A stretch of DNA of 64,000 nt from Gammaproteobacteria bacterium (GCA_020851975.1 JADZBS010000126.1:1-64000), one strand, 5' to 3'. Positions 1 through 64,000 are shown, numbered from the stretch's first letter. Program-made: numbers and translations. Notes: generated by a model from the sequence alone, not told the origin.

Positions 1-671
1 ATGTGCCGGGCGGTGTAGCCGATGATGTCGGCGACGATGCGCATGGACGGCCCGGGCGGGTAGATATAGGTGTTGCGGACCATGAACTCCTTGAGGATGT
101 CGTTCTGCAGGGTGCCGGAGAGGTCCGCCGGCTTCACGCCCTGTTCCTCGGCCGCCACGATGTACATCGCCATGATCGGCAGCACGGCGCCGTTCATGGT
201 CATCGACACCGACATCCGGTCGAGCGGGATCTGGTCGAAGAGGATCTTCATGTCCTCGACCGTGTCGATGGCGACCCCGGCCTTGCCGACATCGCCCACC
301 ACGCGTTCGTGGTCGGAGTCGTAGCCGCGGTGGGTCGGCAGGTCGAAGGCCACCGACAGCCCGGTCTGGCCGGCGGCGAGGTTGCGCCGGTAGAAGGCGT
401 TGGACTCCTCGGCAGTCGAGAAGCCGGCGTACTGGCGCACCGTCCAGGGACGCACGGCGTACATCGTGGCCCGTGGTCCGCGCGTGAAGGGCGCGAGCCC
501 CGGCAGCGAGCCGAGGTGGGCGAGTCCGTCGAGATCGGCCTCGGTGTACAGCGGCTTGACCGGGATGCCTTCCGGCGTCTGCCAGGTCAGGGTGGCGGCA
601 TCACGGCCGCCGTTCTCGCGGGCAGCGAGCTTCGCCCAGGCGGCGAGGCCGCGGTCTGAAGAGCCTGTCAT
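1..671 (-). CDS. mutA: Methylmalonyl-CoA mutase large subunit (N-terminal part, truncated by window edge)
   Basis: Reverse-strand translation [20 protein letters not shown]...[64 protein letters not shown]... is typical of the B12-dependent mutase family. Confidence 0.93.
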
Positions 672-677
672 CGTCGT

Positions 678-1559
678 TCAGTCGTCCTGCCTGTCGTGCG
701 CAACGCTTCCGGCGCGGTGCAAGGCGATCAGCCGCCGTGCCTCCTCGGCATGCAGCCGCTCCACCATGCGACCATCGAGCACCGCGATCCCCTGGCCGCG
801 CGCGGCGGCCGACTCCCAGGCGGCGAGCAGGCGTCCGGCAGCGGCTGCCTGCTCGGCCGAGACACCGAAGATCCCGTTGGCGGCGGCGATCTGGTCCGGG
901 TGGATCAGTGTCTTGCCGTCGAACCCGAGGGCCTTGCCCTGCCGGCATTCGGCCCGCAGGCCCGCCTCGTCGCGGAAGTCCGCGAAAATCCCGTCCAGTA
1001 TATCAAGACCCCGCGCCCGGGCCGCGAGCAGGCACTGGCCGAGGGCACCGAGCAGGCCCGTGCGCGCCGGGTCGGCTGGCAGTCGCAGCGCCTTGCCGAG
1101 GTCCGCCGTCCCCATGACGATCACCGCCACTCGCGGGGCGAGGGCGGCGATGGCCTCGATGGCGAGCACGGCTTCGGGCAGTTCAGCCATGACCCACACC
1201 GGCAGGTGTCCGCCGCCGGCCTGGTCGAGGCGGCGGATGGTCTCGCGCAACTGCGGGCCGTCGGCGACCTTCGGCAGCAGCACGGCGTCGGCCCGCAGGC
1301 GGGCCAGCGCGTGGAGGTCGTCGGCGCCCCAGGGCGTGTCGAGGCCGTTGATGCGCACCACGACTTCCCGCGACCCATAGCCGCCGGCCACGACCGCCTG
1401 CGCCACCCGGTCGCGCGCCTGGGCCTTGGCCTCGGGCGCGACGGCGTCCTCGAGGTCCATGATGATCACATCGGCTGCGAGCGTGCGTGCCTTCGCCAGG
1501 GCACGCTCGTTGGCACCGGGCATGTAGAGCGCCGAACGGCGCGGACGGGGTGTGCTCAT
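678..1559 (-). CDS. HpcH/HpaI aldolase / CitE-like CoA-ester lyase
   Basis: MSTPRPRRSALYMPGANERALAKARTLAADVIIMDLEDAVAPEAKAQAR...; CitE-like fold; ATGA overlap with upstream matB stop. Confidence 0.88.
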   Translation of the reverse strand: MSTPRPRRSALYMPGANERALAKARTLAADVIIMDLEDAVAPEAKAQARDRVAQAVVAGGYGSREVVVRINGLDTPWGADDLHALARLRADAVLLPKVADGPQLRETIRRLDQAGGGHLPVWVMAELPEAVLAIEAIAALAPRVAVIVMGTADLGKALRLPADPARTGLLGALGQCLLAARARGLDILDGIFADFRDEAGLRAECRQGKALGFDGKTLIHPDQIAAANGIFGVSAEQAAAAGRLLAAWESAAARGQGIAVLDGRMVERLHAEEARRLIALHRAGSVAHDRQDD

Positions 1560-3082
1560 CCCGGTGGGTCCTGTGTAGCGAAGGTCGCGGCATGGCGCTG
1601 GCGCAGGGTGGTCTTCTCGATCTTGCCCATGGCGTTGCGCGGCAGCTCCGGCACGATGAACACCCGCTTCGGCACCTTGTAGGCGGCCAGGCGGTCCTTC
1701 AGGGCCCGGATGATAACCGCTTCGGCCGGACGGGCATCGGCGCGGGCGACCACCACGGCGACGACCGCCTCGCCGAACTCCGGGTGCGGTGCGCCGATCA
1801 CCGCCGCTTCGGCCACGTCGGGCAGTGCCTCGAGCGCGAGTTCGACCTCGCGCGGGTAGACGTTGAGGCCACCCGAGATCACGAGGTCCTTGCTGCGGCC
1901 GCTGATCGTGAGATACCCGTCGCCGTCGATGTGGCCCTGGTCGCCGGTGCGAAACCAGCCATCGGCGGTGAAGGCTTCGGCCGACTTGTCCGGTTGCCGC
2001 CAGTAGCCGGCGAACACGTTGGGGCCACGCAGTTCGATCTCGCCGGTCGCACCGGCGGGCAGCGGCTGCCCGTCGCTGCCGGTGATGCGCACCGAGACGC
2101 CGGGCAGCGGCAGACCCACGCTGCCGGGGCGGCGCTCGCCGTGCAGCGGGTTGGAGGTGTTCATGCCCGTCTCGGTCATGCCGTAGCGCTCGAGCATCTC
2201 GTGGCCGGTGCGTTCGCGAAATGCCGCGAATGTGGCGGGCGCGAGCGGAGCAGACCCGGAAATGAACAGCCGCACGCCGGTGCAGGCGGCACGGTCGAGT
2301 CCCGGCTGCTGCAGGAGCCGGGTGTAGTAGGTCGGTACACCCATCATGACGGTGCAGGCCGGCAACGCTGCGAGCACGGCAGCGGCATCGAACCGCGGCA
2401 GCAGCAGCAGGCTGGCACCGCTCGCCAACGCGCATCCCAGGCCGACGAACAAGCCGTGGGCGTGGTACAGGGGCAGGGCGTGCAGCAGCCGGTCCGCCGG
2501 ACCGAAGCCCCAGGCCTCGACCAGGGCGAGCACGTTGGCGGCGAGGTTTCCGTGGGTGATCATCGCGCCCTTCGGCGTGCCGGTAGTGCCCGAGGTGTAG
2601 AGCAGGATGGCGAGGTCGCTGCTCTTGCGCACCACGGTGGCCGGCAGGGCCGTGGTCGCAGCGGCGGCGGCCATGAGGGAACCCGAGCCGTCATCCGCCA
2701 GCGTCATGACCCGGCAGCCGGCCGGTGCGATGGCACCGAACAGGTCCGCCGCGGCCGGGTCGCAGACCACGAGCGCCGGGGAGGCGTCGGCGACGAGCCA
2801 GGCGAGTTCGGCCTGCCGGTAGGCATCGTTCAGGGGATGGAACACGAACCCCGCGCGCAGGCAGGCGAGATAGAGCAGCACGGCCTCGGCGGACTTCGGC
2901 ACCTGCACGCTCACGCGATCCCCGGGCTGCAGGCCGAGCGTGGCGAGGAGGCCGGCGAGGCGCGCGCTGCCGGCGTCGAGTGCCGCGTAGCTCAGGCTGC
3001 CGCCGGCGGGTGTCGCCAGCGCGACGCGGGCGCGGTCGGCGGGAAAGGCGCGCTCGAAGAGGGCGAAGAGGTTGGCGTTCAT
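1556..3082 (-). CDS. matB: Malonyl-CoA synthetase-like AMP-dependent acyl-CoA synthetase
   Basis: ANL motifs LLYTSGTTGTPKGAM, GYWRQPDKSAEAFTADGWFRTGDQG, SGGLNVYPREVE, AMGKIEKTTLRQ; MatB-like overall. Confidence 0.85.
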   Translation of the reverse strand: MNANLFALFERAFPADRARVALATPAGGSLSYAALDAGSARLAGLLATLGLQPGDRVSVQVPKSAEAVLLYLACLRAGFVFHPLNDAYRQAELAWLVADASPALVVCDPAAADLFGAIAPAGCRVMTLADDGSGSLMAAAAATTALPATVVRKSSDLAILLYTSGTTGTPKGAMITHGNLAANVLALVEAWGFGPADRLLHALPLYHAHGLFVGLGCALASGASLLLLPRFDAAAVLAALPACTVMMGVPTYYTRLLQQPGLDRAACTGVRLFISGSAPLAPATFAAFRERTGHEMLERYGMTETGMNTSNPLHGERRPGSVGLPLPGVSVRITGSDGQPLPAGATGEIELRGPNVFAGYWRQPDKSAEAFTADGWFRTGDQGHIDGDGYLTISGRSKDLVISGGLNVYPREVELALEALPDVAEAAVIGAPHPEFGEAVVAVVVARADARPAEAVIIRALKDRLAAYKVPKRVFIVPELPRNAMGKIEKTTLRQRHAATFATQDPPG

Positions 3083-3134
3083 GGCCCGGCTGGCGTTCGC
3101 CGCGGATCGGCGGGTCCATTAGGATAGCGGCACC

Positions 3135-3899
3135 ATGAGCGAATCACCTCCCGTGGTCGCGTTGCTGGTCACCTGCCTGGTGGACCTGTTTCGCCCGTCC
3201 GTGGCCACGGCCGCGGTGCGCCTGCTCGAGCGCCGTGGTTTTCGCGTCGAGGTGCCATCGCAGACCTGCTGCGGACAGCCCAACCGCAGTGGCGGCGACG
3301 ACGACGGCGCGCGCCGCCTCGCGCGGCGCCTGATCGCCAGCTTCGCCCCGTATGCCCGGGTCGTGGCGCCATCGGCATCCTGCGTGGCCACGGTGCACGA
3401 CTACCCGGCGTTGTTCCCGCCGGGCAGCGACGACCATGCCGCCGCCGTCGCGCTGGCTGCGCGCACGGTCGAGCTGACGGCCTTTCTCGGCGAGCAGGGC
3501 CCGGACCCGGGACGGGCCGCCGTCGCCGGCCCGCTGATCGCGGCCTGGCACGATGGCTGTACTGGCCTGCGTCGCCTCGGGCTCGACCGCCAGCCGCGGG
3601 AACTCCTCGGACGGGTCGCCGGACTCGAATTGCGTGACCTGCCGGGGCGCGAGGAGTGCTGCGGCTTCGGCGGGGCCTTCTGCGTGGAATATCCGGAAAT
3701 CTCCGCGCAGGCGGCCGACCACAAGCTCGACGAAGCCCTGGCCACCGGCGCGCAGCTGCTGCTCGGCGCCGACCTTGGCTGCCTGCTGCACCTCCAGGGG
3801 CGTGCGCAGCGGCGCGGCCTGCCGCTCGACACGGCACACATCGCCGAGGTGCTCGCGGCGGCGATTGCGGACGACGGGCATGGACGTGAAGACGGCTGA
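3135..3899 (+). CDS. lutA: Lactate utilization protein A, Fe-S oxidoreductase (CCG domain)
   Basis: MSESPPVVALLVTCLVDLFRPSVATAAVRLLERRGFRVEVPSQTCCGQPNRSGG...REECCGFGGAFCVEYPEIS. Confidence 0.88.
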   Translation: MSESPPVVALLVTCLVDLFRPSVATAAVRLLERRGFRVEVPSQTCCGQPNRSGGDDDGARRLARRLIASFAPYARVVAPSASCVATVHDYPALFPPGSDDHAAAVALAARTVELTAFLGEQGPDPGRAAVAGPLIAAWHDGCTGLRRLGLDRQPRELLGRVAGLELRDLPGREECCGFGGAFCVEYPEISAQAADHKLDEALATGAQLLLGADLGCLLHLQGRAQRRGLPLDTAHIAEVLAAAIADDGHGREDG

Positions 3900-5307
3900 C
3901 TTCAGGCAGCGGGCCCGCGCTGCCCTCGCACAGCCGACGCTGCAACGGTCGCTGCAGGGGATGCGTCGCGCCATGCCAGCGCTGCGCTCGGCTGCGCTCG
4001 CTGCGCTGCCGGATCACGCGGCGCTGCGCGATCGGGCGCGCGAGTCACGCGATCACGCGCTGGCACACCTCGGCCACTACCTCGTCGCCTTCGAGAGTCG
4101 CGTCCGGGCCGCCGGGGGCGAGGTGCACTGGGCGCGCACGGGGGCGGAGGCGGGCGCCATCGTTGCCGGGCTGTGCGAGCGTGCCGGTGCCCGGCGGGTG
4201 ATCAAGAGCAAGTCGATGGTGACCGAGGAGATCGGCCTCAACGCGACCCTCGCCGCGCGCGGCCTGCAGGTCACCGAGACCGACCTCGGCGAGTACATCA
4301 TCCAGTTGCGCGGCGAGAGCCCGAGCCACATCCTGGCGCCGGCGCTGCACGTCAGTCTCGCGGAGGTCGGTGCAGCCTTCGAGCGGCATCACCGGCGCAG
4401 CCGCACGGCGCCGCTGACCGAGGCGGGCGCCATGCTCGTCGAGGCACGCGAGGAACTGCGCGCCGTGTTCCGTGCCGCCGATGTCGGCATCACCGGCGCC
4501 AATTTCCTGGTGGCCGAGACCGGTGCGGCGGTGCTGGTCACCAACGAGGGCAACGCCGATCTCGTCGCCTCGCTGCCGGCGACACACATCGTCGTCACGG
4601 GCATCGAGAAAGTGGTGGCCACGCTCGACGATCTCGGGGTGCTGCTGCGGCTGCTGGCTCGCTCGGCGATCGGCGAGCCGCTGAGCAGCTACACGACGCT
4701 GGTGCACGGCCCGCGCCGGGCGACCGAGGCGGCCGGCCCGGCTGCCTTCCACGTCGTGCTCGTCGACGACGGCAGGAGTGCGCTGCTCGGTACGCCGCGC
4801 CAGGAAATCCTGCGCTGCATCCGCTGTTCGGCCTGCCTCAATCACTGCCCGGTGTACACCGCCGTCGGCGGGCATGCCTACGGTTCGGTGTATTCCGGAC
4901 CCATGGGGGCCGTGCTGGCGCCGGCGATCGACGGCCTCGCGACGACGGCGCAGCTGCCCGCGGCCTCGACGCTCTGCGGCCGCTGCGAGGCCGTGTGCCC
5001 GGTGGCGATCCCGCTGCCGCGGCTCCTGCGCGACTGGCGCGGCGAGGCGCTGCGTGCGGGGTTCACGACACCGGCCTGGCGGCGCTCGCTGCGGCTCTGG
5101 CAGTGGCTGGCAGCGCATCCGGTGCTCTACCGGTTCGTCCTCGGCCTGGCGGCCGGTGGGCTGCGTCTCGTGTCGGTACCGGCCCGTCGCGGCGAGCGCC
5201 GCATCCGGCGCTTGCCGCTCGTCGCGCGCGGCTGGTTTGCCGTGCGCGACCTGCCGGCACCCGAGGGCGGGAGTTTCCAGGCGCGTTGGCGCGCGCGACA
5301 GCCATGA
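3880..5307 (+). CDS. lutB: Lactate utilization protein B, Fe-S protein
   Basis: MDVKTADFRQRARAALAQPTLQRSLQGMRRAMP...IRCSACLNHCPVYTAVGGHAYGSVYSGPMGAVLAP...CGRCEAVCPVAIPLPRLL; overlaps lutA end. Confidence 0.9.
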   Translation: MDVKTADFRQRARAALAQPTLQRSLQGMRRAMPALRSAALAALPDHAALRDRARESRDHALAHLGHYLVAFESRVRAAGGEVHWARTGAEAGAIVAGLCERAGARRVIKSKSMVTEEIGLNATLAARGLQVTETDLGEYIIQLRGESPSHILAPALHVSLAEVGAAFERHHRRSRTAPLTEAGAMLVEAREELRAVFRAADVGITGANFLVAETGAAVLVTNEGNADLVASLPATHIVVTGIEKVVATLDDLGVLLRLLARSAIGEPLSSYTTLVHGPRRATEAAGPAAFHVVLVDDGRSALLGTPRQEILRCIRCSACLNHCPVYTAVGGHAYGSVYSGPMGAVLAPAIDGLATTAQLPAASTLCGRCEAVCPVAIPLPRLLRDWRGEALRAGFTTPAWRRSLRLWQWLAAHPVLYRFVLGLAAGGLRLVSVPARRGERRIRRLPLVARGWFAVRDLPAPEGGSFQARWRARQP

Positions 5308-5936
5308 GCGGTGCACGCGAGGCCATCCTGGCGCGCATCGGCCGGGACACGCCGCCGGCACCGTCTGCCAACGTGCCCGTCGAGTCGGCGCCTGCCGACT
5401 GGGCGCAACGGGCGCAACGCTTTGCCGCCTGCGCCACGGCGGCTTCGGCCACCGTGGCCACCGCCGACTCGCCGCAGGCAGCTGCGGCCGGGATCGCCGA
5501 TTATCTCGAGCGCCAGGGTCTGCCGCCGCGGGTGCACGTGAGTGCGGCCACACCGGCGCTCGATGGCCTGGTGACCGAGACGCGCCTGCAACTGGCGACT
5601 GGCGGGCTGCCGGACGATGGCGCGACGGTCGTCACCGGCTGCCTGGCGGCGCTTGCCGGCGAAGGTGTCGTGGTGCTGGCGACCGGACCCGGCCATGCGG
5701 CCGAGTCGGTATTTCTCTCGGCCACGCACATCGTGGTGGTCAGCCCCGGGCAGCTCCTCGACTCGCTCGATGCGTTGTGGGGACTCGTGCGAACGCTGCC
5801 GGCGCCGCTGCCGCGGATGGTGAACCTGATCCTCGGGCCCTCGCGCACCGCCGATCTCGGGGTGCCGAGCCGGCTCGGTGCGCACGGACCCCTGCGCGTG
5901 CACGTGGTGCTGGTCGCGCCGGTGGAGGGAGCCTGA
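5304..5936 (+). CDS. lutC: Lactate utilization protein C (LUD domain)
   Basis: MSGAREAILARIGRDTPPAPS...HIVVVSPGQLLDSLDALWGLVRTLPAPLPRMVNLILGPSRTADL; ATGA overlap with lutB. Confidence 0.85.
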   Translation: MSGAREAILARIGRDTPPAPSANVPVESAPADWAQRAQRFAACATAASATVATADSPQAAAAGIADYLERQGLPPRVHVSAATPALDGLVTETRLQLATGGLPDDGATVVTGCLAALAGEGVVVLATGPGHAAESVFLSATHIVVVSPGQLLDSLDALWGLVRTLPAPLPRMVNLILGPSRTADLGVPSRLGAHGPLRVHVVLVAPVEGA

Positions 5937-6065
5937 CGAATCGCTGGCCACGTCGCGTCATCGCGACCACCATGATTCGTGCCGGCGACGAGGTGACCGG
6001 GCGAGACGGTCGTCGCCATTCTGTGGTGACAACCCGGAGACCGTACCGGTGATGTCAAATCGCCG

Positions 6066-6095
6066 TGGACAGTGCCCGGCGGCTGATCCTACAGT
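6066..6095 (+). promoter_or_regulatory. Candidate sigma70 promoter upstream of the VPxPA-type protein gene
   Basis: TGGACA-N18-TACAGT about 95 nt upstream of the ATG. Confidence 0.3.
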
Positions 6096-6189
6096 CCGGC
6101 TGACAACATGGGGAACGGACTGACCCGTATCCCCAGCCGGTAACGCCTGCGAATCCAGGCGCTCCATATCCGCACACAGGACCTGACCG

Positions 6190-6987
6190 ATGTCACGGCT
6201 ACGGATGGCTACCTGGTTGAACCGGGCTACGATGCTGATGCTTCTGGCGGTTCTCGCCGGCGTGGCCCCGACAGCCGGCGCCGTGAGCGTCCGCCTGGAG
6301 GCTGCCGGTGGCGCGGGCGGCGGCTATGGGAACCGACTGGTTTTTTCCGGCGCGGACATTGCCGTGACCGCGAGTGCCTGGGCGGAGACAGCGGCCAAGG
6401 CACCGGACGGCGCGGGCTACTTTCCGTTCGAGACGGCCGAGGTGTGGAGCTGGGAGCACGGGCTCGGGATCTGCAATCGCACCGAGGGGCTTGCCCCGGT
6501 CACCTGCGATGCCAACGAGCGCGAGATCGACACGATCGGACGTGACGATCTGCTGATGCTGGTGTTCGACCGGCGCGTGACCTTCGAGAGCATCGAGGTC
6601 ATGCCGCACGATGGGCCGGGCCAGGATGCCAACGACCGCGACATCCTCTACTGGGTCGGCAACGTCGTCGTGGCGCCGGATCTCACCGGCCAGCGCTTCA
6701 GCACCCTGGCGACGATGCCGGGCTTCGGGTCCGGCGTGCCGGGTGTTGCGGGATCGGCCTTTGCGCCCTTCACCCATGCGTTGACCGGCAGCGGTAACCT
6801 GCTGCTGGTGTCGGGCAACAGTGCCCTGCGTCGTTGCAAGGTCGACGACGTCATCCGCGATCGCGGTTGTGAGTCCTACGCGATTTCCGCCGTGACCATC
6901 GCGGCCGTGCCGGTGCCGGCTGGTGCCGTCCTGTTCGCGCCGACGCTGGTGGCGTTGGCGCTGGTCCGGCGTCTCGCGCGCCGCTGA
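6190..6987 (+). CDS. Secreted protein with VPxPA-type exosortase-sorting C-terminus
   Basis: N-terminal signal peptide (MLMLLAVLAGVAPTAGA) and C-terminal tripartite tail VPVPAGAVLFAPTLVALALVRRLARR (VPxPA motif, TM segment, basic end). Confidence 0.7.
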   Translation: MSRLRMATWLNRATMLMLLAVLAGVAPTAGAVSVRLEAAGGAGGGYGNRLVFSGADIAVTASAWAETAAKAPDGAGYFPFETAEVWSWEHGLGICNRTEGLAPVTCDANEREIDTIGRDDLLMLVFDRRVTFESIEVMPHDGPGQDANDRDILYWVGNVVVAPDLTGQRFSTLATMPGFGSGVPGVAGSAFAPFTHALTGSGNLLLVSGNSALRRCKVDDVIRDRGCESYAISAVTIAAVPVPAGAVLFAPTLVALALVRRLARR

Positions 6988-7006
6988 TCGCAGTCAGCGC
7001 GCCGCA

Positions 7007-9703
7007 TCAGCCTCGATACGCGGCCGGTCCGGCCCGCGAGGCATCGGGCTTGCCGGCGTCGATCTTCCAGCGGCGGGCGAGCGCCTGCAACTCCTTCCTG
7101 GGCAGCCGGCGCTCGGCATGGAGCGCGGCCGCCGCCGCGTGGGCGATGCAGGCGGCGCTCACTTCGAAGTGCCGGCGCAGGTCCTCGCGTGATTCGCTGA
7201 GTCCGTAGCCATCGGTGCCGAGCACGGTGTAGCGGCCGGGCACCCACCCGGCGATCGTCAGCGGCAGGGCCTTCATGTGATCGCTGGCCGCCACGAAGAT
7301 GCCGTCCTCCCCGCGGAGCAGTTGCGCGACCCATGGCAATCCGGCGTCGCCACCCAGGCGGTTGGCGCGCTCCACGCGCAGCGCATCACGGCTGAGTTCG
7401 TTGTAGCTGGTCACGCTCCACACGTCGGTGGCGATGCCGGCTGCCTCGAGCAGGGCACAGGCTTCGAGGACCTCGGTCATGATCGCGCCGCTGCCGAAGA
7501 GGTGCGCCTTGCGGCCCTTCGCCACCGGCAGCGCCGAGCGGCGCAGGCAGTACATGCCGCGGATGATGCCCTCCGTCGCGCTCGTGCGGTCCGCGGGCAG
7601 CGGCGGCATGGCGTAGTTCTGGTTGTAGAGCGTGATGTAGTAGAAGACATCTTCCTGGCGCGTGTACATGCGCTCGATGCCGTCGCGAACGATCACGGCG
7701 AGTTCACCGGCGAAGGCGGGGTCGTAGCTCAGCAGGTTGGGAACCGTGCCGGCGATGACCTGGGAGTGGCCGTCCTGGTGCTGCGGGCCCTCGCCGTTGA
7801 GCGTGGTGCGGCCCGCCGTGCCGCCGAGCAGGAAGCCGCGGCAGAGCATGTCCCCGGCACTCCAGATCATGTCGCCGACGCGCTGGAACCCGAAGATCGA
7901 GTAGAACACGTAGAACGGGATGGTCGGCACGCCGTGCAGCGCGTAGGCCGTGCCGGCGGCGAGGAAACTCGCGAGCGCCCCGGCCTCGCAGATGCCCTCC
8001 TGCAGGATCTGCCCGTCGCGCGCTTCCCGGTAGGGGCTGAGCGTGGTGCTGTCGACGGGACGGTATTTCTGGCCCTCCCAGGAGTAGATGCCGGCGCGGC
8101 GGAACAGCGCTTCCATGCCGAAGGTACGGGCCTCGTCGGGAACGATCGGCACCACGTAGCGGCCGAGCTCGGGGTGGCCCATGAGCTTGCCGAGCATGCG
8201 CACGAAGGCCATGGTGGTCGAGAGCGCTCGCCCGTCGGAGCCGGCGAGGTGATCTTCGAAGAAGTCGGGTTCGGGTGCGGCGAGCGCCGGGCACTGCACC
8301 AGGCGCTGCGGCCAGTGGCCGCCGAGCGCAGCACGGTGTTCGCGCAGGTAGCGCAGTTCCGGGCTGTCGTCGGCCGGCCGGTAGAACTCGGCGCGCTTCG
8401 CGGCCTCGTCGCTGAGGGGTATCTGCAGCCGGCGCGCGGTCTCGATGCGCTCCTCGGCGGTGAGGTTCTTCTTCTGGTGCACGGCATTGGAGCCTTCGTA
8501 GCCCTGCATGCCGTAGCCCTTGATGGTCTTGATGAGGATCGCCGTGGGGCGGTCGGTGGCGCTGGCGGCTCGCTGGAACGCGGCGTTGATCTTTCTCTGG
8601 TCGTGCCCGCCGCGGCGGATGCAGCGGATCTCTTCGTCGGAGAGCACGGCCATGATCCCGGCGAGCCGCGCATCGTCGCCGACCCAGTGCTCGCGCACCT
8701 CCTGGCCGCTGGAGACCGAATACCACTGGTAGTCGCCGTCGACGGCGCGCTCCATGCGTTCCTGCAGGACACCGTCGTGGTCGATGGCGAACAGCGGATC
8801 CCATTCGCCGCTCCAGATGACCTTGATGACATCCCAGCCGGCACCGCGGAAGCTGCGTTCGAGTTCCTGGATGATCTTGCCGTTGCCCCGCACGGGTCCG
8901 TCGAGCCGCTGCAGGTTGCAGTTGACCACCAGGACGAGATTGTCGAGGTGCTCGCGCGCGGCGATGTTGATCGTGCCGAGCACCTCCGGCTCGTCGGCCT
9001 CGCCGTCGCCGACGAACACCCAGACCTTGCCGCCGTTGGCGGGCTTGAGCCCGCGGTTTTCCAGGTACCGGGCAAAGCGGGCCTGGTAGATGCCGCTCGG
9101 AGTGGACAGGCCCATGGAAGCGCAGGGTGCCTGCCAGAACCACGGCATGTTGCGTGGGTGCGGGTAGGAGGACAGCCCGCCGCCCGGCTGCAGTTCGCGC
9201 CGGAAGTTGTCGAGCTGCGTGACATCGAGCCGTCCTTCGAGGAAGGCGCGGGCGTAGAGGCCGGGGGCGGCGTGGGCCTGGATGGTGACGAGGTCGCCGC
9301 CGTAGTCGGCGCTGCGGTTGCGGAAGAAGTGGTGGAGGCCGACCTCGAGCATGGTGGCGGCGGAGGCATAGGTGCCGATGTGGCCGCCGACGCCCGCGCC
9401 GCCGTCGTAGCCGCGCAGGACCATGGCCATGGCATTCCAGCGCAGGATGTTCTCGATGCGTTCCTCGATGGCGATGTCACCCGGGTAGGCGGGCTGGGAG
9501 GCGAGCGGGATGGTGTTGCGGTACGGCGTGTTGAGCGTGGCATCCTCGACGATGACGTTGGCGTCGGCGAGGTAGTCGCGCAGCGCGCGGAACACGGCCT
9601 TGGCCCTGTCGGGGCCGTCGGCGCGCAGCAGCGATTCGATGGACTCGAGCCATTCGCCGAGCTCGACGTCCCCGCTGAAAATCTCCCGCTGATGCGTCGC
9701 CAT
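7007..9703 (-). CDS. aceE: Pyruvate dehydrogenase E1 component, homodimeric type
   Basis: MATHQREIFSGDVELGEWLESIESLLRADGPDRAKAVFRALRDYL...GGHIGTYASAATMLEVGLHHFFR...WVFVGDGEADEPEVLGTINIAAREHLDNLVLVVNCNLQRLDGPVRGNGKIIQELE. Confidence 0.96.
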   Translation of the reverse strand: MATHQREIFSGDVELGEWLESIESLLRADGPDRAKAVFRALRDYLADANVIVEDATLNTPYRNTIPLASQPAYPGDIAIEERIENILRWNAMAMVLRGYDGGAGVGGHIGTYASAATMLEVGLHHFFRNRSADYGGDLVTIQAHAAPGLYARAFLEGRLDVTQLDNFRRELQPGGGLSSYPHPRNMPWFWQAPCASMGLSTPSGIYQARFARYLENRGLKPANGGKVWVFVGDGEADEPEVLGTINIAAREHLDNLVLVVNCNLQRLDGPVRGNGKIIQELERSFRGAGWDVIKVIWSGEWDPLFAIDHDGVLQERMERAVDGDYQWYSVSSGQEVREHWVGDDARLAGIMAVLSDEEIRCIRRGGHDQRKINAAFQRAASATDRPTAILIKTIKGYGMQGYEGSNAVHQKKNLTAEERIETARRLQIPLSDEAAKRAEFYRPADDSPELRYLREHRAALGGHWPQRLVQCPALAAPEPDFFEDHLAGSDGRALSTTMAFVRMLGKLMGHPELGRYVVPIVPDEARTFGMEALFRRAGIYSWEGQKYRPVDSTTLSPYREARDGQILQEGICEAGALASFLAAGTAYALHGVPTIPFYVFYSIFGFQRVGDMIWSAGDMLCRGFLLGGTAGRTTLNGEGPQHQDGHSQVIAGTVPNLLSYDPAFAGELAVIVRDGIERMYTRQEDVFYYITLYNQNYAMPPLPADRTSATEGIIRGMYCLRRSALPVAKGRKAHLFGSGAIMTEVLEACALLEAAGIATDVWSVTSYNELSRDALRVERANRLGGDAGLPWVAQLLRGEDGIFVAASDHMKALPLTIAGWVPGRYTVLGTDGYGLSESREDLRRHFEVSAACIAHAAAAALHAERRLPRKELQALARRWKIDAGKPDASRAGPAAYRG

Positions 9704-9772
9704 ACCCACCTCGTCCCGCGGCTCACCTGCATCCGTCACCACGCCCAGCATACCCGACCCCACCCAGCACCC

Positions 9773-9841
9773 TGTAGGAGCGGCGTGTAGGAGCGACGCC
9801 AGTCGCGACCTCTTCCCGCGACCTCTTCCGCGACCTCTTCC
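9773..9841. repeat. REP-like repeat cluster (GTAGGAGCGAC...GTCGCGACC) followed by CGCGACCTCTTCC tandem units
   Basis: Read directly: gtaggagcggcgtgtaggagcgacgccagtcgcgacctcttcccgcgacctcttccgcgacctcttcc. Confidence 0.75.
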
Positions 9842-10012
9842 GCCTTCCCACCGCCTCGCCGGGCGGGCACCCGCCGGCGGGGCGCTCCCGACGGCCATCC
9901 CTGGCCTCTGGTCGCTCGGGTCTCGCTGGCGCTCGGCATCCTGCCTCGCTGGCTCGACACGCCCGCCATCGGGCGCCCACCCGGCGAGGCTGCCGACGCG
10001 CAGGAGCATCCT

Positions 10013-10036
10013 GTAGGAGCGGCGCCAGCCGCGACC
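10013..10036. repeat. REP-like imperfect palindrome GTAGGAGCGGCGCCAGCCGCGACC
   Basis: GTAG head followed by GCGGC-GCCA-GCCGC stem-loop. Confidence 0.7.
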
Positions 10037-10066
10037 GATCATGGCACCACGCTCAATCGCAGCCGG

Positions 10067-10199
10067 GTAGGCGCGACGTGTAGGAGCGACGTGTAGGGAG
10101 CGACGGGTAGGAGCGACGGGCAGGAGCGACGGGTAGGAGCGACGCCAGTCGCGACCTCTTCCCGCGACCTCTTCCGCGACCTCTTCCCGCGACCTCTCC
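10067..10199. repeat. Tandem array of about six REP heads (GTAGGAGCGACGG/T) plus one complete REP and CGCGACCTCTTCC units
   Basis: gtaggcgcgacgt gtaggagcgacgt gtagggagcgacgg gtaggagcgacgg gcaggagcgacgg gtaggagcgacgccagtcgcgacc...; the final ~54 bp match the copy at about 9787-9840. Confidence 0.75.
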
Positions 10200-10206
10200 C
10201 CCGCCC

Positions 10207-11820
10207 TCAACCCGCCCGCACCACCGGCATCAGAACGGTATCGCGTGCCTGGTCATCCGGCAGGGTGAGCGGATAGTCGCGATTGAAATGCAGCCCGCGG
10301 CTCTCGTGGCGGGACTGGGCACACCGGATGGTCAGTTCGGCGACGAGCGCGAGGTTGCGCAGCTCGATCAGGTCGTTGGTGATGCGGAAGTTGCCGTAGT
10401 ACTCGGCAATCTCCTCCTGCAGCAGCTCGACCCGGTGGCAGGCGCGCTCCAGGCGCTTGTTGGTCCGCACGATGCCGACGTAGTCCCACATGAAGCGGCG
10501 CAGCTCGTCCCAGTTGTGCGCGACGACGATGTGCTCGTCCGGGTCGGTGACGCGGCTTTCGTCCCAGGCCGGGAGCCGTTCGGGGCCGGTGGCGAGCGCG
10601 GGAAGATCGCGCTCGAGCCGCCCGGCGGCGGCGGCGCCGAACACGACGCATTCGAGCAGCGAGTTGCTCGCCAGGCGGTTGGCGCCGTGCAGGCCGGTGA
10701 AGGTGCACTCGCCGACGGCGTAGAGGCCGGGCAGGTCGGTGGCGCCGTCGAGGTCGGTCATGACGCCGCCGCAGGTGTAGTGGGCCGCCGGCACCACGGG
10801 GATCGGCTGGCGGGTGATGTCGATGCCGAGTTCGCGGCAGCGCGCGGCGATGTTGGGGAAGTGCGCCAGCACTCCCCCGGCTTCGCGGTGGCTGATGTCG
10901 AGGTACACGCACTCGAACCCACCGCGCTTCATTTCGTAGTCGATGGCGCGGGCGACGATGTCGCGCGGCGCCAGCTCGTCGCGCGGGTCGTGGTCCGGCA
11001 TGAAGCGGCGACCGTTCGCCAGCAGCAGGCGGCCGCCCTCGCCGCGTACCGCTTCGGAGATCAGGAACGACTTGGCCTGCGGGTGGTACAGGCAGGTCGG
11101 GTGGAACTGGACGAACTCCAGGTTGGCCACGCGGCAGCCGGCGCGCCAGGCCATGGCGATGCCGTCACCCGTGGAGGTGTCCGGGTTGGTGGTGTAGAGA
11201 TAGGTCTTGGAGGCGCCTCCTGTCGCGAGCACGACGGCAGCGGCACGGTGCGCGACGACCGTGCCGCTGGCGCGGTCGAGCGCATAGGCGCCGAGGCAGC
11301 GGTTCGCGCCGCCAGCACCGATCTTCGCCGTCGTGACGAGGTCGATGGCGAGCTGCCCGTCGAGCACCGTGATCAGCGGCTCGGCAGCCACGCGCGCGGC
11401 CAGCGCGTCGACGATCGCCTGACCGGACACGTCGGCGGCGTGCACGACGCGGCGGCGGCCATGACCGCCCTCGCGGGTGAGGTGCAGGGCCGTGCCGTCG
11501 GCGGTGCGGGTGAAACGGGCGCCCTGGGCCTGCAGCCAGGCGATGGCTTCCGGCGCCGCAGCGGCCACGCGTTCGACGGCGTCGCGGTGGCACAGACCGG
11601 CGCCGGCCGCGAGCGTATCGGCGACGTGCAGGGCAGGGGAGTCGTCGGTGCCGATCGCGGCAGCGATGCCGCCCTGCGCCTGGCGGCTCGAGCTCTCCTC
11701 GATGCCCTTCTTGGCGAGCAGGCCGACGCGCCGGCCGCGCGCTGCCAGCCGCAGCGCCACCGACATACCACCGAGTCCGGCGCCGATGACCAGCGCGTCG
11801 AACGGGGCCGCGGCGTTCAG
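10207..11820 (-). CDS. nadB: L-aspartate oxidase (apparent CTG start overlapping nadA stop)
   Basis: LNAAAPFDALVIGAGLGGMSVALRLAARGRRVGLLAKKGIEESSSRQAQGGIAAAIGTDDSPALHVADTLAAGAGLC...; FAD/succinate dehydrogenase-type flavoprotein next to nadA. Confidence 0.92.
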   Translation of the reverse strand: MNAAAPFDALVIGAGLGGMSVALRLAARGRRVGLLAKKGIEESSSRQAQGGIAAAIGTDDSPALHVADTLAAGAGLCHRDAVERVAAAAPEAIAWLQAQGARFTRTADGTALHLTREGGHGRRRVVHAADVSGQAIVDALAARVAAEPLITVLDGQLAIDLVTTAKIGAGGANRCLGAYALDRASGTVVAHRAAAVVLATGGASKTYLYTTNPDTSTGDGIAMAWRAGCRVANLEFVQFHPTCLYHPQAKSFLISEAVRGEGGRLLLANGRRFMPDHDPRDELAPRDIVARAIDYEMKRGGFECVYLDISHREAGGVLAHFPNIAARCRELGIDITRQPIPVVPAAHYTCGGVMTDLDGATDLPGLYAVGECTFTGLHGANRLASNSLLECVVFGAAAAGRLERDLPALATGPERLPAWDESRVTDPDEHIVVAHNWDELRRFMWDYVGIVRTNKRLERACHRVELLQEEIAEYYGNFRITNDLIELRNLALVAELTIRCAQSRHESRGLHFNRDYPLTLPDDQARDTVLMPVVRAG

Positions 11821-12842
11821 GTCGTGCCCGATGCCCGGCCTATGGCGAGCATGCGCTCCATGGAGCGGCGGGCGCGTTCGGCGACGTCGGCCGGTACCTC
11901 GATCGCCGGGCTCAGGGTCTGCAGGGCCTGCAGGATCTTCGGCAGCGTGATCCGCTTCATGTGCGGGCACAGGTTGCAGGGCCGCAGGAAATCGACATCC
12001 GGGAACTCGACGGCGACGTTGTCGCTCATCGAGCACTCGGTGATCAGCACCACCTGGCGCGGGCGCTCGTCGGCGATGTGGCGGATCATGCCCGAGGTCG
12101 AGCCGACGAAGTCGGCTTCGCGCAGCACGTCCGGCGGGCATTCGGGATGCGCCATGACGTGTACGCCGGGACGCAGCCGGCGGTATTCGCGGATCTCCTG
12201 CGGCGTGAAGCGTTCGTGCACCTCGCAGGCACCTTCCCAGAGGATGACCTCGACCTTCGTGCGACTGGCGACGTAGCGACCGAGGTAGCCGTCGGGTATG
12301 AAGATGACGCGATCGCTGCCGAGCGACTCCACGACCTTCACGGCATTGGCGGAAGTGCAGCAGATGTCGGCCTCGGCGCGCACGTCGGCGTAGGCGTTGA
12401 CGTAGCAGACCACGGGCACACCGGGATGCCGGGCCTTGAGCCGGCGCACGTCCTCGCCGGTGATCGAGGCGGCGAGCGAACAGCCGGCTTCCATGTCCGG
12501 CAACAGGACGGTCCTGGCGGGGCTCATGATCTTGGCGGTCTCGGCCATGAAGCGCACGCCGCAGAGCACGATCACGCCGGCGTCGGTGGCTGCCCCCTGC
12601 TGGGCCAGCGCCAGGGAGTCGCCGCGAAAATCGGCCACTCCGTAGGCGATCTCCGGGGTCTGGTAGTTGTGGGCCAGCACGACGGCGCCGCGGTCGCGTT
12701 TCAGCTCGTTGATCGCCGCGATCAGCGGGGCATGCACTGGCCACTCGACCTCGGGGATGACGTGGCGGACGCGCTCCCAGACCGGGCGCGTGCTGCGTTC
12801 GACCTCGGGCGTGAAGGGCGGGGCGATGAAGGCGTCGGTCAC
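11817..12842 (-). CDS. nadA: Quinolinate synthase
   Basis: AINELKRDRGAVVLAHNYQTPEIAYGVADFRGDSLALAQQGAATDAGVIVLCGVRFMAETAKIMSP...DVDFLRPCNLCPHMKRITL; GTG start at 12842 preferred because AGGA lies just upstream. Confidence 0.93.
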   Translation of the reverse strand: MTDAFIAPPFTPEVERSTRPVWERVRHVIPEVEWPVHAPLIAAINELKRDRGAVVLAHNYQTPEIAYGVADFRGDSLALAQQGAATDAGVIVLCGVRFMAETAKIMSPARTVLLPDMEAGCSLAASITGEDVRRLKARHPGVPVVCYVNAYADVRAEADICCTSANAVKVVESLGSDRVIFIPDGYLGRYVASRTKVEVILWEGACEVHERFTPQEIREYRRLRPGVHVMAHPECPPDVLREADFVGSTSGMIRHIADERPRQVVLITECSMSDNVAVEFPDVDFLRPCNLCPHMKRITLPKILQALQTLSPAIEVPADVAERARRSMERMLAIGRASGTT

Positions 12843-12860
12843 GGTATCGGGTGTCCTATA

Positions 12861-12879
12861 TATGCTCAACTTGAGCATA
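12861..12879. promoter_or_regulatory. Perfect 9-bp inverted repeat TATGCTCAA-C-TTGAGCATA, candidate NrtR operator for nadAB
   Basis: Direct reading of tatgctcaacttgagcata immediately upstream of nadA and downstream of an nrtR-like gene. Confidence 0.65.
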
Positions 12880-12945
12880 ACAAACCGGAAAAATACACCG
12901 GATCGACCGGTGCATGGCCATGCTACGCGCCGCTGGCACCGACGG

Positions 12946-13914
12946 TCAACGCGCGCGGCCGCGTCCAACCGCCGGCAGGCGCACGCCCGGACCCTGGCGC
13001 TCGCGCAGCACGTCGCGGCGGAAGCGGAAGCGCTCGGCCGGGCGACCCGGACCGCTTGCCCGGAACGTGCCGGTGCCCTCGACGAGGCGCGCGCCTTCCA
13101 CCAGCCGGCGGAAGTTCTGCTTGTGCAGGCGGATGCCGGCCAGCGCCTCGACCAGTCGCTGCAGCTCGAGCAGCGTGAAGGTCGCCGGCAGCAGCTCGAA
13201 CACCACTGGCCGGTACTTCAGCTTGCCGCGCACGCGCGCCAGGGCCGTGGCGAGGATGCGCCGGTGATCGAGCGCCATGCAGGTGCCGGCCAGGCGTCCG
13301 GTGTCCGGTGGCGCTTTCGCACCACGGTCGCGCCAGGCTTCCTCGACGGCACCAGCCTCGTAGAGCAGTTCATAGCGTTCCAGTGCCTGGTAGCCATCCC
13401 AGCCCGCCGCCGTCTGGCCGAAGCACAGGGCGATGCGTTCTTCGCGTGCCCGTCGTTCGGCGGCGCCCTTACCGGCACGCACCCAGCGGGCGAGGAGCGG
13501 CCTCATGGATCCCGCATCGGCCTGGCCGTCGCGGCGGTCCTCCCAGGGGACGAAGTCGTAGGCGTTCTGCCACTGCGCCTCGACGCCGGCGCCGAGGGGC
13601 TGCTCGGGGACCAGCGCCAGGTAGGCAACCGAGACCAGGCGGGCGCCGCCTTCGCGCTCGCCCGGATCGCGGCCGCGGTCGGCGAAGGTGTAGAGCTGCT
13701 CGACGTAGCCGACCTCGATGCCGGTCTGTCCGCGGATCCACCGGCGCAGGGCGAGTTCGAGCGTGCGGTCGGCGTCGGCGTCGAGCGGCCCGGCCGGGAG
13801 GGCGAGGTCGCCGGCGATGTGACGCAGGTCACGTCGCACCGTGAGCACGCGCGGCTGGTCGGCGGTGACGGCGAGGATGACGGCGTTGAGGTTGAGGACG
13901 ATGGGCCGGGCCAT
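12946..13914 (-). CDS. nrtR: NrtR-type Nudix-related transcriptional regulator of NAD metabolism
   Basis: N-terminal Nudix-like region (MARPIVLNLNAVILAVTADQPRVLTVRRDLRHIAGDLALPAGPLDADADRTLELALRRWIRGQTGIEVGYVEQLYTFAD) and C-terminal winged-helix-like region (KYRPVVFELLPATFTLLELQRLVEALAGIRLHKQNFRRLVE); adjacent to nadA. Confidence 0.82.
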   Translation of the reverse strand: MARPIVLNLNAVILAVTADQPRVLTVRRDLRHIAGDLALPAGPLDADADRTLELALRRWIRGQTGIEVGYVEQLYTFADRGRDPGEREGGARLVSVAYLALVPEQPLGAGVEAQWQNAYDFVPWEDRRDGQADAGSMRPLLARWVRAGKGAAERRAREERIALCFGQTAAGWDGYQALERYELLYEAGAVEEAWRDRGAKAPPDTGRLAGTCMALDHRRILATALARVRGKLKYRPVVFELLPATFTLLELQRLVEALAGIRLHKQNFRRLVEGARLVEGTGTFRASGPGRPAERFRFRRDVLRERQGPGVRLPAVGRGRAR

Positions 13915-14016
13915 GGCGGGATTCTGCGGTGCGCGGGCCCGATCTGCGAGTGCAGTCACAGCCCCGGCCCGGTGGCGACGCCATTATGTTCGGACTTCCC
14001 GGGGACAGCGCAGACC

Positions 14017-16170
14017 ATGGCGGAGCCGCAGGACAGGGACCAGGTGCTCGGCGACTACGGCGCCTTCATCAAGGCGCTGCTGCCGCAGGGTCAGGGCTTC
14101 GTCTGTCATGACCGCCATGGCCAGGTCTTCTGGCGCGACGCCCCGAGTGCCGGGATTCCGCCGGTCACCGATGAATACCGCGAGCGGCTTGCCACCGTCC
14201 TGGCCGGCGGACCACTCCCCGCCGACGGCGGCCGGGTGGCCCTCGGTCCGTATTTCGCCTACCTCGTGCGGCTGCAGGACGAGGCCGGCGGCTGCATGGG
14301 CGCCCTGTCCGTCCTCGTCGAGCGCAGCACCGCAAGCCTGCCCTATGACTTCGTCGTCGACCTGATGGCGCCGGCCTGGCGCAGCCTGCAGCGCGAACTC
14401 GCGCTGCGCCTGCGCGTCGTGGAAGGCCAGCGCAAGCTGCGCGTGCAGGCGGCCGAGGAGCGGCTCCTCCATCAGGTGGAGAAGATCCTGCACCAGCCGC
14501 GGGCCTGCGATGCGGCGCTGCGTGACATCCTGGCGCTGTGTCGCGAGCACCTCGGTGTCGGCGGCGCCTTCCTCATGTTGCCTGAGAAGGGGCTGTCTCT
14601 CGCCTGCGGGCAGGTGCCGCCGCGCAACGATCTGGCCCTGCTCGGCCAGACGCTCCTCGCCGCAGCCCGCGCGCCGGCGTTCGAGCCCGGCCGCATCGAG
14701 CGGCGGCCGGACGTGCTCTGGCTGGCGATCCATCCGCGCGGCCAGCAGACGGAAGGCGTGCTCGGGTTCTGCGGCTGGCGCAGCTCCGCCTTCAGCCAGC
14801 GGCGGCTCGCCCGCGTGGCGCGCTATGTCGGCTCCCACGTCGAGGCACTGCTCGACCGCAACTACGATGCCCTGACCGGGCTCATGGCCTGGCCGCTGTT
14901 GCAGGCCGAGATCGAGGCGGTCGCCGCCGACGACGATGCGCACGTCGTGATGGTCTGCGACATCGACCAGCTGCATGTGCTCAACGACACCTTCGGGCGC
15001 GAGGCTGGCGACGAGGTGATGTGTCGGTTTGCCGTGCTGTTGCGCGACGTGCTGGGCGCGCAGCCGGCGAGCCGGATGTCGGGCGACAGCTTCGTGGCGC
15101 TGCTGCGCGACACCGGAATCGACAAGGCACGCCTGCTGGCCGAGGATCTCTGCGCACGCTTCCGCGATCACGCCTACCAGCGCGGCGACCAGACCTATCG
15201 GCCGACGGTGAGCATCGGCATCGCGCTGTTCTCGGCCAGTACCGAGGAGGGCAGCGGGCTCGCCGCCGCGCAGGTGGCCTGCAAGGCAGCCAAGGAGCGT
15301 GGTCGCGCCCGGGTCGAAGTCTACGAATCCGCCGACGCGAGCATCGTGCGCCGCTTCGACGACATCCACATCGCCGGTTATGTCCGCAACGCCATCGAGC
15401 ATGATCGCCTGGCACTGGTGGCCCAGCCGCTGATGCCCCTTCGGCAGGGGCGGGTGGCGCATTACCACGAGGTGCTGGTGCGCATCGTCGACGACGCCGG
15501 GGGCCACGTGCCGCCCGGGGAGTTCATGTCGGCCGCCGAGCGTTACCAGCTCATGGAGGAGCTGGACCGCTGGGTGGTGGCGACCACGCTGCGCATGCTG
15601 GGCAGTCATGGCACCCACCTGCGCGGCACCGATGCCCGCTTCGCCATCAACCTGTCCGGGCAGAGCCTCGGCAGTGATACCTTCCTCGGCTTCGTCGAGA
15701 ACGCCGTGCGCCAGAGCGGCGTGGCGCCGGACGTCATCGCCTTCGAGATCACCGAGTCGGTGGCCGTGGCCCGCCTCCAGCAGGCCCAGAACTTCATGAA
15801 GACGCTCAAGCGTCTCGGCTGCCGCTTCTCGCTCGACGACTTCGGCACCGGCCTGAGTTCCTTCGGGTACCTGAAGGTCTTTCCGGTGGACACGCTGAAG
15901 ATCGACGGCAGCTTCATCCGCGATGTCACCACCAACGTCGTCTCGCAGTCCGTGGTCGCCGCGATCGCCGAGGTCGCACGCGTGATGCAGCTCGAGACCG
16001 TGGCCGAGTACGTCCAGGACCAGGCGGCCATCGACCTGCTGCGCAACCTCAACATCAGCTACGCCCAGGGCTTCTTCGTCGGGCGCACCGACCCGCTCGA
16101 GGCGGCGATCGCCACCATCGACACGGCGGTCGTGTCCGGCCTGCAGCACCCGCTGTCGGCGACGACCTGA
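14017..16170 (+). CDS. GGDEF/EAL-domain cyclic-di-GMP protein with N-terminal sensory region; GGDEF degenerate (SGDSF), EAL as EVL
   Basis: LTGLMAWPLLQAEIEAV...RMSGDSFVALLRD...YHEVLVRIVDDAGGHVPPGEFMSAAERYQLMEELDRWVV...FEITES...LDDFGTGLSSFGYLKVFPVDTLKIDGSFIRD...ETVAEYVQ. Confidence 0.9.
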   Translation: MAEPQDRDQVLGDYGAFIKALLPQGQGFVCHDRHGQVFWRDAPSAGIPPVTDEYRERLATVLAGGPLPADGGRVALGPYFAYLVRLQDEAGGCMGALSVLVERSTASLPYDFVVDLMAPAWRSLQRELALRLRVVEGQRKLRVQAAEERLLHQVEKILHQPRACDAALRDILALCREHLGVGGAFLMLPEKGLSLACGQVPPRNDLALLGQTLLAAARAPAFEPGRIERRPDVLWLAIHPRGQQTEGVLGFCGWRSSAFSQRRLARVARYVGSHVEALLDRNYDALTGLMAWPLLQAEIEAVAADDDAHVVMVCDIDQLHVLNDTFGREAGDEVMCRFAVLLRDVLGAQPASRMSGDSFVALLRDTGIDKARLLAEDLCARFRDHAYQRGDQTYRPTVSIGIALFSASTEEGSGLAAAQVACKAAKERGRARVEVYESADASIVRRFDDIHIAGYVRNAIEHDRLALVAQPLMPLRQGRVAHYHEVLVRIVDDAGGHVPPGEFMSAAERYQLMEELDRWVVATTLRMLGSHGTHLRGTDARFAINLSGQSLGSDTFLGFVENAVRQSGVAPDVIAFEITESVAVARLQQAQNFMKTLKRLGCRFSLDDFGTGLSSFGYLKVFPVDTLKIDGSFIRDVTTNVVSQSVVAAIAEVARVMQLETVAEYVQDQAAIDLLRNLNISYAQGFFVGRTDPLEAAIATIDTAVVSGLQHPLSATT

Positions 16171-16234
16171 TCGCGCTACGCGTCGCACCCGCGTGCGACT
16201 GGATCGCCGGCGCTTCGTCGCCGGCCCTGGCCGG

Positions 16235-16675
16235 CTAGCGCCAGCAGTGGTCGGTGGTGGCGGTGCCGCCGGAGTCTTCCGCGCGGCGCAGGCCCTGCTG
16301 GTCCACCGAGAACTCGACGCAGTCGGTGTCGGCCGACTGCCCCTCGCCGTCGATGGCGGTGGCCGTGGCCACGTAGCCGACGGCCAGGTCCTCGGAGTCG
16401 ATGGCGAGCGCGTACATGCCGCGCTCGGTACCGGTGATGCCGAGGCCCGCCGGCGGCGCGTCCGCCATCTCGCCGTCGTCGGCGTAGCGGTTGTTCTGCA
16501 GGTAGAACCGCTCCTGCGCGCTCGCCAGGCGCAGGAGCGCCGCGGTGGCATCGGTGCGGCTGGCGCGCATGACGTACTGGCGGTAGGCGGGCACCGCCAC
16601 CGCCGCCAGGATGGCGATGACGGCCACCGTGATCATCAGTTCCACCAGCGAGAAGCCGCGCGTATGCCTGTTCAT
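16235..16675 (-). CDS. pilE: Type IV pilin-like protein PilE, cluster 1
   Basis: [66 protein letters not shown]; class III signal peptide. Confidence 0.88.
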
Positions 16676-16696
16676 CCTCGTGCCATCCCTGTGCGG

Positions 16697-19600
16697 TTAC
16701 TCGGTACCGGTCTGGTTCCAGTGGGTGCGGCGCGGCGGGTTGGGGAACCCGGGGTCGAAGCACTCCACGCCGATGCAGAGCGTTTCATGGGTGCCATCGT
16801 CGTCGTCGCTGCCGTCGCCGTCGTCCTCGCAGTCCATGCCCAGGCATTCGACATCCGGGTCGGGAGTATCGTCCGGCGGCGAGAAGAATAGCGCGGGATC
16901 CGGCGCGATGCCGCCCTGGTTCAGCTCGCGCACGCGGTCGTCGACGGTGAGCGTCTCGCTGTCCTCGGAGCCGTCCAGGTTGGTGATCGGGCTGCCGTCG
17001 CGCACGCTCACCAGGTAGAGCCGGTTCAGGCCACCGGCGGCCACGCAGGCGTCACCGTTGCCACCCGGGCTGAACGAGGTGAAGAACACCGTGTTGGCGA
17101 AGGTCCGCGATTCCGTGAGCACCTTCTCGCCGGGGCTGAGCACCATGCCGAGCCGCCAGCCCTTGCTCCCGGCCGGGATGATCGGGTCGGCGTCGGTGGT
17201 GATATCCACCAGGTTGCCGCGCAGGATCGGGGCCGGGTAGTTCGCGGTCTCGATCTTGTCGTACACGGCGTAGTCGCGCAGCGCGTAGAACTCGTCCTCC
17301 GTGGCCGTGTCGAGCGGGTGCTCGCGGTGGCCCGAGCCGATGTTGATGCTGAGGTACATCGTCTTGCCGGAGACGATGCGCGCGACGTCCGGCGTGGCAT
17401 AGAAGCGGCGCACGTCGGCCAGCGTGACGGTCTCGAGATCAGCCGCGCCGAGCGAGGCGAACACGCCGCCATCGACGAAGTCGGCCGCCGCTTCGCCGTT
17501 GTTGATGTCGAAGCGCCACACCCGCCCACCCATGTCGCCGGCGTACATGCGATCGGCGAGGCGGTCGCCGTCGAGGTCGAGCACGCGGATGCCGGCGGGG
17601 ATCGAGTGCGTCATGTCGGCGAGGACGAGGTCATGGTTGCTGTTCTCGCCGGCGCTCCACAGCAGGTCGCCGGTGAGCACGTCGACCATGAAGACCGCGT
17701 TGCCGCGGCTGTCGGTGTTGTAGCCCTCGTCGTCCTGGCCGTCGTCGTAGCCGCCGCCGAAGATGGCGGCGTGGTGCACGTCACCATCCACGTCGACGTC
17801 GGCAACCACCGGCGGCGACCAGGTCTGGCCGAGGTCCTCGAAGCCGGCCGTCGCGCTGTCGAGCTTCCAGAGAAGCTGCGGGTTGTTGCGGTCGGTGACG
17901 TCGAGTGCGTAGAGCACGTCGCCGCCGCGGCGCATGCCGAACAGCAGGATGACGCGCTCGTCGCCGTCGATGCCGGGGATTGCATCCTCGTTCTCGATGT
18001 AGACGCTGATCTCGCCGTCCAGGCCATAGGTCCTGGTCGAGGTCGGCTGGTCGAGGTACAGGTCGTAGAGCCGGCCGAGCATCTCGCGGGGCACGTACGC
18101 CCACAGTTCGGAGCCATCGTCCGGGTCGACGGCGTGCAGGTAGCCGTCATTGGTGGAGACGAATACCGTGGCGTCGGGCACCAGCTCCGTGCCACCGTAG
18201 ATGACCATCATCGGGCGCACGTGCAGCGGGTCACCCATCACCTGGCGCGCGTCAGTGGTGTCGGCGTCGTCGTCCTCGTCGAGCAGGTCGAGACCGCGTG
18301 CCCAGGCGAGAACGTTCGCCCGCTCGGTGCTGTCGGGGGCACCGACCATGCTGGCGCTGATGCTCGCGTTGTCCGGCGACACGGCGTTGCCGCTGTCGTT
18401 GAGGTCGGTACCGGCGATGTCGGTGTAGATTTCCCGATTGGCCGCATCCGGTTGCTCGTGGGCCGCACCGCCGAGCTGGGCGGTGTTGCCGTCGACGTCG
18501 TCGGACCAGAAACTCTGCGATTCGTTGGAGAAGAAGCCGGTGTCGGTGTCGACGGCCGGGTCGCCATTGGCGTCGACCAGGCGGCCACCCGCGAGCCGGT
18601 ACTTCTTCAGGTTGCCGGGCCAGTGCTCGCGCACGGCCGGTGCAAACACCGAGACGTAGACGTCGCTCAGGTTCTGGGTGCGGTTGAAGGCGTTCACCGG
18701 CGCAGTCGGCGTGGAGAACGTGGTGGAGTCGTCGAGGATGTCGTAGACGATCTGCGTCAGCGCGGCCTGCAGCGTGGCCGTGTCGCCCGCGGGGAAGTAC
18801 TGGCCGCCGCCCTTGCGCGCGGTCTCCTGCAGGAAGCTCGTGTCGCCGAGCGCCAGGTCGACGCCGAAGCCGATGGTGTAGGTGGTGATGTTCTGCGCGC
18901 CGGTGAGGGTGCTGTCGGCATCGTGGCGGCGCAGGTACTCAGCGAGATCCGACATGCACTCGCCGTGGCTGCCAGAGGCTCCACTGCAGGTGGCATCGGT
19001 GACGTAGGAGGCCCAGTCGGGGAGAGCCTTGATCTTGGCGGTGGCGCCGACGTCCTGGGTCGGCTGGCCGTCCGTCAGGAGCACGATGTAGTTCTTCTGG
19101 CAGGCGTATGAGACCGGCTTCCTGTACTGGGTGCCGTCGGCGAGGTTGCCGACGCGGGCGGCCGCCACGCTCATCACCGGACCGACGTTGCCATAGTCGA
19201 CGTTGCGGCCCATGTAGTAGTTGGCCGCTTCGTAGAGGGTCTCCGACAGCGGTGTCCAGGTGCTGGCGGTCAGCGCGCTCACGGCGCTCTGCATGTCGTT
19301 GCGCGAGGTGGCGATGTCGGCCATCGCCTGGCTCACCGTGCCGCCCTGGTCGGTGTTGAAGTGCATCAGGCCGACGTTGACGCCGTTCAGGCTCTCCAGC
19401 AGGTTATTGGTCACGTCGCGGACTACCTCCATGCGGGTCCGGGTGACGGTGCCGCCGCCGCTGTACCAGTTCAGCCAGTTGCCGTCCCACACGGTGTAGT
19501 CGGTGTTCCAGGCGGGCTCCTGCGCTGCCGCGGGATCCCAGGGACCGTTGGCGCCGGCTGCCGCCCAGGGCTCGCCGTCATCCTCCGTCGAGCCGTGCAC

Positions 19601-20056
19601 GCCGCGGTCGTCCTGGCATTCCACGGGGCGCGACTTCTGGGACCCGTTCAGGGCCACCCAGGCCTGGGTGTAGGAGCGCCACGCCAGCATGCGGTCGGAG
19701 AAGCTGCCGACCGACTTCAGCGGGCTGAAGGAGGCGAAGCAGCGGTTGGCCGATTTGTTGACATAGCTGCTGCTGTCGCAGGCGGGCATCGTGCCGGTGG
19801 TGCTGAAGTACAGGCCATTGCCGTTGTAGCAGCCGGTGAATGTCGTCTCGCTGTTCCAGCCTTCCTGCGTCAGCACGGTGCTGCTCATGCTGCCGGAGTT
19901 GTCCAGGATGAACAGGATGTTCGGCTGCGCCCCGGTGATCTCGGGATCCGTGGAGGCGACGAACAGCTCGGTGTCGTCGGCGGCGGCCGGCCAGGCGGCC
20001 AGGCCGGCGAGGGCACCGAGCAGGAGCGGGACGAGGCGGTTGTTGCGGTGATTCAT
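16697..20056 (-). CDS. pilY1: PilY1-like type IV pilus tip/assembly protein, cluster 1
   Basis: Signal peptide; VWA-like ILFILDNSGSMSS; C-terminal DLDGDRLADRMYAGDMGGRVWRFDI calcium-loop-like motif and PilY1 beta-propeller. Confidence 0.92.
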   Translation of the reverse strand: MNHRNNRLVPLLLGALAGLAAWPAAADDTELFVASTDPEITGAQPNILFILDNSGSMSSTVLTQEGWNSETTFTGCYNGNGLYFSTTGTMPACDSSSYVNKSANRCFASFSPLKSVGSFSDRMLAWRSYTQAWVALNGSQKSRPVECQDDRGVHGSTEDDGEPWAAAGANGPWDPAAAQEPAWNTDYTVWDGNWLNWYSGGGTVTRTRMEVVRDVTNNLLESLNGVNVGLMHFNTDQGGTVSQAMADIATSRNDMQSAVSALTASTWTPLSETLYEAANYYMGRNVDYGNVGPVMSVAAARVGNLADGTQYRKPVSYACQKNYIVLLTDGQPTQDVGATAKIKALPDWASYVTDATCSGASGSHGECMSDLAEYLRRHDADSTLTGAQNITTYTIGFGVDLALGDTSFLQETARKGGGQYFPAGDTATLQAALTQIVYDILDDSTTFSTPTAPVNAFNRTQNLSDVYVSVFAPAVREHWPGNLKKYRLAGGRLVDANGDPAVDTDTGFFSNESQSFWSDDVDGNTAQLGGAAHEQPDAANREIYTDIAGTDLNDSGNAVSPDNASISASMVGAPDSTERANVLAWARGLDLLDEDDDADTTDARQVMGDPLHVRPMMVIYGGTELVPDATVFVSTNDGYLHAVDPDDGSELWAYVPREMLGRLYDLYLDQPTSTRTYGLDGEISVYIENEDAIPGIDGDERVILLFGMRRGGDVLYALDVTDRNNPQLLWKLDSATAGFEDLGQTWSPPVVADVDVDGDVHHAAIFGGGYDDGQDDEGYNTDSRGNAVFMVDVLTGDLLWSAGENSNHDLVLADMTHSIPAGIRVLDLDGDRLADRMYAGDMGGRVWRFDINNGEAAADFVDGGVFASLGAADLETVTLADVRRFYATPDVARIVSGKTMYLSINIGSGHREHPLDTATEDEFYALRDYAVYDKIETANYPAPILRGNLVDITTDADPIIPAGSKGWRLGMVLSPGEKVLTESRTFANTVFFTSFSPGGNGDACVAAGGLNRLYLVSVRDGSPITNLDGSEDSETLTVDDRVRELNQGGIAPDPALFFSPPDDTPDPDVECLGMDCEDDGDGSDDDDGTHETLCIGVECFDPGFPNPPRRTHWNQTGTE

Positions 20057-20087
20057 GGTGCGTGACCTCAATGGGTGCCGGCGGCGC

Positions 20088-20441
20088 TCAGTTGCCGCTC
20101 AGGACGATGCGGGTGACGACGCCGGAGTCGAGGCTGTAGAAGACGGTGACCAGGCGCGCGGCTCCCTCGACGCCGGCCGCTGCGGTGCGCAGTTCCGCCA
20201 GCGTCACCGGCGTGGTGCCGGCACCGACGAAGAAGGCAGTGGCGCGGTCGATGCGCAGCGTCACCGGCTTGCAGCCGGCGCACTCGCGGATGACCACGCG
20301 CCCGCCCGGTGCCGAGGGCAGGAGCAGATGCTCCGTGTCGCTCTCGTAGGCGTTCTCCAGGTTCTTGATGCTGGCCGGCGCGCCGGCGCTCCACAGCGCC
20401 AGTGCCGCCGCAGCCAGGGTGATCGTGAATCGGGTGTTCAT
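20088..20441 (-). CDS. Small secreted CxxC protein conserved between pilX and pilY1, cluster 1
   Basis: MNTRFTITLAAAALALWSAGAPASIKNLENAYESDTEHLLLPSAPGGRVVIRECAGCKPVTLRIDRATAFFVGAGTTPVTLAELR...; alignable with the protein at 50461-50856. Confidence 0.75.
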   Translation of the reverse strand: MNTRFTITLAAAALALWSAGAPASIKNLENAYESDTEHLLLPSAPGGRVVIRECAGCKPVTLRIDRATAFFVGAGTTPVTLAELRTAAAGVEGAARLVTVFYSLDSGVVTRIVLSGN

Positions 20442-20463
20442 GGGGTGCGCTCCTTGGGGGCGG

Positions 20464-20928
20464 TCACAGGCAGCCGTTGGGGCCGACCAGGAAGAAGTCC
20501 TGCTGGTGGACCGACCGGGCGGCGCGGGCCGCGGTGCCGGTCGAGTTGATCTGGAAGTGGTAGGCCTTGAACGAGTCGGCACTGCCATAGTCCTCGCTGA
20601 AGCCCTCCACGGCCGTGCATTCGAGGTAGTCGGTGCTGGCCTCGTACTCCCCGATGTCGTTGCCGTCGGCATCCGCCACGGCCGTGGCCGGCGTGGCCTT
20701 CGGCCCGCAGCCGGCGCAGAACGGTCCGTCGTTGATGGCGACTTCCACGCCGGTCTCCGCAAGCTGGAAGGCGTTCTCCGAGAACTGTGCATTGCCGGCC
20801 ATGGTCAGCCCGAAGGTGGCGCTGCTCATGGTCGAGACGGCGAGGATCGACAGCACCAGCAGCAGCACCAGGCCGATGACGAGCGAGGCACCACGCTGGC
20901 TGCGGGGCAGTGCGGGAAGATGGTTCAT
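20464..20928 (-). CDS. pilX: PilX-like minor pilin, cluster 1
   Basis: MNHLPALPRSQRGASLVIGLVLLLVLSILAVSTMSSATFGLTMAGNAQFSENAFQLAETG. Confidence 0.88.
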   Translation of the reverse strand: MNHLPALPRSQRGASLVIGLVLLLVLSILAVSTMSSATFGLTMAGNAQFSENAFQLAETGVEVAINDGPFCAGCGPKATPATAVADADGNDIGEYEASTDYLECTAVEGFSEDYGSADSFKAYHFQINSTGTAARAARSVHQQDFFLVGPNGCL

Positions 20929-21896
20929 GGCAGGCCCGTGTATCCGAGGTAGTTGCGCAGCACGATGGTCTTGTTGACGAGCGCGCGGCGGATGCCGTCG
21001 TCCGGCATGTAGTCGGCGACGTTGGCGTAGTCGTAGCTGGCGGCGTCGACATGGCCGACCTCGGGCTGCTCGGACCGCAGCATCAGCCAGAAGCGCACCG
21101 CGATGATCTTGGCGTTGGCGTCGAAATCGGCGTGGCCGACCGTCACCAGGCCGTGGCTCGGGTCGACGTAGCGCTCGACGTCGTTGTCGGGATTCGGGCC
21201 GCGGTCGACGCCGAGCTGCACCTGCAGGTCCTCCACGCCGGCGATGACTTCCTGGTCCTGCAGCACACCGGCGATCAGTGTCATGCGCCGCAGGGAGGGC
21301 ACGTTCTGCCCGAGCGAGGAGGAGTTGGCGATGTAGTAGGCGTGCGTCTGCCAGTCGAAGGTGCAGCAGGCCGGACTGGCCGGCGGGGCACCGCCGTCGA
21401 ACAGGATGCTGCGATTGCGGTCGCTCTGGACCTGCACGATGCCATTGGTCGGCACGGTCTGCTGGCCGCTCGCGTGGCGCACGACCAGCACGTCGGTGCC
21501 GGGGCGGTAGTTGTCCTCGAAGGCGGGACAGGGCAGCGTGTAGGCGGCGTCCGAGGCCTGCACGCCGGCGGCCGTGTCGAGTGCCCAGGCCGTGATGTCG
21601 GTACCGTCCGGGCAGGTGACGACGATGCCGGCCGGCACCTGGACCTTGTGGTCCATGCTGTGCATGCCCCAGTTGCGCGCGAGGCGGATGTCGGGCTGGA
21701 CGGTGGCGAGCGCGAAGCGCAGGTTTTCCTGCAGCCGCTCCACCGCGTCGTTGGTGCGATAGGTGCTGCGCGTCTGCGAGAAGATGGCGATGACGCCGAT
21801 CATGAGGAAGGCGCCGATGACGAGCGTCACCATCATCTCGATCAGGCTCACGCCACGCTCGTGGCGGCGCAGGCTGCCGATTGCCGGGTTCATCAC
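20925..21896 (-). CDS. pilW: PilW-like minor pilin, cluster 1
   Basis: MMNPAIGSLRRHERGVSLIEMMVTLVIGAFLMIGVIAIFSQTRSTYRTNDAVERLQENLRFAL; ATGA overlaps. Confidence 0.88.
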   Translation of the reverse strand: MMNPAIGSLRRHERGVSLIEMMVTLVIGAFLMIGVIAIFSQTRSTYRTNDAVERLQENLRFALATVQPDIRLARNWGMHSMDHKVQVPAGIVVTCPDGTDITAWALDTAAGVQASDAAYTLPCPAFEDNYRPGTDVLVVRHASGQQTVPTNGIVQVQSDRNRSILFDGGAPPASPACCTFDWQTHAYYIANSSSLGQNVPSLRRMTLIAGVLQDQEVIAGVEDLQVQLGVDRGPNPDNDVERYVDPSHGLVTVGHADFDANAKIIAVRFWLMLRSEQPEVGHVDAASYDYANVADYMPDDGIRRALVNKTIVLRNYLGYTGLP

Positions 21897-22372
21897 AGTT
21901 GCACCGCCAGAGCGTACTGGAGCGGCAGCTCGACGCCGGGTTCCGCCCAGTTGATGGTGATCGTGTAGCTGGAGATCTCCGGGCCCGGCACGGCGACGAT
22001 GCTAGCCTCGCCATCCGGCAGGAGCGCCGTGACCGATTGCTTCCACCAGAAGATGTCGTCGTCGGCGAGCGTGGCCGGGTTGCAGTCGGCAGGGCCGTTG
22101 ACGCAGTCGCTCTCGAGGCCCATGCCCGCCGCATCGACGTCGTAGCCGTCGCGTGCCGTGGGGTTGGCCCGGATACGGTCGGCCATGTCGGAAGCGAGGT
22201 CCACTGCCACCGTGCGATAGACCGAGGTGCGCCCGGCCCGCAGCCCTTCGACGTAGAGCGCGGCGATGCCGAGCATGCCGACCGAGATCACGACCATGGC
22301 GACCAGCGACTCCACCAGCGTGAAGCCGTGTTCGCCGGGCCGGGTCATGCGTTGGGAAAGGGTGTCGGTCAT
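21893..22372 (-). CDS. pilV: PilV-like minor pilin, cluster 1
   Basis: MTDTLSQRMTRPGEHGFTLVESLVAMVVISVGMLGIAALYVEGLRAGRTSVYRT. Confidence 0.88.
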   Translation of the reverse strand: MTDTLSQRMTRPGEHGFTLVESLVAMVVISVGMLGIAALYVEGLRAGRTSVYRTVAVDLASDMADRIRANPTARDGYDVDAAGMGLESDCVNGPADCNPATLADDDIFWWKQSVTALLPDGEASIVAVPGPEISSYTITINWAEPGVELPLQYALAVQL

Positions 22373-22381
22373 GACGGGTTC

Positions 22382-23014
22382 TCAACAGCCGCCGATGGGA
22401 CTGGCCTGGACGTCCGCCTGCCGGCGGTAGATCTGCGGGCGGCCGGTCGGGCCGATGGCGATCCAGCGGCCGGCAGCGACGTCGTCGCCGTCGGCGTCCT
22501 TGCCGGTGCTGATGTCGCCGCGCTCGTCGCAGAGCTGGATGTTCGTGATCGGCGTGCCGGCCGGGGCCGTCTGCGGGAAGCCGCTGCCGGCGAACTGCAG
22601 GTAGGATGCGGCGCCGGCGTCGATCTCGAAGGTGACACCCTCGGCGAGCGGCGGGTTGGCGGCGATGATCTCCTCGCCACCGCCGACGGCCACGTCGCCG
22701 TCGTCGTCGGCAAACACGATCCAGCCCCTGCCGGCGGCGAGGTCGCAGTCCGGGTTGGCGTCCGCCCAGGTGCTGCTCGAGCAGACGGTCACGCTGGTGC
22801 GGCGCTTGACTGCTTCCGTACGCGCCAGGTGGATGCTGGTGATGAGGTCGTTCGCCGCCGCCGCCATGCGGTTGTTGGCGATGAAGGCATTGAACGACGG
22901 AATGCCGAAGCCGAGCACCATGCCGGCGACCAGCAGCGTGATCATCAGTTCGAGCAGGTTGAAGCCGGCCTGCCGGCCGGGTACCTGCGGGACGGGCATG
23001 GATCGGGTGTTCAT
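22382..23014 (-). CDS. fimT: GspH/FimT-family minor pseudopilin, cluster 1 copy a
   Basis: GFNLLELMITLLVAGMVLGFGIPSFNAFIANNRMAAAANDLITSIHLARTEAVKRRTSVTVCSS. Confidence 0.85.
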   Translation of the reverse strand: MNTRSMPVPQVPGRQAGFNLLELMITLLVAGMVLGFGIPSFNAFIANNRMAAAANDLITSIHLARTEAVKRRTSVTVCSSSTWADANPDCDLAAGRGWIVFADDDGDVAVGGGEEIIAANPPLAEGVTFEIDAGAASYLQFAGSGFPQTAPAGTPITNIQLCDERGDISTGKDADGDDVAAGRWIAIGPTGRPQIYRRQADVQASPIGGC

Positions 23015-23556
23015 GTGGTGCTGCACCCGGGGATCGAGCCGTCGCGGCCGTGCCCGGCGAGCGCTGGCAGGCCGGTGGGACGCAGGATCACCACGCGATC
23101 GGCCGCCGTGGCGCCCGCCTCGCAGAACGTGAATTCGCCGCTCGCGGGTCCGGCAGGCCGGCCGTTCGCCATGAAGCGCACGCCGCCGGCAAATTCCGCC
23201 GAGCGCAGCGTCAGGCCCGGCAGGCTGCCGGCCTGTTCGAGCAGGCTCTCGTCCGGCGAGCGCGTGCCGTCGCCGTCGGTATCGACGAAGGCAATCCAGC
23301 CGGTTTCCCAGTGCTGGTCGTCGCAGTGTTCGCCGTCGGCGCTCGCGCAGACAGCCACCGTCCGGTTGCGCAGGATCGCCTGGCTGCGCGCGTGGTGCAG
23401 CGTGGCCACCAGCTGGTTCACGGCGGTGGCCTGGCGGTTGCGTGCGGCGAGTGACTGCAGGCCCGGCGCGGCGAGCGTGACGCCGATGCCGGCCACGGCG
23501 AGTGCGGCGAGCGTCTCGCTGAGCGTGAAGCCGTGGTGGCGGGATCGGACGGTCAT
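23011..23556 (-). CDS. GspH/FimT-family minor pseudopilin, cluster 1 copy b
   Basis: MTVRSRHHGFTLSETLAALAVAGIGVTLAAPGLQSLAARNRQATAVNQLVATLHHARSQAILRNRTVAVCAS. Confidence 0.8.
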   Translation of the reverse strand: MTVRSRHHGFTLSETLAALAVAGIGVTLAAPGLQSLAARNRQATAVNQLVATLHHARSQAILRNRTVAVCASADGEHCDDQHWETGWIAFVDTDGDGTRSPDESLLEQAGSLPGLTLRSAEFAGGVRFMANGRPAGPASGEFTFCEAGATAADRVVILRPTGLPALAGHGRDGSIPGCSTT

Positions 23557-23715
23557 GCCTCGGTGCGCCTCTGCCGGTGTGGCGGTTCGGGGCGCAGAGT
23601 AGGAGGAGGGCGGTGACCGATCCTTGAATCCCGTCACGCGAGGGGCCGGCGCGAAGGGTTCAGCCGGGCGTTCCGGGGCATCGGGCTTCGGCAGACGGGA
23701 TGTCGCAAGGAGAGA

Positions 23716-23770
23716 AGAAATATTCTAAATATCAGTCAGTTATAGCATATTCCTAAGTTTGTCATTCTGA
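23716..23770. promoter_or_regulatory. AT-rich island upstream of pilus cluster 1; likely promoter/regulatory region
   Basis: aagaaatattctaaatatcagtcagttatagcatattcctaagtttgtcattctga within a strongly GC-rich background. Confidence 0.4.
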
Positions 23771-23909
23771 CCTGGTCTGCCGGGAAACCGAGCACCACGT
23801 CACGAAACCCGCCTGCTGCATCGGCGGGCGACGGACGGCTGTCGGGTGAGGATGCGCGGCGACGGTCGCCGCGTTCTGTCAAATGACGGGAGCGGATTTC
23901 CGCCGCCGC

Positions 23910-24095
23910 CTACTCGTCGGCATTCGACCCGGGTGTGGGGCGATGCTTCGGGCGGGCGACCGGATGGCTCCGGCGCGCGGCCTCGGCGTCCTCGCGCTCA
24001 CGCTGGGAATAGAACCGCTCGACGACGTGGTCCGAGGACAGTTTCTCGTCACCGTCCTCCCACAGGTCCTCGTCGATCTTGCGCTGACGAGTCAT
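23910..24095 (-). CDS. Small charged hypothetical protein (61 aa)
   Basis: MTRQRKIDEDLWEDGDEKLSSDHVVERFYSQREREDAEAARRSHPVARPKHRPTPGSNADE; stand-alone ORF not overlapped by a recognisable gene. Confidence 0.5.
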   Translation of the reverse strand: MTRQRKIDEDLWEDGDEKLSSDHVVERFYSQREREDAEAARRSHPVARPKHRPTPGSNADE

Positions 24096-24288
24096 GGCGA
24101 TGCCTCCCGCCTGCCCACGCCGTGGGTATGGGCAGGGTTGCCCCGGCCGCGCCGGTGCGCCACGCCCGGGACGGGCCTGGCGGCCCAGCACGATGGGCCA
24201 GTGCCTGTGCCCCCAGAAGATAGTCGCGGTTGTTTCAATGTCAAGGCAATGGACGGCATCGGCTACGGCCGCTAACCTCGGGGGCGTC

Positions 24289-24792
24289 GTGGAGGACCCC
24301 GTCGACAAGCTGCTCCAGCAGTGGGCGCAGGAAAGGCCGGAACTCGACTGTTCCAGTCTGAGCGTGGTCGTCCGCGTGATCTATCTGGCCAAGGTGTTCC
24401 GCCAGAGTGCCGAGCAGGCGCTGGCCACGCTCGACCTCAAGCTGTGGGAATACGATGTGCTCTCGGCGCTGCGCCGGCAGGGTCCGCCGTTCCAGCTGCC
24501 GGCGACGGGCCTGGCGCGCGCTTCGATGCTGACCTCGGGCGCCATGACCAACCGCATCGACCGGCTGGAAGCCCGTGGCCTGGTGGTGCGCGCCACGGAT
24601 CCTGACGACCGGCGCGGCGTCAACGTGCAGCTCACGGGACGCGGCCGGGAACTGACCGATGCCGCGATCGAGGCGCGCTTGCGCGCGGCCGACCGCCAGC
24701 TCGAGGCGCTGAGCATCGGGGAGCGCCGTGCCGTTTCGGCCAGCCTGCGCCGGCTGTTCCTGGAGGCCGCACCCGGTGCCGAAGGCGGCTGA
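24289..24792 (+). CDS. MarR-family transcriptional regulator
   Basis: LDLKLWEYDVLSALRRQGPPFQLPATGLARASMLTSGAMTNRIDRLEARGLVVRATDPDDRRGVNVQLTGRG. Confidence 0.9.
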   Translation: MEDPVDKLLQQWAQERPELDCSSLSVVVRVIYLAKVFRQSAEQALATLDLKLWEYDVLSALRRQGPPFQLPATGLARASMLTSGAMTNRIDRLEARGLVVRATDPDDRRGVNVQLTGRGRELTDAAIEARLRAADRQLEALSIGERRAVSASLRRLFLEAAPGAEGG

Positions 24793-24805
24793 GATACCCG
24801 CCGTC

Positions 24806-25216
24806 TCAGCGTGACTTCAGCAGGTCGCGGATCTCGCCGAGGAGCTTTTCCTCGTTCGACGGACCGGGCGGCGGCGCCGGCGGCGCGGCCTTCTTCAGGC
24901 GATTGATGGCGCGTACCAGCAGGAAGATCGCGAAGGCGACGATCACGAAATCCAGCATCGTGTTGACGAAGGCGCCGTAGCCGATCACCGGGGCGCCGGC
25001 TTCCCGGGCGGCCGCGAGCGACGCGTAGTCGCCGCCGCTCAGGTCGAGGAACAGGTTGCTGAAGTCGACCCCGCCCAGCAACAGGCCGATCGGCGGCATG
25101 ATCACGTCGTTCACCAGCGAGGTGACGATCTTGCCGAAGGCCCCGCCGATGATGATGCCGACGGCGAGGTCGACGACGTTGCCACGCATGGCAAATTCCC
25201 TGAATTCCTTGAGCAC
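24806..25216 (-). CDS. mscL: Large-conductance mechanosensitive channel
   Basis: [56 protein letters not shown]. Confidence 0.97.
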
Positions 25217-25278
25217 GGTTCACCTCCGGTCATGGTTGGGAAGGTCACGGAGATGGTGGCGCGCGCGCGTCGCCGGCG

Positions 25279-27513
25279 TCAAGCAGGTCCGGGGCGTTCT
25301 CGATCCGGCGTGCGCGGTGCGGTGGCGAGGCCGGCGAACTCGTCCGGCGACAGGCGCAGGTGCACGTCGCGCTGCGGGAACGGGATCTCGATTCCGTGGT
25401 GGCGCAGAACCGACTCGATCTCCCAGAGGTAGGTCGCCATGACCGCGCCCGGGCGCGTGACCGCCGTCGGGTTGATCCAGACCACCAGCTCGAAGTCGAG
25501 GCTGTTGTCGCCCAGGCGCACCAGCCAGACGTCGGGCTCGCGTCCCGCGGCGACGTGGGTGAACGGCACGCCGCGGGCCGCCTCAATGACGACGGCGCGG
25601 ACCTGCTCCTTGTCTGACTCGTACGCGACCCCGAAGGGCACGTGAATGCGGTGGTAGGGTTCGTTCAGCGTGAAGTTCGTGACTTTGCCGGCGACGAACT
25701 CGGCATTGGGCACGATGATGTCCACGCCGTCGCTGGTGGTGATGAGGGTGCTGCGTACCCGGATTTCCCGGACGGCACCGCGAACGCCCGAGTCGAGTTC
25801 GACGACATCGCCGATCTTCAGGCTCTTCTCGAACAGGATCATCAGGCCCGAGACGAAATTGTTGACGACGGACTGGAGCCCGAAGCCGATGCCGATGGAC
25901 AGGGCGCCGGCCACCAGGGCGAGCTGGCTGAAATCGAGCCCGATCGAGGCGAGCCCGATCATGAGGCCGGCGGTGATCAGCACGTAGTGCAGCAACCGGC
26001 CGATGGTGTAGAGGCCGGCGCTGGCGCGGCCCGGCTGCCGGCTGCCGAAACGTGCCAGCAGGCGGCGGGCGAGGCGGGAGGCCACGATGGCGAGTGTCAT
26101 GATGAGGACCACCCGCAGCAGGCCGTAGGCCGTCACCGGCGCGTCGCTGATGCGAAAGAGGCTGGTGCGCAGCAGATCGTCGGCACGCTCGGCGACGACC
26201 CGCGCCGGTGTCAGCAGGTGTGCCTGCAGCCAGCCGCGCCAACCGGACACGGCGGCGAGCTGGCGTGTCGTCGTATCGAGCGCGAAGCGCAGGTCCTCGC
26301 GCAACGAGCGCAGGCGCGCGAGCCGCACCAGTGTCCGGCGGCCGGTATCGGCGAGACGGGTGATCTGCGGGTCGGCGGCAGCACCCGCGGGGCTGTTCAC
26401 CGTGCTGTCCAGGCTGGCAGCGATCAGCCGTTCGATCTCGCTGCGCCACTCGACCGAGTCGGCGTCCAGTTGCGCCAGCAGGGTGCGGCGTTCGGCGAGG
26501 CGCTGGGAGATGCCGGCGACGGCGGCAGCATCGGGGCGGGCGTCGGCGATCTGCAGCCAGTCGAGTTCGGTCTCGTACAGGCCGATGCGGGCGGCCACGA
26601 GGTTTTCCTCGATGATGGCGCCGAGGATCGCCAGATCCGCCAGCTGGCCGGCGGTCCGGCTGGTTGCGGTGCGGCTCACCAGTTCACCGCGCTCGGCCCG
26701 GGTGCGCAGGATCCCGGTGCGCCGCTCTTCGAGCTGGGCGCGGTTTTTCGCGATCAGGGCCTGCAGCTTCTCCGGTGGCCGCGCGGCGTCCGGCACGATG
26801 CGGGTGCTGCCTTCGTCGCGCAGGCGGCGCATGGCGGCGATGCGTTCACCGAGATCCTGGGCCTCGGTCCGGCGCAGGCGGATCTCGGCCTCCGTCACGG
26901 CGATCTCCGCCCGGCCCGCCATCACCTGCAGTCCTGTGCGGATGCGTTCGGGGCCCTGCACCGAACCGGCGAGATAACCGGCGAAGGTCGCGTCGAGCTG
27001 GCGCTGGCCGTCGCGCACCGCGCGTTCGGCCACCGCGATGGCGCTCTGCCGCTCGTCGCGGTCCGCCTGGATGTCGCGCAGCTCGCGATCGAGCGCCAGG
27101 ATTGCCGTCGTCGTGTAGCTCGGCGCTGGTGCCGGCAGCGCCTCGAGCGGAGCGGGCTGCACGGCGATCAGGGCCGACAGGGCCGCGAGGCTGGTACGCA
27201 GTCGCCCGAGAGCCCGTGCCCCATCGGCGGCGAGCGGCTCGGGCAGACTCGCCGCCCGGGTGCCGGCGTTGTCGAGCAGCGCGGTGATACGTTGCTCGAG
27301 CCCCGGCTCCTGGGGAGCCAGGTACTCCCACCAGCCGGGCTTCAGCGCCGACGCGTCGGGCACGGCCTGCTCGCGGGCCGTCTGCCCGGTCTGCCTGGCG
27401 GCGCCAGGAAGCGGCAGGCCCTGTGCCCATGCGCCGGGTGCGGCGAGCATGGCGACGATCAGCAGCAGGGCAGCGGTGCGGGAAGCGCGGCGGCAGGCGT
27501 GCATCCGCGTCAT
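25279..27513 (-). CDS. Large MscS-family mechanosensitive channel with long periplasmic N-terminal domain
   Basis: Signal peptide; C-terminal MscS core GALSIGIGFGLQSVVNNFVSGLMILFEKSLKIGDVVELDSGVRGAVREIRVRSTLITTSDGVDIIVPNAEFVAGKVTNFT. Confidence 0.9.
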   Translation of the reverse strand: MTRMHACRRASRTAALLLIVAMLAAPGAWAQGLPLPGAARQTGQTAREQAVPDASALKPGWWEYLAPQEPGLEQRITALLDNAGTRAASLPEPLAADGARALGRLRTSLAALSALIAVQPAPLEALPAPAPSYTTTAILALDRELRDIQADRDERQSAIAVAERAVRDGQRQLDATFAGYLAGSVQGPERIRTGLQVMAGRAEIAVTEAEIRLRRTEAQDLGERIAAMRRLRDEGSTRIVPDAARPPEKLQALIAKNRAQLEERRTGILRTRAERGELVSRTATSRTAGQLADLAILGAIIEENLVAARIGLYETELDWLQIADARPDAAAVAGISQRLAERRTLLAQLDADSVEWRSEIERLIAASLDSTVNSPAGAAADPQITRLADTGRRTLVRLARLRSLREDLRFALDTTTRQLAAVSGWRGWLQAHLLTPARVVAERADDLLRTSLFRISDAPVTAYGLLRVVLIMTLAIVASRLARRLLARFGSRQPGRASAGLYTIGRLLHYVLITAGLMIGLASIGLDFSQLALVAGALSIGIGFGLQSVVNNFVSGLMILFEKSLKIGDVVELDSGVRGAVREIRVRSTLITTSDGVDIIVPNAEFVAGKVTNFTLNEPYHRIHVPFGVAYESDKEQVRAVVIEAARGVPFTHVAAGREPDVWLVRLGDNSLDFELVVWINPTAVTRPGAVMATYLWEIESVLRHHGIEIPFPQRDVHLRLSPDEFAGLATAPRTPDRERPGPA

Positions 27514-27622
27514 GCTAGCCCAGCCGTGGCGGGGAAACGAGCCGTGCAGGTGTGGATCACTGGCCGCTGTTCGGCGGCGCGGCCGTCTTGATAAGGTAGG
27601 CGCGGGTAGTGGAGTCGCCGAC

Positions 27623-29209
27623 ATGATGGCCTGGTGGATCCTGTGTGCGTTCGCACTCGGCCTGCTCGCGCGCCGGCTGGGATTGCCGCCGCTCGTCGGC
27701 TTCCTCGCGGCGGGCTTTCTCCTCGATGGCCTCGGGGTGCGTGCCGAGCCGGTGCTGGCCGAGCTCGGGCATGTCGGTGTCTGGCTGCTGCTGTTCACGA
27801 TCGGGCTGAAACTGCGCTTTCGCAGCCTGATGCGACCCGAGGTCTGGGTGACCGCGCTCGCGCACATGGTGCTCACCGGTGCGGCCGCGGTCTGGCTGGT
27901 ACGCGGGGCGGGCGGGCTCGGCTGGCCGGCAGCCCTGGCGCTGGGCGCGGCGTTCGCCTTCTCGAGCACCGTGCTCACGGCGATCATCCTCGAGCCGAAG
28001 CGCGAGCTGCGGGCGTTCCACGGACGGGTCGCCATCGGCGTTCTCGTCGTGCAGGACGTCGTGGCCGTGGCCCTGCTCGCTGCAGGCGACGGCCAGACCC
28101 CATCGCCCTGGGCGTGGCTGCTGCTCGTCCTGCCGCTGCTGCGGCCCCTGCTCGACAGGCTGGTGCACCTGACCGGACACGGCGAACTGCTGGCCCTGCT
28201 CGGCGTGCTGCTGGCGGTTGCCGGCGGCGGCTACGGCTTCCAGGCGCTCGGCCTCAGTCCGGAACTCGGCTCGCTCGTGCTCGGTGCGCTGCTCGCCGGC
28301 CACCCGCGTGCCGCCGAACTCGGCGGCACGCTCTGGGCGTTGAAGGAAGTCTTCCTCGTCTGCTTCTTCCTGAGCATCGGTCTCGCCGGCCTGCCGGCAC
28401 TGCCGGGCCTGCTCGGTGCCGGGGCGCTGCTGCTGGTGCTGCCGGTCAAGGCGGCCCTGTTCTTCGTGCTGCTGACCATGGCCGGACTGCGGGCACGCAG
28501 CGGGTTTCTCGCGGCGCTGAGCCTGGCGAGTTACAGCGAGTTCGGGCTGATCGTGATCCAGCTCGGCGTCGACCGCGGGCTGCTCGCTTCGCAGTGGCTC
28601 CAGATCGCCGCGGTCGCGGTGGCCGCCTCCTTCGCCATCGCGGCACCGCTCAACCGGCTGGCGCATCCGCTGTTCGTGCGCTGGGAACGCCGGCTCGCCC
28701 GCTGGGAGCGCGAGCAGCGCCATCCCGACGACGAACCGCTGTCGGTGGGCAGTGCCGAAGTGCTGGTTGTCGGCATGGGCCGGGTGGGCAGCGGCGCCTA
28801 TCGCTACCTCAAGGATCTCGGCCTGCAGGTGGTCGGCCTCGACAGCGACATGGCCAAGGTCGAGAGTCACCTGCAACAGGGACGGCGCGTGGTGTATGCC
28901 GACGCCGAGGATCCCGATCTGTGGCATCGACTGCGGCTCGAGCGCGTCCGCGCCGTGATGCTCGCGCTGCCCGACGTCGAGGCGAAGCTCATCGCCAGCC
29001 GCCAGCTGCGCCTGCGCGGGTATCGTGGCCTGATCGCCGCCACCCACGTGTTCGACGACGAGCGCTCACCGATCCTGGCGGCCGGCTGCGACCTCACCTA
29101 CAACTATTTCAACGAGGCCGGTACCGGTTTCGCCGCCCACATCGCCGACGCCTTGCAGCCGGTGGCTTCCGGCCAGGCGCTGGGGCGACGCGCTCAGCCG
29201 CCGAAGTGA
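27623..29209 (+). CDS. KefB/CPA2-type monovalent cation:proton antiporter with TrkA-N domain
   Basis: MMAWWILCAFALGLLARRLGLPPLVGFLAAGFLLDGLGV...LLLFTIGLKLRFRSLM...VLVVGMGRVGSGAYRYLKDLGLQVVGLDSD. Confidence 0.88.
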   Translation: MMAWWILCAFALGLLARRLGLPPLVGFLAAGFLLDGLGVRAEPVLAELGHVGVWLLLFTIGLKLRFRSLMRPEVWVTALAHMVLTGAAAVWLVRGAGGLGWPAALALGAAFAFSSTVLTAIILEPKRELRAFHGRVAIGVLVVQDVVAVALLAAGDGQTPSPWAWLLLVLPLLRPLLDRLVHLTGHGELLALLGVLLAVAGGGYGFQALGLSPELGSLVLGALLAGHPRAAELGGTLWALKEVFLVCFFLSIGLAGLPALPGLLGAGALLLVLPVKAALFFVLLTMAGLRARSGFLAALSLASYSEFGLIVIQLGVDRGLLASQWLQIAAVAVAASFAIAAPLNRLAHPLFVRWERRLARWEREQRHPDDEPLSVGSAEVLVVGMGRVGSGAYRYLKDLGLQVVGLDSDMAKVESHLQQGRRVVYADAEDPDLWHRLRLERVRAVMLALPDVEAKLIASRQLRLRGYRGLIAATHVFDDERSPILAAGCDLTYNYFNEAGTGFAAHIADALQPVASGQALGRRAQPPK

Positions 29210-32200
29210 CGGGCGAGCGCCCGCGCGGTGTGGCTGTCGCCCCGAGCAGCGACCTCGGCCGGTGTTCCCGCGGCGACGATGCGTCCGCCGCCGTCGCCGC
29301 CTTCGGGTCCGAGGTCCACCACCCAGTCGGCCTGGGCGATCACGTCGAGGTTGTGCTCGATGACGATGACCGTGTTGCCGGCCGTGACCAGGCGCTGCAG
29401 CACGCCGAGCAGCTTCTCCACGTCGGCCATGTGCAGGCCGACGGTCGGCTCGTCGAGGATGTAGGCGGCGTGGCTCGATCCGGGCCGGGCCCGGGCGAGT
29501 TCGGTGACGAGCTTCAGGCGCTGCGCCTCGCCGCCGGAGAGCGTCGGGCTCGGCTGTCCGAGCGTGAGGTAGCCGAGGCCGACGTCGTCGAGCAGCCGCA
29601 GCGTGGCATGCAGCCGCGGGTGCGGCGCGAAGAACTCCGCTGCCGCCGCGATGCTCATGGCGAGCACGTCGCGGATGCTGCGGTCACGGTAGAGGACCGC
29701 GAGCGTTTCACCGTTGAAGCGTGCGCCGCCGCAACTGTCGCAGGTGACGCTGACATCCGGCAGGAAGCTCATGCCGATGCGCTGTGAACCCTGGCCTTCA
29801 CAGGCCGGGCAGCGCCCGCCGGCAACATTGAAGGAAAAGCGGCCGGGGCCGAAGCCCCGGATGCGCGCTTCCTGGGTCTGGGCGTAGATGCGGCGCACCT
29901 CGTCCCACAGCCCCGTGTAGGTCGCGGGGCAGGAGCGCGGGCTCTTGCCGATCGGCGTCTGGTCGACCTCGAGCACGCGCTGGATGCCCTGCCATCCGTC
30001 GAGTGCCGCACAGCCGACCGGTGCGGCGCGCCGGCCGCCGCGGGCGAGCTTCTTCTGCAGGCTCGCCAGCAGCACGTGGCGCACCAGCGTGCTTTTTCCG
30101 CTGCCGCTGACACCGGTGACCACCGTCAGGCGTTCCAGCGGGAGGCCGATGTCGATGGCACGCAGGTTGTGCAGGCTGGCCCCCGCGATGCGCAACTGCG
30201 CCGTGGCCGGCGGCCGCGGCGCTGCGGTGGCGGCCCGATTGCGCGCCAGGTAACGCCCGGTGACCGAGCGCGGCGAGGCGGCGAGTTCGGCAGCAGTGCC
30301 GCAGGCGATCACCTCACCGCCGGCGGTGCCGGCACCCGGCCCGAGGTCGATGACGTGATCGGCCTGCCGTATGGTGTCCTCGTCGTGTTCGACCACCAGC
30401 ACCGTGTTGCCGTGGTCGCGCAGCCGCACCAGGGTGTCGAGCAGGCGCTGGTTGTCGCGCGGGTGCAGGCCGATGGTCGGCTCGTCGAGGACGTAGCAGA
30501 CGCCGCGCAGGTTCGAACCGAGCTGTGCGGCGAGCCGGATGCGCTGGGCCTCGCCGCCCGACAGCGTGGTGGCGGCGCGGCCGAGCGCGAGATAGCCGAG
30601 GCCGACCTCCTGCAGGAAGCCGAGTCGTGCGCCGATCTCGGCGACGATGTCCCGCGCGATCGCCGCTTCGCGGCCGGCGAGCCGCAGCCCGCTGAGGAAG
30701 CCGTGCGCGGCGTCGACGGACAGCGCCGTGAGGTCGGCGATGTTGCGGTCGCGAAAGCGGATGGCAAGGGCATCGGACCGCAATCGGTGCCCCTGGCAGT
30801 CCGCGCAGGGCTCGATCGTGTCATCGACCGTTTCCCAGGCGGCTTCCTCGCCGGTCTGTTCGGCATCGAATCCGGGCAGCTCGAACCCGGTGCCGAAGCA
30901 GGACGGGCACCAGCCGTGACGCGAGTTGAAGGAGAACAGCCGCGGGTCGAGCTCCGGGAAGCTGCGCCCGCAGCCGGGGCAGGCGCGGCGCACCGAATAC
31001 AGCGTGCCGGTGCGCTTGCCGGCGGCGAGCACCAGCACGCTGCCTTTGCCGAATTCCAGGCCCTGCCAGAGCAGCTCGCGCAACCGTGGTTCGGACCGCG
31101 GCCCGATCGTGCACTGGCCGAGCGGCAGTTCGATGTCGTGCTCGATGAACCGGTCCAGGCGCGGCCAGCGCGCCGTCGGCGTCATCTCGCCGTCCACCCG
31201 CAGCTCGTCGAAACCGCGCCGTGCCGCCCAGCGTGCCAGCTCGGTGTAGTAGCCCTTGCGGGCTATCACCATCGGGGCCATCACCTGCACCGGGCGACCG
31301 CGCAGGTCGCGCATCACCCGGGCGAGGATCGCCTCGCGTGTCTGCGGCTCGATCGGCAGCGCGCAGTCCGGGCAGTACTGGGTGCCGAGCCGCGCGAACA
31401 GCAGGCGCAGGAAGTGGTAGATCTCGGTCTGGGTCGCCACCGTGCTCTTGCGGCCACCACGGCTGGTGCGTTGTTCGATGGCAACGGTGGGCGGGATGCC
31501 GGTGATGGCATCGACGTCCGGCCGCGCTGCCGGCTGCACGAACTGCCGCGCGTAGGCGTTCAGCGACTCGAGGTAGCGGCGCTGGCCCTCGGCGAAGACG
31601 ACGTCGAAGGCAAGCGTGCTCTTGCCGCTGCCGCTGACGCCGGTCAGGACGTTGAGGCGTCCCCGGGGGATGGCGACATTCACGTTGCGCAGGTTGTGCT
31701 CGCGCGCGTGGTGGACCTCGATGGCGGCAGGTGCGGTGTTCCGCGCCGGTGCGGCGGTGGGCGCTGCTCGGCGGCGCGACCCGCGCGCCAGCCACTGCCG
31801 CCGGTGGCCGGCCAGTGCCCGACCGGTGTGCGAGCCGGCGATGGCCGCCACCTCGCGCGGCGTGCCGGTCGCGACGATGCTGCCGCCCCCGGCGCCGGCT
31901 TCGGGGCCGAGGTCGATCACCCAGTCGGCCGCCCAGATGACATCGAGGTTGTGCTCCACGACGACCAGCGAGTGGCCCTGCGCCAGCAGCGCGCGGAAGG
32001 CACCGAGCAGGGCGGCGACATCGTGAAAGTGCAGTCCCGTGGTCGGTTCGTCGAGCAGCAGCAGGTTGCGGGCCCCGCGGGTGCGGGCAAGCTGGCCGGC
32101 GAGCTTCAGCCGTTGCGCTTCGCCGCCGGAGAGGGTGGTCACCGGCTGGCCGAGGCGCAGGTATTGCAGCCCGACGGCGGCGAGGTGCCCGAGGCTCGCG

Positions 32201-34698
32201 ACCACGGCGGGATCGCCGGCGAAGAAGGCCAGCGCCTCGGTGACTGTCAGGTCGAGCACGCCGGCGATGGAACGGCCCGGTGCGCCGTCCGGCCCGGGCA
32301 GGTGGATCTCGAGGATCTCGGGCCGGAATCGGCGGCCATCGCACTCCGGGCAGCGCAGGTACACGTCGCTCAGGAACTGCATCTCGACGTGCTCGAAACC
32401 GTTGCCACCGCAGCCCGGGCAGCGCCCGTCACCCGAGTTGAAGCTGAAGGTGCCGGCGGTATAACCGCGCAGCTGTGCTGCTGGCAACGCCGCGAAGGCC
32501 TCGCGGATCGGGCCGAGCACGCCGACATGGCTCGCCGGGTTGGAGCGTGTGGTGCGCCCGAGCGGCGTCTGGTCGACCAGCAGCACCTCGTTGACGTGCT
32601 CGTGGCCGAGGATCGCGTCGTGGGCGCCCGGTGCCTGGGTCGCGTCGCCCTTGAGCCGGGCGAGAGCGGGGAAGAGCACGTCCTCGACCAGCGTCGACTT
32701 GCCCGAGCCGCTGACGCCGGTGATGCACACCAGGCGCTGCAGCGGGACGGTGACGTCGATGCCACGCAGGTTGTGTTCGCGCGCGCCGCGGATCTCCAGC
32801 ATGAAGGTTTCGGCGTCGGGCGGCCTGCCATGGCCGCCCCGCGCCGTGCCGATGCGCCGCTCCCCGCGCAGGTAGGCACCCGTGAGGGAGTCCGGGTGTG
32901 CCGCCACTTCCGCGGGTGTGCCGAAGGCGACGATGCGGCCGCCGTCCTCGCCGGGGCCCGGCCCGAGGTCGAGCAGGCGGTCGGCGGCAGTCATGATCCT
33001 GGCGTCGTGCTCGACCACCAGCAGTGAATTGCCGGCATCGCGCAGCCGTTGCAGGACGCCGATCACGCGGTCGATGTCGCGCGCGTGCAGGCCGACGCTC
33101 GGCTCGTCCAGCACGAACAGCGTGCCCACCAGCGAAGTGCCGAGCGCCGTGGTGAGGTTGATGCGCTGGACCTCCCCGCCCGAGAGCGTGCGGGACTGGC
33201 GATCGAGCGTGAGGTAGCCGAGACCCACGCCGGTGAGGTAGCCGAGCCGGCTGCGGATCTCGCGCAGCACGAGTGCCGTCGCCTGGTCGAGTGGCGCGGG
33301 CAATTGCAGCCCGGCCATGAAGGCCGCGCAGCGCTCGATCGGCAGGAGCATCAGGTCGTGCAGGCACAGGCCGGGCAGCGCCTGCAGGGCCGCGTCGCTG
33401 CACTCGAGGCCGGCCGGCCGGAAACGCGGCGCGGCTCCCAGGGCGCCCGTGGCGTCGGCGTGCGAGCCGAGCCGCCAGAGCAGCGCGTCCGGCTTCAGGC
33501 GTGCGCCGTGGCAGCTGGTACAGCGTTCGTAGCTGCGATAGCGCGACAGCAGGACACGCACGTGCATCTTGTAGGACTTCGTCTCCAGCCAGTCGAAGAA
33601 CCGCCGCACGCCGTACCAGCGGCCCTTGCCGATCGGGCCTTCTCCGTCGATGACCCACTGGCGGTCGGCCGCAGTGAGGTCGCGCCAGGCCACCCGCGTC
33701 GGCACGCCGCGTCGGCGCGCGAAGCGCAGCAGGTCGGCCTGGCATTCGGCGTAGCTGGCGCTCTGGAACGGGCGCACGGCGCCGTCGGCGAGGCTGCGTT
33801 CGGGGTCGGGGACGACCAGATTCCAGTCGATGCCCATCGTGCGGCCGAAGCCGCGGCAGGTCTCGCAGGCGCCGACCGGCGAATTGAAGGAGAAAGTGCC
33901 GGGCGTGGCGTCCTGGTAGTGGATATCGCAGGTCGCGCAATGCAGGTCGGTGGAGAAGGGCAGCCCCGCTGTGGCGTCGTCCGGGTACACGCACAGGCGC
34001 CCGCGCCCCGCCAGGAAGGCCTTCTCGAACGCTTCGAGCAGGCGACCGCGGCCGGCAGGATCGAGCCGCGCGCGATCCTGGAGCACTTCGAGCCGGTCAG
34101 CTTCCTCGCGTTCGAGGCGGGTGTAGCCCTGGCGGGCGAGGAGCGTGCGCACTTCCCCGACGGTGAAATTCGCCGGTACCCGCACCGGAAACGTGACCCG
34201 CAGGCGCGAGCCCGCCGGGCACTCGCGCTCCAGGCGGTGGAGGACCGACTCGGGGTGGTCGCGCACCACGGCCTCGCCGCAACGGCGGCAATGCAGGCGT
34301 GCGGCACGGGCCCAGAGCAGTTTCAGGTGGTCGGCGAGTTCCGTCATGGTGCCGACGGTGGAGCGCGAGGTACGCACCGGGTTGCTCTGGTCGATGGCGA
34401 TGGCCGGCGGGACGCCGTCGATGCGGTCCACCGCCGGCTTGTCCATGCGGTCGAGGAACTGGCGGGCGTAGGGCGAGAAGGTCTCGACGTAGCGGCGCTG
34501 TCCCTCGGCGTACACCGTGTCGAAGGCGAGCGAGGACTTGCCCGAGCCGCTGACGCCGGTGACGACGACCAGTTCGCCGAGCGGCAGGTCGAGATCGAAT
34601 CCCCCGAGGTTGTTCTGGCGTGCACCGCGGATGGCGATGACCCCGGCGCGGGGTGCCGTGCGTGGCCTGCGACCTTGCCTGGTGCGTGGTCCTGTCAT
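29194..34698 (-). CDS. Tandem-fused UvrA paralogue with four ABC nucleotide-binding domains (1834 aa)
   Basis: Four TGVSGSGKS Walker A motifs and four LSGGE signatures ([49 protein letters not shown]), several CxxC zinc modules. Confidence 0.93.
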
Positions 34699-34793
34699 GA
34701 TTTCCGGGCCGGCTGAATCCACCGATATTACGGGCCTGCGCCAGGCGGGCAAAGCGGCTATGATGCGCGCCGGCCGCGGCGATGGAGGTCGAC

Positions 34794-35813
34794 ATGGTGG
34801 GCGGGCTCTTTCACGTCATCGACACCCGGGAGTTCGACCGGCCGCTGCTCGACCAGCTCTGCGCCCTGACCACGCGCGTGCGCGGGCTCGCCAAGACGCA
34901 GGAGGGCGCCCGCGCGCTGCAGGCACTGATGCCGCAGGCGCGTGCCATGCTCTACTTTCCGCAGCCCTCGACCCGCACCTTCCTCTCGTTCAACAACGCC
35001 TGCCACGTCCTCGGCATCCGCACCAGCGAGATCCGTGACCCGGCCACCTCGTCCGAGGTCAAGGGCGAGAGCTTCGACGACAGCATCCGCACCTTCAGTT
35101 CCTACGTCGACGTCATCGTGATGCGCACGCCGGAGGCCGGGTATGCGGCGCGTGCGGCGGCGCTGATGGACCGCATTCCCCGGCCGGTGCCGATCATCAA
35201 CGCCGGCAGCGGCAAGGACCAGCACCCGACGCAGGCGCTGCTCGACATCTACACGCTCCAGCGCAGCTTCGCGCTGCGCGGTGGAATCGACGGCAAGGTC
35301 ATCGGCATGATGGGCGACCTCAGGCGCGGCCGCACCGTGCGCTCGCTCTGCGGGCTCATGAAGAACTATCGCGACGTGCGCCTGGTGTTCATTGCCCCGG
35401 AGCCCTTCGCGATGGAGGCCGACGTCAAGGAGGAACTCGCCCGCCACCGCATCCCGTTCACGGAGACCGACAGGCTCGCCGAGGCGCTGCCGGCCCTCGA
35501 TGCGCTCTACGTCACGCGCATGCAGACCGAGTGGGACACGGCTGGTGAGTCGAGTGCCATGGATTACCGGCAGTTCAGCATCCACCCGGGCAACGTCGGG
35601 CGGCTGCCGCGCGAGGCGATCGTCATGCACCCGCTGCCGCGCGGCCCGGAGATCGACCCGGCGGTGGACGAGGATCCGCGCGCCATGTACTGGCGCCAGG
35701 AACGCAACGGCATGTGGATGCGCGTGGCGATCCTGCTCAAGATCTTCCGGATGGAGGATCGGCTGTTCGAGCTGGCAGCGGAGACGCCACCGGACGGTCC
35801 GGATCCCGCCTGA
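34794..35813 (+). CDS. pyrB: Aspartate carbamoyltransferase, divergent
   Basis: [31 protein letters not shown]...[11 protein letters not shown]...[11 protein letters not shown]...[43 protein letters not shown] upstream of ATG 34794. Confidence 0.87.
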
Positions 35814-36567
35814 CGCCACTCACCGGCGCCTGCGATCCCGCGACCGCGGTGATGGGCGACATGAGGTCGCGCGCGGTGAGCGCGGTGGCCATGCGCTGCT
35901 CGAGCCAGCCGATCAGCGGGGCGAAGCTCTCGACGTCCTTCATCGCCTGGGCGTGCGCGAGTTCGTGGATGCCGAGGCCCTGTTCCACCGCATGCACGTA
36001 GTTCTGACTGTCGCGCAGGACGGCGACGATCGGGATGTGCAGCGATTCGAGAAAGCGCATCAGGCGGCGATAGGCCACGGTGTTCTCGCGCACGCGATTG
36101 GCGATGACACCGAGACGGCCCATGCGCCGGCTCACCTTGGCCACCAGCAACAGGTCGGCGACCAGCTGCGAGACGGCGTGGATGTCCATGTCGCTCGACA
36201 GCACCGGCACGAGGATCGCGTGGGCGCCGCGGGTGAACTGCGTGAGGCGCTGTGCCGTCATCGCCGCCGGCGTGTCGACGACGAGATGGCGCACTTCCGG
36301 CGGGATGCGCAACTGGAAGCTGCGCGTGACCCGCGGATTGTGCTCGAACGCCGCCACGCTGTAGATGAAGGGGCGCTCGGCGGGCCGGTTGCAGGCCCAG
36401 CGCATGCTGGAAGCCTGCGGGTCGAAATCCATCAGGGCGCTGCGCCGGCCGCTCGCGGCGAAGTAGGCGGCGAGGTTGACGGCCACCGTGGTCTTGCCCG
36501 AGCCACCCTTCGGGTTGAGGACCACGATCTTGCGCAGGTCCGGATGGGCGGGAATGTTGAGCAGCAT
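35737..36567 (-). CDS. ParA/MinD-like P-loop ATPase
   Basis: [57 protein letters not shown]: deviant Walker A KGGSGKTT. Confidence 0.9.
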
Positions 36568-36573
36568 GGCTCG

Positions 36574-37320
36574 TCAGCCGTCGGGTGACGGGTCCGGCCT
36601 GGCGCCGGGGCGTGCCGCTCGCGCACGGCGGCGGCCCCGGTCACCGGCCGGCTGCCGTCGTGGTGGCGGCGCCGTATTGTCACGAATCCGCTGCAGCAGC
36701 GTGCGCAGCAGGCTGCGCAGGCTGTCGCGCGCCGCCTCGGGTTCGCCGAGTGCGGGCAGCACGTCGCCGATGGCTTCGAGCGTGGAGACCCATTCGCGCC
36801 GGGGTTCGCGGCGCAGCCGTCCGTACATGGACGGTTCGCGTGGCCGCAGCACGAGCCTGGGTAGCCGTGTCAGCCAGGGGTTGCGCCACCACAGCGTCTT
36901 GGCCTGGCTCCAGGTGCCGTCGAGCACCAGGATGCCGTCGAGACCGTGATGGGCGAGGTCACGGCGGGTGCCGTGCCGGTCGAGCAGGGCGACATCCGGC
37001 AGCGTGGCCGGGTCGATGCCGTCGGGCAGGCGCGCGGCGGCGAGCACGGCCCAGCGTTCCCGGTCGACTTCGTCCTCGCCGAGCGCCTGCGCGAGCGAGG
37101 CCCACGATAGCCCGATGCGGATCCGGGCGCGGGGCAGGGTGAGCGCCACCAGCCGTGCGGTACCGAGCAGCGCATCGTCCTCGCGCGGGTGCTGCAGGAT
37201 CACCACGCGCAGCCTCGTGTCCACCGGCGCGACGCGGTCGCAGATGCAGCACGCGGCCGGGCGCACGCAGTGCGGGCAGGGCGATTCGGCGGTGGTTTCG
37301 GGCGGGGCGGCGGGCGTCAT
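36574..37320 (-). CDS. DTW-domain tRNA-uridine aminocarboxypropyltransferase-like protein
   Basis: CPHCVRPAACCICDRVAPVDTRLRVVILQHPREDDALLGTARL...GILVLDGTWSQAKTLWWRNPWLTRLPRLVL; LDGTW motif. Confidence 0.85.
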   Translation of the reverse strand: MTPAAPPETTAESPCPHCVRPAACCICDRVAPVDTRLRVVILQHPREDDALLGTARLVALTLPRARIRIGLSWASLAQALGEDEVDRERWAVLAAARLPDGIDPATLPDVALLDRHGTRRDLAHHGLDGILVLDGTWSQAKTLWWRNPWLTRLPRLVLRPREPSMYGRLRREPRREWVSTLEAIGDVLPALGEPEAARDSLRSLLRTLLQRIRDNTAPPPRRQPAGDRGRRRARAARPGARPDPSPDG

Positions 37321-37340
37321 GGTGGAACCGTGACGGGCAA

Positions 37341-37417
37341 TGGTCGGGGTGACAGGATTCGAACCTGCGACCTCTTGCTCCCGAAGCAAGCGCTCTACCA
37401 AGCTGAGCTACACCCCG
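37341..37417 (-). tRNA. tRNA-Pro (anticodon CGG)
   Basis: Reverse complement CGGGGTGTAGCTCAGCTTGGTAGAGCGCTTGCTTCGGGAGCAAGAGGTCGCAGGTTCGAATCCTGTCACCCCGACCA folds as a cloverleaf; loop TTCGGGA; encoded CCA. Confidence 0.96.
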
Positions 37418-37510
37418 CGGGCACGTGACGCACCGGCCCGGCGTGGGCGTCGGGCGCGGGCCGGCATTGTGCGGGAAGCGGCCAGGCGCGTCCAGTGGCC
37501 GCCGATGGCG

Positions 37511-38509
37511 TCAGTAGCGGCGTTCCACCGCGAAATCGGCGAGATCAGCCAGGGCGTCCTTGTACGCCGATGCCGGCAGCCGGGCGAGTGCTGCGGTGGC
37601 CTGGCGTGCCGCCTCGCGCGCGCGCGTCAGCGTGTAGGCGAGCGCGCCGGTACGGTGAATGGCCGCGAGGATCGCATCGAGCTGCTCCAGCCCGCCGTGC
37701 TCGATGGCGTGGCGGATCGCGCCCTGTTCGGCCGGCGTACCACGCTGCAGGGCATAGATGAGGGGCAGCGTCGGCTTGCCTTCGGCGAGATCGGTGCCGA
37801 TGTTCTTGCCGAGCTCGTCGCGGTCGGCCATGTAATCGAGCGCATCGTCGACGAGCTGGAAGGCGAGTCCGACCTGCTTGCCGTACTCGACCAGGGTGTC
37901 CTCGACGGCGCGGGTCTGGTCGGCGAGGATCGCGCCGATCTGCATGCCGGCTTCGAAGAGCTTGCCGGTCTTGCGGTAGATGACCTGCAGGTAGCGCGCC
38001 TCGGTGGTCTCCGGGTCGCGGCAGTTCATGAGCTGCAGCACCTCGCCTTCGGCGATGGCGTTGGTGGCGTCGGCCATGACGTCCATGATGCGCATCTGGC
38101 CGACCTGGACCATCATCTGGAAAGCGCGCGAGTAGAGGAAATCGCCGACCAGGACGCTCGCCTGATTGCCGAAGACGTCGTTGGCCGTGCGGCGTCCACG
38201 GCGCAGGTCGGAGTCGTCGACGACGTCGTCGTGGAGCAGCGTGGCGGTGTGGATGAACTCGATCACCGCGGCGCAGAGCACGTGCTGGCCCCCGGTGTAG
38301 CCGCAGGAACGTGCCGCCAGCAGCACCAGCAAAGGGCGCAACCGCTTGCCGCCGCTGTTGATGATGTAGTGCGAGACGCTGTTGACGAGGGCGACGTCGC
38401 TGGAAAGCTGCCCGGTGATCTCGCGATCGACCGCGTTCCAGTCATCGCCGACCAGGCGGCGCACGGCCTCGAGGTCGAATCCGGGACGAGTCGGCTGGAC
38501 GAGTTGCAT
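37511..38509 (-). CDS. ispB: Octaprenyl-diphosphate synthase / polyprenyl synthetase
   Basis: HYIINSGGKRLRPLLVLLAARSCGY...HTATLLHDDVVDDSDLRRGRRTANDVFGNQASVLVGDFLYSRAFQ...LVDDALDYMAD. Confidence 0.95.
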   Translation of the reverse strand: MQLVQPTRPGFDLEAVRRLVGDDWNAVDREITGQLSSDVALVNSVSHYIINSGGKRLRPLLVLLAARSCGYTGGQHVLCAAVIEFIHTATLLHDDVVDDSDLRRGRRTANDVFGNQASVLVGDFLYSRAFQMMVQVGQMRIMDVMADATNAIAEGEVLQLMNCRDPETTEARYLQVIYRKTGKLFEAGMQIGAILADQTRAVEDTLVEYGKQVGLAFQLVDDALDYMADRDELGKNIGTDLAEGKPTLPLIYALQRGTPAEQGAIRHAIEHGGLEQLDAILAAIHRTGALAYTLTRAREAARQATAALARLPASAYKDALADLADFAVERRY

Positions 38510-38606
38510 GGGGCGGGAATGATGCCTGTGATGGCGCCTGCTGTAAAACCTCCATCAACCGGCGGCAGCCGCCGGGCGCGGCCGCTTTGGCAGCTGATGC
38601 AAGCCA

Positions 38607-38635
38607 TTGAACCGGAACGCGCAACTCATTAGAAT
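38607..38635 (+). promoter_or_regulatory. Candidate sigma70 promoter for rplU-rpmA-obgE
   Basis: TTGAAC-N17-TAGAAT 50 nt upstream of rplU ATG. Confidence 0.65.
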
Positions 38636-38684
38636 GCCCGCCTTTTCCGGTCCCGCCGGGGCTGGAGCTGCGGAGAGTCCCAGG

Positions 38685-39023
38685 ATGTACGCTGTATTTG
38701 TCACGGGTGGCAAGCAGTATCGCGCCAGCAAGGGCGACCAGCTCGCGGTGGAGAAGCTGCCGGCCGCCGAGGGTGAGGAAGTCGAGTTCACCGACGTGCT
38801 CCTGATCGGCGCCGGCCGCAACGTCACCGTCGGCCGGCCGAAGGTGGCAGACGGCAAGGTCACCGCCAGGGTCCTCGCGCAGGGCCGCACCGACAAGGTC
38901 AGCGTCATCAAGTTCAAGCGCCGCACGACGTACAAGCGCATGGGTACGCACCGGCAGTCGTTCACGCTGGTGGAGATCACCGGCATCACCGGCGGACCGA
39001 AGTCCGGCGCCGCTGCGGAGTAA
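38685..39023 (+). CDS. rplU: 50S ribosomal protein L21
   Basis: [44 protein letters not shown]...[24 protein letters not shown]. Confidence 0.98.
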
Positions 39024-39028
39024 TCGTC

Positions 39029-39289
39029 ATGGCACACAAGAAGGCAGGTGGCAGCACCCGCAACGGTCGCGATTCCGAGGCGAAACGTCTCGGCGTCAAG
39101 CGCTTCGGTGGCGAGGGCGTGGTGGCCGGCAACATCATCCTGCGCCAGCGGGGCACGCAGTATCACGCCGGCACCCACGTCGGCATGGGTCGCGACCACA
39201 CGCTGTTCGCGACGGCCGACTGCAAGGTCGAGTTCAGGCGCCGTGGCCCGAAGCACCGGCTGTTCGTGAACGTCGTTCCCCAGGGCTGA
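39029..39289 (+). CDS. rpmA: 50S ribosomal protein L27
   Basis: [61 protein letters not shown]. Confidence 0.98.
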
Positions 39290-39312
39290 GCCGCGCGCTC
39301 GCCCGGGTCGAT

Positions 39313-39340
39313 GAACCCCGCCACGGCGGGGTTCGTCGTT
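39313..39340 (+). terminator. Hairpin GAACCCCGCC-AC-GGCGGGGTTC with weak T-rich tail, after rpmA
   Basis: 10-bp inverted repeat followed by GTCGTTT between rpmA and obgE. Confidence 0.5.
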
Positions 39341-39358
39341 TCTGGGAGTCCCGGTTGC

Positions 39359-40402
39359 ATGAAGTTCGTCGACGAAGCCACGGTTCGCGTGCAGGCCGGC
39401 AACGGCGGTGCCGGCTGCGTCAGCTTCCGGCGCGAAAAGAACATCCCCTGGGGTGGCCCCGACGGCGGTGACGGCGGCGACGGCGGCAGCATCTGGCTGG
39501 TTGCCCGCCAGGGCGTCAACACGCTGGCAGATTTTCGCGTGAATCGTCGCTACCGGGCCGGGCACGGCGAGCCCGGCTCCGGGGCCAACTGCAGTGGCCG
39601 CAGCGGGGAGGATCTCGAGGTTCCCGTCCCCTGCGGCACGCGCGTGCATGCGGAGGAGACCGGTGAACTGCTCGGCGACCTGACGCGCGACGGCGAGCGC
39701 CTGCGGGTGGCTGCCGGTGGCCATGGCGGCAAAGGCAACACGCGCTTCAAGAGCAGCGTCAACCGGGCGCCGCGCCGGTCGACCCCCGGCACGCCGGGCG
39801 AGGGTCGCGTGCTGAAGCTCGAGCTCACCTTGCTTGCCGATGTCGGTCTGCTCGGCAAGCCGAACGCCGGGAAATCGACGCTGATCCGCGCCGTGTCGGC
39901 GGCCCGGCCGAAGGTGGCCGACTACCCGTTCACGACGCTGCACCCGAACCTGGGGGTCGTCTATGTCGGGGAACTGCGCAGTTTCGTCATGGCCGACATC
40001 CCGGGCCTCATCGAGGGCGCCGCCGAGGGGGCAGGGCTCGGCACGCGTTTCCTGAAGCACCTGGAACGTACGCGCCTGCTGCTGCACCTGGTGGACCTCG
40101 CACCGCCACCGGGCACGACCGAGCCCGCGGCCGACGCGCTGGAGATCGTCGGCGAACTGCAGCGCTTCAGTCCGGAACTCGCCGGCAAGGAGCGCTGGCT
40201 GGTGCTGAACAAGGTCGACCTGCTGGCGGATGGCGAGGTGGCGGCGCGCGAGCGCGAGGTGATCGGTGCGCTCGGGTGGGACGGACCGGTGTACCGCATC
40301 AGTGCGGCGGACGGCACGGGTACCACGCGCCTGGTGGGCGACGTGATGAGGCGGCTGGAGGAACTCGCTGCGGTCGCGACCGTGGCGCCCGGCGACGGCT
40401 GA
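39359..40402 (+). CDS. obgE: Obg GTPase
   Basis: [44 protein letters not shown]...[38 protein letters not shown]. Confidence 0.97.
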
Positions 40403-40412
40403 GGCGTGGGGG

Positions 40413-40682
40413 CTACCGGGCCTTGATGGCCTTCAGCGCCTTGTTGAGCCGGCTCTTGTGCCGTGCCGCCTTGTTGCGGTGGACGATGCCCTTGCCGACC
40501 ATGGCGTCGATCTCGGGCACGGCGGCCTGCAGGGCCGTCGTCGCCGCGGCGGCATCACCGCCCTTGATTGCCTTGTCGGCCTTCTTCATGGCGCTGCGCA
40601 TGCGGGTGCGCAGGGCGGCGTTACGCTGGCGGTGCTTCTCCGCCTGCCGCGCCTTTTTCGCTGCTGACTTGATGTTCGCCAA
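40413..40682 (-). CDS. rpsT: 30S ribosomal protein S20 (TTG start)
   Basis: (TTG)ANIKSAAKKARQAEKHRQRNAALRTRMRSAMKKADKAIKGGDAAAA...GIVHRNKAARHKSRLNKAL; AAGGT SD upstream. Confidence 0.96.
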   Translation of the reverse strand: MANIKSAAKKARQAEKHRQRNAALRTRMRSAMKKADKAIKGGDAAAATTALQAAVPEIDAMVGKGIVHRNKAARHKSRLNKALKAIKAR

Positions 40683-40821
40683 GACTGGGGGACCTTCTGT
40701 CGTTCGACGCCCGGCTGCTGCCCGGCGAAGGCGGCGTATTCTTTGGGTTTGCCCCTGCCTTGTCAAGGCGCGGACGGCCTGCTCACGGCGCGCAGCGGTG
40801 AACTGCTAGACTCCCACGCCG

Positions 40822-42441
40822 ATGCCAGGCCCCCCGTCCTCGTCCCCGGCCGCCGTCTCCGGGCGGCGCCTGCTGAAATCGACCACGACGGTCGGTGCGA
40901 TGACGCTGCTGTCACGCATCCTCGGGCTGGTGCGCGACGTGGTCTACGCGCGCCTGTTCGGCGCTTCCTTCCTGATGGACGCCTTCTTCGTGGCGTTCAA
41001 GATCCCCAACATCTTCCGCCGCTGGTCGGCGGAGGGGGCGTTCTCCCAGGCCTTCGTGCCGGTGTTCGCCGACTACGACCAGAACCGGCAGCCGGCGGAG
41101 GTGCGCGAGCTGGTGGACCGCGTCACCGGCACGCTCGGCCTGCTGCTGCTCGCCATCACGGTGCTCGGCATCGTGGCTGCGCCATTGCTGATCCTGGCAT
41201 TCGCGCCGGGATTTGCCGCGGCGACGACGGAGGCCGCCCGCTTCGGCCTCGCCGTGGACATGCTGCGGCTGACCTTTCCCTACCTCTTCTTCATTTCGCT
41301 GGGGGCGCTCGCCGGCGGCATCCTCAACACCTACCACCGCTTCGGGGTGCCGGCCTTCTCGCCGGTGCTCCTCAACATCGTCATGATCGTCTTCGCCGCC
41401 TTCGTGGCACCGTACTACGAGCGGCCGGGCATGGCGCTCGCGGCCGGCGTGTTCGCCGCCGGCGTGATCCAGCTTGCCTTCATGGTGCCGTCACTGCGCC
41501 GCATCCGGCTGCTGCCGCGGCCACGCTGGGGCGCGCAGCATCCGGGCGTGCGCCGCATCCTCGGCCTCATGGTGCCGGCGATCTTCGGCTCGTCGGTGGC
41601 GCAGCTGAGCATCCTGCTCGACACGCTCATCGCCTCGTTTCTCGTCACCGGCAGCATCAGCTGGCTGTACTACGCCGACCGGCTCATGGAGTTTCCCCTC
41701 GGGATCTTCGGCATTGCGCTTGCCACCGTGATCCTGCCGAACCTCTCCCGCCAGCACGCCAGCGCCTCGGGCGAGGCCTTCGCCGCCACGCTCGGCTGGT
41801 CGATCCGCTTCGTGGTACTGATCTCGGCGCCGGCCTCGGTGGGCCTCGTGCTGCTCGCCGGGCCGATGCTCGCCACGCTCTTCTACGGCGGGCAGTTCAC
41901 CGCCGCCGACGTGCGCATGGCGAGCTACGCGCTGATGGCCTACGGTGCCGGGCTCGCCGCGCTGACCCTGGTCAAGGTGCTCGCTCCGGGTTACTTCGCG
42001 CGCCAGGACACCCGCACGCCGGTGCGGGTCGGGCTGATCGCGCTCGGCTGCAACATGGCCTTCAACCTGGCCGTGGTGGCGCCCTGGGCGTATGCCGGGC
42101 TGCCGGCCCCGCACGCCGGGCTCGCGCTGTCCACTTCGCTTTCCGGGTGCCTGAACGCGGCGCTCCTGTTCCGCGGCCTGCGCCGGGACGGGGTGCTGCC
42201 GGCGCGCGCGGGGCTGCGCGCGTTCGTGCTCCGCGTGGCGATCGCCTGCGGCGTCATGGGGGCGCTGCTGGTCGCCTTCACGCCGCCGCTGCCGCGCTGG
42301 CTCGAGGCCGGGTTGCTGGAGCGTTGCCTGTGGCTGGCGGCCATCATCGGCGGGGCGGTCGTGGCCTACTTCGCGAGCCTGCTCGCCGTCGGGCTGCGGC
42401 CGGCCGAGCTGCGGATGAAAACCGCGGGGCCGCCCGTATAA
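40822..42441 (+). CDS. murJ: Lipid II flippase MurJ
   Basis: LLKSTTTVGAMTLLSRILGLVRDVVYARLFGASFLMDAFFVAFKIPNIFRRWSAEGAFSQAFVPVFADY. Confidence 0.96.
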   Translation: MPGPPSSSPAAVSGRRLLKSTTTVGAMTLLSRILGLVRDVVYARLFGASFLMDAFFVAFKIPNIFRRWSAEGAFSQAFVPVFADYDQNRQPAEVRELVDRVTGTLGLLLLAITVLGIVAAPLLILAFAPGFAAATTEAARFGLAVDMLRLTFPYLFFISLGALAGGILNTYHRFGVPAFSPVLLNIVMIVFAAFVAPYYERPGMALAAGVFAAGVIQLAFMVPSLRRIRLLPRPRWGAQHPGVRRILGLMVPAIFGSSVAQLSILLDTLIASFLVTGSISWLYYADRLMEFPLGIFGIALATVILPNLSRQHASASGEAFAATLGWSIRFVVLISAPASVGLVLLAGPMLATLFYGGQFTAADVRMASYALMAYGAGLAALTLVKVLAPGYFARQDTRTPVRVGLIALGCNMAFNLAVVAPWAYAGLPAPHAGLALSTSLSGCLNAALLFRGLRRDGVLPARAGLRAFVLRVAIACGVMGALLVAFTPPLPRWLEAGLLERCLWLAAIIGGAVVAYFASLLAVGLRPAELRMKTAGPPV

Positions 42442-42466
42442 TCGCGGCTTTGGGCGTGCGGCTGCG

Positions 42467-43399
42467 ATGAGACTGATTCGCCGGCCGGCCGGGCGGCCCG
42501 GGATCCTGTCCCGGGGCTGCGTGGCCACGATCGGGGTATTCGACGGCGTGCACCGCGGCCACCAGCGCATCCTGCGGCGCGTGACCGAGGAGGCCGGTCG
42601 CCGCGCGCTGCGCTCGCTGGTGTTCACGTTCGAACCGACGCCGCGCGAGTACTTCAGCAGTGCGACACCGCCGGCGCGGCTGACGCGTTTTCGCGAGAAG
42701 TTCGCGCTGCTGGCCGGGCTCGGGCTCGATGCGTTGTACTGCCCGCGCTTCGAGCCGGCCCTCGAGTCGCTGGCCCCGGTGCAGTTCATCGAGGAGCTGC
42801 TGGTGCGTCGCCTGTGCGTGCGCCACCTCGTGGTGGGTGACGACTTCCGTTTCGCGAGCCGCCGCGCCGGCACGCTGGCGGACCTGGAAGCTGGTGGCCG
42901 TGCGCACGGCTTCACGGTCGAACAGGTGGGCAGCGTGGTCGCAGGCGGCGCACGCGTGTCGAGCACCGCGGTGCGCGAGGCGCTGGCGGCGGGAGACATG
43001 ACGCGTGCGCGCGAGCTGCTCGGCCGCTGGTATGCGATGACGGGCCGGGTCGTGCGCGGACGCCGGCTGGGCCACGCGCTCGGCATGCCGACGGCGAACG
43101 TCAACCTCTGCCGCCGGCAGAGCCCGGTGGCCGGGATTTTCGCGGTGCAGGTGGCCGGCCTGGGCGATGGGCTGCTGCCGGGTGTGGCGAGCGTCGGCAC
43201 GCGACCGACGGTCGCCGGCGTGGAGCCGCTCCTGGAAGTGCATGTCTTCGATTTCGACCGCGACATCTACGGCCGCTACATCGAGGTGCGGTTCGTGGCG
43301 CGACTGCGCGACGAGGTGCGGTTTCCCGACCTCGCGAGCCTGCAGCAGCAGATGCACCTCGATGCCCGGCAGGCGCGCAGCCTGCTCAAGGACCACTGA
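42467..43399 (+). CDS. ribF: Bifunctional riboflavin kinase / FAD synthetase
   Basis: CVATIGVFDGVHRGHQRILRRV...VVGDDFRFASRRAGT...GRVVRGRRLGHALGMPTANV...ASVGTRPTV. Confidence 0.95.
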   Translation: MRLIRRPAGRPGILSRGCVATIGVFDGVHRGHQRILRRVTEEAGRRALRSLVFTFEPTPREYFSSATPPARLTRFREKFALLAGLGLDALYCPRFEPALESLAPVQFIEELLVRRLCVRHLVVGDDFRFASRRAGTLADLEAGGRAHGFTVEQVGSVVAGGARVSSTAVREALAAGDMTRARELLGRWYAMTGRVVRGRRLGHALGMPTANVNLCRRQSPVAGIFAVQVAGLGDGLLPGVASVGTRPTVAGVEPLLEVHVFDFDRDIYGRYIEVRFVARLRDEVRFPDLASLQQQMHLDARQARSLLKDH

Positions 43400-43414
43400 A
43401 GGACGGCGACGCGA

Positions 43415-46222
43415 GTGAGCGAGCACGACTACAAGGCAACCCTGAACCTGCCCGAAACGGACTTCCCGATGAAGGCGAGCCTCGCCGAGCGCGAACCGGC
43501 GATGCTCGCGGCATGGGAAGCCGACGACGTCTACGGACGCATTCGTCGCGCTGCCGCCGGGCGGCCGAAATTCCTGCTGGTCGACGGGCCGCCCTATGCC
43601 AACGGCCAGATCCACCTCGGCCACGCGGTGAACAAGGCCCTGAAGGACATGGTAGTGAAGTCGAAGACGCTGTCCGGCTTCGACGCGCCCTACATCCCGG
43701 GTTGGGACTGCCACGGGCTGCCGATCGAGCTCGAAGTCGAGAAGAAGCACGGCAAGGTGGGCCGCAAGCTCGACGCCACGCAGTTTCGCGAGGCCTGCCG
43801 GCAGTACGCGCGGGCCCAGGTCGACAGCCAGCGGCGCGATTTTCGCCGTCTCGGCGTGCTCGGCGACTGGGATCGTCCCTACCTCACCCTGGATCCGGCG
43901 TTCGAGGCCAGCCAGGTGCGCGGTTTCGCACGCATCATGGCCAACGGCCACGTGCAGCGCGGCTACAAGCCGGTGCACTGGTGCCTGGACTGCGGCTCGG
44001 CGCTCGCCGAGGCGGAAGTGGAGTACGCCGACCGGACCTCGAGCGCCATCGACGTGCGGTTCGAGGTGGTCGATCGCGCCGACTGCGACCGGCGTCTCGC
44101 CCTGTCGCCCGGTGCGGCGCTGCCACTGGCCATCCCCATCTGGACCACCACGCCCTGGACACTGCCGGCCAATCAGGCCGTGGCGCTCGGTCCGGCGCAC
44201 GACTACGTCCTGGTGGAGGCGACCATCGCCGGCCGGCGTGAGCGTCTGGTGCTCGCCGAGGCGCTGGCGAGTGCCGCGCTGTCACGTTACGGTGCCGGCG
44301 ACATCGTGCAGATCGCCCGTTTTCACGGCGACGCGCTCGCCGGACTGCTGCTGCAGCACCCGTTCTGCGAGCGCCAGGTGCCGGTGATCACCGGCGAGCA
44401 CGTCACGCTCGACGCCGGGACCGGCGCGGTGCACACGGCGCCCGGCCACGGTCTCGAGGACTTTGCCGCAGGCGTGGCTCATGGACTGCCGCTCGACAAT
44501 CCGGTGGACGGCACCGGTGTCTTCGTGGCCGGCACGCCACGGTTCGCCGGCATGCACATCAAGGAAGCCAACGAGGCGATCGTCGCCACGCTGGCCGCGG
44601 AAGGCAGGCTGCTGCGGGCCGAGAAGGTCGTGCACAGCTACCCGCATTGCTGGCGCCACAAGTCGCCGCTGATCTTCCGTGCCACGCCGCAGTGGTTCAT
44701 CAGTCTCGACCGCAACGGCCTGCGAGCCGCCGCGCTCGACGCCATCGGCGAGGTGCGCTGGGTGCCGGACTGGGGCCGCCAGCGCATCGAGAGCATGGTG
44801 GCCGGGCGTCCGGACTGGTGCGTCTCGCGCCAGCGGGCCTGGGGCGTGCCGATTCCCTTGTTCGTGCACCGGAGCAGCGGGGACGTGCATCCGGAGAGCC
44901 CCCGACTCATCGAGGAGGTCGCCCGGCGCATGCAACAGCGCGGCGTGGATGCCTGGTTCGACCTCGATCCGCGCGAACTGCTCGGAGCCGATGCCGGCGA
45001 CTACGAGAAGGTCAGCGACACCATGGACGTGTGGATGGACTCCGGCATGGTGCACCACTGTCTCGCCGCCGCCCGTCCCGAGGTCGGCTTTCCGGCAAGC
45101 CTCTACCTGGAGGGCTCCGACCAGCACCGCGGCTGGTTCCAGAGTTCGCTGCTCACCTCGGTGGCGATGCACGGGCGCGCGCCCTACGAGGCCGTGCTCA
45201 CCCACGGCTTCACCGTGGACGAGAAGGGCCGCAAGATGTCGAAGTCGCTCGGCAACGGCATCGAGCCGCAGCGCGTGTTCTCCACGCTCGGCGCCGACGT
45301 GCTGCGCCTGTGGGTCGCTGCCACCGACTACCGCGGCGAGATGAGCGGCTCGAACGAGATCCTCAAGCGCATCTCGGAGTCCTACCGGCGCATGCGCAAC
45401 ACCGTGCGCTTCCTGCTCGGCAACCTGCATGGCTTCGACCCGCAGCGCCATGCCGTGGCGGTGGAGGAACTCGTCGACCTCGACCGCTGGGCGCTCGCGC
45501 GCACCGGCGAGCTGCAGCGCGAGATCCTCGCCGCCTACGACGCCTACGAGTTCCACCGCGTCTACCAGCTGCTGCACAACTTCTGCGTGGTCGACCTCGG
45601 CGCCTTCTACCTCGACGTCATCAAGGACCGCCTCTACACCACGCCGCGCGAGGGCGCACCGCGCCGTTCCGCGCAGACCGCCATGTACCACGTCGCCGAG
45701 GCGATGGTGCGCTGGCTCGCGCCGGTGCTGAGCTTCACGGCCGAGGAGATCTGGCGCGCGCTGCCGGGCAGTCGCGACACCACGGTGTTCACCAGTACCT
45801 GGCATGAGCTGCCGGCACCCGGTGCTGGCCGCATCGACTGGCCGGTGCTCCTGCGGGTGCGCGAGACCGCCGCACGGGCGCTCGAGGCCCTGCGCGTCGC
45901 CGGGCGCATTGGCTCCGGGCTCGATGCCGAGCTCGGGATCTACGCGGATGGAGCGACCGGGGCGGCGCTCGCCGGCCTCGGGCCGGAGCTGCGCTTCGTG
46001 TTCATCACCTCCGCAGCCAGCGTGCACCCGGCTGCGGAACGCCCGGCCGAGGCGATGCCCGGCGAGGGCTTCTGGGTGGCGGTGACGCCCGCCACGCACG
46101 AGAAATGCGTGCGCTGCTGGCACCGGCGCGAGGACGTCGGTCGCAACGCCGCCCACCCGCAGCTCTGCGGCCGCTGCGTCGGCAACGTGGAGGGCCCGGG
46201 CGAACGCCGGGCCTGCGCCTGA
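43415..46222 (+). CDS. ileS: Isoleucyl-tRNA synthetase
   Basis: [23 protein letters not shown]...[52 protein letters not shown]...KMSKSLGN; C-terminal [12 protein letters not shown] zinc site. Confidence 0.98.
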
Positions 46223-46737
46223 TGGCCGGGTCGCCGCCGGCTGCAGTCACCGCCGGGCGCCGCCCGCTGCTCGCCTCGCTGGTCGTTTCGCTTCTCGTCG
46301 TGCTGCTCGACCAGCTGACCAAGTTCGAGGTCACGCAGTCGCTGGATCTCTATCAGCGCGTGCCCGTGCTGCCGTTCTTCGATCTCGTGCGCCTGCACAA
46401 CAGCGGCGCGGCGTTCAGCTTCCTCGCCGGTGCCTCGGGCTGGCAGAACTGGCTGTTCATGGGCGTGGCGGTCGTCATCAGTGCGGGCATCCTGTGGTGG
46501 CTCGTGCAGTTGCCCCGCCGCGGCAAGGCCGTGCTCGGGCTCGGGCTGGCGCTGCTGCTGGGTGGCGCCATCGGCAACCTCATCGACCGTGTGCTCTACG
46601 GCTACGTGGTCGACTTCATCCTGCTCTACTACGGCGAGTGGTCGTATCCGGCCTTCAACATCGCCGATTCCGCCATCACCTGCGGCGTGGCGCTGGTGCT
46701 GTTCGACGGGCTGGTGCTCGAGCGGCGCCGCCGCTAG
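46222..46737 (+). CDS. lspA: Lipoprotein signal peptidase
   Basis: VVLLDQLTKFEVTQSLDLYQRVPVLPFFDLVRLHNSGAAFSFLA...GGAIGNLIDRVLYGYVVDFI...AFNIADSAI. Confidence 0.97.
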   Translation: MAGSPPAAVTAGRRPLLASLVVSLLVVLLDQLTKFEVTQSLDLYQRVPVLPFFDLVRLHNSGAAFSFLAGASGWQNWLFMGVAVVISAGILWWLVQLPRRGKAVLGLGLALLLGGAIGNLIDRVLYGYVVDFILLYYGEWSYPAFNIADSAITCGVALVLFDGLVLERRRR

Positions 46738-47195
46738 CGCCAGCAACGCTCGGTGATGGCCGCACCCGTGGCGCCATCGCGTGCCGAGGCCGTGCGCAGG
46801 CCGCTCTGGTCGATCGTCAACACCCAGCAGTCGACATCGTCGGCCTGTGCACCGTCCGGGTCGACCGTGGCCCTGGTCGTGAAGCCGACCGCCGGCCCGC
46901 CGGCCGGGAGCTCGATCGCGAGCGTGTAGTAGCCGTGCTCGGTGCCGGCGATGCCCAGTCCGGCGGGTGGCGCCCCGGCCATGGCCGCGCCATCGGCGTA
47001 TTGCCCGTTCTGGGCGTAGAACTTTTCCTGGGCGGCGGCGAGACGCAGCAGCGCCGTGGTGGCATCTACCCGGTTGGCGCGGCGCAGGTACTGGCGGTAG
47101 CTCGCGGTGGCGATGCTGGCGAGAAGGGCCACGATGGCCACCGTGACCATCAGTTCGATCAGCGTGAAGCCCGCGCCGGCGCGCGACTGCGGCAT
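46734..47195 (-). CDS. pilE: Type IV pilin-like protein PilE, cluster 2
   Basis: MPQSRAGAGFTLIELMVTVAIVALLASIATASYRQYLRRANRVDATTALLRLAAAQEKFYAQNGQYAD. Confidence 0.88.
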   Translation of the reverse strand: MPQSRAGAGFTLIELMVTVAIVALLASIATASYRQYLRRANRVDATTALLRLAAAQEKFYAQNGQYADGAAMAGAPPAGLGIAGTEHGYYTLAIELPAGGPAVGFTTRATVDPDGAQADDVDCWVLTIDQSGLRTASARDGATGAAITERCWR

Positions 47196-47197
47196 GC

Positions 47198-50100
47198 TCA
47201 GCGCGCCGGTTGCGGGGTCCAGAAGGTCCTCCGCAGGGCGCCGCCGGCGCCGTCCTCGGGCGGGAAGCACACCAGCCCGATGCAGCGCGTCGGGCCTTCC
47301 GTGAGGCTCGACGGGAACAGGAACACGGCGTCCGGGGCGATGCCGGCCTGGTTCAGCGTGGTGTAGCGGTCCTCCACGGTGAGCACGTCGGGGTCGGCGC
47401 TGCCGTCGAGGTTGGTGACCGGCCGGCCGTTGCAGACGTCAACCTGGTAGGCGCGGTTGATGCCGACGCCGCCGGCGCAGCTTGCCACCGCCTCAGTCGG
47501 GGAAAACGAGGTGAAGAACACCGTCTGGTCGAAGGTGGTCGAGGCGTTCAGGACCTTCTCACCCGGATCCTCGAGCAGGCGCAGGCGCCAGCCAGCGGCA
47601 TCGTTCGGCACCACGGCGGCGGCGTCCCCGGTGATGTCCTGCAGGTCGGCGACACCGAGCGGCTCTCCGTACGAGGCGCTGCTGCGGGCACCGAAGACGT
47701 TGGCGTCGCGTACCGAGAAGAACGCATCTTCGACGTCGGTGTCGAGCGGATGGCCCCGATAGCCGGAGCCGATGTTGATCGCGAGGAAGGTGCCGCGCGT
47801 GCAGTTCACGAAGACGACATCGGGCGTGGCATGAAAGCGGCGCACATCGGCCGCCGGCGGGTCGGCGAGCCCGGCGGCGCCGAGGGCCGCCAGCACGCCG
47901 CCGGCGCCGAACTCCTCGGCACCGCTGCCGTTGAGGAAGTCGAAGCGCCAGAGCTGCCCGCCCGTGTCGCCGACGTAGAGCCGGTCGGGGAGTCCGTCCC
48001 CGGTGAGGTCGATCGTGCGCGGGGCGGCCGGGATCGAGTGCGTCATCCGCGGCAGTTCCAGGTCATGCCCGTGGTCGGGTGCACCGGCGCTCCACAGGAC
48101 CTCACCGTCCTCGAGGTCGAGCACGAAGAGGGCGTTGCCGGCGGTATCGGTGCGGTAGCCGCGGTTGTCCTGGGCGTCGTCGTAACCGCCGCTGAGGACC
48201 ACCACGTCGCGTGTGTCGTCGCCGATGCGCAGCCGTGTCACCACGGGAGCGGCCCAGACCTGGCCGAGATCGCCGAGCCGTTCACTCGCCCGATCGACAC
48301 GCCAGCGCAGTTGCGGCGCATCCGGGTCGCTGACGTCGACGGCAAACACGGCCGTGCCGCCGCGGCCCATGCCGAAGACGAGCACGGCCTCGTCGCCGGC
48401 CCCGATGCCCGGCTCGCCATCCTGGTTGCGCACTGCGAGTCGCATTTCGCCGTCCAGGCCATAGCGCTTGCCGGCGCTCGCCGCGTTGACGAAGAGGTCG
48501 TTCTGTCGCGCCAGCAGCTGCCCGGGCACGTAGGCCCAGCGCTCCTCGCCGGTGGCGGCGTCGACGGCGTGCAGGTAGCCGTCGTTGGTGGTGAGGTAGA
48601 CGACGGTTTCCGGGTTCTCGGCGCTGGTTCCGTAACTCAGCGTCACCGGGCGACTGTGCAGCGGGTCGCCCATCTGGTGGCGCGGCTCGGTGCGGTCGCC
48701 ATCGCCGTCGAGGTCGGCGCCATCGTCCCCGCGCATCCAGCGGATCAGCGCATCGCGCTCGCCGGCGGCCACGCCGAGGATCCCGGCGGTGAGCGCTGCG
48801 TTCGCGGTCTCGACGCGGTTGCCGCTGGCGGAGAGGTCGGAACCGGCGATGTCGGTGTACAGGCGCCGTTCGGCGTCGGCCTCGAGCAGGGCGGCGGCGC
48901 CGCCGGCAGTGACGCGGTCGCCATCCGCGCCGACGCTCCACAGGCTCACGGCATCGGTCTCGAAGAAGCCGGTGAGCGGGTCGACGACGGCGTCGCCCGC
49001 GGCGTCGACCAGCTGGCCCTCGACGAAGCGGTACTTCTTCAGGTTGCCGGGCCAGTGCACCGTGCCGGCTGGCTCGAACAGCGCCACGAACACGTCGCGC
49101 TCGGCGGCCGCCCGGTTGAAGGTATTGGCCGGAATGGCCGGGGCGACGAAGGTGCCTGCCCGCTCGGCGATGTTGGCCACCACGGCGGTCAGCGCCGTCG
49201 TCAGGCTGGCGGTGTCGTCGGCCACGTGGTAGCGCCCGCCGCCGCGCCGGGCGGTGGACTCCAGCAGCGGAATGTCGATGGCGACGCCGACGGTATAGGT
49301 GACGACGTTCTGCAGGCCGTCCACACTGCCGGCGGCGTCGCTGCGAAAGAGATATTCCGCGAGGTCGTCGAGGCAGGCGCCATCGCCCGTGCCGTCGCAG
49401 CTGCCGACCAGCGTCGAGAATCCCGGCAGTTCGACGATGTGGTGGTCGGCACCGGTGTCACGCGTGGGCTCGCCATCGGTCAGCAGCACGATGAAATTCT
49501 TCTGGCATTGGGCATCGATCGGCGACCGGTAGATCGTCGCCGCCGGGTCGCCGCCGAGCCGTGCGGCGGGGGCGCTGAGCACCGGTCCCATGTCGCCATA
49601 GAAGATGGTGCTGCCGCGGAGGTATTCGGTCGCCTCGAACAGCGTTTCGCTGAGCGGCGTGGAGCCGCTCGCGAACAGGGCATCGACGGCATCCTTCATG
49701 GCCTGGCGTGAGGTGCCGATGTCGGTGACCGCCTGCGACACCGGCCCGCCCTCCGTGGCGTTGAAGTGCATCAGGCCGATGTTGACGTCTTCGAGCGTGT
49801 CGACGAGGCCGGTGACCACGTGCTTGACGATCTCGAGCCGGCTGCGCATCACCGTGGGCGGGTTGTCGCGCCAGTTGAGCCAGTTGCCATCGTACAGCGT
49901 GGCCTGGGCATTCCACGCGGGCTCCTGGCTGTCGTCGGCAGCCCAGGGACCCGCACTGCCGTTGGCCGCGTAGAGCGCACCGCCGCTGCCGTCGCCGTCG
50001 ACACCGCGGTCGTCCTGGCACTCGACGTGTCCGGGCTCCGGCGCCGCATCGAGTGGCTCCCAGCGCTCGGTGCCGGCCTGCCAGCCGAGGATCCTGCCGG

Positions 50101-50464
50101 CGTACTGCCCGCGCTGGTCGAGCGCGGTGAGCGCCGCGGCGCACCGGTTGACCGATTTCGGGACGAAGGCGGTGCTGGCACAGGGCGGCGGTTCGGTGCC
50201 GGTTGCGACATACAGCACGTCGGTACGGTAGCAGCCGGCAAACGTCACGGTGGGATCCCATTCGGCCTGGGTTTCCACCAGCGTGTCCATGCTGCCCGAG
50301 GTGTCGACGATGAACAGGACATTCGGCCGTGCGGCGTCGGGGCTGCCCGCGGCCTCGGCCACGAAGAGTTCCGTGTCGTCGGCGCGTGCGCCGCTACCCG
50401 GGCCGGTGAGCCACGCCAGCGCAAGCAGGCCGGCGCCAGCCCATGGGTGGTGGCGCCGGGTCAT
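47198..50464 (-). CDS. pilY1: PilY1-like type IV pilus tip/assembly protein, cluster 2
   Basis: Signal peptide; VLFIVDTSGSMDTL VWA MIDAS-like; DLTGDGLPDRLYVGDTGGQLWRFDF; collinear with the 16697-20056 protein. Confidence 0.92.
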   Translation of the reverse strand: MTRRHHPWAGAGLLALAWLTGPGSGARADDTELFVAEAAGSPDAARPNVLFIVDTSGSMDTLVETQAEWDPTVTFAGCYRTDVLYVATGTEPPPCASTAFVPKSVNRCAAALTALDQRGQYAGRILGWQAGTERWEPLDAAPEPGHVECQDDRGVDGDGSGGALYAANGSAGPWAADDSQEPAWNAQATLYDGNWLNWRDNPPTVMRSRLEIVKHVVTGLVDTLEDVNIGLMHFNATEGGPVSQAVTDIGTSRQAMKDAVDALFASGSTPLSETLFEATEYLRGSTIFYGDMGPVLSAPAARLGGDPAATIYRSPIDAQCQKNFIVLLTDGEPTRDTGADHHIVELPGFSTLVGSCDGTGDGACLDDLAEYLFRSDAAGSVDGLQNVVTYTVGVAIDIPLLESTARRGGGRYHVADDTASLTTALTAVVANIAERAGTFVAPAIPANTFNRAAAERDVFVALFEPAGTVHWPGNLKKYRFVEGQLVDAAGDAVVDPLTGFFETDAVSLWSVGADGDRVTAGGAAALLEADAERRLYTDIAGSDLSASGNRVETANAALTAGILGVAAGERDALIRWMRGDDGADLDGDGDRTEPRHQMGDPLHSRPVTLSYGTSAENPETVVYLTTNDGYLHAVDAATGEERWAYVPGQLLARQNDLFVNAASAGKRYGLDGEMRLAVRNQDGEPGIGAGDEAVLVFGMGRGGTAVFAVDVSDPDAPQLRWRVDRASERLGDLGQVWAAPVVTRLRIGDDTRDVVVLSGGYDDAQDNRGYRTDTAGNALFVLDLEDGEVLWSAGAPDHGHDLELPRMTHSIPAAPRTIDLTGDGLPDRLYVGDTGGQLWRFDFLNGSGAEEFGAGGVLAALGAAGLADPPAADVRRFHATPDVVFVNCTRGTFLAINIGSGYRGHPLDTDVEDAFFSVRDANVFGARSSASYGEPLGVADLQDITGDAAAVVPNDAAGWRLRLLEDPGEKVLNASTTFDQTVFFTSFSPTEAVASCAGGVGINRAYQVDVCNGRPVTNLDGSADPDVLTVEDRYTTLNQAGIAPDAVFLFPSSLTEGPTRCIGLVCFPPEDGAGGALRRTFWTPQPAR

Positions 50465-50856
50465 GGCCGGCTCCCGCTGTTCGCGGCATCGAGCACGAGC
50501 CGGCGCACATGGCGCGTCTTCGGGTCGTAGTACACGTAGCAGAAGCCCTGGTTCGCCGCGACCTGCAGCGCGCGCTTCGCCTGCGCCCGGAACTCGGCGA
50601 GCGACACCGGTGTGGCCGAGGGCCGCACCAGGTAGCGCGTCCCGGCGTCGACGCGCAGGACCTCGGGACGGCACCGCGGGCAGAGCCGCGCCATCAGGTA
50701 ACCGGCTTCGTTGCCGGGCAGGGTCAGGTCACCGAGGCCGAGTTCGTAGGCCTGCTCGACGGCGCGCAATGCCGCTGTCGCATGGCCGGCGGCGAGCACG
50801 AGCATGGCCGCTGCCACGAGCAGGGTGAGCCGTTTTCTGCCGTATGACGCTGTCAT
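50461..50856 (-). CDS. Small secreted CxxC protein conserved between pilX and pilY1, cluster 2
   Basis: MTASYGRKRLTLLVAAAMLVLAAGHATAALRAVEQAYELGLGDLTLPGNEAGYLMARLCPRCRPEVLRVDAGTRYLVRPSATPVSLAEFR...; homologous to 20088-20441. Confidence 0.75.
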   Translation of the reverse strand: MTASYGRKRLTLLVAAAMLVLAAGHATAALRAVEQAYELGLGDLTLPGNEAGYLMARLCPRCRPEVLRVDAGTRYLVRPSATPVSLAEFRAQAKRALQVAANQGFCYVYYDPKTRHVRRLVLDAANSGSRP

Positions 50857-51338
50857 TCTTCGACCTGCCGCAGGAACCCCTGCGCGTGGATGGCCTCGGC
50901 ATCGCGCTGGTCGGTGCGGCCGCGCGACTCGATGCGATAGTGGAGCTGGACGAACTTGCCGATGCTGCTGCCGGGCAGGTCGCTGGTGGCTCCCTCCAGG
51001 CACAGCCGCGACTGGTAGCGGCCGCCGAGTTCATCGACTTCGACTTCGCCACCCCAGGGCAGGTCGGCATCGCTCCAGGGGCGTGGCGTGGCCGGACAGT
51101 CGGGCGCGACGTCGAGGTCGATGGCGGCGCTCTCGATCTGGCGCAACGTGGCGCGCGTGCCCGACTCGGCAAGCTGGAAGGCGTTCTCGCGGAACTGCGC
51201 GTTGCCCGACATGGCGAGGTCCAGCGTGGCGGTGCGCATCGCCGAGATGGCGAGCACGGTGAGCACCATCAGCAGCACCAGGCCGACGATCAGGGCGGCG
51301 CCGTGCTGGGCTGCAGTCCGTGTTCCTGCGCGCGTCAT
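50853..51338 (-). CDS. pilX: PilX-like minor pilin, cluster 2
   Basis: QHGAALIVGLVLLMVLTVLAISAMRTATLDLAMSGNAQFRENAFQLAESG. Confidence 0.87.
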   Translation of the reverse strand: MTRAGTRTAAQHGAALIVGLVLLMVLTVLAISAMRTATLDLAMSGNAQFRENAFQLAESGTRATLRQIESAAIDLDVAPDCPATPRPWSDADLPWGGEVEVDELGGRYQSRLCLEGATSDLPGSSIGKFVQLHYRIESRGRTDQRDAEAIHAQGFLRQVEE

Positions 51339-52291
51339 CCGGTCACCTGATTGCGCAGCCCGATGGTCTTGGTGACTTCGAGGCGCTGGAAGCCGGCGGG
51401 GTAGGGTGCATCGCCCGGCACGATGACCGGGGCGTCCGCGTCGAGCGGCTGGTACTCGCGCGGATCCGTGTAGCCCGCGCCCGGGGACTCCTCGGAGCGC
51501 AGCAGGAGCCACAGGCGCACGGCGACGATGGCACCGGGAACGGCCGCTGCATCGTCCGGGTCGACGTAGCGTTCCACGGTGCCGTCGCCGTTCGCATCGA
51601 GCCCGAACTGCACCTGCAGGTTCTCGACGCCGCTCACGATCTCCTGATCCTCGACGAGCGCTCCCGCCACCAGTGTCTGGCGCCGCAGCGAGGGCAGGTC
51701 GGCCGTGAAGCTCGAGGTGTCGTCGACGTAGTAGGCGTGGACCACGAGGTCGCGGGTCTCGCTGTCGGCGCCGAAACCGGCCGGCACACCGCCGTCGGCG
51801 AACAACTGTGCCATGGCGAGGCTGCTCTGGACCTGGACCTGCCCGGCCTGCGGTGCACGCAGGAGGTCGCTCGCGTGGCGCACGACCAGCACGTCGCTGC
51901 CGGCGCGCGCGGCGCTGAACGGCGCGCAGCCGAGATCGTAGACGTCGTCGCTCGCCTCGACCGGCGCGGCGAGGTCGAGTGCCCAGGCGGTGACATCGTC
52001 GCCGTCGCAGCTCACGGCGATGCCGCCCGCCGGTGCCACCAGCGCAGCCTCGCGGTGCCGGCCCCAGAAGCCGGCCAGCCGCAGGTCCGGCTCGATGGTT
52101 TCCAGCGCAAAGCGCGCATTCTCGTTGAGTCGCGTATTCACCTCCGCGGCGCGGAAGTTGCTCTTGCTCTGCACGTACACCTGGAACGCTCCCCAGGTGA
52201 GAAAGACGCCGATGGCCATCGCCACGGTGAGTTCCACCAGCGTCATGCCGCGGCTGTACCGGGGAACCGGACCGTGCGAATGGCGGCTCAC
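51335..52291 (-). CDS. pilW: PilW-like minor pilin, cluster 2 (GTG start)
   Basis: VSRHSHGPVPRYSRGMTLVELTVAMAIGVFLTWGAFQVYVQSKSNFRAAEVNTRLNENARFALETIEPDLRLAGFWG; GTGA overlap with pilV. Confidence 0.87.
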   Translation of the reverse strand: MSRHSHGPVPRYSRGMTLVELTVAMAIGVFLTWGAFQVYVQSKSNFRAAEVNTRLNENARFALETIEPDLRLAGFWGRHREAALVAPAGGIAVSCDGDDVTAWALDLAAPVEASDDVYDLGCAPFSAARAGSDVLVVRHASDLLRAPQAGQVQVQSSLAMAQLFADGGVPAGFGADSETRDLVVHAYYVDDTSSFTADLPSLRRQTLVAGALVEDQEIVSGVENLQVQFGLDANGDGTVERYVDPDDAAAVPGAIVAVRLWLLLRSEESPGAGYTDPREYQPLDADAPVIVPGDAPYPAGFQRLEVTKTIGLRNQVTG

Positions 52292-52758
52292 AGCTGCAGC
52301 GCCAGCGTGTAGGACGCCGGCGTCTCCTGCCCGACCTCGGGCCACTCGATCCTGATCACGAACTGCTCCAGCGGCGCCAGGTCCTGGCGCTCGATCGTGG
52401 CGCCGGCCCCCGCGGGCAGCCGCAGGCGCAGCTCCTCCAGCCAGCGGAACCAGTCGTCCTGTGCGAGGGAATCGGGGTCGCAGGGATCGACACCGTTGAC
52501 GCAGTCGCGATCCTCGCCGGGCCCGGCGCCGGTGTAGTCGCCCGTCGGGTTGAGGCGGATGCGGTCGGCCATGTCGCTCGCCAGCGTGACGGCTGTCGTG
52601 CGATACACGGACGTGCGTCCCGCACGCAGGCCCTCGACGTACAGGCCCGCGATGCCGAGCAGCCCGACGGCGAGGACGACGAGGGCGACCAGCACTTCCA
52701 CCAGCGTGAAGCCGGCGGCTTGCGGTCGTGCGCGGGGCAGGTGACGGCTGGCGTCCAT
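52288..52758 (-). CDS. pilV: PilV-like minor pilin, cluster 2
   Basis: AAGFTLVEVLVALVVLAVGLLGIAGLYVEGLRAGRTSVYRTTAVTLASDMADRIRLNPTG. Confidence 0.88.
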   Translation of the reverse strand: MDASRHLPRARPQAAGFTLVEVLVALVVLAVGLLGIAGLYVEGLRAGRTSVYRTTAVTLASDMADRIRLNPTGDYTGAGPGEDRDCVNGVDPCDPDSLAQDDWFRWLEELRLRLPAGAGATIERQDLAPLEQFVIRIEWPEVGQETPASYTLALQL

Positions 52759-52762
52759 GGTG

Positions 52763-53383
52763 TCAGCAGCCTCCCAGCGGATTGCCGGGCCCCTGCAGCA
52801 GTTCGACCGTGTCGAGCAGCACCAGCCGGCCGGCGGGCGTGATCATGAGCCAGCGACCGGCCGCGCGCCCGTCGCCCGTGTCGATGTCGCCGCGGGTGTC
52901 GCAGAGCTGGATGTGGCGCACGGGGCTGGTGCCACCGACACCCTGCAGCAGGCCATCGCCGCGGAAGGCGAGGCGCTCCGGCGGGTCGATATCGACGCCG
53001 GAGCCGGCTTGCGCGCGGATCCCGGCGTCGACCGGGCCGTGCGCCTGCAGCACCGCCTCGCCGTCGTCCACCACCCCGTCCTCGCTGGCATCGACGAAGA
53101 CGATCCAGCCATCGAGCAGGCGTGCGGCGGGATCGCAGGCCGGGATGGGGGCATCCCAGTCGCTGCTCGCGCAGAGGGTCACCGTACGGTTGCGGGTCAT
53201 GGCTGTGCCGCGGGCGGCGTGCAGGCTGGCGACCAGATCGTTGCCGGCGGTGGCCATGTCCGCATTGGCCACCAGCGATTGAAACGCCGGCACGCCCAGG
53301 CCCAGCGCAAATGCCAACACCATCATGAGCATCATGAGCTCGATGAGGGTGAAGCCTTCTCGGTGCTCCTTCCTCATAGGCAT
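52763..53383 (-). CDS. fimT: GspH/FimT-family minor pseudopilin, cluster 2 copy a
   Basis: MPMRKEHREGFTLIELMMLMMVLAFALGLGVPAFQSLVANADMATAGNDLVASLHAARGTAMTRNRTVTLCASS. Confidence 0.84.
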   Translation of the reverse strand: MPMRKEHREGFTLIELMMLMMVLAFALGLGVPAFQSLVANADMATAGNDLVASLHAARGTAMTRNRTVTLCASSDWDAPIPACDPAARLLDGWIVFVDASEDGVVDDGEAVLQAHGPVDAGIRAQAGSGVDIDPPERLAFRGDGLLQGVGGTSPVRHIQLCDTRGDIDTGDGRAAGRWLMITPAGRLVLLDTVELLQGPGNPLGGC

Positions 53384-53480
53384 GCATCCTGCACCCCGGC
53401 GTGACGGAGCGCAGCCCATGCCGATGAGCGGTCGGTTCGATGGGACGGGCGGCAGCGGTGAGCATCAGGCTCATCACCGG

Positions 53481-54011
53481 TCAGGCGGCGCAATCGAGCG
53501 GGCGCCCGCCCGGGGCGCGTCGTGTCACCCGCGGCCGCCCCGTCGTGCTCACCACCACGGCGCGGGCGCCGGCGGCGCCACGGGCATCGCAGAACACCAC
53601 GGTGCCGTTCGTTGCACGCAGCGACCAGGGTCGCAGCACGTAGGCGGCCCGGTTGCTGCGTGCCCGGATGCTCTCGACGAGCGGCTCCCGGGCGACGATG
53701 CGCTCGCCGCCGTCGATCTGGGGTGGTTCGTCGCCATCGGCGTTGACGAACACGATCCAGCCGCTGGCCCAGTCGCCCGCCCCGGCGCACTGCGCCGTCA
53801 CCGCGCTGCGGCAGACCACGGCTGGCTGGCCCCGGCCCCGCGCCAGGGTGCGCGCGGCGTGGATGCCGTGCACCAGCGCGTTCACCCTTGCGGCCATGCG
53901 TGCCTCGAGCAGCAGGCCCTGCAGGGCCGGGACGCCGGCAACGAGCAGCCCGGCGATCAGGCCGAGGGTGAGCAGGGCTTCGATCAGGCTGAATCCGCGC
54001 TGCGCGTGCAT
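53481..54011 (-). CDS. GspH/FimT-family minor pseudopilin, cluster 2 copy b
   Basis: MHAQRGFSLIEALLTLGLIAGLLVAGVPALQGLLLEARMAARVNALVHGIHAARTLARGRGQPAVVCRS. Confidence 0.8.
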   Translation of the reverse strand: MHAQRGFSLIEALLTLGLIAGLLVAGVPALQGLLLEARMAARVNALVHGIHAARTLARGRGQPAVVCRSAVTAQCAGAGDWASGWIVFVNADGDEPPQIDGGERIVAREPLVESIRARSNRAAYVLRPWSLRATNGTVVFCDARGAAGARAVVVSTTGRPRVTRRAPGGRPLDCAA

Positions 54012-54094
54012 GGTCCGGGACGATAGGTGCCCATGGCGAATGACGCAGCCCGTCAAAGCGCTGCGAATACGCGGAAATACTGCTGGCGTGCGCG

Positions 54095-54124
54095 TTTACA
54101 GTGACCAAACGCGACGGCTACAAT
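54095..54124 (+). promoter_or_regulatory. Candidate sigma70 promoter for the Fur-family gene
   Basis: TTTACA-N18-TACAAT 35 nt upstream of the GTG start. Confidence 0.5.
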
Positions 54125-54158
54125 CCGGTGGCAACGGTTTTCCGGGGAAATTCCGCAG

Positions 54159-54572
54159 GTGGACGCACGTGAGCGCATCACGACCCGACTGGTCGAACTG
54201 GGCATCAGGCCCACGGCACAGCGGGTGCAGATCGCATTGCTGATCCTCGACCGCCCCTGTCACTTCTCGGCCGACCAGATCCTCGGCACCCTGCGCCGCG
54301 ACGGGGCGAGCGTGTCGAAGGCGACGGTCTACAACACGCTCAACCTGTTCTCGCGCCATGGCCTGGTGCGCGAGATCGCCGTCGACCCCGAGCGCCTGAT
54401 GTACGACTCGACCACGAATTCCCATCACCATGTCTACAACGTGGAGACGGGGGAGCTGTTCGACGTCAGCGCGCAGGAACTGCGCATCGGCAAGCTGCCG
54501 GCCCTGCCGCGGGCGACGCAGGCGGAGAGCGTGGAAGTCATCGTCAAGGTGCGTCCGAAGCCGGCCGGCTAG
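54159..54572 (+). CDS. Fur-family transcriptional regulator
   Basis: LGIRPTAQRVQIALLILDRPCHFSADQILGTLRRDGASVSKATVYNTLNLFSRHGLVREIAVDPERLMYDSTTNSHHHVYNVETGELFDV. Confidence 0.88.
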   Translation: MDARERITTRLVELGIRPTAQRVQIALLILDRPCHFSADQILGTLRRDGASVSKATVYNTLNLFSRHGLVREIAVDPERLMYDSTTNSHHHVYNVETGELFDVSAQELRIGKLPALPRATQAESVEVIVKVRPKPAG

Positions 54573-54608
54573 CCGCCTCGCGCAAGCTGCTATACTGCGC
54601 GCCCGCGC

Positions 54609-54684
54609 GCCGGCGTAGCTCAGTTGGTAGAGCAGTCGCTTCGTAAGCGAGAGGTCGGGGGTTCAAGTCCCTCCGCCGGCACCA
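54609..54684 (+). tRNA. tRNA-Thr (anticodon CGT)
   Basis: GCCGGCGTAGCTCAGTTGGTAGAGCAGTCGCTTCGTAAGCGAGAGGTCGGGGGTTCAAGTCCCTCCGCCGGCACCA; loop TTCGTAA; upstream TATACT -10-like box. Confidence 0.96.
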
Positions 54685-54724
54685 TTCCCACCTGCGGGGC
54701 CGCCCGGACCACGTCGGGGTTCAC

Positions 54725-55315
54725 ATGCGACTGATCATCGGGATTTCGGGCGCCAGCGGTTCCATCTACGGCATCCGCCTGCTGCAGGTCCTGCGGCAGC
54801 ACGCCGGCATCGAGACCCACCTGGTCGTCAGTCATGGCGGCAAGCTCAACATCGCGCTCGAGACGGGCATGACGGTGCAGCAGGTCGAGAGCCTCGCGAG
54901 CGTCGTGCACAGCGACCAGAACCTCGGTGCCTCGATCGCGAGCGGTTCGTTCCTCACCGACGGCATGATCATCGCGCCGTGTTCGATGAAGACGCTCTCG
55001 GGCGTCGTCCATTCCTACGCCGACAGCCTCATGGTGCGAGCCGCCGACGTGGTGCTGAAGGAACGCCGTCGCCTGGTGCTGGTGCCCCGCGAGACGCCGC
55101 TGCACGAGGGTCACTGCCGGCTCCTGTACGAAGCCGCGCGTCTCGGGGCGATCATCGCGCCGCCCATGCCGGCCTTCTACAACGAGCCCCAGGGTATCGA
55201 CGACCTGATCGACCACACGGTCGGGCGCCTGCTCGACCTGTTCGGTATCGACAGTGGCCTCGTCAGGCGCTGGGCCGGCGCCGGGAAGGGCGCTGCCAGG
55301 CAGGCCGGGCCGTGA
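54725..55315 (+). CDS. ubiX: Flavin prenyltransferase UbiX
   Basis: MRLIIGISGASGSIYGIRLLQVLRQH...GSFLTDGMIIAPCSMKTLSGVVHSYADSLMVRAADVVLKERRRLVLVPRETPLHEGH. Confidence 0.95.
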   Translation: MRLIIGISGASGSIYGIRLLQVLRQHAGIETHLVVSHGGKLNIALETGMTVQQVESLASVVHSDQNLGASIASGSFLTDGMIIAPCSMKTLSGVVHSYADSLMVRAADVVLKERRRLVLVPRETPLHEGHCRLLYEAARLGAIIAPPMPAFYNEPQGIDDLIDHTVGRLLDLFGIDSGLVRRWAGAGKGAARQAGP

Positions 55316-55788
55316 GCGAAGCCGACCGCGCCGCCGTGCGGCGCCTGCTGGAGCAACACCACACGCTGACGCTCGCTACCTGCCGCGAGGGGCAGCCGTG
55401 GGCAGCCACGGTGTTCTTCGCGAGCGACGCCGACCTCAACCTGTATTTCGTTTCCGACCGGCGCACCCGCCATGGCCGGGACATGCTGGCCAGCCCGGCG
55501 GTGGCGCTGGCGATCGACGCCGACGTCGACAACTGGAACGATGTGCGGGGGCTGCAGATCGAGGGCAGCGCCTCGCCCCTGGACGGCGCCGAACGCGCGA
55601 CGGCGCTGGCGCTGTACCTCGCCCGCTTCGCCAGCGTCCGGGCGTTGTTCGAGGCGCCACGAACGGCCGACGAGCAGGTGATCGCCGGCCGTCTGCGTCA
55701 CGCCGATTTCTGGCGGGTGACGCCTGCGTTCATCCGCCTCGTCGACAACAGCCGCAGCTTCGGCTTTCGCATCGAACTGCGTCCATAG
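55312..55788 (+). CDS. Pyridoxamine 5'-phosphate oxidase-like FMN-binding protein
   Basis: HHTLTLATCREGQPWAATVFFASDADLNLYFVSDRRTRHGRDMLASPAVALAIDADVDNWNDVRGLQIEGSA; GTGA overlap with ubiX. Confidence 0.8.
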   Translation: MSEADRAAVRRLLEQHHTLTLATCREGQPWAATVFFASDADLNLYFVSDRRTRHGRDMLASPAVALAIDADVDNWNDVRGLQIEGSASPLDGAERATALALYLARFASVRALFEAPRTADEQVIAGRLRHADFWRVTPAFIRLVDNSRSFGFRIELRP

Positions 55789-55817
55789 CAGCGCCCCGCA
55801 GCGGCGCCGGCCGCCGG

Positions 55818-56612
55818 TCAACGGCTGTCGGCCCCCGGGTACGGCGGCAGCTGGCCGAGATGGATGCCGCTGTCGACGATCAGCGTCTCGCCGGTGATCA
55901 GGTCGGCGTCGGTGAGGAACCACACCAGCACCCGGGCGATGTCCTCGGCCGTGGCGACGCGCTTCAACGGCAACTGGGTACCCTGCACGCGCAGGAACTG
56001 CTCGTACTGTTCCTCGCCGAGACCGTTTCTCAGCCAGCGGGTCTGGATCATGCCGGGCGCGACCGCATTGATGCGGATCTCCGGCGCGAGCACGTGCGCG
56101 AGCGAGCGGGTCATCAGGTTCAGGGCCGCTTTCGACGCTGCGTAGGGGATGGAGGAGGCGATCCCCGTTACGCCGCCGATCGAGGAGTCGTTGACGATGG
56201 CACCACGGCCCTGCTTCTTCATGGTGGGCGCCACGGCCCTCACCATCTGGTAGGCGCCCACGACGTTGACGGCGTAGATGTCGAGGAAATCCTGCTTGTC
56301 GACGCCCTCGAGCTTCTGGTAGGGGTTGAACTTCGTGCGGGCGGCGTTGTTGATCAGGTAGTCGATGCGGCCCCAGCGGTCGGTCGCCGCCTGCGCCATG
56401 GCACGGCAGGCCGCGTCGTCGGCGACATCGGCCTGGAAGACGATCGTCTCGACGCCCTTCGCGCGACAGGTCGCTGCCGTCTCCTCGGCCTCCTGGCGGC
56501 TGCGGGTGTAGTTGACGACGACATGGCAGCCGCGGTCGGCGAGCAGGATGGCGGAGGCTGCGCCCACGCCCGTGGCGGAGCCGGTGACGATGGCCACTTT
56601 GCGTTCGGTCAT
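55818..56612 (-). CDS. Short-chain dehydrogenase/reductase
   Basis: MTERKVAIVTGSATGVGAASAILLADRGCHVVVNYTRS...YLINNAA...SSIPYAASKAALNLMTRSLA. Confidence 0.93.
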   Translation of the reverse strand: MTERKVAIVTGSATGVGAASAILLADRGCHVVVNYTRSRQEAEETAATCRAKGVETIVFQADVADDAACRAMAQAATDRWGRIDYLINNAARTKFNPYQKLEGVDKQDFLDIYAVNVVGAYQMVRAVAPTMKKQGRGAIVNDSSIGGVTGIASSIPYAASKAALNLMTRSLAHVLAPEIRINAVAPGMIQTRWLRNGLGEEQYEQFLRVQGTQLPLKRVATAEDIARVLVWFLTDADLITGETLIVDSGIHLGQLPPYPGADSR

Positions 56613-56727
56613 GCTGTCCTCGAGGTGGTCGGGCCCGGAGGCGCCATCATAGGAAAAAATGCTATGGTCTGCCGCGCCGGCCGGCAGGACGAATTCCTCG
56701 GCGGCCCCGCACCCGGAGACCGGACCG

Positions 56728-58224
56728 ATGCCCTACCAGGACCTGCGCGAGTTCCTCGCCCACCTCGAACGCGCCGGCCAGTTGCGGCGCGTGAGCGTGA
56801 CATTCGACGTCGGCCGCGGCACCAATGAGTTGCAGGCGCTCATGCGCCATCTGGCCGCCAACGATGGACCGGCGCTGGTGCTCGACAACCTCGTCGGCTG
56901 CAACACGCCGGGCGTGCCGCTGGTCTTCAATCCCTACGGCACGCGCGAGCGTACCGCGATGATCCTCGGCACGAGCGATCCGGTCGAGGCCAAGCTCAGG
57001 CATGTCGGTGTCCTGCAGGATCCCTCGCGCTGGATCAAGCCGCGCCTGGTCGGACGCGGGGAAGCGCCCTGCAAGGACGTCGTGATCCCGCGCGAAGCCG
57101 TCTCGGTCGACCGCCACATCCCGCACGTGTTCTTCGGCCGCGAGGGCGCCTCCTACATCACCGGTGGCGTCGTGGTCACGAAGGACCCCGAGACCGGCGT
57201 GCGCAACGTCGGGGCCTACCGGGCGACGAGTTTCTGGAACGGCCTGCACCCGCAGGGCGGCAGCTACAGCGACGAGCGGATGAAGAAGCAGCTCTCGGTC
57301 TTCGCCTTCTGGAACCCGCCGATGAGTCACATCGGGCTGCACCTGGCCCGGGCGCAGAGGCTCGGCCGGCCGCTCGAGCTTGCGATTGCCTGCCAGGTGG
57401 ACCCGGCGCTGCACCTCGCCAGCGCCACGGGCATTCCCTTCGGTATGGACGAATACGACTACGCCGGCGGGCTGCGTGGTGCCCCGGTGGATCTCGTCTG
57501 CTGCGAGACGGTGGACCTCGAGGTGCCGGCAACCGCGGAGTACGTCATCGAGGGCGTGTTCCGGCCCGACGTGCCGACCGACATCATCGGCTGGCACTCC
57601 AACGCCGTCGGCTACTACGACAAGCACCAGATCTTCCCGGTCTTCGACGTCACCGCGATCACGCACCGGCGCGACCCGCTGTGGTACGGCACCATCGAGA
57701 TGATGCCGCCGTTCGACCACAACTACATGGCGCTCATGCCGGTCGAGGGTGAACTCCTCGCCGACCTGCAACGCAAGATCCCCGAGGTGCGCGACGCGGT
57801 GGTGACACCCAACATGACCTACATCGTGCAGCTTGGCGTGGACGGTGCCGCCAGGCCTCACCCGGAGTTCGGCAAGTACGTGCTGCACGCCGCCTGGGGT
57901 GCGGCCGGCCGCTGGCCGCGCACCGCGAAGATCGTGATCGTGGTGGGTCCGGATGTCGATCCCTACGATCTCGGCGCCGTCGAGTGGGCGATCCAGACGC
58001 GCGTGCAGCCGTGGAGCGACATCATCATCAATCGTGCCGGCCAGGCCATGGTGCTCGACCCCTCGGCACCGAAGGGCCCGCAGGGCTTCCCGACGGTCTC
58101 CGAGCAGATGGGCATCGATGCCACGATCAAGATCCCGGAACGCTTCACCGACTATGCCGAGGTGAGCCAGGCCGATCCCGCGCAGGTCCAGCAGGTGGCT
58201 CGCAAGCTGGCCGGGATCCTGTGA
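56728..58224 (+). CDS. UbiD-family prenyl-FMN-dependent decarboxylase
   Basis: MPYQDLREFLAHLERAGQLRRVSV...ASYITGGVVVTKDPETGVRNVGAYRATSFW...EYVIEGVFRPDV...IVIVVGPDVDPYDLGAVEWAIQTRVQP. Confidence 0.92.
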   Translation: MPYQDLREFLAHLERAGQLRRVSVTFDVGRGTNELQALMRHLAANDGPALVLDNLVGCNTPGVPLVFNPYGTRERTAMILGTSDPVEAKLRHVGVLQDPSRWIKPRLVGRGEAPCKDVVIPREAVSVDRHIPHVFFGREGASYITGGVVVTKDPETGVRNVGAYRATSFWNGLHPQGGSYSDERMKKQLSVFAFWNPPMSHIGLHLARAQRLGRPLELAIACQVDPALHLASATGIPFGMDEYDYAGGLRGAPVDLVCCETVDLEVPATAEYVIEGVFRPDVPTDIIGWHSNAVGYYDKHQIFPVFDVTAITHRRDPLWYGTIEMMPPFDHNYMALMPVEGELLADLQRKIPEVRDAVVTPNMTYIVQLGVDGAARPHPEFGKYVLHAAWGAAGRWPRTAKIVIVVGPDVDPYDLGAVEWAIQTRVQPWSDIIINRAGQAMVLDPSAPKGPQGFPTVSEQMGIDATIKIPERFTDYAEVSQADPAQVQQVARKLAGIL

Positions 58225-58246
58225 CGGGGCGGCCACCACGATTCCC

Positions 58247-59227
58247 ATGACCAGCGCCTGCATCTTCGGGCTCGGTGCCATCGGCGGCGATCTGGCGGCA
58301 CGCCTGGCCTTGTCGGGGGTGCGCGTCACGGCCGTCGCCCGCGGGGCGCAGCTCGCGGCAGTCCGCAGCCACGGCCTCGTCCTCGTCGACCAGGGACGGC
58401 GCGAGACCGTGCAACTGCGCGTCGTAGGCAGTGCGCAGGAGGCCGGGGCCCAGGAACTGGTTTTCCTCACGGTGAAGGCCAACGACCTGCCGGCGCTGGC
58501 CACGGAGCTGCGCCCGCTGCTCACCGCCGACACGCCGGTCGTGACCGTCGGCAACGGCTTCCCGTGGTGGTACTTCCATCGGGCCGGTCCGGGCGGCGTG
58601 AACCCGACGCTCACCAGCGTGGACCCGCGCGGTGCGCTGTGGCGCCTGGTGGGGCCCGAGCACGCCATCGGTTGCGTGGCGTATCCGGCGGTGCGGGTGG
58701 TGCAACCGGGTGTCGTCGAGCACATCTACGGCCGGCGCTTCTCCCTCGGCGAGCCGGACGGCACGATCTCGCCGCGCCTGCAGAAGATCGCGGCGCTCCT
58801 CGTCGCGGCCGGCCTGGAGGCGCCGTTGCGCCAGGACATCCGCACCGAGATCTGGACCAAGCTGGCGCTGAACGCCGCCTACAATCCGGTGAGCGTGCTC
58901 ACCGGCGGGACGCTCGGCCAGATGATCGACGACCTCGGCACGAGCGCCACCCTGCAGGCGATCATGGAGGAGACCACGGCCGTCGCGGCCTCGCTCGGCG
59001 TGCGCATCCCGCTGCAGGCACGCCAGCTCATGGAACTGACCCGGCCGCTGGCCGCGCACAAGACCTCGACGCTGCAGGACCTCGAGGCCGGGCGGCGCAT
59101 CGAGATCGATCCCATCGCCGGCGCCGTGGCCGAACTGGCGCGGCTGCGCAACGTGCGCACGCCGGTCCTCGACGCCGTGCTCGGCATGACGCGGCTGCGC
59201 GCGCGGCTGGCCGGCTGCTACGGCTGA
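58247..59227 (+). CDS. 2-dehydropantoate 2-reductase-like (ApbA/PanE family)
   Basis: MTSACIFGLGAIGGDLAARLALSGVRVTAVARGAQLAAVRSHGLVLVDQ...KLALNAAYNPVSVLTGGTLGQMI. Confidence 0.87.
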   Translation: MTSACIFGLGAIGGDLAARLALSGVRVTAVARGAQLAAVRSHGLVLVDQGRRETVQLRVVGSAQEAGAQELVFLTVKANDLPALATELRPLLTADTPVVTVGNGFPWWYFHRAGPGGVNPTLTSVDPRGALWRLVGPEHAIGCVAYPAVRVVQPGVVEHIYGRRFSLGEPDGTISPRLQKIAALLVAAGLEAPLRQDIRTEIWTKLALNAAYNPVSVLTGGTLGQMIDDLGTSATLQAIMEETTAVAASLGVRIPLQARQLMELTRPLAAHKTSTLQDLEAGRRIEIDPIAGAVAELARLRNVRTPVLDAVLGMTRLRARLAGCYG

Positions 59228-59913
59228 TGCGTCTCGCGCGCTTCTCCGCCGTCGTCCTCGTCCTGCTGCCCGTGGCAGCGCGCGCGGCGCTGCCGGCACC
59301 GGAATCATCGGCCTTCTGCGTGGCCGTGCAGAGGGTCCTCGCCGGAACCACGCTCGAGAGCCACAACACGGTCTTCGACACCATGGAGGCGTTCCGTCAG
59401 TCGAAGCCGTCCGCGAAGCCGCTGCGGACCTACCAGGTCGTGACCTATGCGGGTCGCCAGCCGATCATGGTCTCCTGCAAGGTGAAGACAGCCGCGCACC
59501 TGCGTGCCACCTATGGGGCCGATGCAGCCGGCGAGCAGCGTTACTGCCCGGACGTGACGCGCCAGGTGCGGGCCGGGGCCGTGGCCCGGCTGCGGCAGGC
59601 GGGGAACGCCGCCGCGGCGGCGCGCGCGGCCGCGTTCGTCGTCGACGCCGATGAGCCCTACTGGACCGGTCGCTCCTTTCTCGCCGAATTCCAGCTGAGC
59701 TACCGGGGTGCGGATGGCGCCATCCACATCCGCTCGCCGGGCCTCTACCAGGACTACGACCACTGGATCACGCGCCTGCTGCCCGAACGCCTGCAGGGGC
59801 AGAGCTATTGCCACCTGGCCACCGCGGGCTATCTCGAAGCGCTTGCCACCGGTGCCGAGGCACCCGGCACCACCGTGACAGGGGCGGTCGATGCGCCGGT
59901 GACGCCGCGGTAG
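59227..59913 (+). CDS. Secreted hypothetical protein
   Basis: Signal peptide MRLARFSAVVLVLLPVAARAALPAPESSAFC; no family recognised by eye; ATG follows panE-like stop directly. Confidence 0.65.
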   Translation: MRLARFSAVVLVLLPVAARAALPAPESSAFCVAVQRVLAGTTLESHNTVFDTMEAFRQSKPSAKPLRTYQVVTYAGRQPIMVSCKVKTAAHLRATYGADAAGEQRYCPDVTRQVRAGAVARLRQAGNAAAAARAAAFVVDADEPYWTGRSFLAEFQLSYRGADGAIHIRSPGLYQDYDHWITRLLPERLQGQSYCHLATAGYLEALATGAEAPGTTVTGAVDAPVTPR

Positions 59914-60112
59914 GGCGCGACGTGCCCGGGACTCATCGATCCGGCGCCGGCTTTCCGGACTGCTCACCGGCTCTTGCCGTGTTGCGGTCCCTGCCACGGC
60001 AGCGGACAATTCGCGCCTGGGCGTGACGATCTCCGCGGGTGATCCGGCCGGCAGCGCGATGGATGTGCAGTGCCGCGGGTATGGCCATGTCATTCCTGAT
60101 GTATTGTTATCG

Positions 60113-60138
60113 ATGACTATCAATATCTTGTGAGTCAT
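60113..60138. promoter_or_regulatory. Inverted repeat ATGACT-N14-AGTCAT in AT-rich leader of the phosphonate operon; candidate operator
   Basis: tattgttatcgatgactatcaatatcttgtgagtcatatc directly upstream of the dioxygenase gene. Confidence 0.35.
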
Positions 60139-60151
60139 ATCTGAGGTGGTC

Positions 60152-60931
60152 ATGCAGCAAGTCTCCGCCGTCCGTGGCGATCCGCTGACGCCGGAGGTGG
60201 TAGCCACCTTCCACCGCGACGGCTACGTCGTCGTGCCGCGGCTGTTCAGCACCGTCGAGGCTGCCGACATCGCGCGCTGGACCGACGAGGTGCAGCGCTG
60301 GCCGGAGACGGCCGGGCGCCACATGATGTATTTCGAGCAGCGTGCCGATGGCGCCCGCCTGCTGAATCGCCTGGAGAACCTGCTGCCATACCACGACCGC
60401 CTGCGCGCGCTTGCCATGGGCGAGCGCCTGCTCGGCGCCTGCGCCCAGCTCTTCGGCGAGCCGGCCGTGCTCTTCAAGGACAAGATCAACTTCAAGCTGC
60501 CGGGTGGTGGCGGCTTCGAGCCGCACCAGGACGTGCAGGCGGGCTGGAGCCGCTACGCGAGTCTGCACATCACGGCGCTCGTGACCGTGGACCGGGCCAC
60601 GATCGCCAACGGCTGCCTGGAGATGGCCAGCGGGTTTCGTGGTGCGCACCGGCTGATCGGACGCGAATGGGAGCCGCTCGGGCCCGCCGATCTCGCCGGT
60701 CTCGACTGGCTGCCGATCGAGGCCGAGCCGGGTGATGCCGTGTTCTTCGACTCCTTCGTGCCGCATCGCTCGGCGCCGAACGCCACCGACGCCCCGCGAC
60801 GCGTGCTCTACCTGACCTACAACCGGGCTGCCGAGGGCGATCACCTCGCGCAGTACTACGCCGACAAGCGCGCCAGCTATCCGCCCGACATCGAGCGGCT
60901 GCCCGGCCGCGAGTACCGCTACCGCGTCTGA
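60152..60931 (+). CDS. Phytanoyl-CoA dioxygenase (PhyH) family Fe(II)/2-oxoglutarate oxygenase, phosphonate-cluster associated
   Basis: Metal motif H-Q-D ([11 protein letters not shown]) with distal His/Arg ([24 protein letters not shown]). Confidence 0.88.
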
Positions 60932-60947
60932 GGCCCGAGCATCGTCC

Positions 60948-62606
60948 ATGGTTGCCCATCTCCAGCCCCCCGTTCCCGAGCGCCCGCGTCGTACCACACG
61001 GTTCCGCGAGTTGCTGCACGGGAGCGACCTCGAGTTCCTGCTCGAAGCGCACAACGGCATCAGCGCCCGCATCGGCGAGGAGGCGGGCTTCAAGGCCCTG
61101 TGGGCCGGGGGGCTGTGCATGTCCGCGCAGTTCGGCGTGCGCGACAGCAACGAGGCGTCCTGGACGCAGGTCCTGGAGATGCTCGAGTTCATGGTCGACG
61201 CCACGACCATCCCGATCCTGCTCGACGGCGACACGGGCTACGGCAACTTCAACAACGTGCGCCGCCTGGTGCGCAAGCTCGAGCAGCGCGGCGTGGCCGC
61301 CGTATGCATCGAGGACAAGCTGTACCCGAAGACCAACAGCTTCATCGACGGCGACAGGCAGCAGCTCGCCGACATCGAGGAGTTCTGCAGCCGCATCAAG
61401 GCCGGCAAGGACGCGCAGCGCGACGACGATTTCGCCATCATCACCCGCGTCGAGGCCTTCATCGCCGGCTGGGGCCTTGCCGAGGCGCTGCGCCGGGCCG
61501 AGGCCTACCATGCCGCCGGTTCCGACGGCATCCTCATCCACAGCGCGCTTGCCACGCCGAAGGAGGTGCTCGCCTTCAAGCGCGAGTGGGCGGACCGCAG
61601 CCCCGTGGTGATCGTGCCGACCAAGTATTACGCCACGCCCACCGAGGTGTTCCGCGAGGCCGGCTTCTCGCTCGTCATCTGGGCCAACCACCTGCTGCGC
61701 GCGGCGATTCCCGCGATGCAGGAGTGCGCCGCGACGCTGGCGCGCGAGCAGAACCTGCGTTCGATCGAGGACCGCGTCGCGCCGGTGAAGGAAATCTTCC
61801 GCCTGCAGGGCGCGAGCGAGCTGCAGGAGGCCGAGGACCGCTACCTGCCGCGCCAGGGGCGCGATGCCCGCGTGATCGTGCTGGCGGCCTCGCGCGGCTC
61901 GGCCCTCGGCGAACTCACTGCCGACCGTCCGAAGGCCATGGTGGAAATCCGTGGCCAGCCGCTGCTCGCCCACATCGTCGCCGCCTACAACGCCGCCGGC
62001 ATCAAGCGCATCACCGTGGTGCGCGGCTACCTGCCCGCGGCGATCGACCTGCCGGGGCTCGCCTACGTCGACAATCCCGACTACGCCGACACCGGCGAGC
62101 TGGTGTCGCTCGAGCGCGCGCTGGCCGCGCCGGATCCGGACGGGGGCGGCGATCTCTACGTCTCCTACGGCGATGTCATCTTCAAGCGTTACCTTCTCGA
62201 CACGCTCGCCGAGCCGGCCGATGATTTCGTGATCGTCGCCGACACCGACTGGCGCGCCTCGGTGAACCGCGCTCGCGCCGCCGACTACGTCGCCTGCACC
62301 GAACCGCACTCGCGCCACGCCTTCTACCGCGAGGTCTATCTCACGCGCTGTGCCGAAGACATCTCCGAGGGCGAGTGTCATGGCGAGTGGATGGGCCTGC
62401 TCAAGGTGAATGCCCGCGCCGTGCCGCGGCTGCGGGAACTCGTCTCGCAGATGGCGGCCACGCCCGGGCACCGCCGCGCCAAGCTGCACCATCTGCTGAC
62501 GGCGCTCGTCGCCCGCGGCGAGAAGGTGCGCGTGGTCTACACCACGGGCCACTGGCTCGACGTCGACAGTCTCGCCGACGTGCTGGCCGCCGGACGTTTC
62601 GCATGA
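60948..62606 (+). CDS. pepM: Fused phosphoenolpyruvate mutase / NTP-transferase (PepM-PntC type)
   Basis: [23 protein letters not shown]...[68 protein letters not shown] (EDKX5NS), then [44 protein letters not shown] nucleotidyltransferase domain. Confidence 0.95.
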
Positions 62607-62652
62607 GCGCGACCGTGGTGGCCGTCGGCAGGCTGGCCGCAGGCGGGCGCGC

Positions 62653-63813
62653 GTGATCGAAGCGGGCGAGTTCGTCGCGGCGGCCACCGCCCGCGGCTTC
62701 GGGCTGTGGACGGGCGTGCCCTGTTCCTACCTCACGCCGTTCATCAATCACGTGCTGGCGGCGCCCGGCCTGCGTTATGTCGGCGCTGCCAACGAAGGCG
62801 ACGCCGTGGCGATCGCGGCCGGGGCGGAGCTCGGCGGGCTGCCGGCCATTGCCATGTTCCAGAACTCGGGTCTCGGTAATGCCGTCAATCCGCTGACCTC
62901 GCTCACCTGGACCTTTCGCATCCCGGTGCTGCTGATCGTCACCTGGCGGGGCGAGCCGGGCGGGGCTCCCGACGAACCGCAGCACGAGCTCATGGGCGAG
63001 GTCACGCCGCGCCTGCTCGAGCTGATGAACATCCCCTGGACACCGTTCCCGCGCACCGCTGCCGACATCGCGCCGGCACTCGACCGTGCCGCCACGCAGC
63101 TCGGCACCGAGCGACGCCCTTTCGCGCTCGTCATGAGCAAGGGTGCGGTGGCCGGGAGCGACCTCGTGCCGAAACTCCCGGACGCACCGGCGCGACGCGC
63201 GGGCACCGGCATGGCTGGCGAAGCCTTCGCGACCCGCCGGCAGATGCTCGCCGCCGTGCAGGCCGCGCTCAAGCAGGACGACGTGGTGGTCGCCACCACC
63301 GGCTACATGGGTCGCGAGCTCTACGCCCTCGGCGACCGGCCGTGCCAGCTCTACATGGTCGGCTCGATGGGCTGCGCGGCGAGCTTCGGGCTCGGGCTCG
63401 CCCTGGCGCGGCCCGACCGGCGCGTGGTGGTGATCGACGGCGACGGCGCCGCGCTGATGCGCCTCGGCGCTCTTGCCACGCTCGGTGCCGAACGACCGGC
63501 GAACCTGCTGCACCTGCTGTTCGACAACGGTATGCACGAGTCCACCGGCGGGCAGGCGACGGTCTCGCCGATGATCGACTGGCGCGCCATCGCCGCGGCC
63601 TGCGGCTACCGGCGCGTGCTCTCGGCCAGCGAGCCCGATGAACTGCGTGAACTGGTCGACTGGCGCGCCCCGGGCCTGGGCTTCATCCACGTGCCCATCC
63701 GTCCCGGCGTGCCCGACGGCCTGCCGCGGCCGACCATCACGCCGGAGCAGGTCGCGGCGCGGCTGCGTGCGCACCTCGGGCCGCGCACCGACTTCCCGCC
63801 GGCGTCGCGATGA
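62653..63813 (+). CDS. Phosphonopyruvate decarboxylase
   Basis: GEFVAAATARGFGLWTGVPCSYLTPFINHVL...YVGAANEGDAVAIAAGAELGG...MFQNSGLGNAVNPLTSL...VIDGDGAALMRLGALATLGAERPANLLHLLFDNGMHESTGGQ (TPP motif). Confidence 0.94.
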   Translation: MIEAGEFVAAATARGFGLWTGVPCSYLTPFINHVLAAPGLRYVGAANEGDAVAIAAGAELGGLPAIAMFQNSGLGNAVNPLTSLTWTFRIPVLLIVTWRGEPGGAPDEPQHELMGEVTPRLLELMNIPWTPFPRTAADIAPALDRAATQLGTERRPFALVMSKGAVAGSDLVPKLPDAPARRAGTGMAGEAFATRRQMLAAVQAALKQDDVVVATTGYMGRELYALGDRPCQLYMVGSMGCAASFGLGLALARPDRRVVVIDGDGAALMRLGALATLGAERPANLLHLLFDNGMHESTGGQATVSPMIDWRAIAAACGYRRVLSASEPDELRELVDWRAPGLGFIHVPIRPGVPDGLPRPTITPEQVAARLRAHLGPRTDFPPASR

Positions 63814-64000
63814 GCGAACGCACGCTGCTGCTGAACCCGGGCCCGGTGACGCTGAGCGAGCGGGTGCGCCGTGCGCTGGTCCGGGGCGACTGGTGCCATC
63901 GCGAGCCGGAGTTCGCGGCGCTGGTCCGGGACATCGATGCGCGCCTGGCCGCCGTCTACGAGGACCTCGCCGGCCGGTACGAGGCCGTGGTCCTTACCGG
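63810..64000 (+). CDS. phnW: 2-aminoethylphosphonate-pyruvate transaminase (N-terminal part, truncated by window edge)
   Basis: MSERTLLLNPGPVTLSERVRRALVRGDWCHREPEFAALVRDIDARLAAVYEDLAGRYEAVVLTG; ATGA overlap with upstream gene. Confidence 0.88.
   Translation, partial: MSERTLLLNPGPVTLSERVRRALVRGDWCHREPEFAALVRDIDARLAAVYEDLAGRYEAVVLT

Follow-up and report, generated by a model that had tools for sequence, protein, structure and literature searches.

The window, the whole stretch of 64,000 bases analyzed here, is the start of a 76,317-base contig (contig 126) in the draft genome of an uncultured gammaproteobacterium (2.85 Mb, 150 contigs), whose near relatives are MAGs with the label Chromatiales or Gammaproteobacteria bacterium. 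A ten-gene operon on a single strand (+) begins at 60146 and extends beyond the window end, as seen on reading the contig to 76,317. The genes that begin within the window encode a PhyH-family Fe(II)/2-oxoglutarate oxygenase (60146–60931); a PEP mutase (PepM, approximately residues 12–302) followed in the same protein by a nucleotidyltransferase-like domain (approximately residues 306–552) that lacks the arginine of the GxGxR motif (60948–62606); a phosphonopyruvate decarboxylase, Ppd (62653–63813); and a 2-aminoethylphosphonate (AEP) transaminase, AEPT (63810–64910, of which the window holds the first 191 bases, 63810–64000), with intergenic gaps of 16, 46, and −4 bp. The genes beyond 64000 lie on the same strand with gaps of −4 to +47 bp and encode, in contig coordinates, a separate PntC of 256 aa (P0005; 64907–65677), a 91-aa membrane protein that keeps its place among relatives (65725–66000), a 129-aa remnant of an FkbM-like methyltransferase (66005–66394; L003:6006–6395), a TagF/TarL-like transferase of 393 aa (P0006; 66404–67585), a YejM-like DUF3413-sulfatase protein (67588–69381), and a second YidC (69378–70838). 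The initial annotation described PhyH, the PepM fusion, Ppd, and the start of AEPT as closely spaced on one strand, and this is borne out by reading frames that are open as far as the window reaches and by matches to PF05721, TIGR02320, TIGR03297, and TIGR03301 that greatly exceed chance expectation; the ATG at 60152 that it took as the PhyH start lies in frame within the ORF. Consensus promoter and terminator scans yielded nothing useful at 70% GC.

The operon order was found again in approximately 30 related genomes and also in small genomes from another family of the order, and the series composed of the PepM fusion, Ppd, AEPT, PntC, the 91-aa protein, the transferase, the YejM-like protein, and the second YidC is kept in most loci of sufficient length. 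The methyltransferase gene that separates the 91-aa protein from the transferase has about half its full length in this genome, with open frames of 259–268 aa in L034 and L041. Directly upstream of the operon are UbiD-like and PanE-like genes (56659–59227), and a UbiD-like gene also adjoins the PepM fusion in relatives from another family of the order. Between PanE and PhyH or PepM, relatives have an aconitase-type pair of large and small subunits and an isocitrate-lyase-family enzyme (L051:16113–18753), in place of which the window genome encodes a 228-aa protein with no Pfam match (59227–60146).

PepM, Ppd, and AEPT all exceed curated NCBIfam cut-offs (386 bits against 319.6 for TIGR02320 in the PepM half, 422 against 312.5 for TIGR03297, and 366.6 against 360.8 for TIGR03301). 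The PepM half matches mussel PEP mutase with an E-value of 4e-123, and the 10-residue EDKX5NS signature reported by the initial annotation is present in the ORF (61311–61340), with residues E122–K124, N130, and S131 invariant in an alignment of relatives. The segment GVRDSNEAS aligns gap-free with the mussel enzyme at the Asp mutated in the D58A structure, and Asp66 is invariant. The PhyH protein (PF05721, E = 1e-22) has likely iron ligands in HQD at residue 127 and PHRSAPN at residue 206, and its top NCBIfam model is methylphosphonate hydroxylase (NF052437), at 200 bits, far under the cut-off of 500; from its sequence, it is probably a phosphonate hydroxylase. Because many relatives are without PhyH, we regard it as an accessory step. 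In other proteobacteria (L131, L136, L138, and L152), PhyH relatives with 45–52% identity adjoin PepM fusions in divergent orientation, so the link between PhyH and PepM extends more widely than the clade of the window genome. Searches of the genome identified neither PhnJ nor a phosphonatase above cut-off, and we rejected a catabolic role for AEPT on that basis.

The nucleotidyltransferase domain fused to PEP mutase and the separate PntC

By sequence comparison, P0005 is an orthologue of Treponema denticola PntC: it aligns end to end with this enzyme (6pd1; E = 3.7e-46, residues 6–244), and its Arg17, Lys27, and Glu107, which correspond to Arg15, Lys25, and Glu104 of PntC, are invariant, with Lys at the T/S position of the motif. 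Synthesis of CMP-AEP by T. denticola PntC has been demonstrated (PMC6697681). In all 12 genomes searched, ten of them from the Nitrospira group, Ppd and AEPT have beside them a stand-alone PntC-like gene whose loop is intact. Ten Nitrospira-group genomes (L178–L187) have, in addition to and away from the PepM fusion gene, a second locus that comprises Ppd, AEPT, and an intact PntC-like gene.

The initial annotation had described the domain that follows PepM as sugar-nucleotidyltransferase-like; the domain is NTP-transferase-like at the level of family (PF12804, residues 309–432, 52 bits against a cut-off of 27), but its catalytic loop is without the conserved Arg. The PntC motif GXG(T/S)RX4-8PK, which includes the catalytic Arg15 and Lys25, is absent from the fused domain; its 18-residue loop (61881–61934) contains LAASRGSAL, in which SRGSA replaces GXG(T/S)R, and retains the PK, whereas the corresponding loop in PntC reads LAAGQGKRLREVVEGYPK. 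Given that a profile alignment of the fused and PntC families is gap-free at the loop, the GxGxR Arg is Ala in the fusion (Gly to Ser at motif position 1 and Arg to Ala at position 5). The Arg is found in none of 119 fused loci, a set that includes some genomes twice; Glu, Ala, Gly, Asp, Ser, or Gln stands at this position and, in one locus, Lys. These loci span Gammaproteobacteria, Nitrospira, Spirochaetales, Gemmatimonadota, Myxococcota, Verrucomicrobiota, Planctomycetota, Cyanobacteria, and others. Since they were chosen by likeness to the window protein, we drew a second, independent sample of 398 genomes taken evenly from the phylum, with the nucleotidyltransferase domain alone as query. 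In this sample, the Arg is absent from all 12 PepM fusions, and in 8 of these the W-x-E/D site has no acidic residue either, whereas the 14 stand-alone proteins scored retain both residues (p = 1e-7); one more stand-alone hit (L205) falls outside the motif pattern and was left out of the scoring. Several fusions, including that of Paraburkholderia, have HWRGVN at the W-x-E/D site. The Lys of PK, the GD aspartate, and a Gly-x-Trp-x-Gly segment are invariant in 28 diverse fused members, and the fused domain is more variable than PepM (mean pairwise identity of 42% versus 70%). In our tree, all fused domains fall on one side of a single branch with modest support (67/99). A Foldseek search with a model of the full fusion returned PEP mutase-superfamily structures alone among the 50 matches listed and is uninformative on the nucleotidyltransferase domain.

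Both the initial annotation and the 2019 survey viewed the fused domain as an active PntC, in which case the separate nucleotidyltransferase would use another substrate, for example hydroxy-AEP. Activity would be consistent with the membership in PF12804, the conservation of the domain across phyla, and the retention of the PK lysine and GD aspartate in all 28 aligned members, and the adjacent, nearly invariant Arg of SRG could substitute for the one that is missing. However, the loss of the GxGxR Arg extends to every fusion examined, that of the W-x-E/D acid to two thirds of the sampled ones, and the R15A substitution leaves T. denticola PntC with less than 10% activity (PMC6697681); moreover, the operon itself contains the closer PntC orthologue, separate and intact, directly after AEPT. 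The three clusters of Rice et al. each carry a fused and a separate nucleotidyltransferase, and the assayed enzymes, Ari1348 and Tde1415, are those separate from PepM (PMC6697681). Judging from the motif loss, we consider it unlikely that the fused domain is the activating enzyme and depart from the initial annotation on this point; the domain is probably not a working PntC. We hypothesize instead that this nucleotidyltransferase is catalytically degenerate yet maintained by selection, and not simply decaying, and that within PEP mutase it most likely binds a ligand or has a regulatory function, with ligand sensing for the mutase as a guess at its role. Because the fused domain still has PK, the GD aspartate, and, in many members, a W-x-D site, it may have residual or altered catalytic activity. 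In the open-access literature, we found no paper that addresses whether the fused PF12804 domain is active.

The TagF/TarL-like transferase and its neighboring membrane proteins

P0006 alone has no match in Pfam (E 0.001) or in single-sequence searches of the PDB, and it does not reach the cut-off of PF04464. This family is matched by 9 of 10 P0006 relatives scanned singly (best E-value 1.4e-12), with 22.5 bits against a cut-off of 22.1 in L079; a separate scan of L089 gave 43.4 bits. A profile search of the PDB identified TarL (1.4e-5) and TagF (0.0023). The L079 orthologue, which is 62% identical to P0006, was modelled with a pLDDT of 91.5; the model has a TagF-like GT-B fold, its best PDB match being TagF with CDP-glycerol (E = 1.9e-11, TM approximately 0.57), and the matches that follow include a capsule synthase with bound CMP. 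An assignment of the transferase to an unknown family was dropped after the Pfam scans of relatives, the profile search, and the model. His123 and His232 of P0006 are invariant in the family and may be TagF-type catalytic histidines. TagF transfers glycerol-phosphate from CDP-glycerol, and because CMP-AEP is chemically akin to CDP-glycerol, a TagF-type reaction would place AEP on a hydroxyl. From sequence and model, P0006 is a likely candidate for the enzyme that puts CMP-activated phosphonate onto the cell surface, and its gene lies beyond position 64000, where a transferase had been anticipated. Our search of the open-access literature returned no description of a phosphonate transferase from PF04464. 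In a Spirochaeta MAG (L089), a single protein contains both the 91-aa segment and the transferase, and the same fusion is seen again in L172–L174.

The YejM-like protein, the sole DUF3413 protein found in the genome, is composed of DUF3413 (PF11893, 1.2e-44) and sulfatase (PF00884, 2.7e-20) domains and scores 214 bits with NF038282, whose cut-off is 825. The YidC encoded in the operon matches PF02096 (9e-27; 94.5 bits against 35) and falls under the equivalog cut-offs of full YidC models. Two proteins of the YidC family are encoded in the genome (G000:C43:2813–3349 and contig 126:70221–70805), the operon copy being the weaker match; given the stronger match on contig 43, we regard the operon YidC as a second copy. 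In the Spirochaeta MAG, the YidC domain is part of a 770-aa protein with a long C-terminal part that is sulfatase-like by eye and has no Pfam match, and long YidC proteins are also present in L173 and L174.

AEP lipids are known from other organisms, and the YejM family is tied to the envelope in E. coli. Both would fit a phosphonate that ends in a phospholipid through an ordinary CDP-alcohol phosphotransferase, the TagF-like enzyme then doing something else. The gene content argues otherwise: the initial annotation had suggested looking past 64000 for either a CDP-alcohol-transferase-like or a glycan phosphonotransferase gene, and the operon as read shows no CDP-alcohol phosphotransferase; the conserved gene that follows PntC and the 91-aa protein encodes the TagF/TarL-type transferase. 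We consider a phosphonolipid made by such an ordinary phosphotransferase improbable.

Of 40 genomes from the family of the window genome, 29 encode the transferase together with the PepM fusion and 9 encode neither, with one discordant genome of each kind (p = 4e-7). Outside the clade, L171 and L174 have the transferase beside Ppd and a PepM of another type (N-terminal domain PF01467-like by eye), and in L167–L170 the transferase module lies beside intact stand-alone nucleotidyltransferases, with PepM absent from the stretch read. These last four loci could indicate that the TagF-like enzyme, the 91-aa protein, the YejM-like protein, and the second YidC form an independent surface module that uses another donor and merely neighbors the phosphonate genes. 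However, the strong co-occurrence and fixed order with the PepM fusion, Ppd, AEPT, and PntC in this family, together with the linkage in L171 and L174 to a PepM of another type, make such independence quite unlikely in our estimation. The presence of the module beside nucleotidyltransferases in stretches without PepM does imply that the donor need not be CMP-AEP, and from its varied PepM and nucleotidyltransferase neighbors we posit that the module may attach CMP-linked groups generally, with the donor set by the neighboring genes. At L175, as at L167–L170, the transferase is close to stand-alone nucleotidyltransferases whose GxGxR loop is intact, and PepM is absent from the stretch read; some neighbors in these five loci are PEP-synthase-type by eye. 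PepM, Ppd, and a PhyH oxygenase also begin known natural-product pathways, which would accord with a diffusible product such as an antibiotic, but the remaining genes of the operon encode a transferase and envelope-type membrane proteins, and we give this possibility very little credence.

Proposed pathway and relation to known systems

We favor, with moderate confidence, a cell-surface phosphonate operon in which AEP is made, activated by the separate PntC, and attached by the TagF-like enzyme, and in which the domain fused to PepM is degenerate; the substrates, the acceptor, and the role of the fused domain are those that we infer. As expected from their families, PEP mutase, Ppd, and the transaminase would convert PEP to AEP; the probable role of PhyH is hydroxylation of AEP or of a later form. 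The separate PntC, and not the fused domain, would convert AEP and CTP to CMP-AEP, based on its orthology to an assayed enzyme. Fold and gene context suggest that the TagF/TarL-like enzyme transfers the phosphonyl group from CMP-AEP to a glycan or lipid hydroxyl, by analogy with the reaction of TagF with CDP-glycerol. A probable role for the 91-aa membrane protein is to anchor this transferase, and the YejM-like protein and second YidC may act in later membrane steps. The broader proposal of the initial annotation, that AEP is made, CMP-activated, and directed to the surface, thus appears likely from the family cut-offs, the PntC orthology, and the relationship of the transferase.

We regard the operon as a variation on the known Pnt clusters. 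Like the Pnt clusters of T. denticola, Atopobium rimae, and Olsenella uli (Rice et al. 2019, PMC6697681), it has a PepM with a fused nucleotidyltransferase, Ppd, AEPT, and a separate PntC-type cytidylyltransferase, with a proposed surface use. LicD-like phosphotransferases or glycosyltransferases are named as neighbors in those clusters, whereas the operon described here has the TagF/TarL-like transferase, the 91-aa protein, the YejM-like protein, the second YidC, and PhyH; in addition, the fused domain is a nucleotidyltransferase in Rice et al. and degenerate in our reading. The TagF/TarL wall teichoic acid polymerases (PF04464) have the same fold as the operon enzyme but are a distant family, and transfer of a CMP-linked group to a hydroxyl would be shared; the operon enzyme has approximately 14% identity over the fold match, is shorter, belongs to a Gram-negative phosphonate operon, and in the window genome scores below the Pfam cut-off. 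The E. coli YejM/LapC/PbgA protein shares the DUF3413 membrane part and sulfatase-type domain, whereas the operon protein scores far below the equivalog cut-off, is encoded in a phosphonate operon, and has conserved likely metal-site residues. Fom1 of Streptomyces wedmorensis, as cited in PMC6697681, likewise has a cytidylyltransferase-type domain on PEP mutase; according to that citation, the Fom1 domain is N-terminal, belongs to PF01467, and is active, in contrast to the C-terminal PF12804 domain with a broken loop described here.

To a specialist, the surprising part is the altered fused domain across phyla. The 2019 survey built its case for widespread nucleotidyl activation partly from fusions of PepM to PF12804, which make up approximately one third of all PepM (PMC6697681). 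If the fused domain is catalytically dead, such fusions are no proof of activation, for which the separate genes are the evidence, and PepM would bear an unstudied sensor or partner domain. Tentatively, and with less confidence than in the operon reading above, the PF12804 domain on about a third of PEP mutases could be a pseudo-nucleotidyltransferase that senses CTP or CMP-phosphonate and exerts feedback control of C–P bond formation in several phyla, with the TagF-like family being the missing phosphonyl transferase of one Pnt branch. The operon supplies a concrete candidate for the step that places CMP-activated phosphonate on the cell surface.
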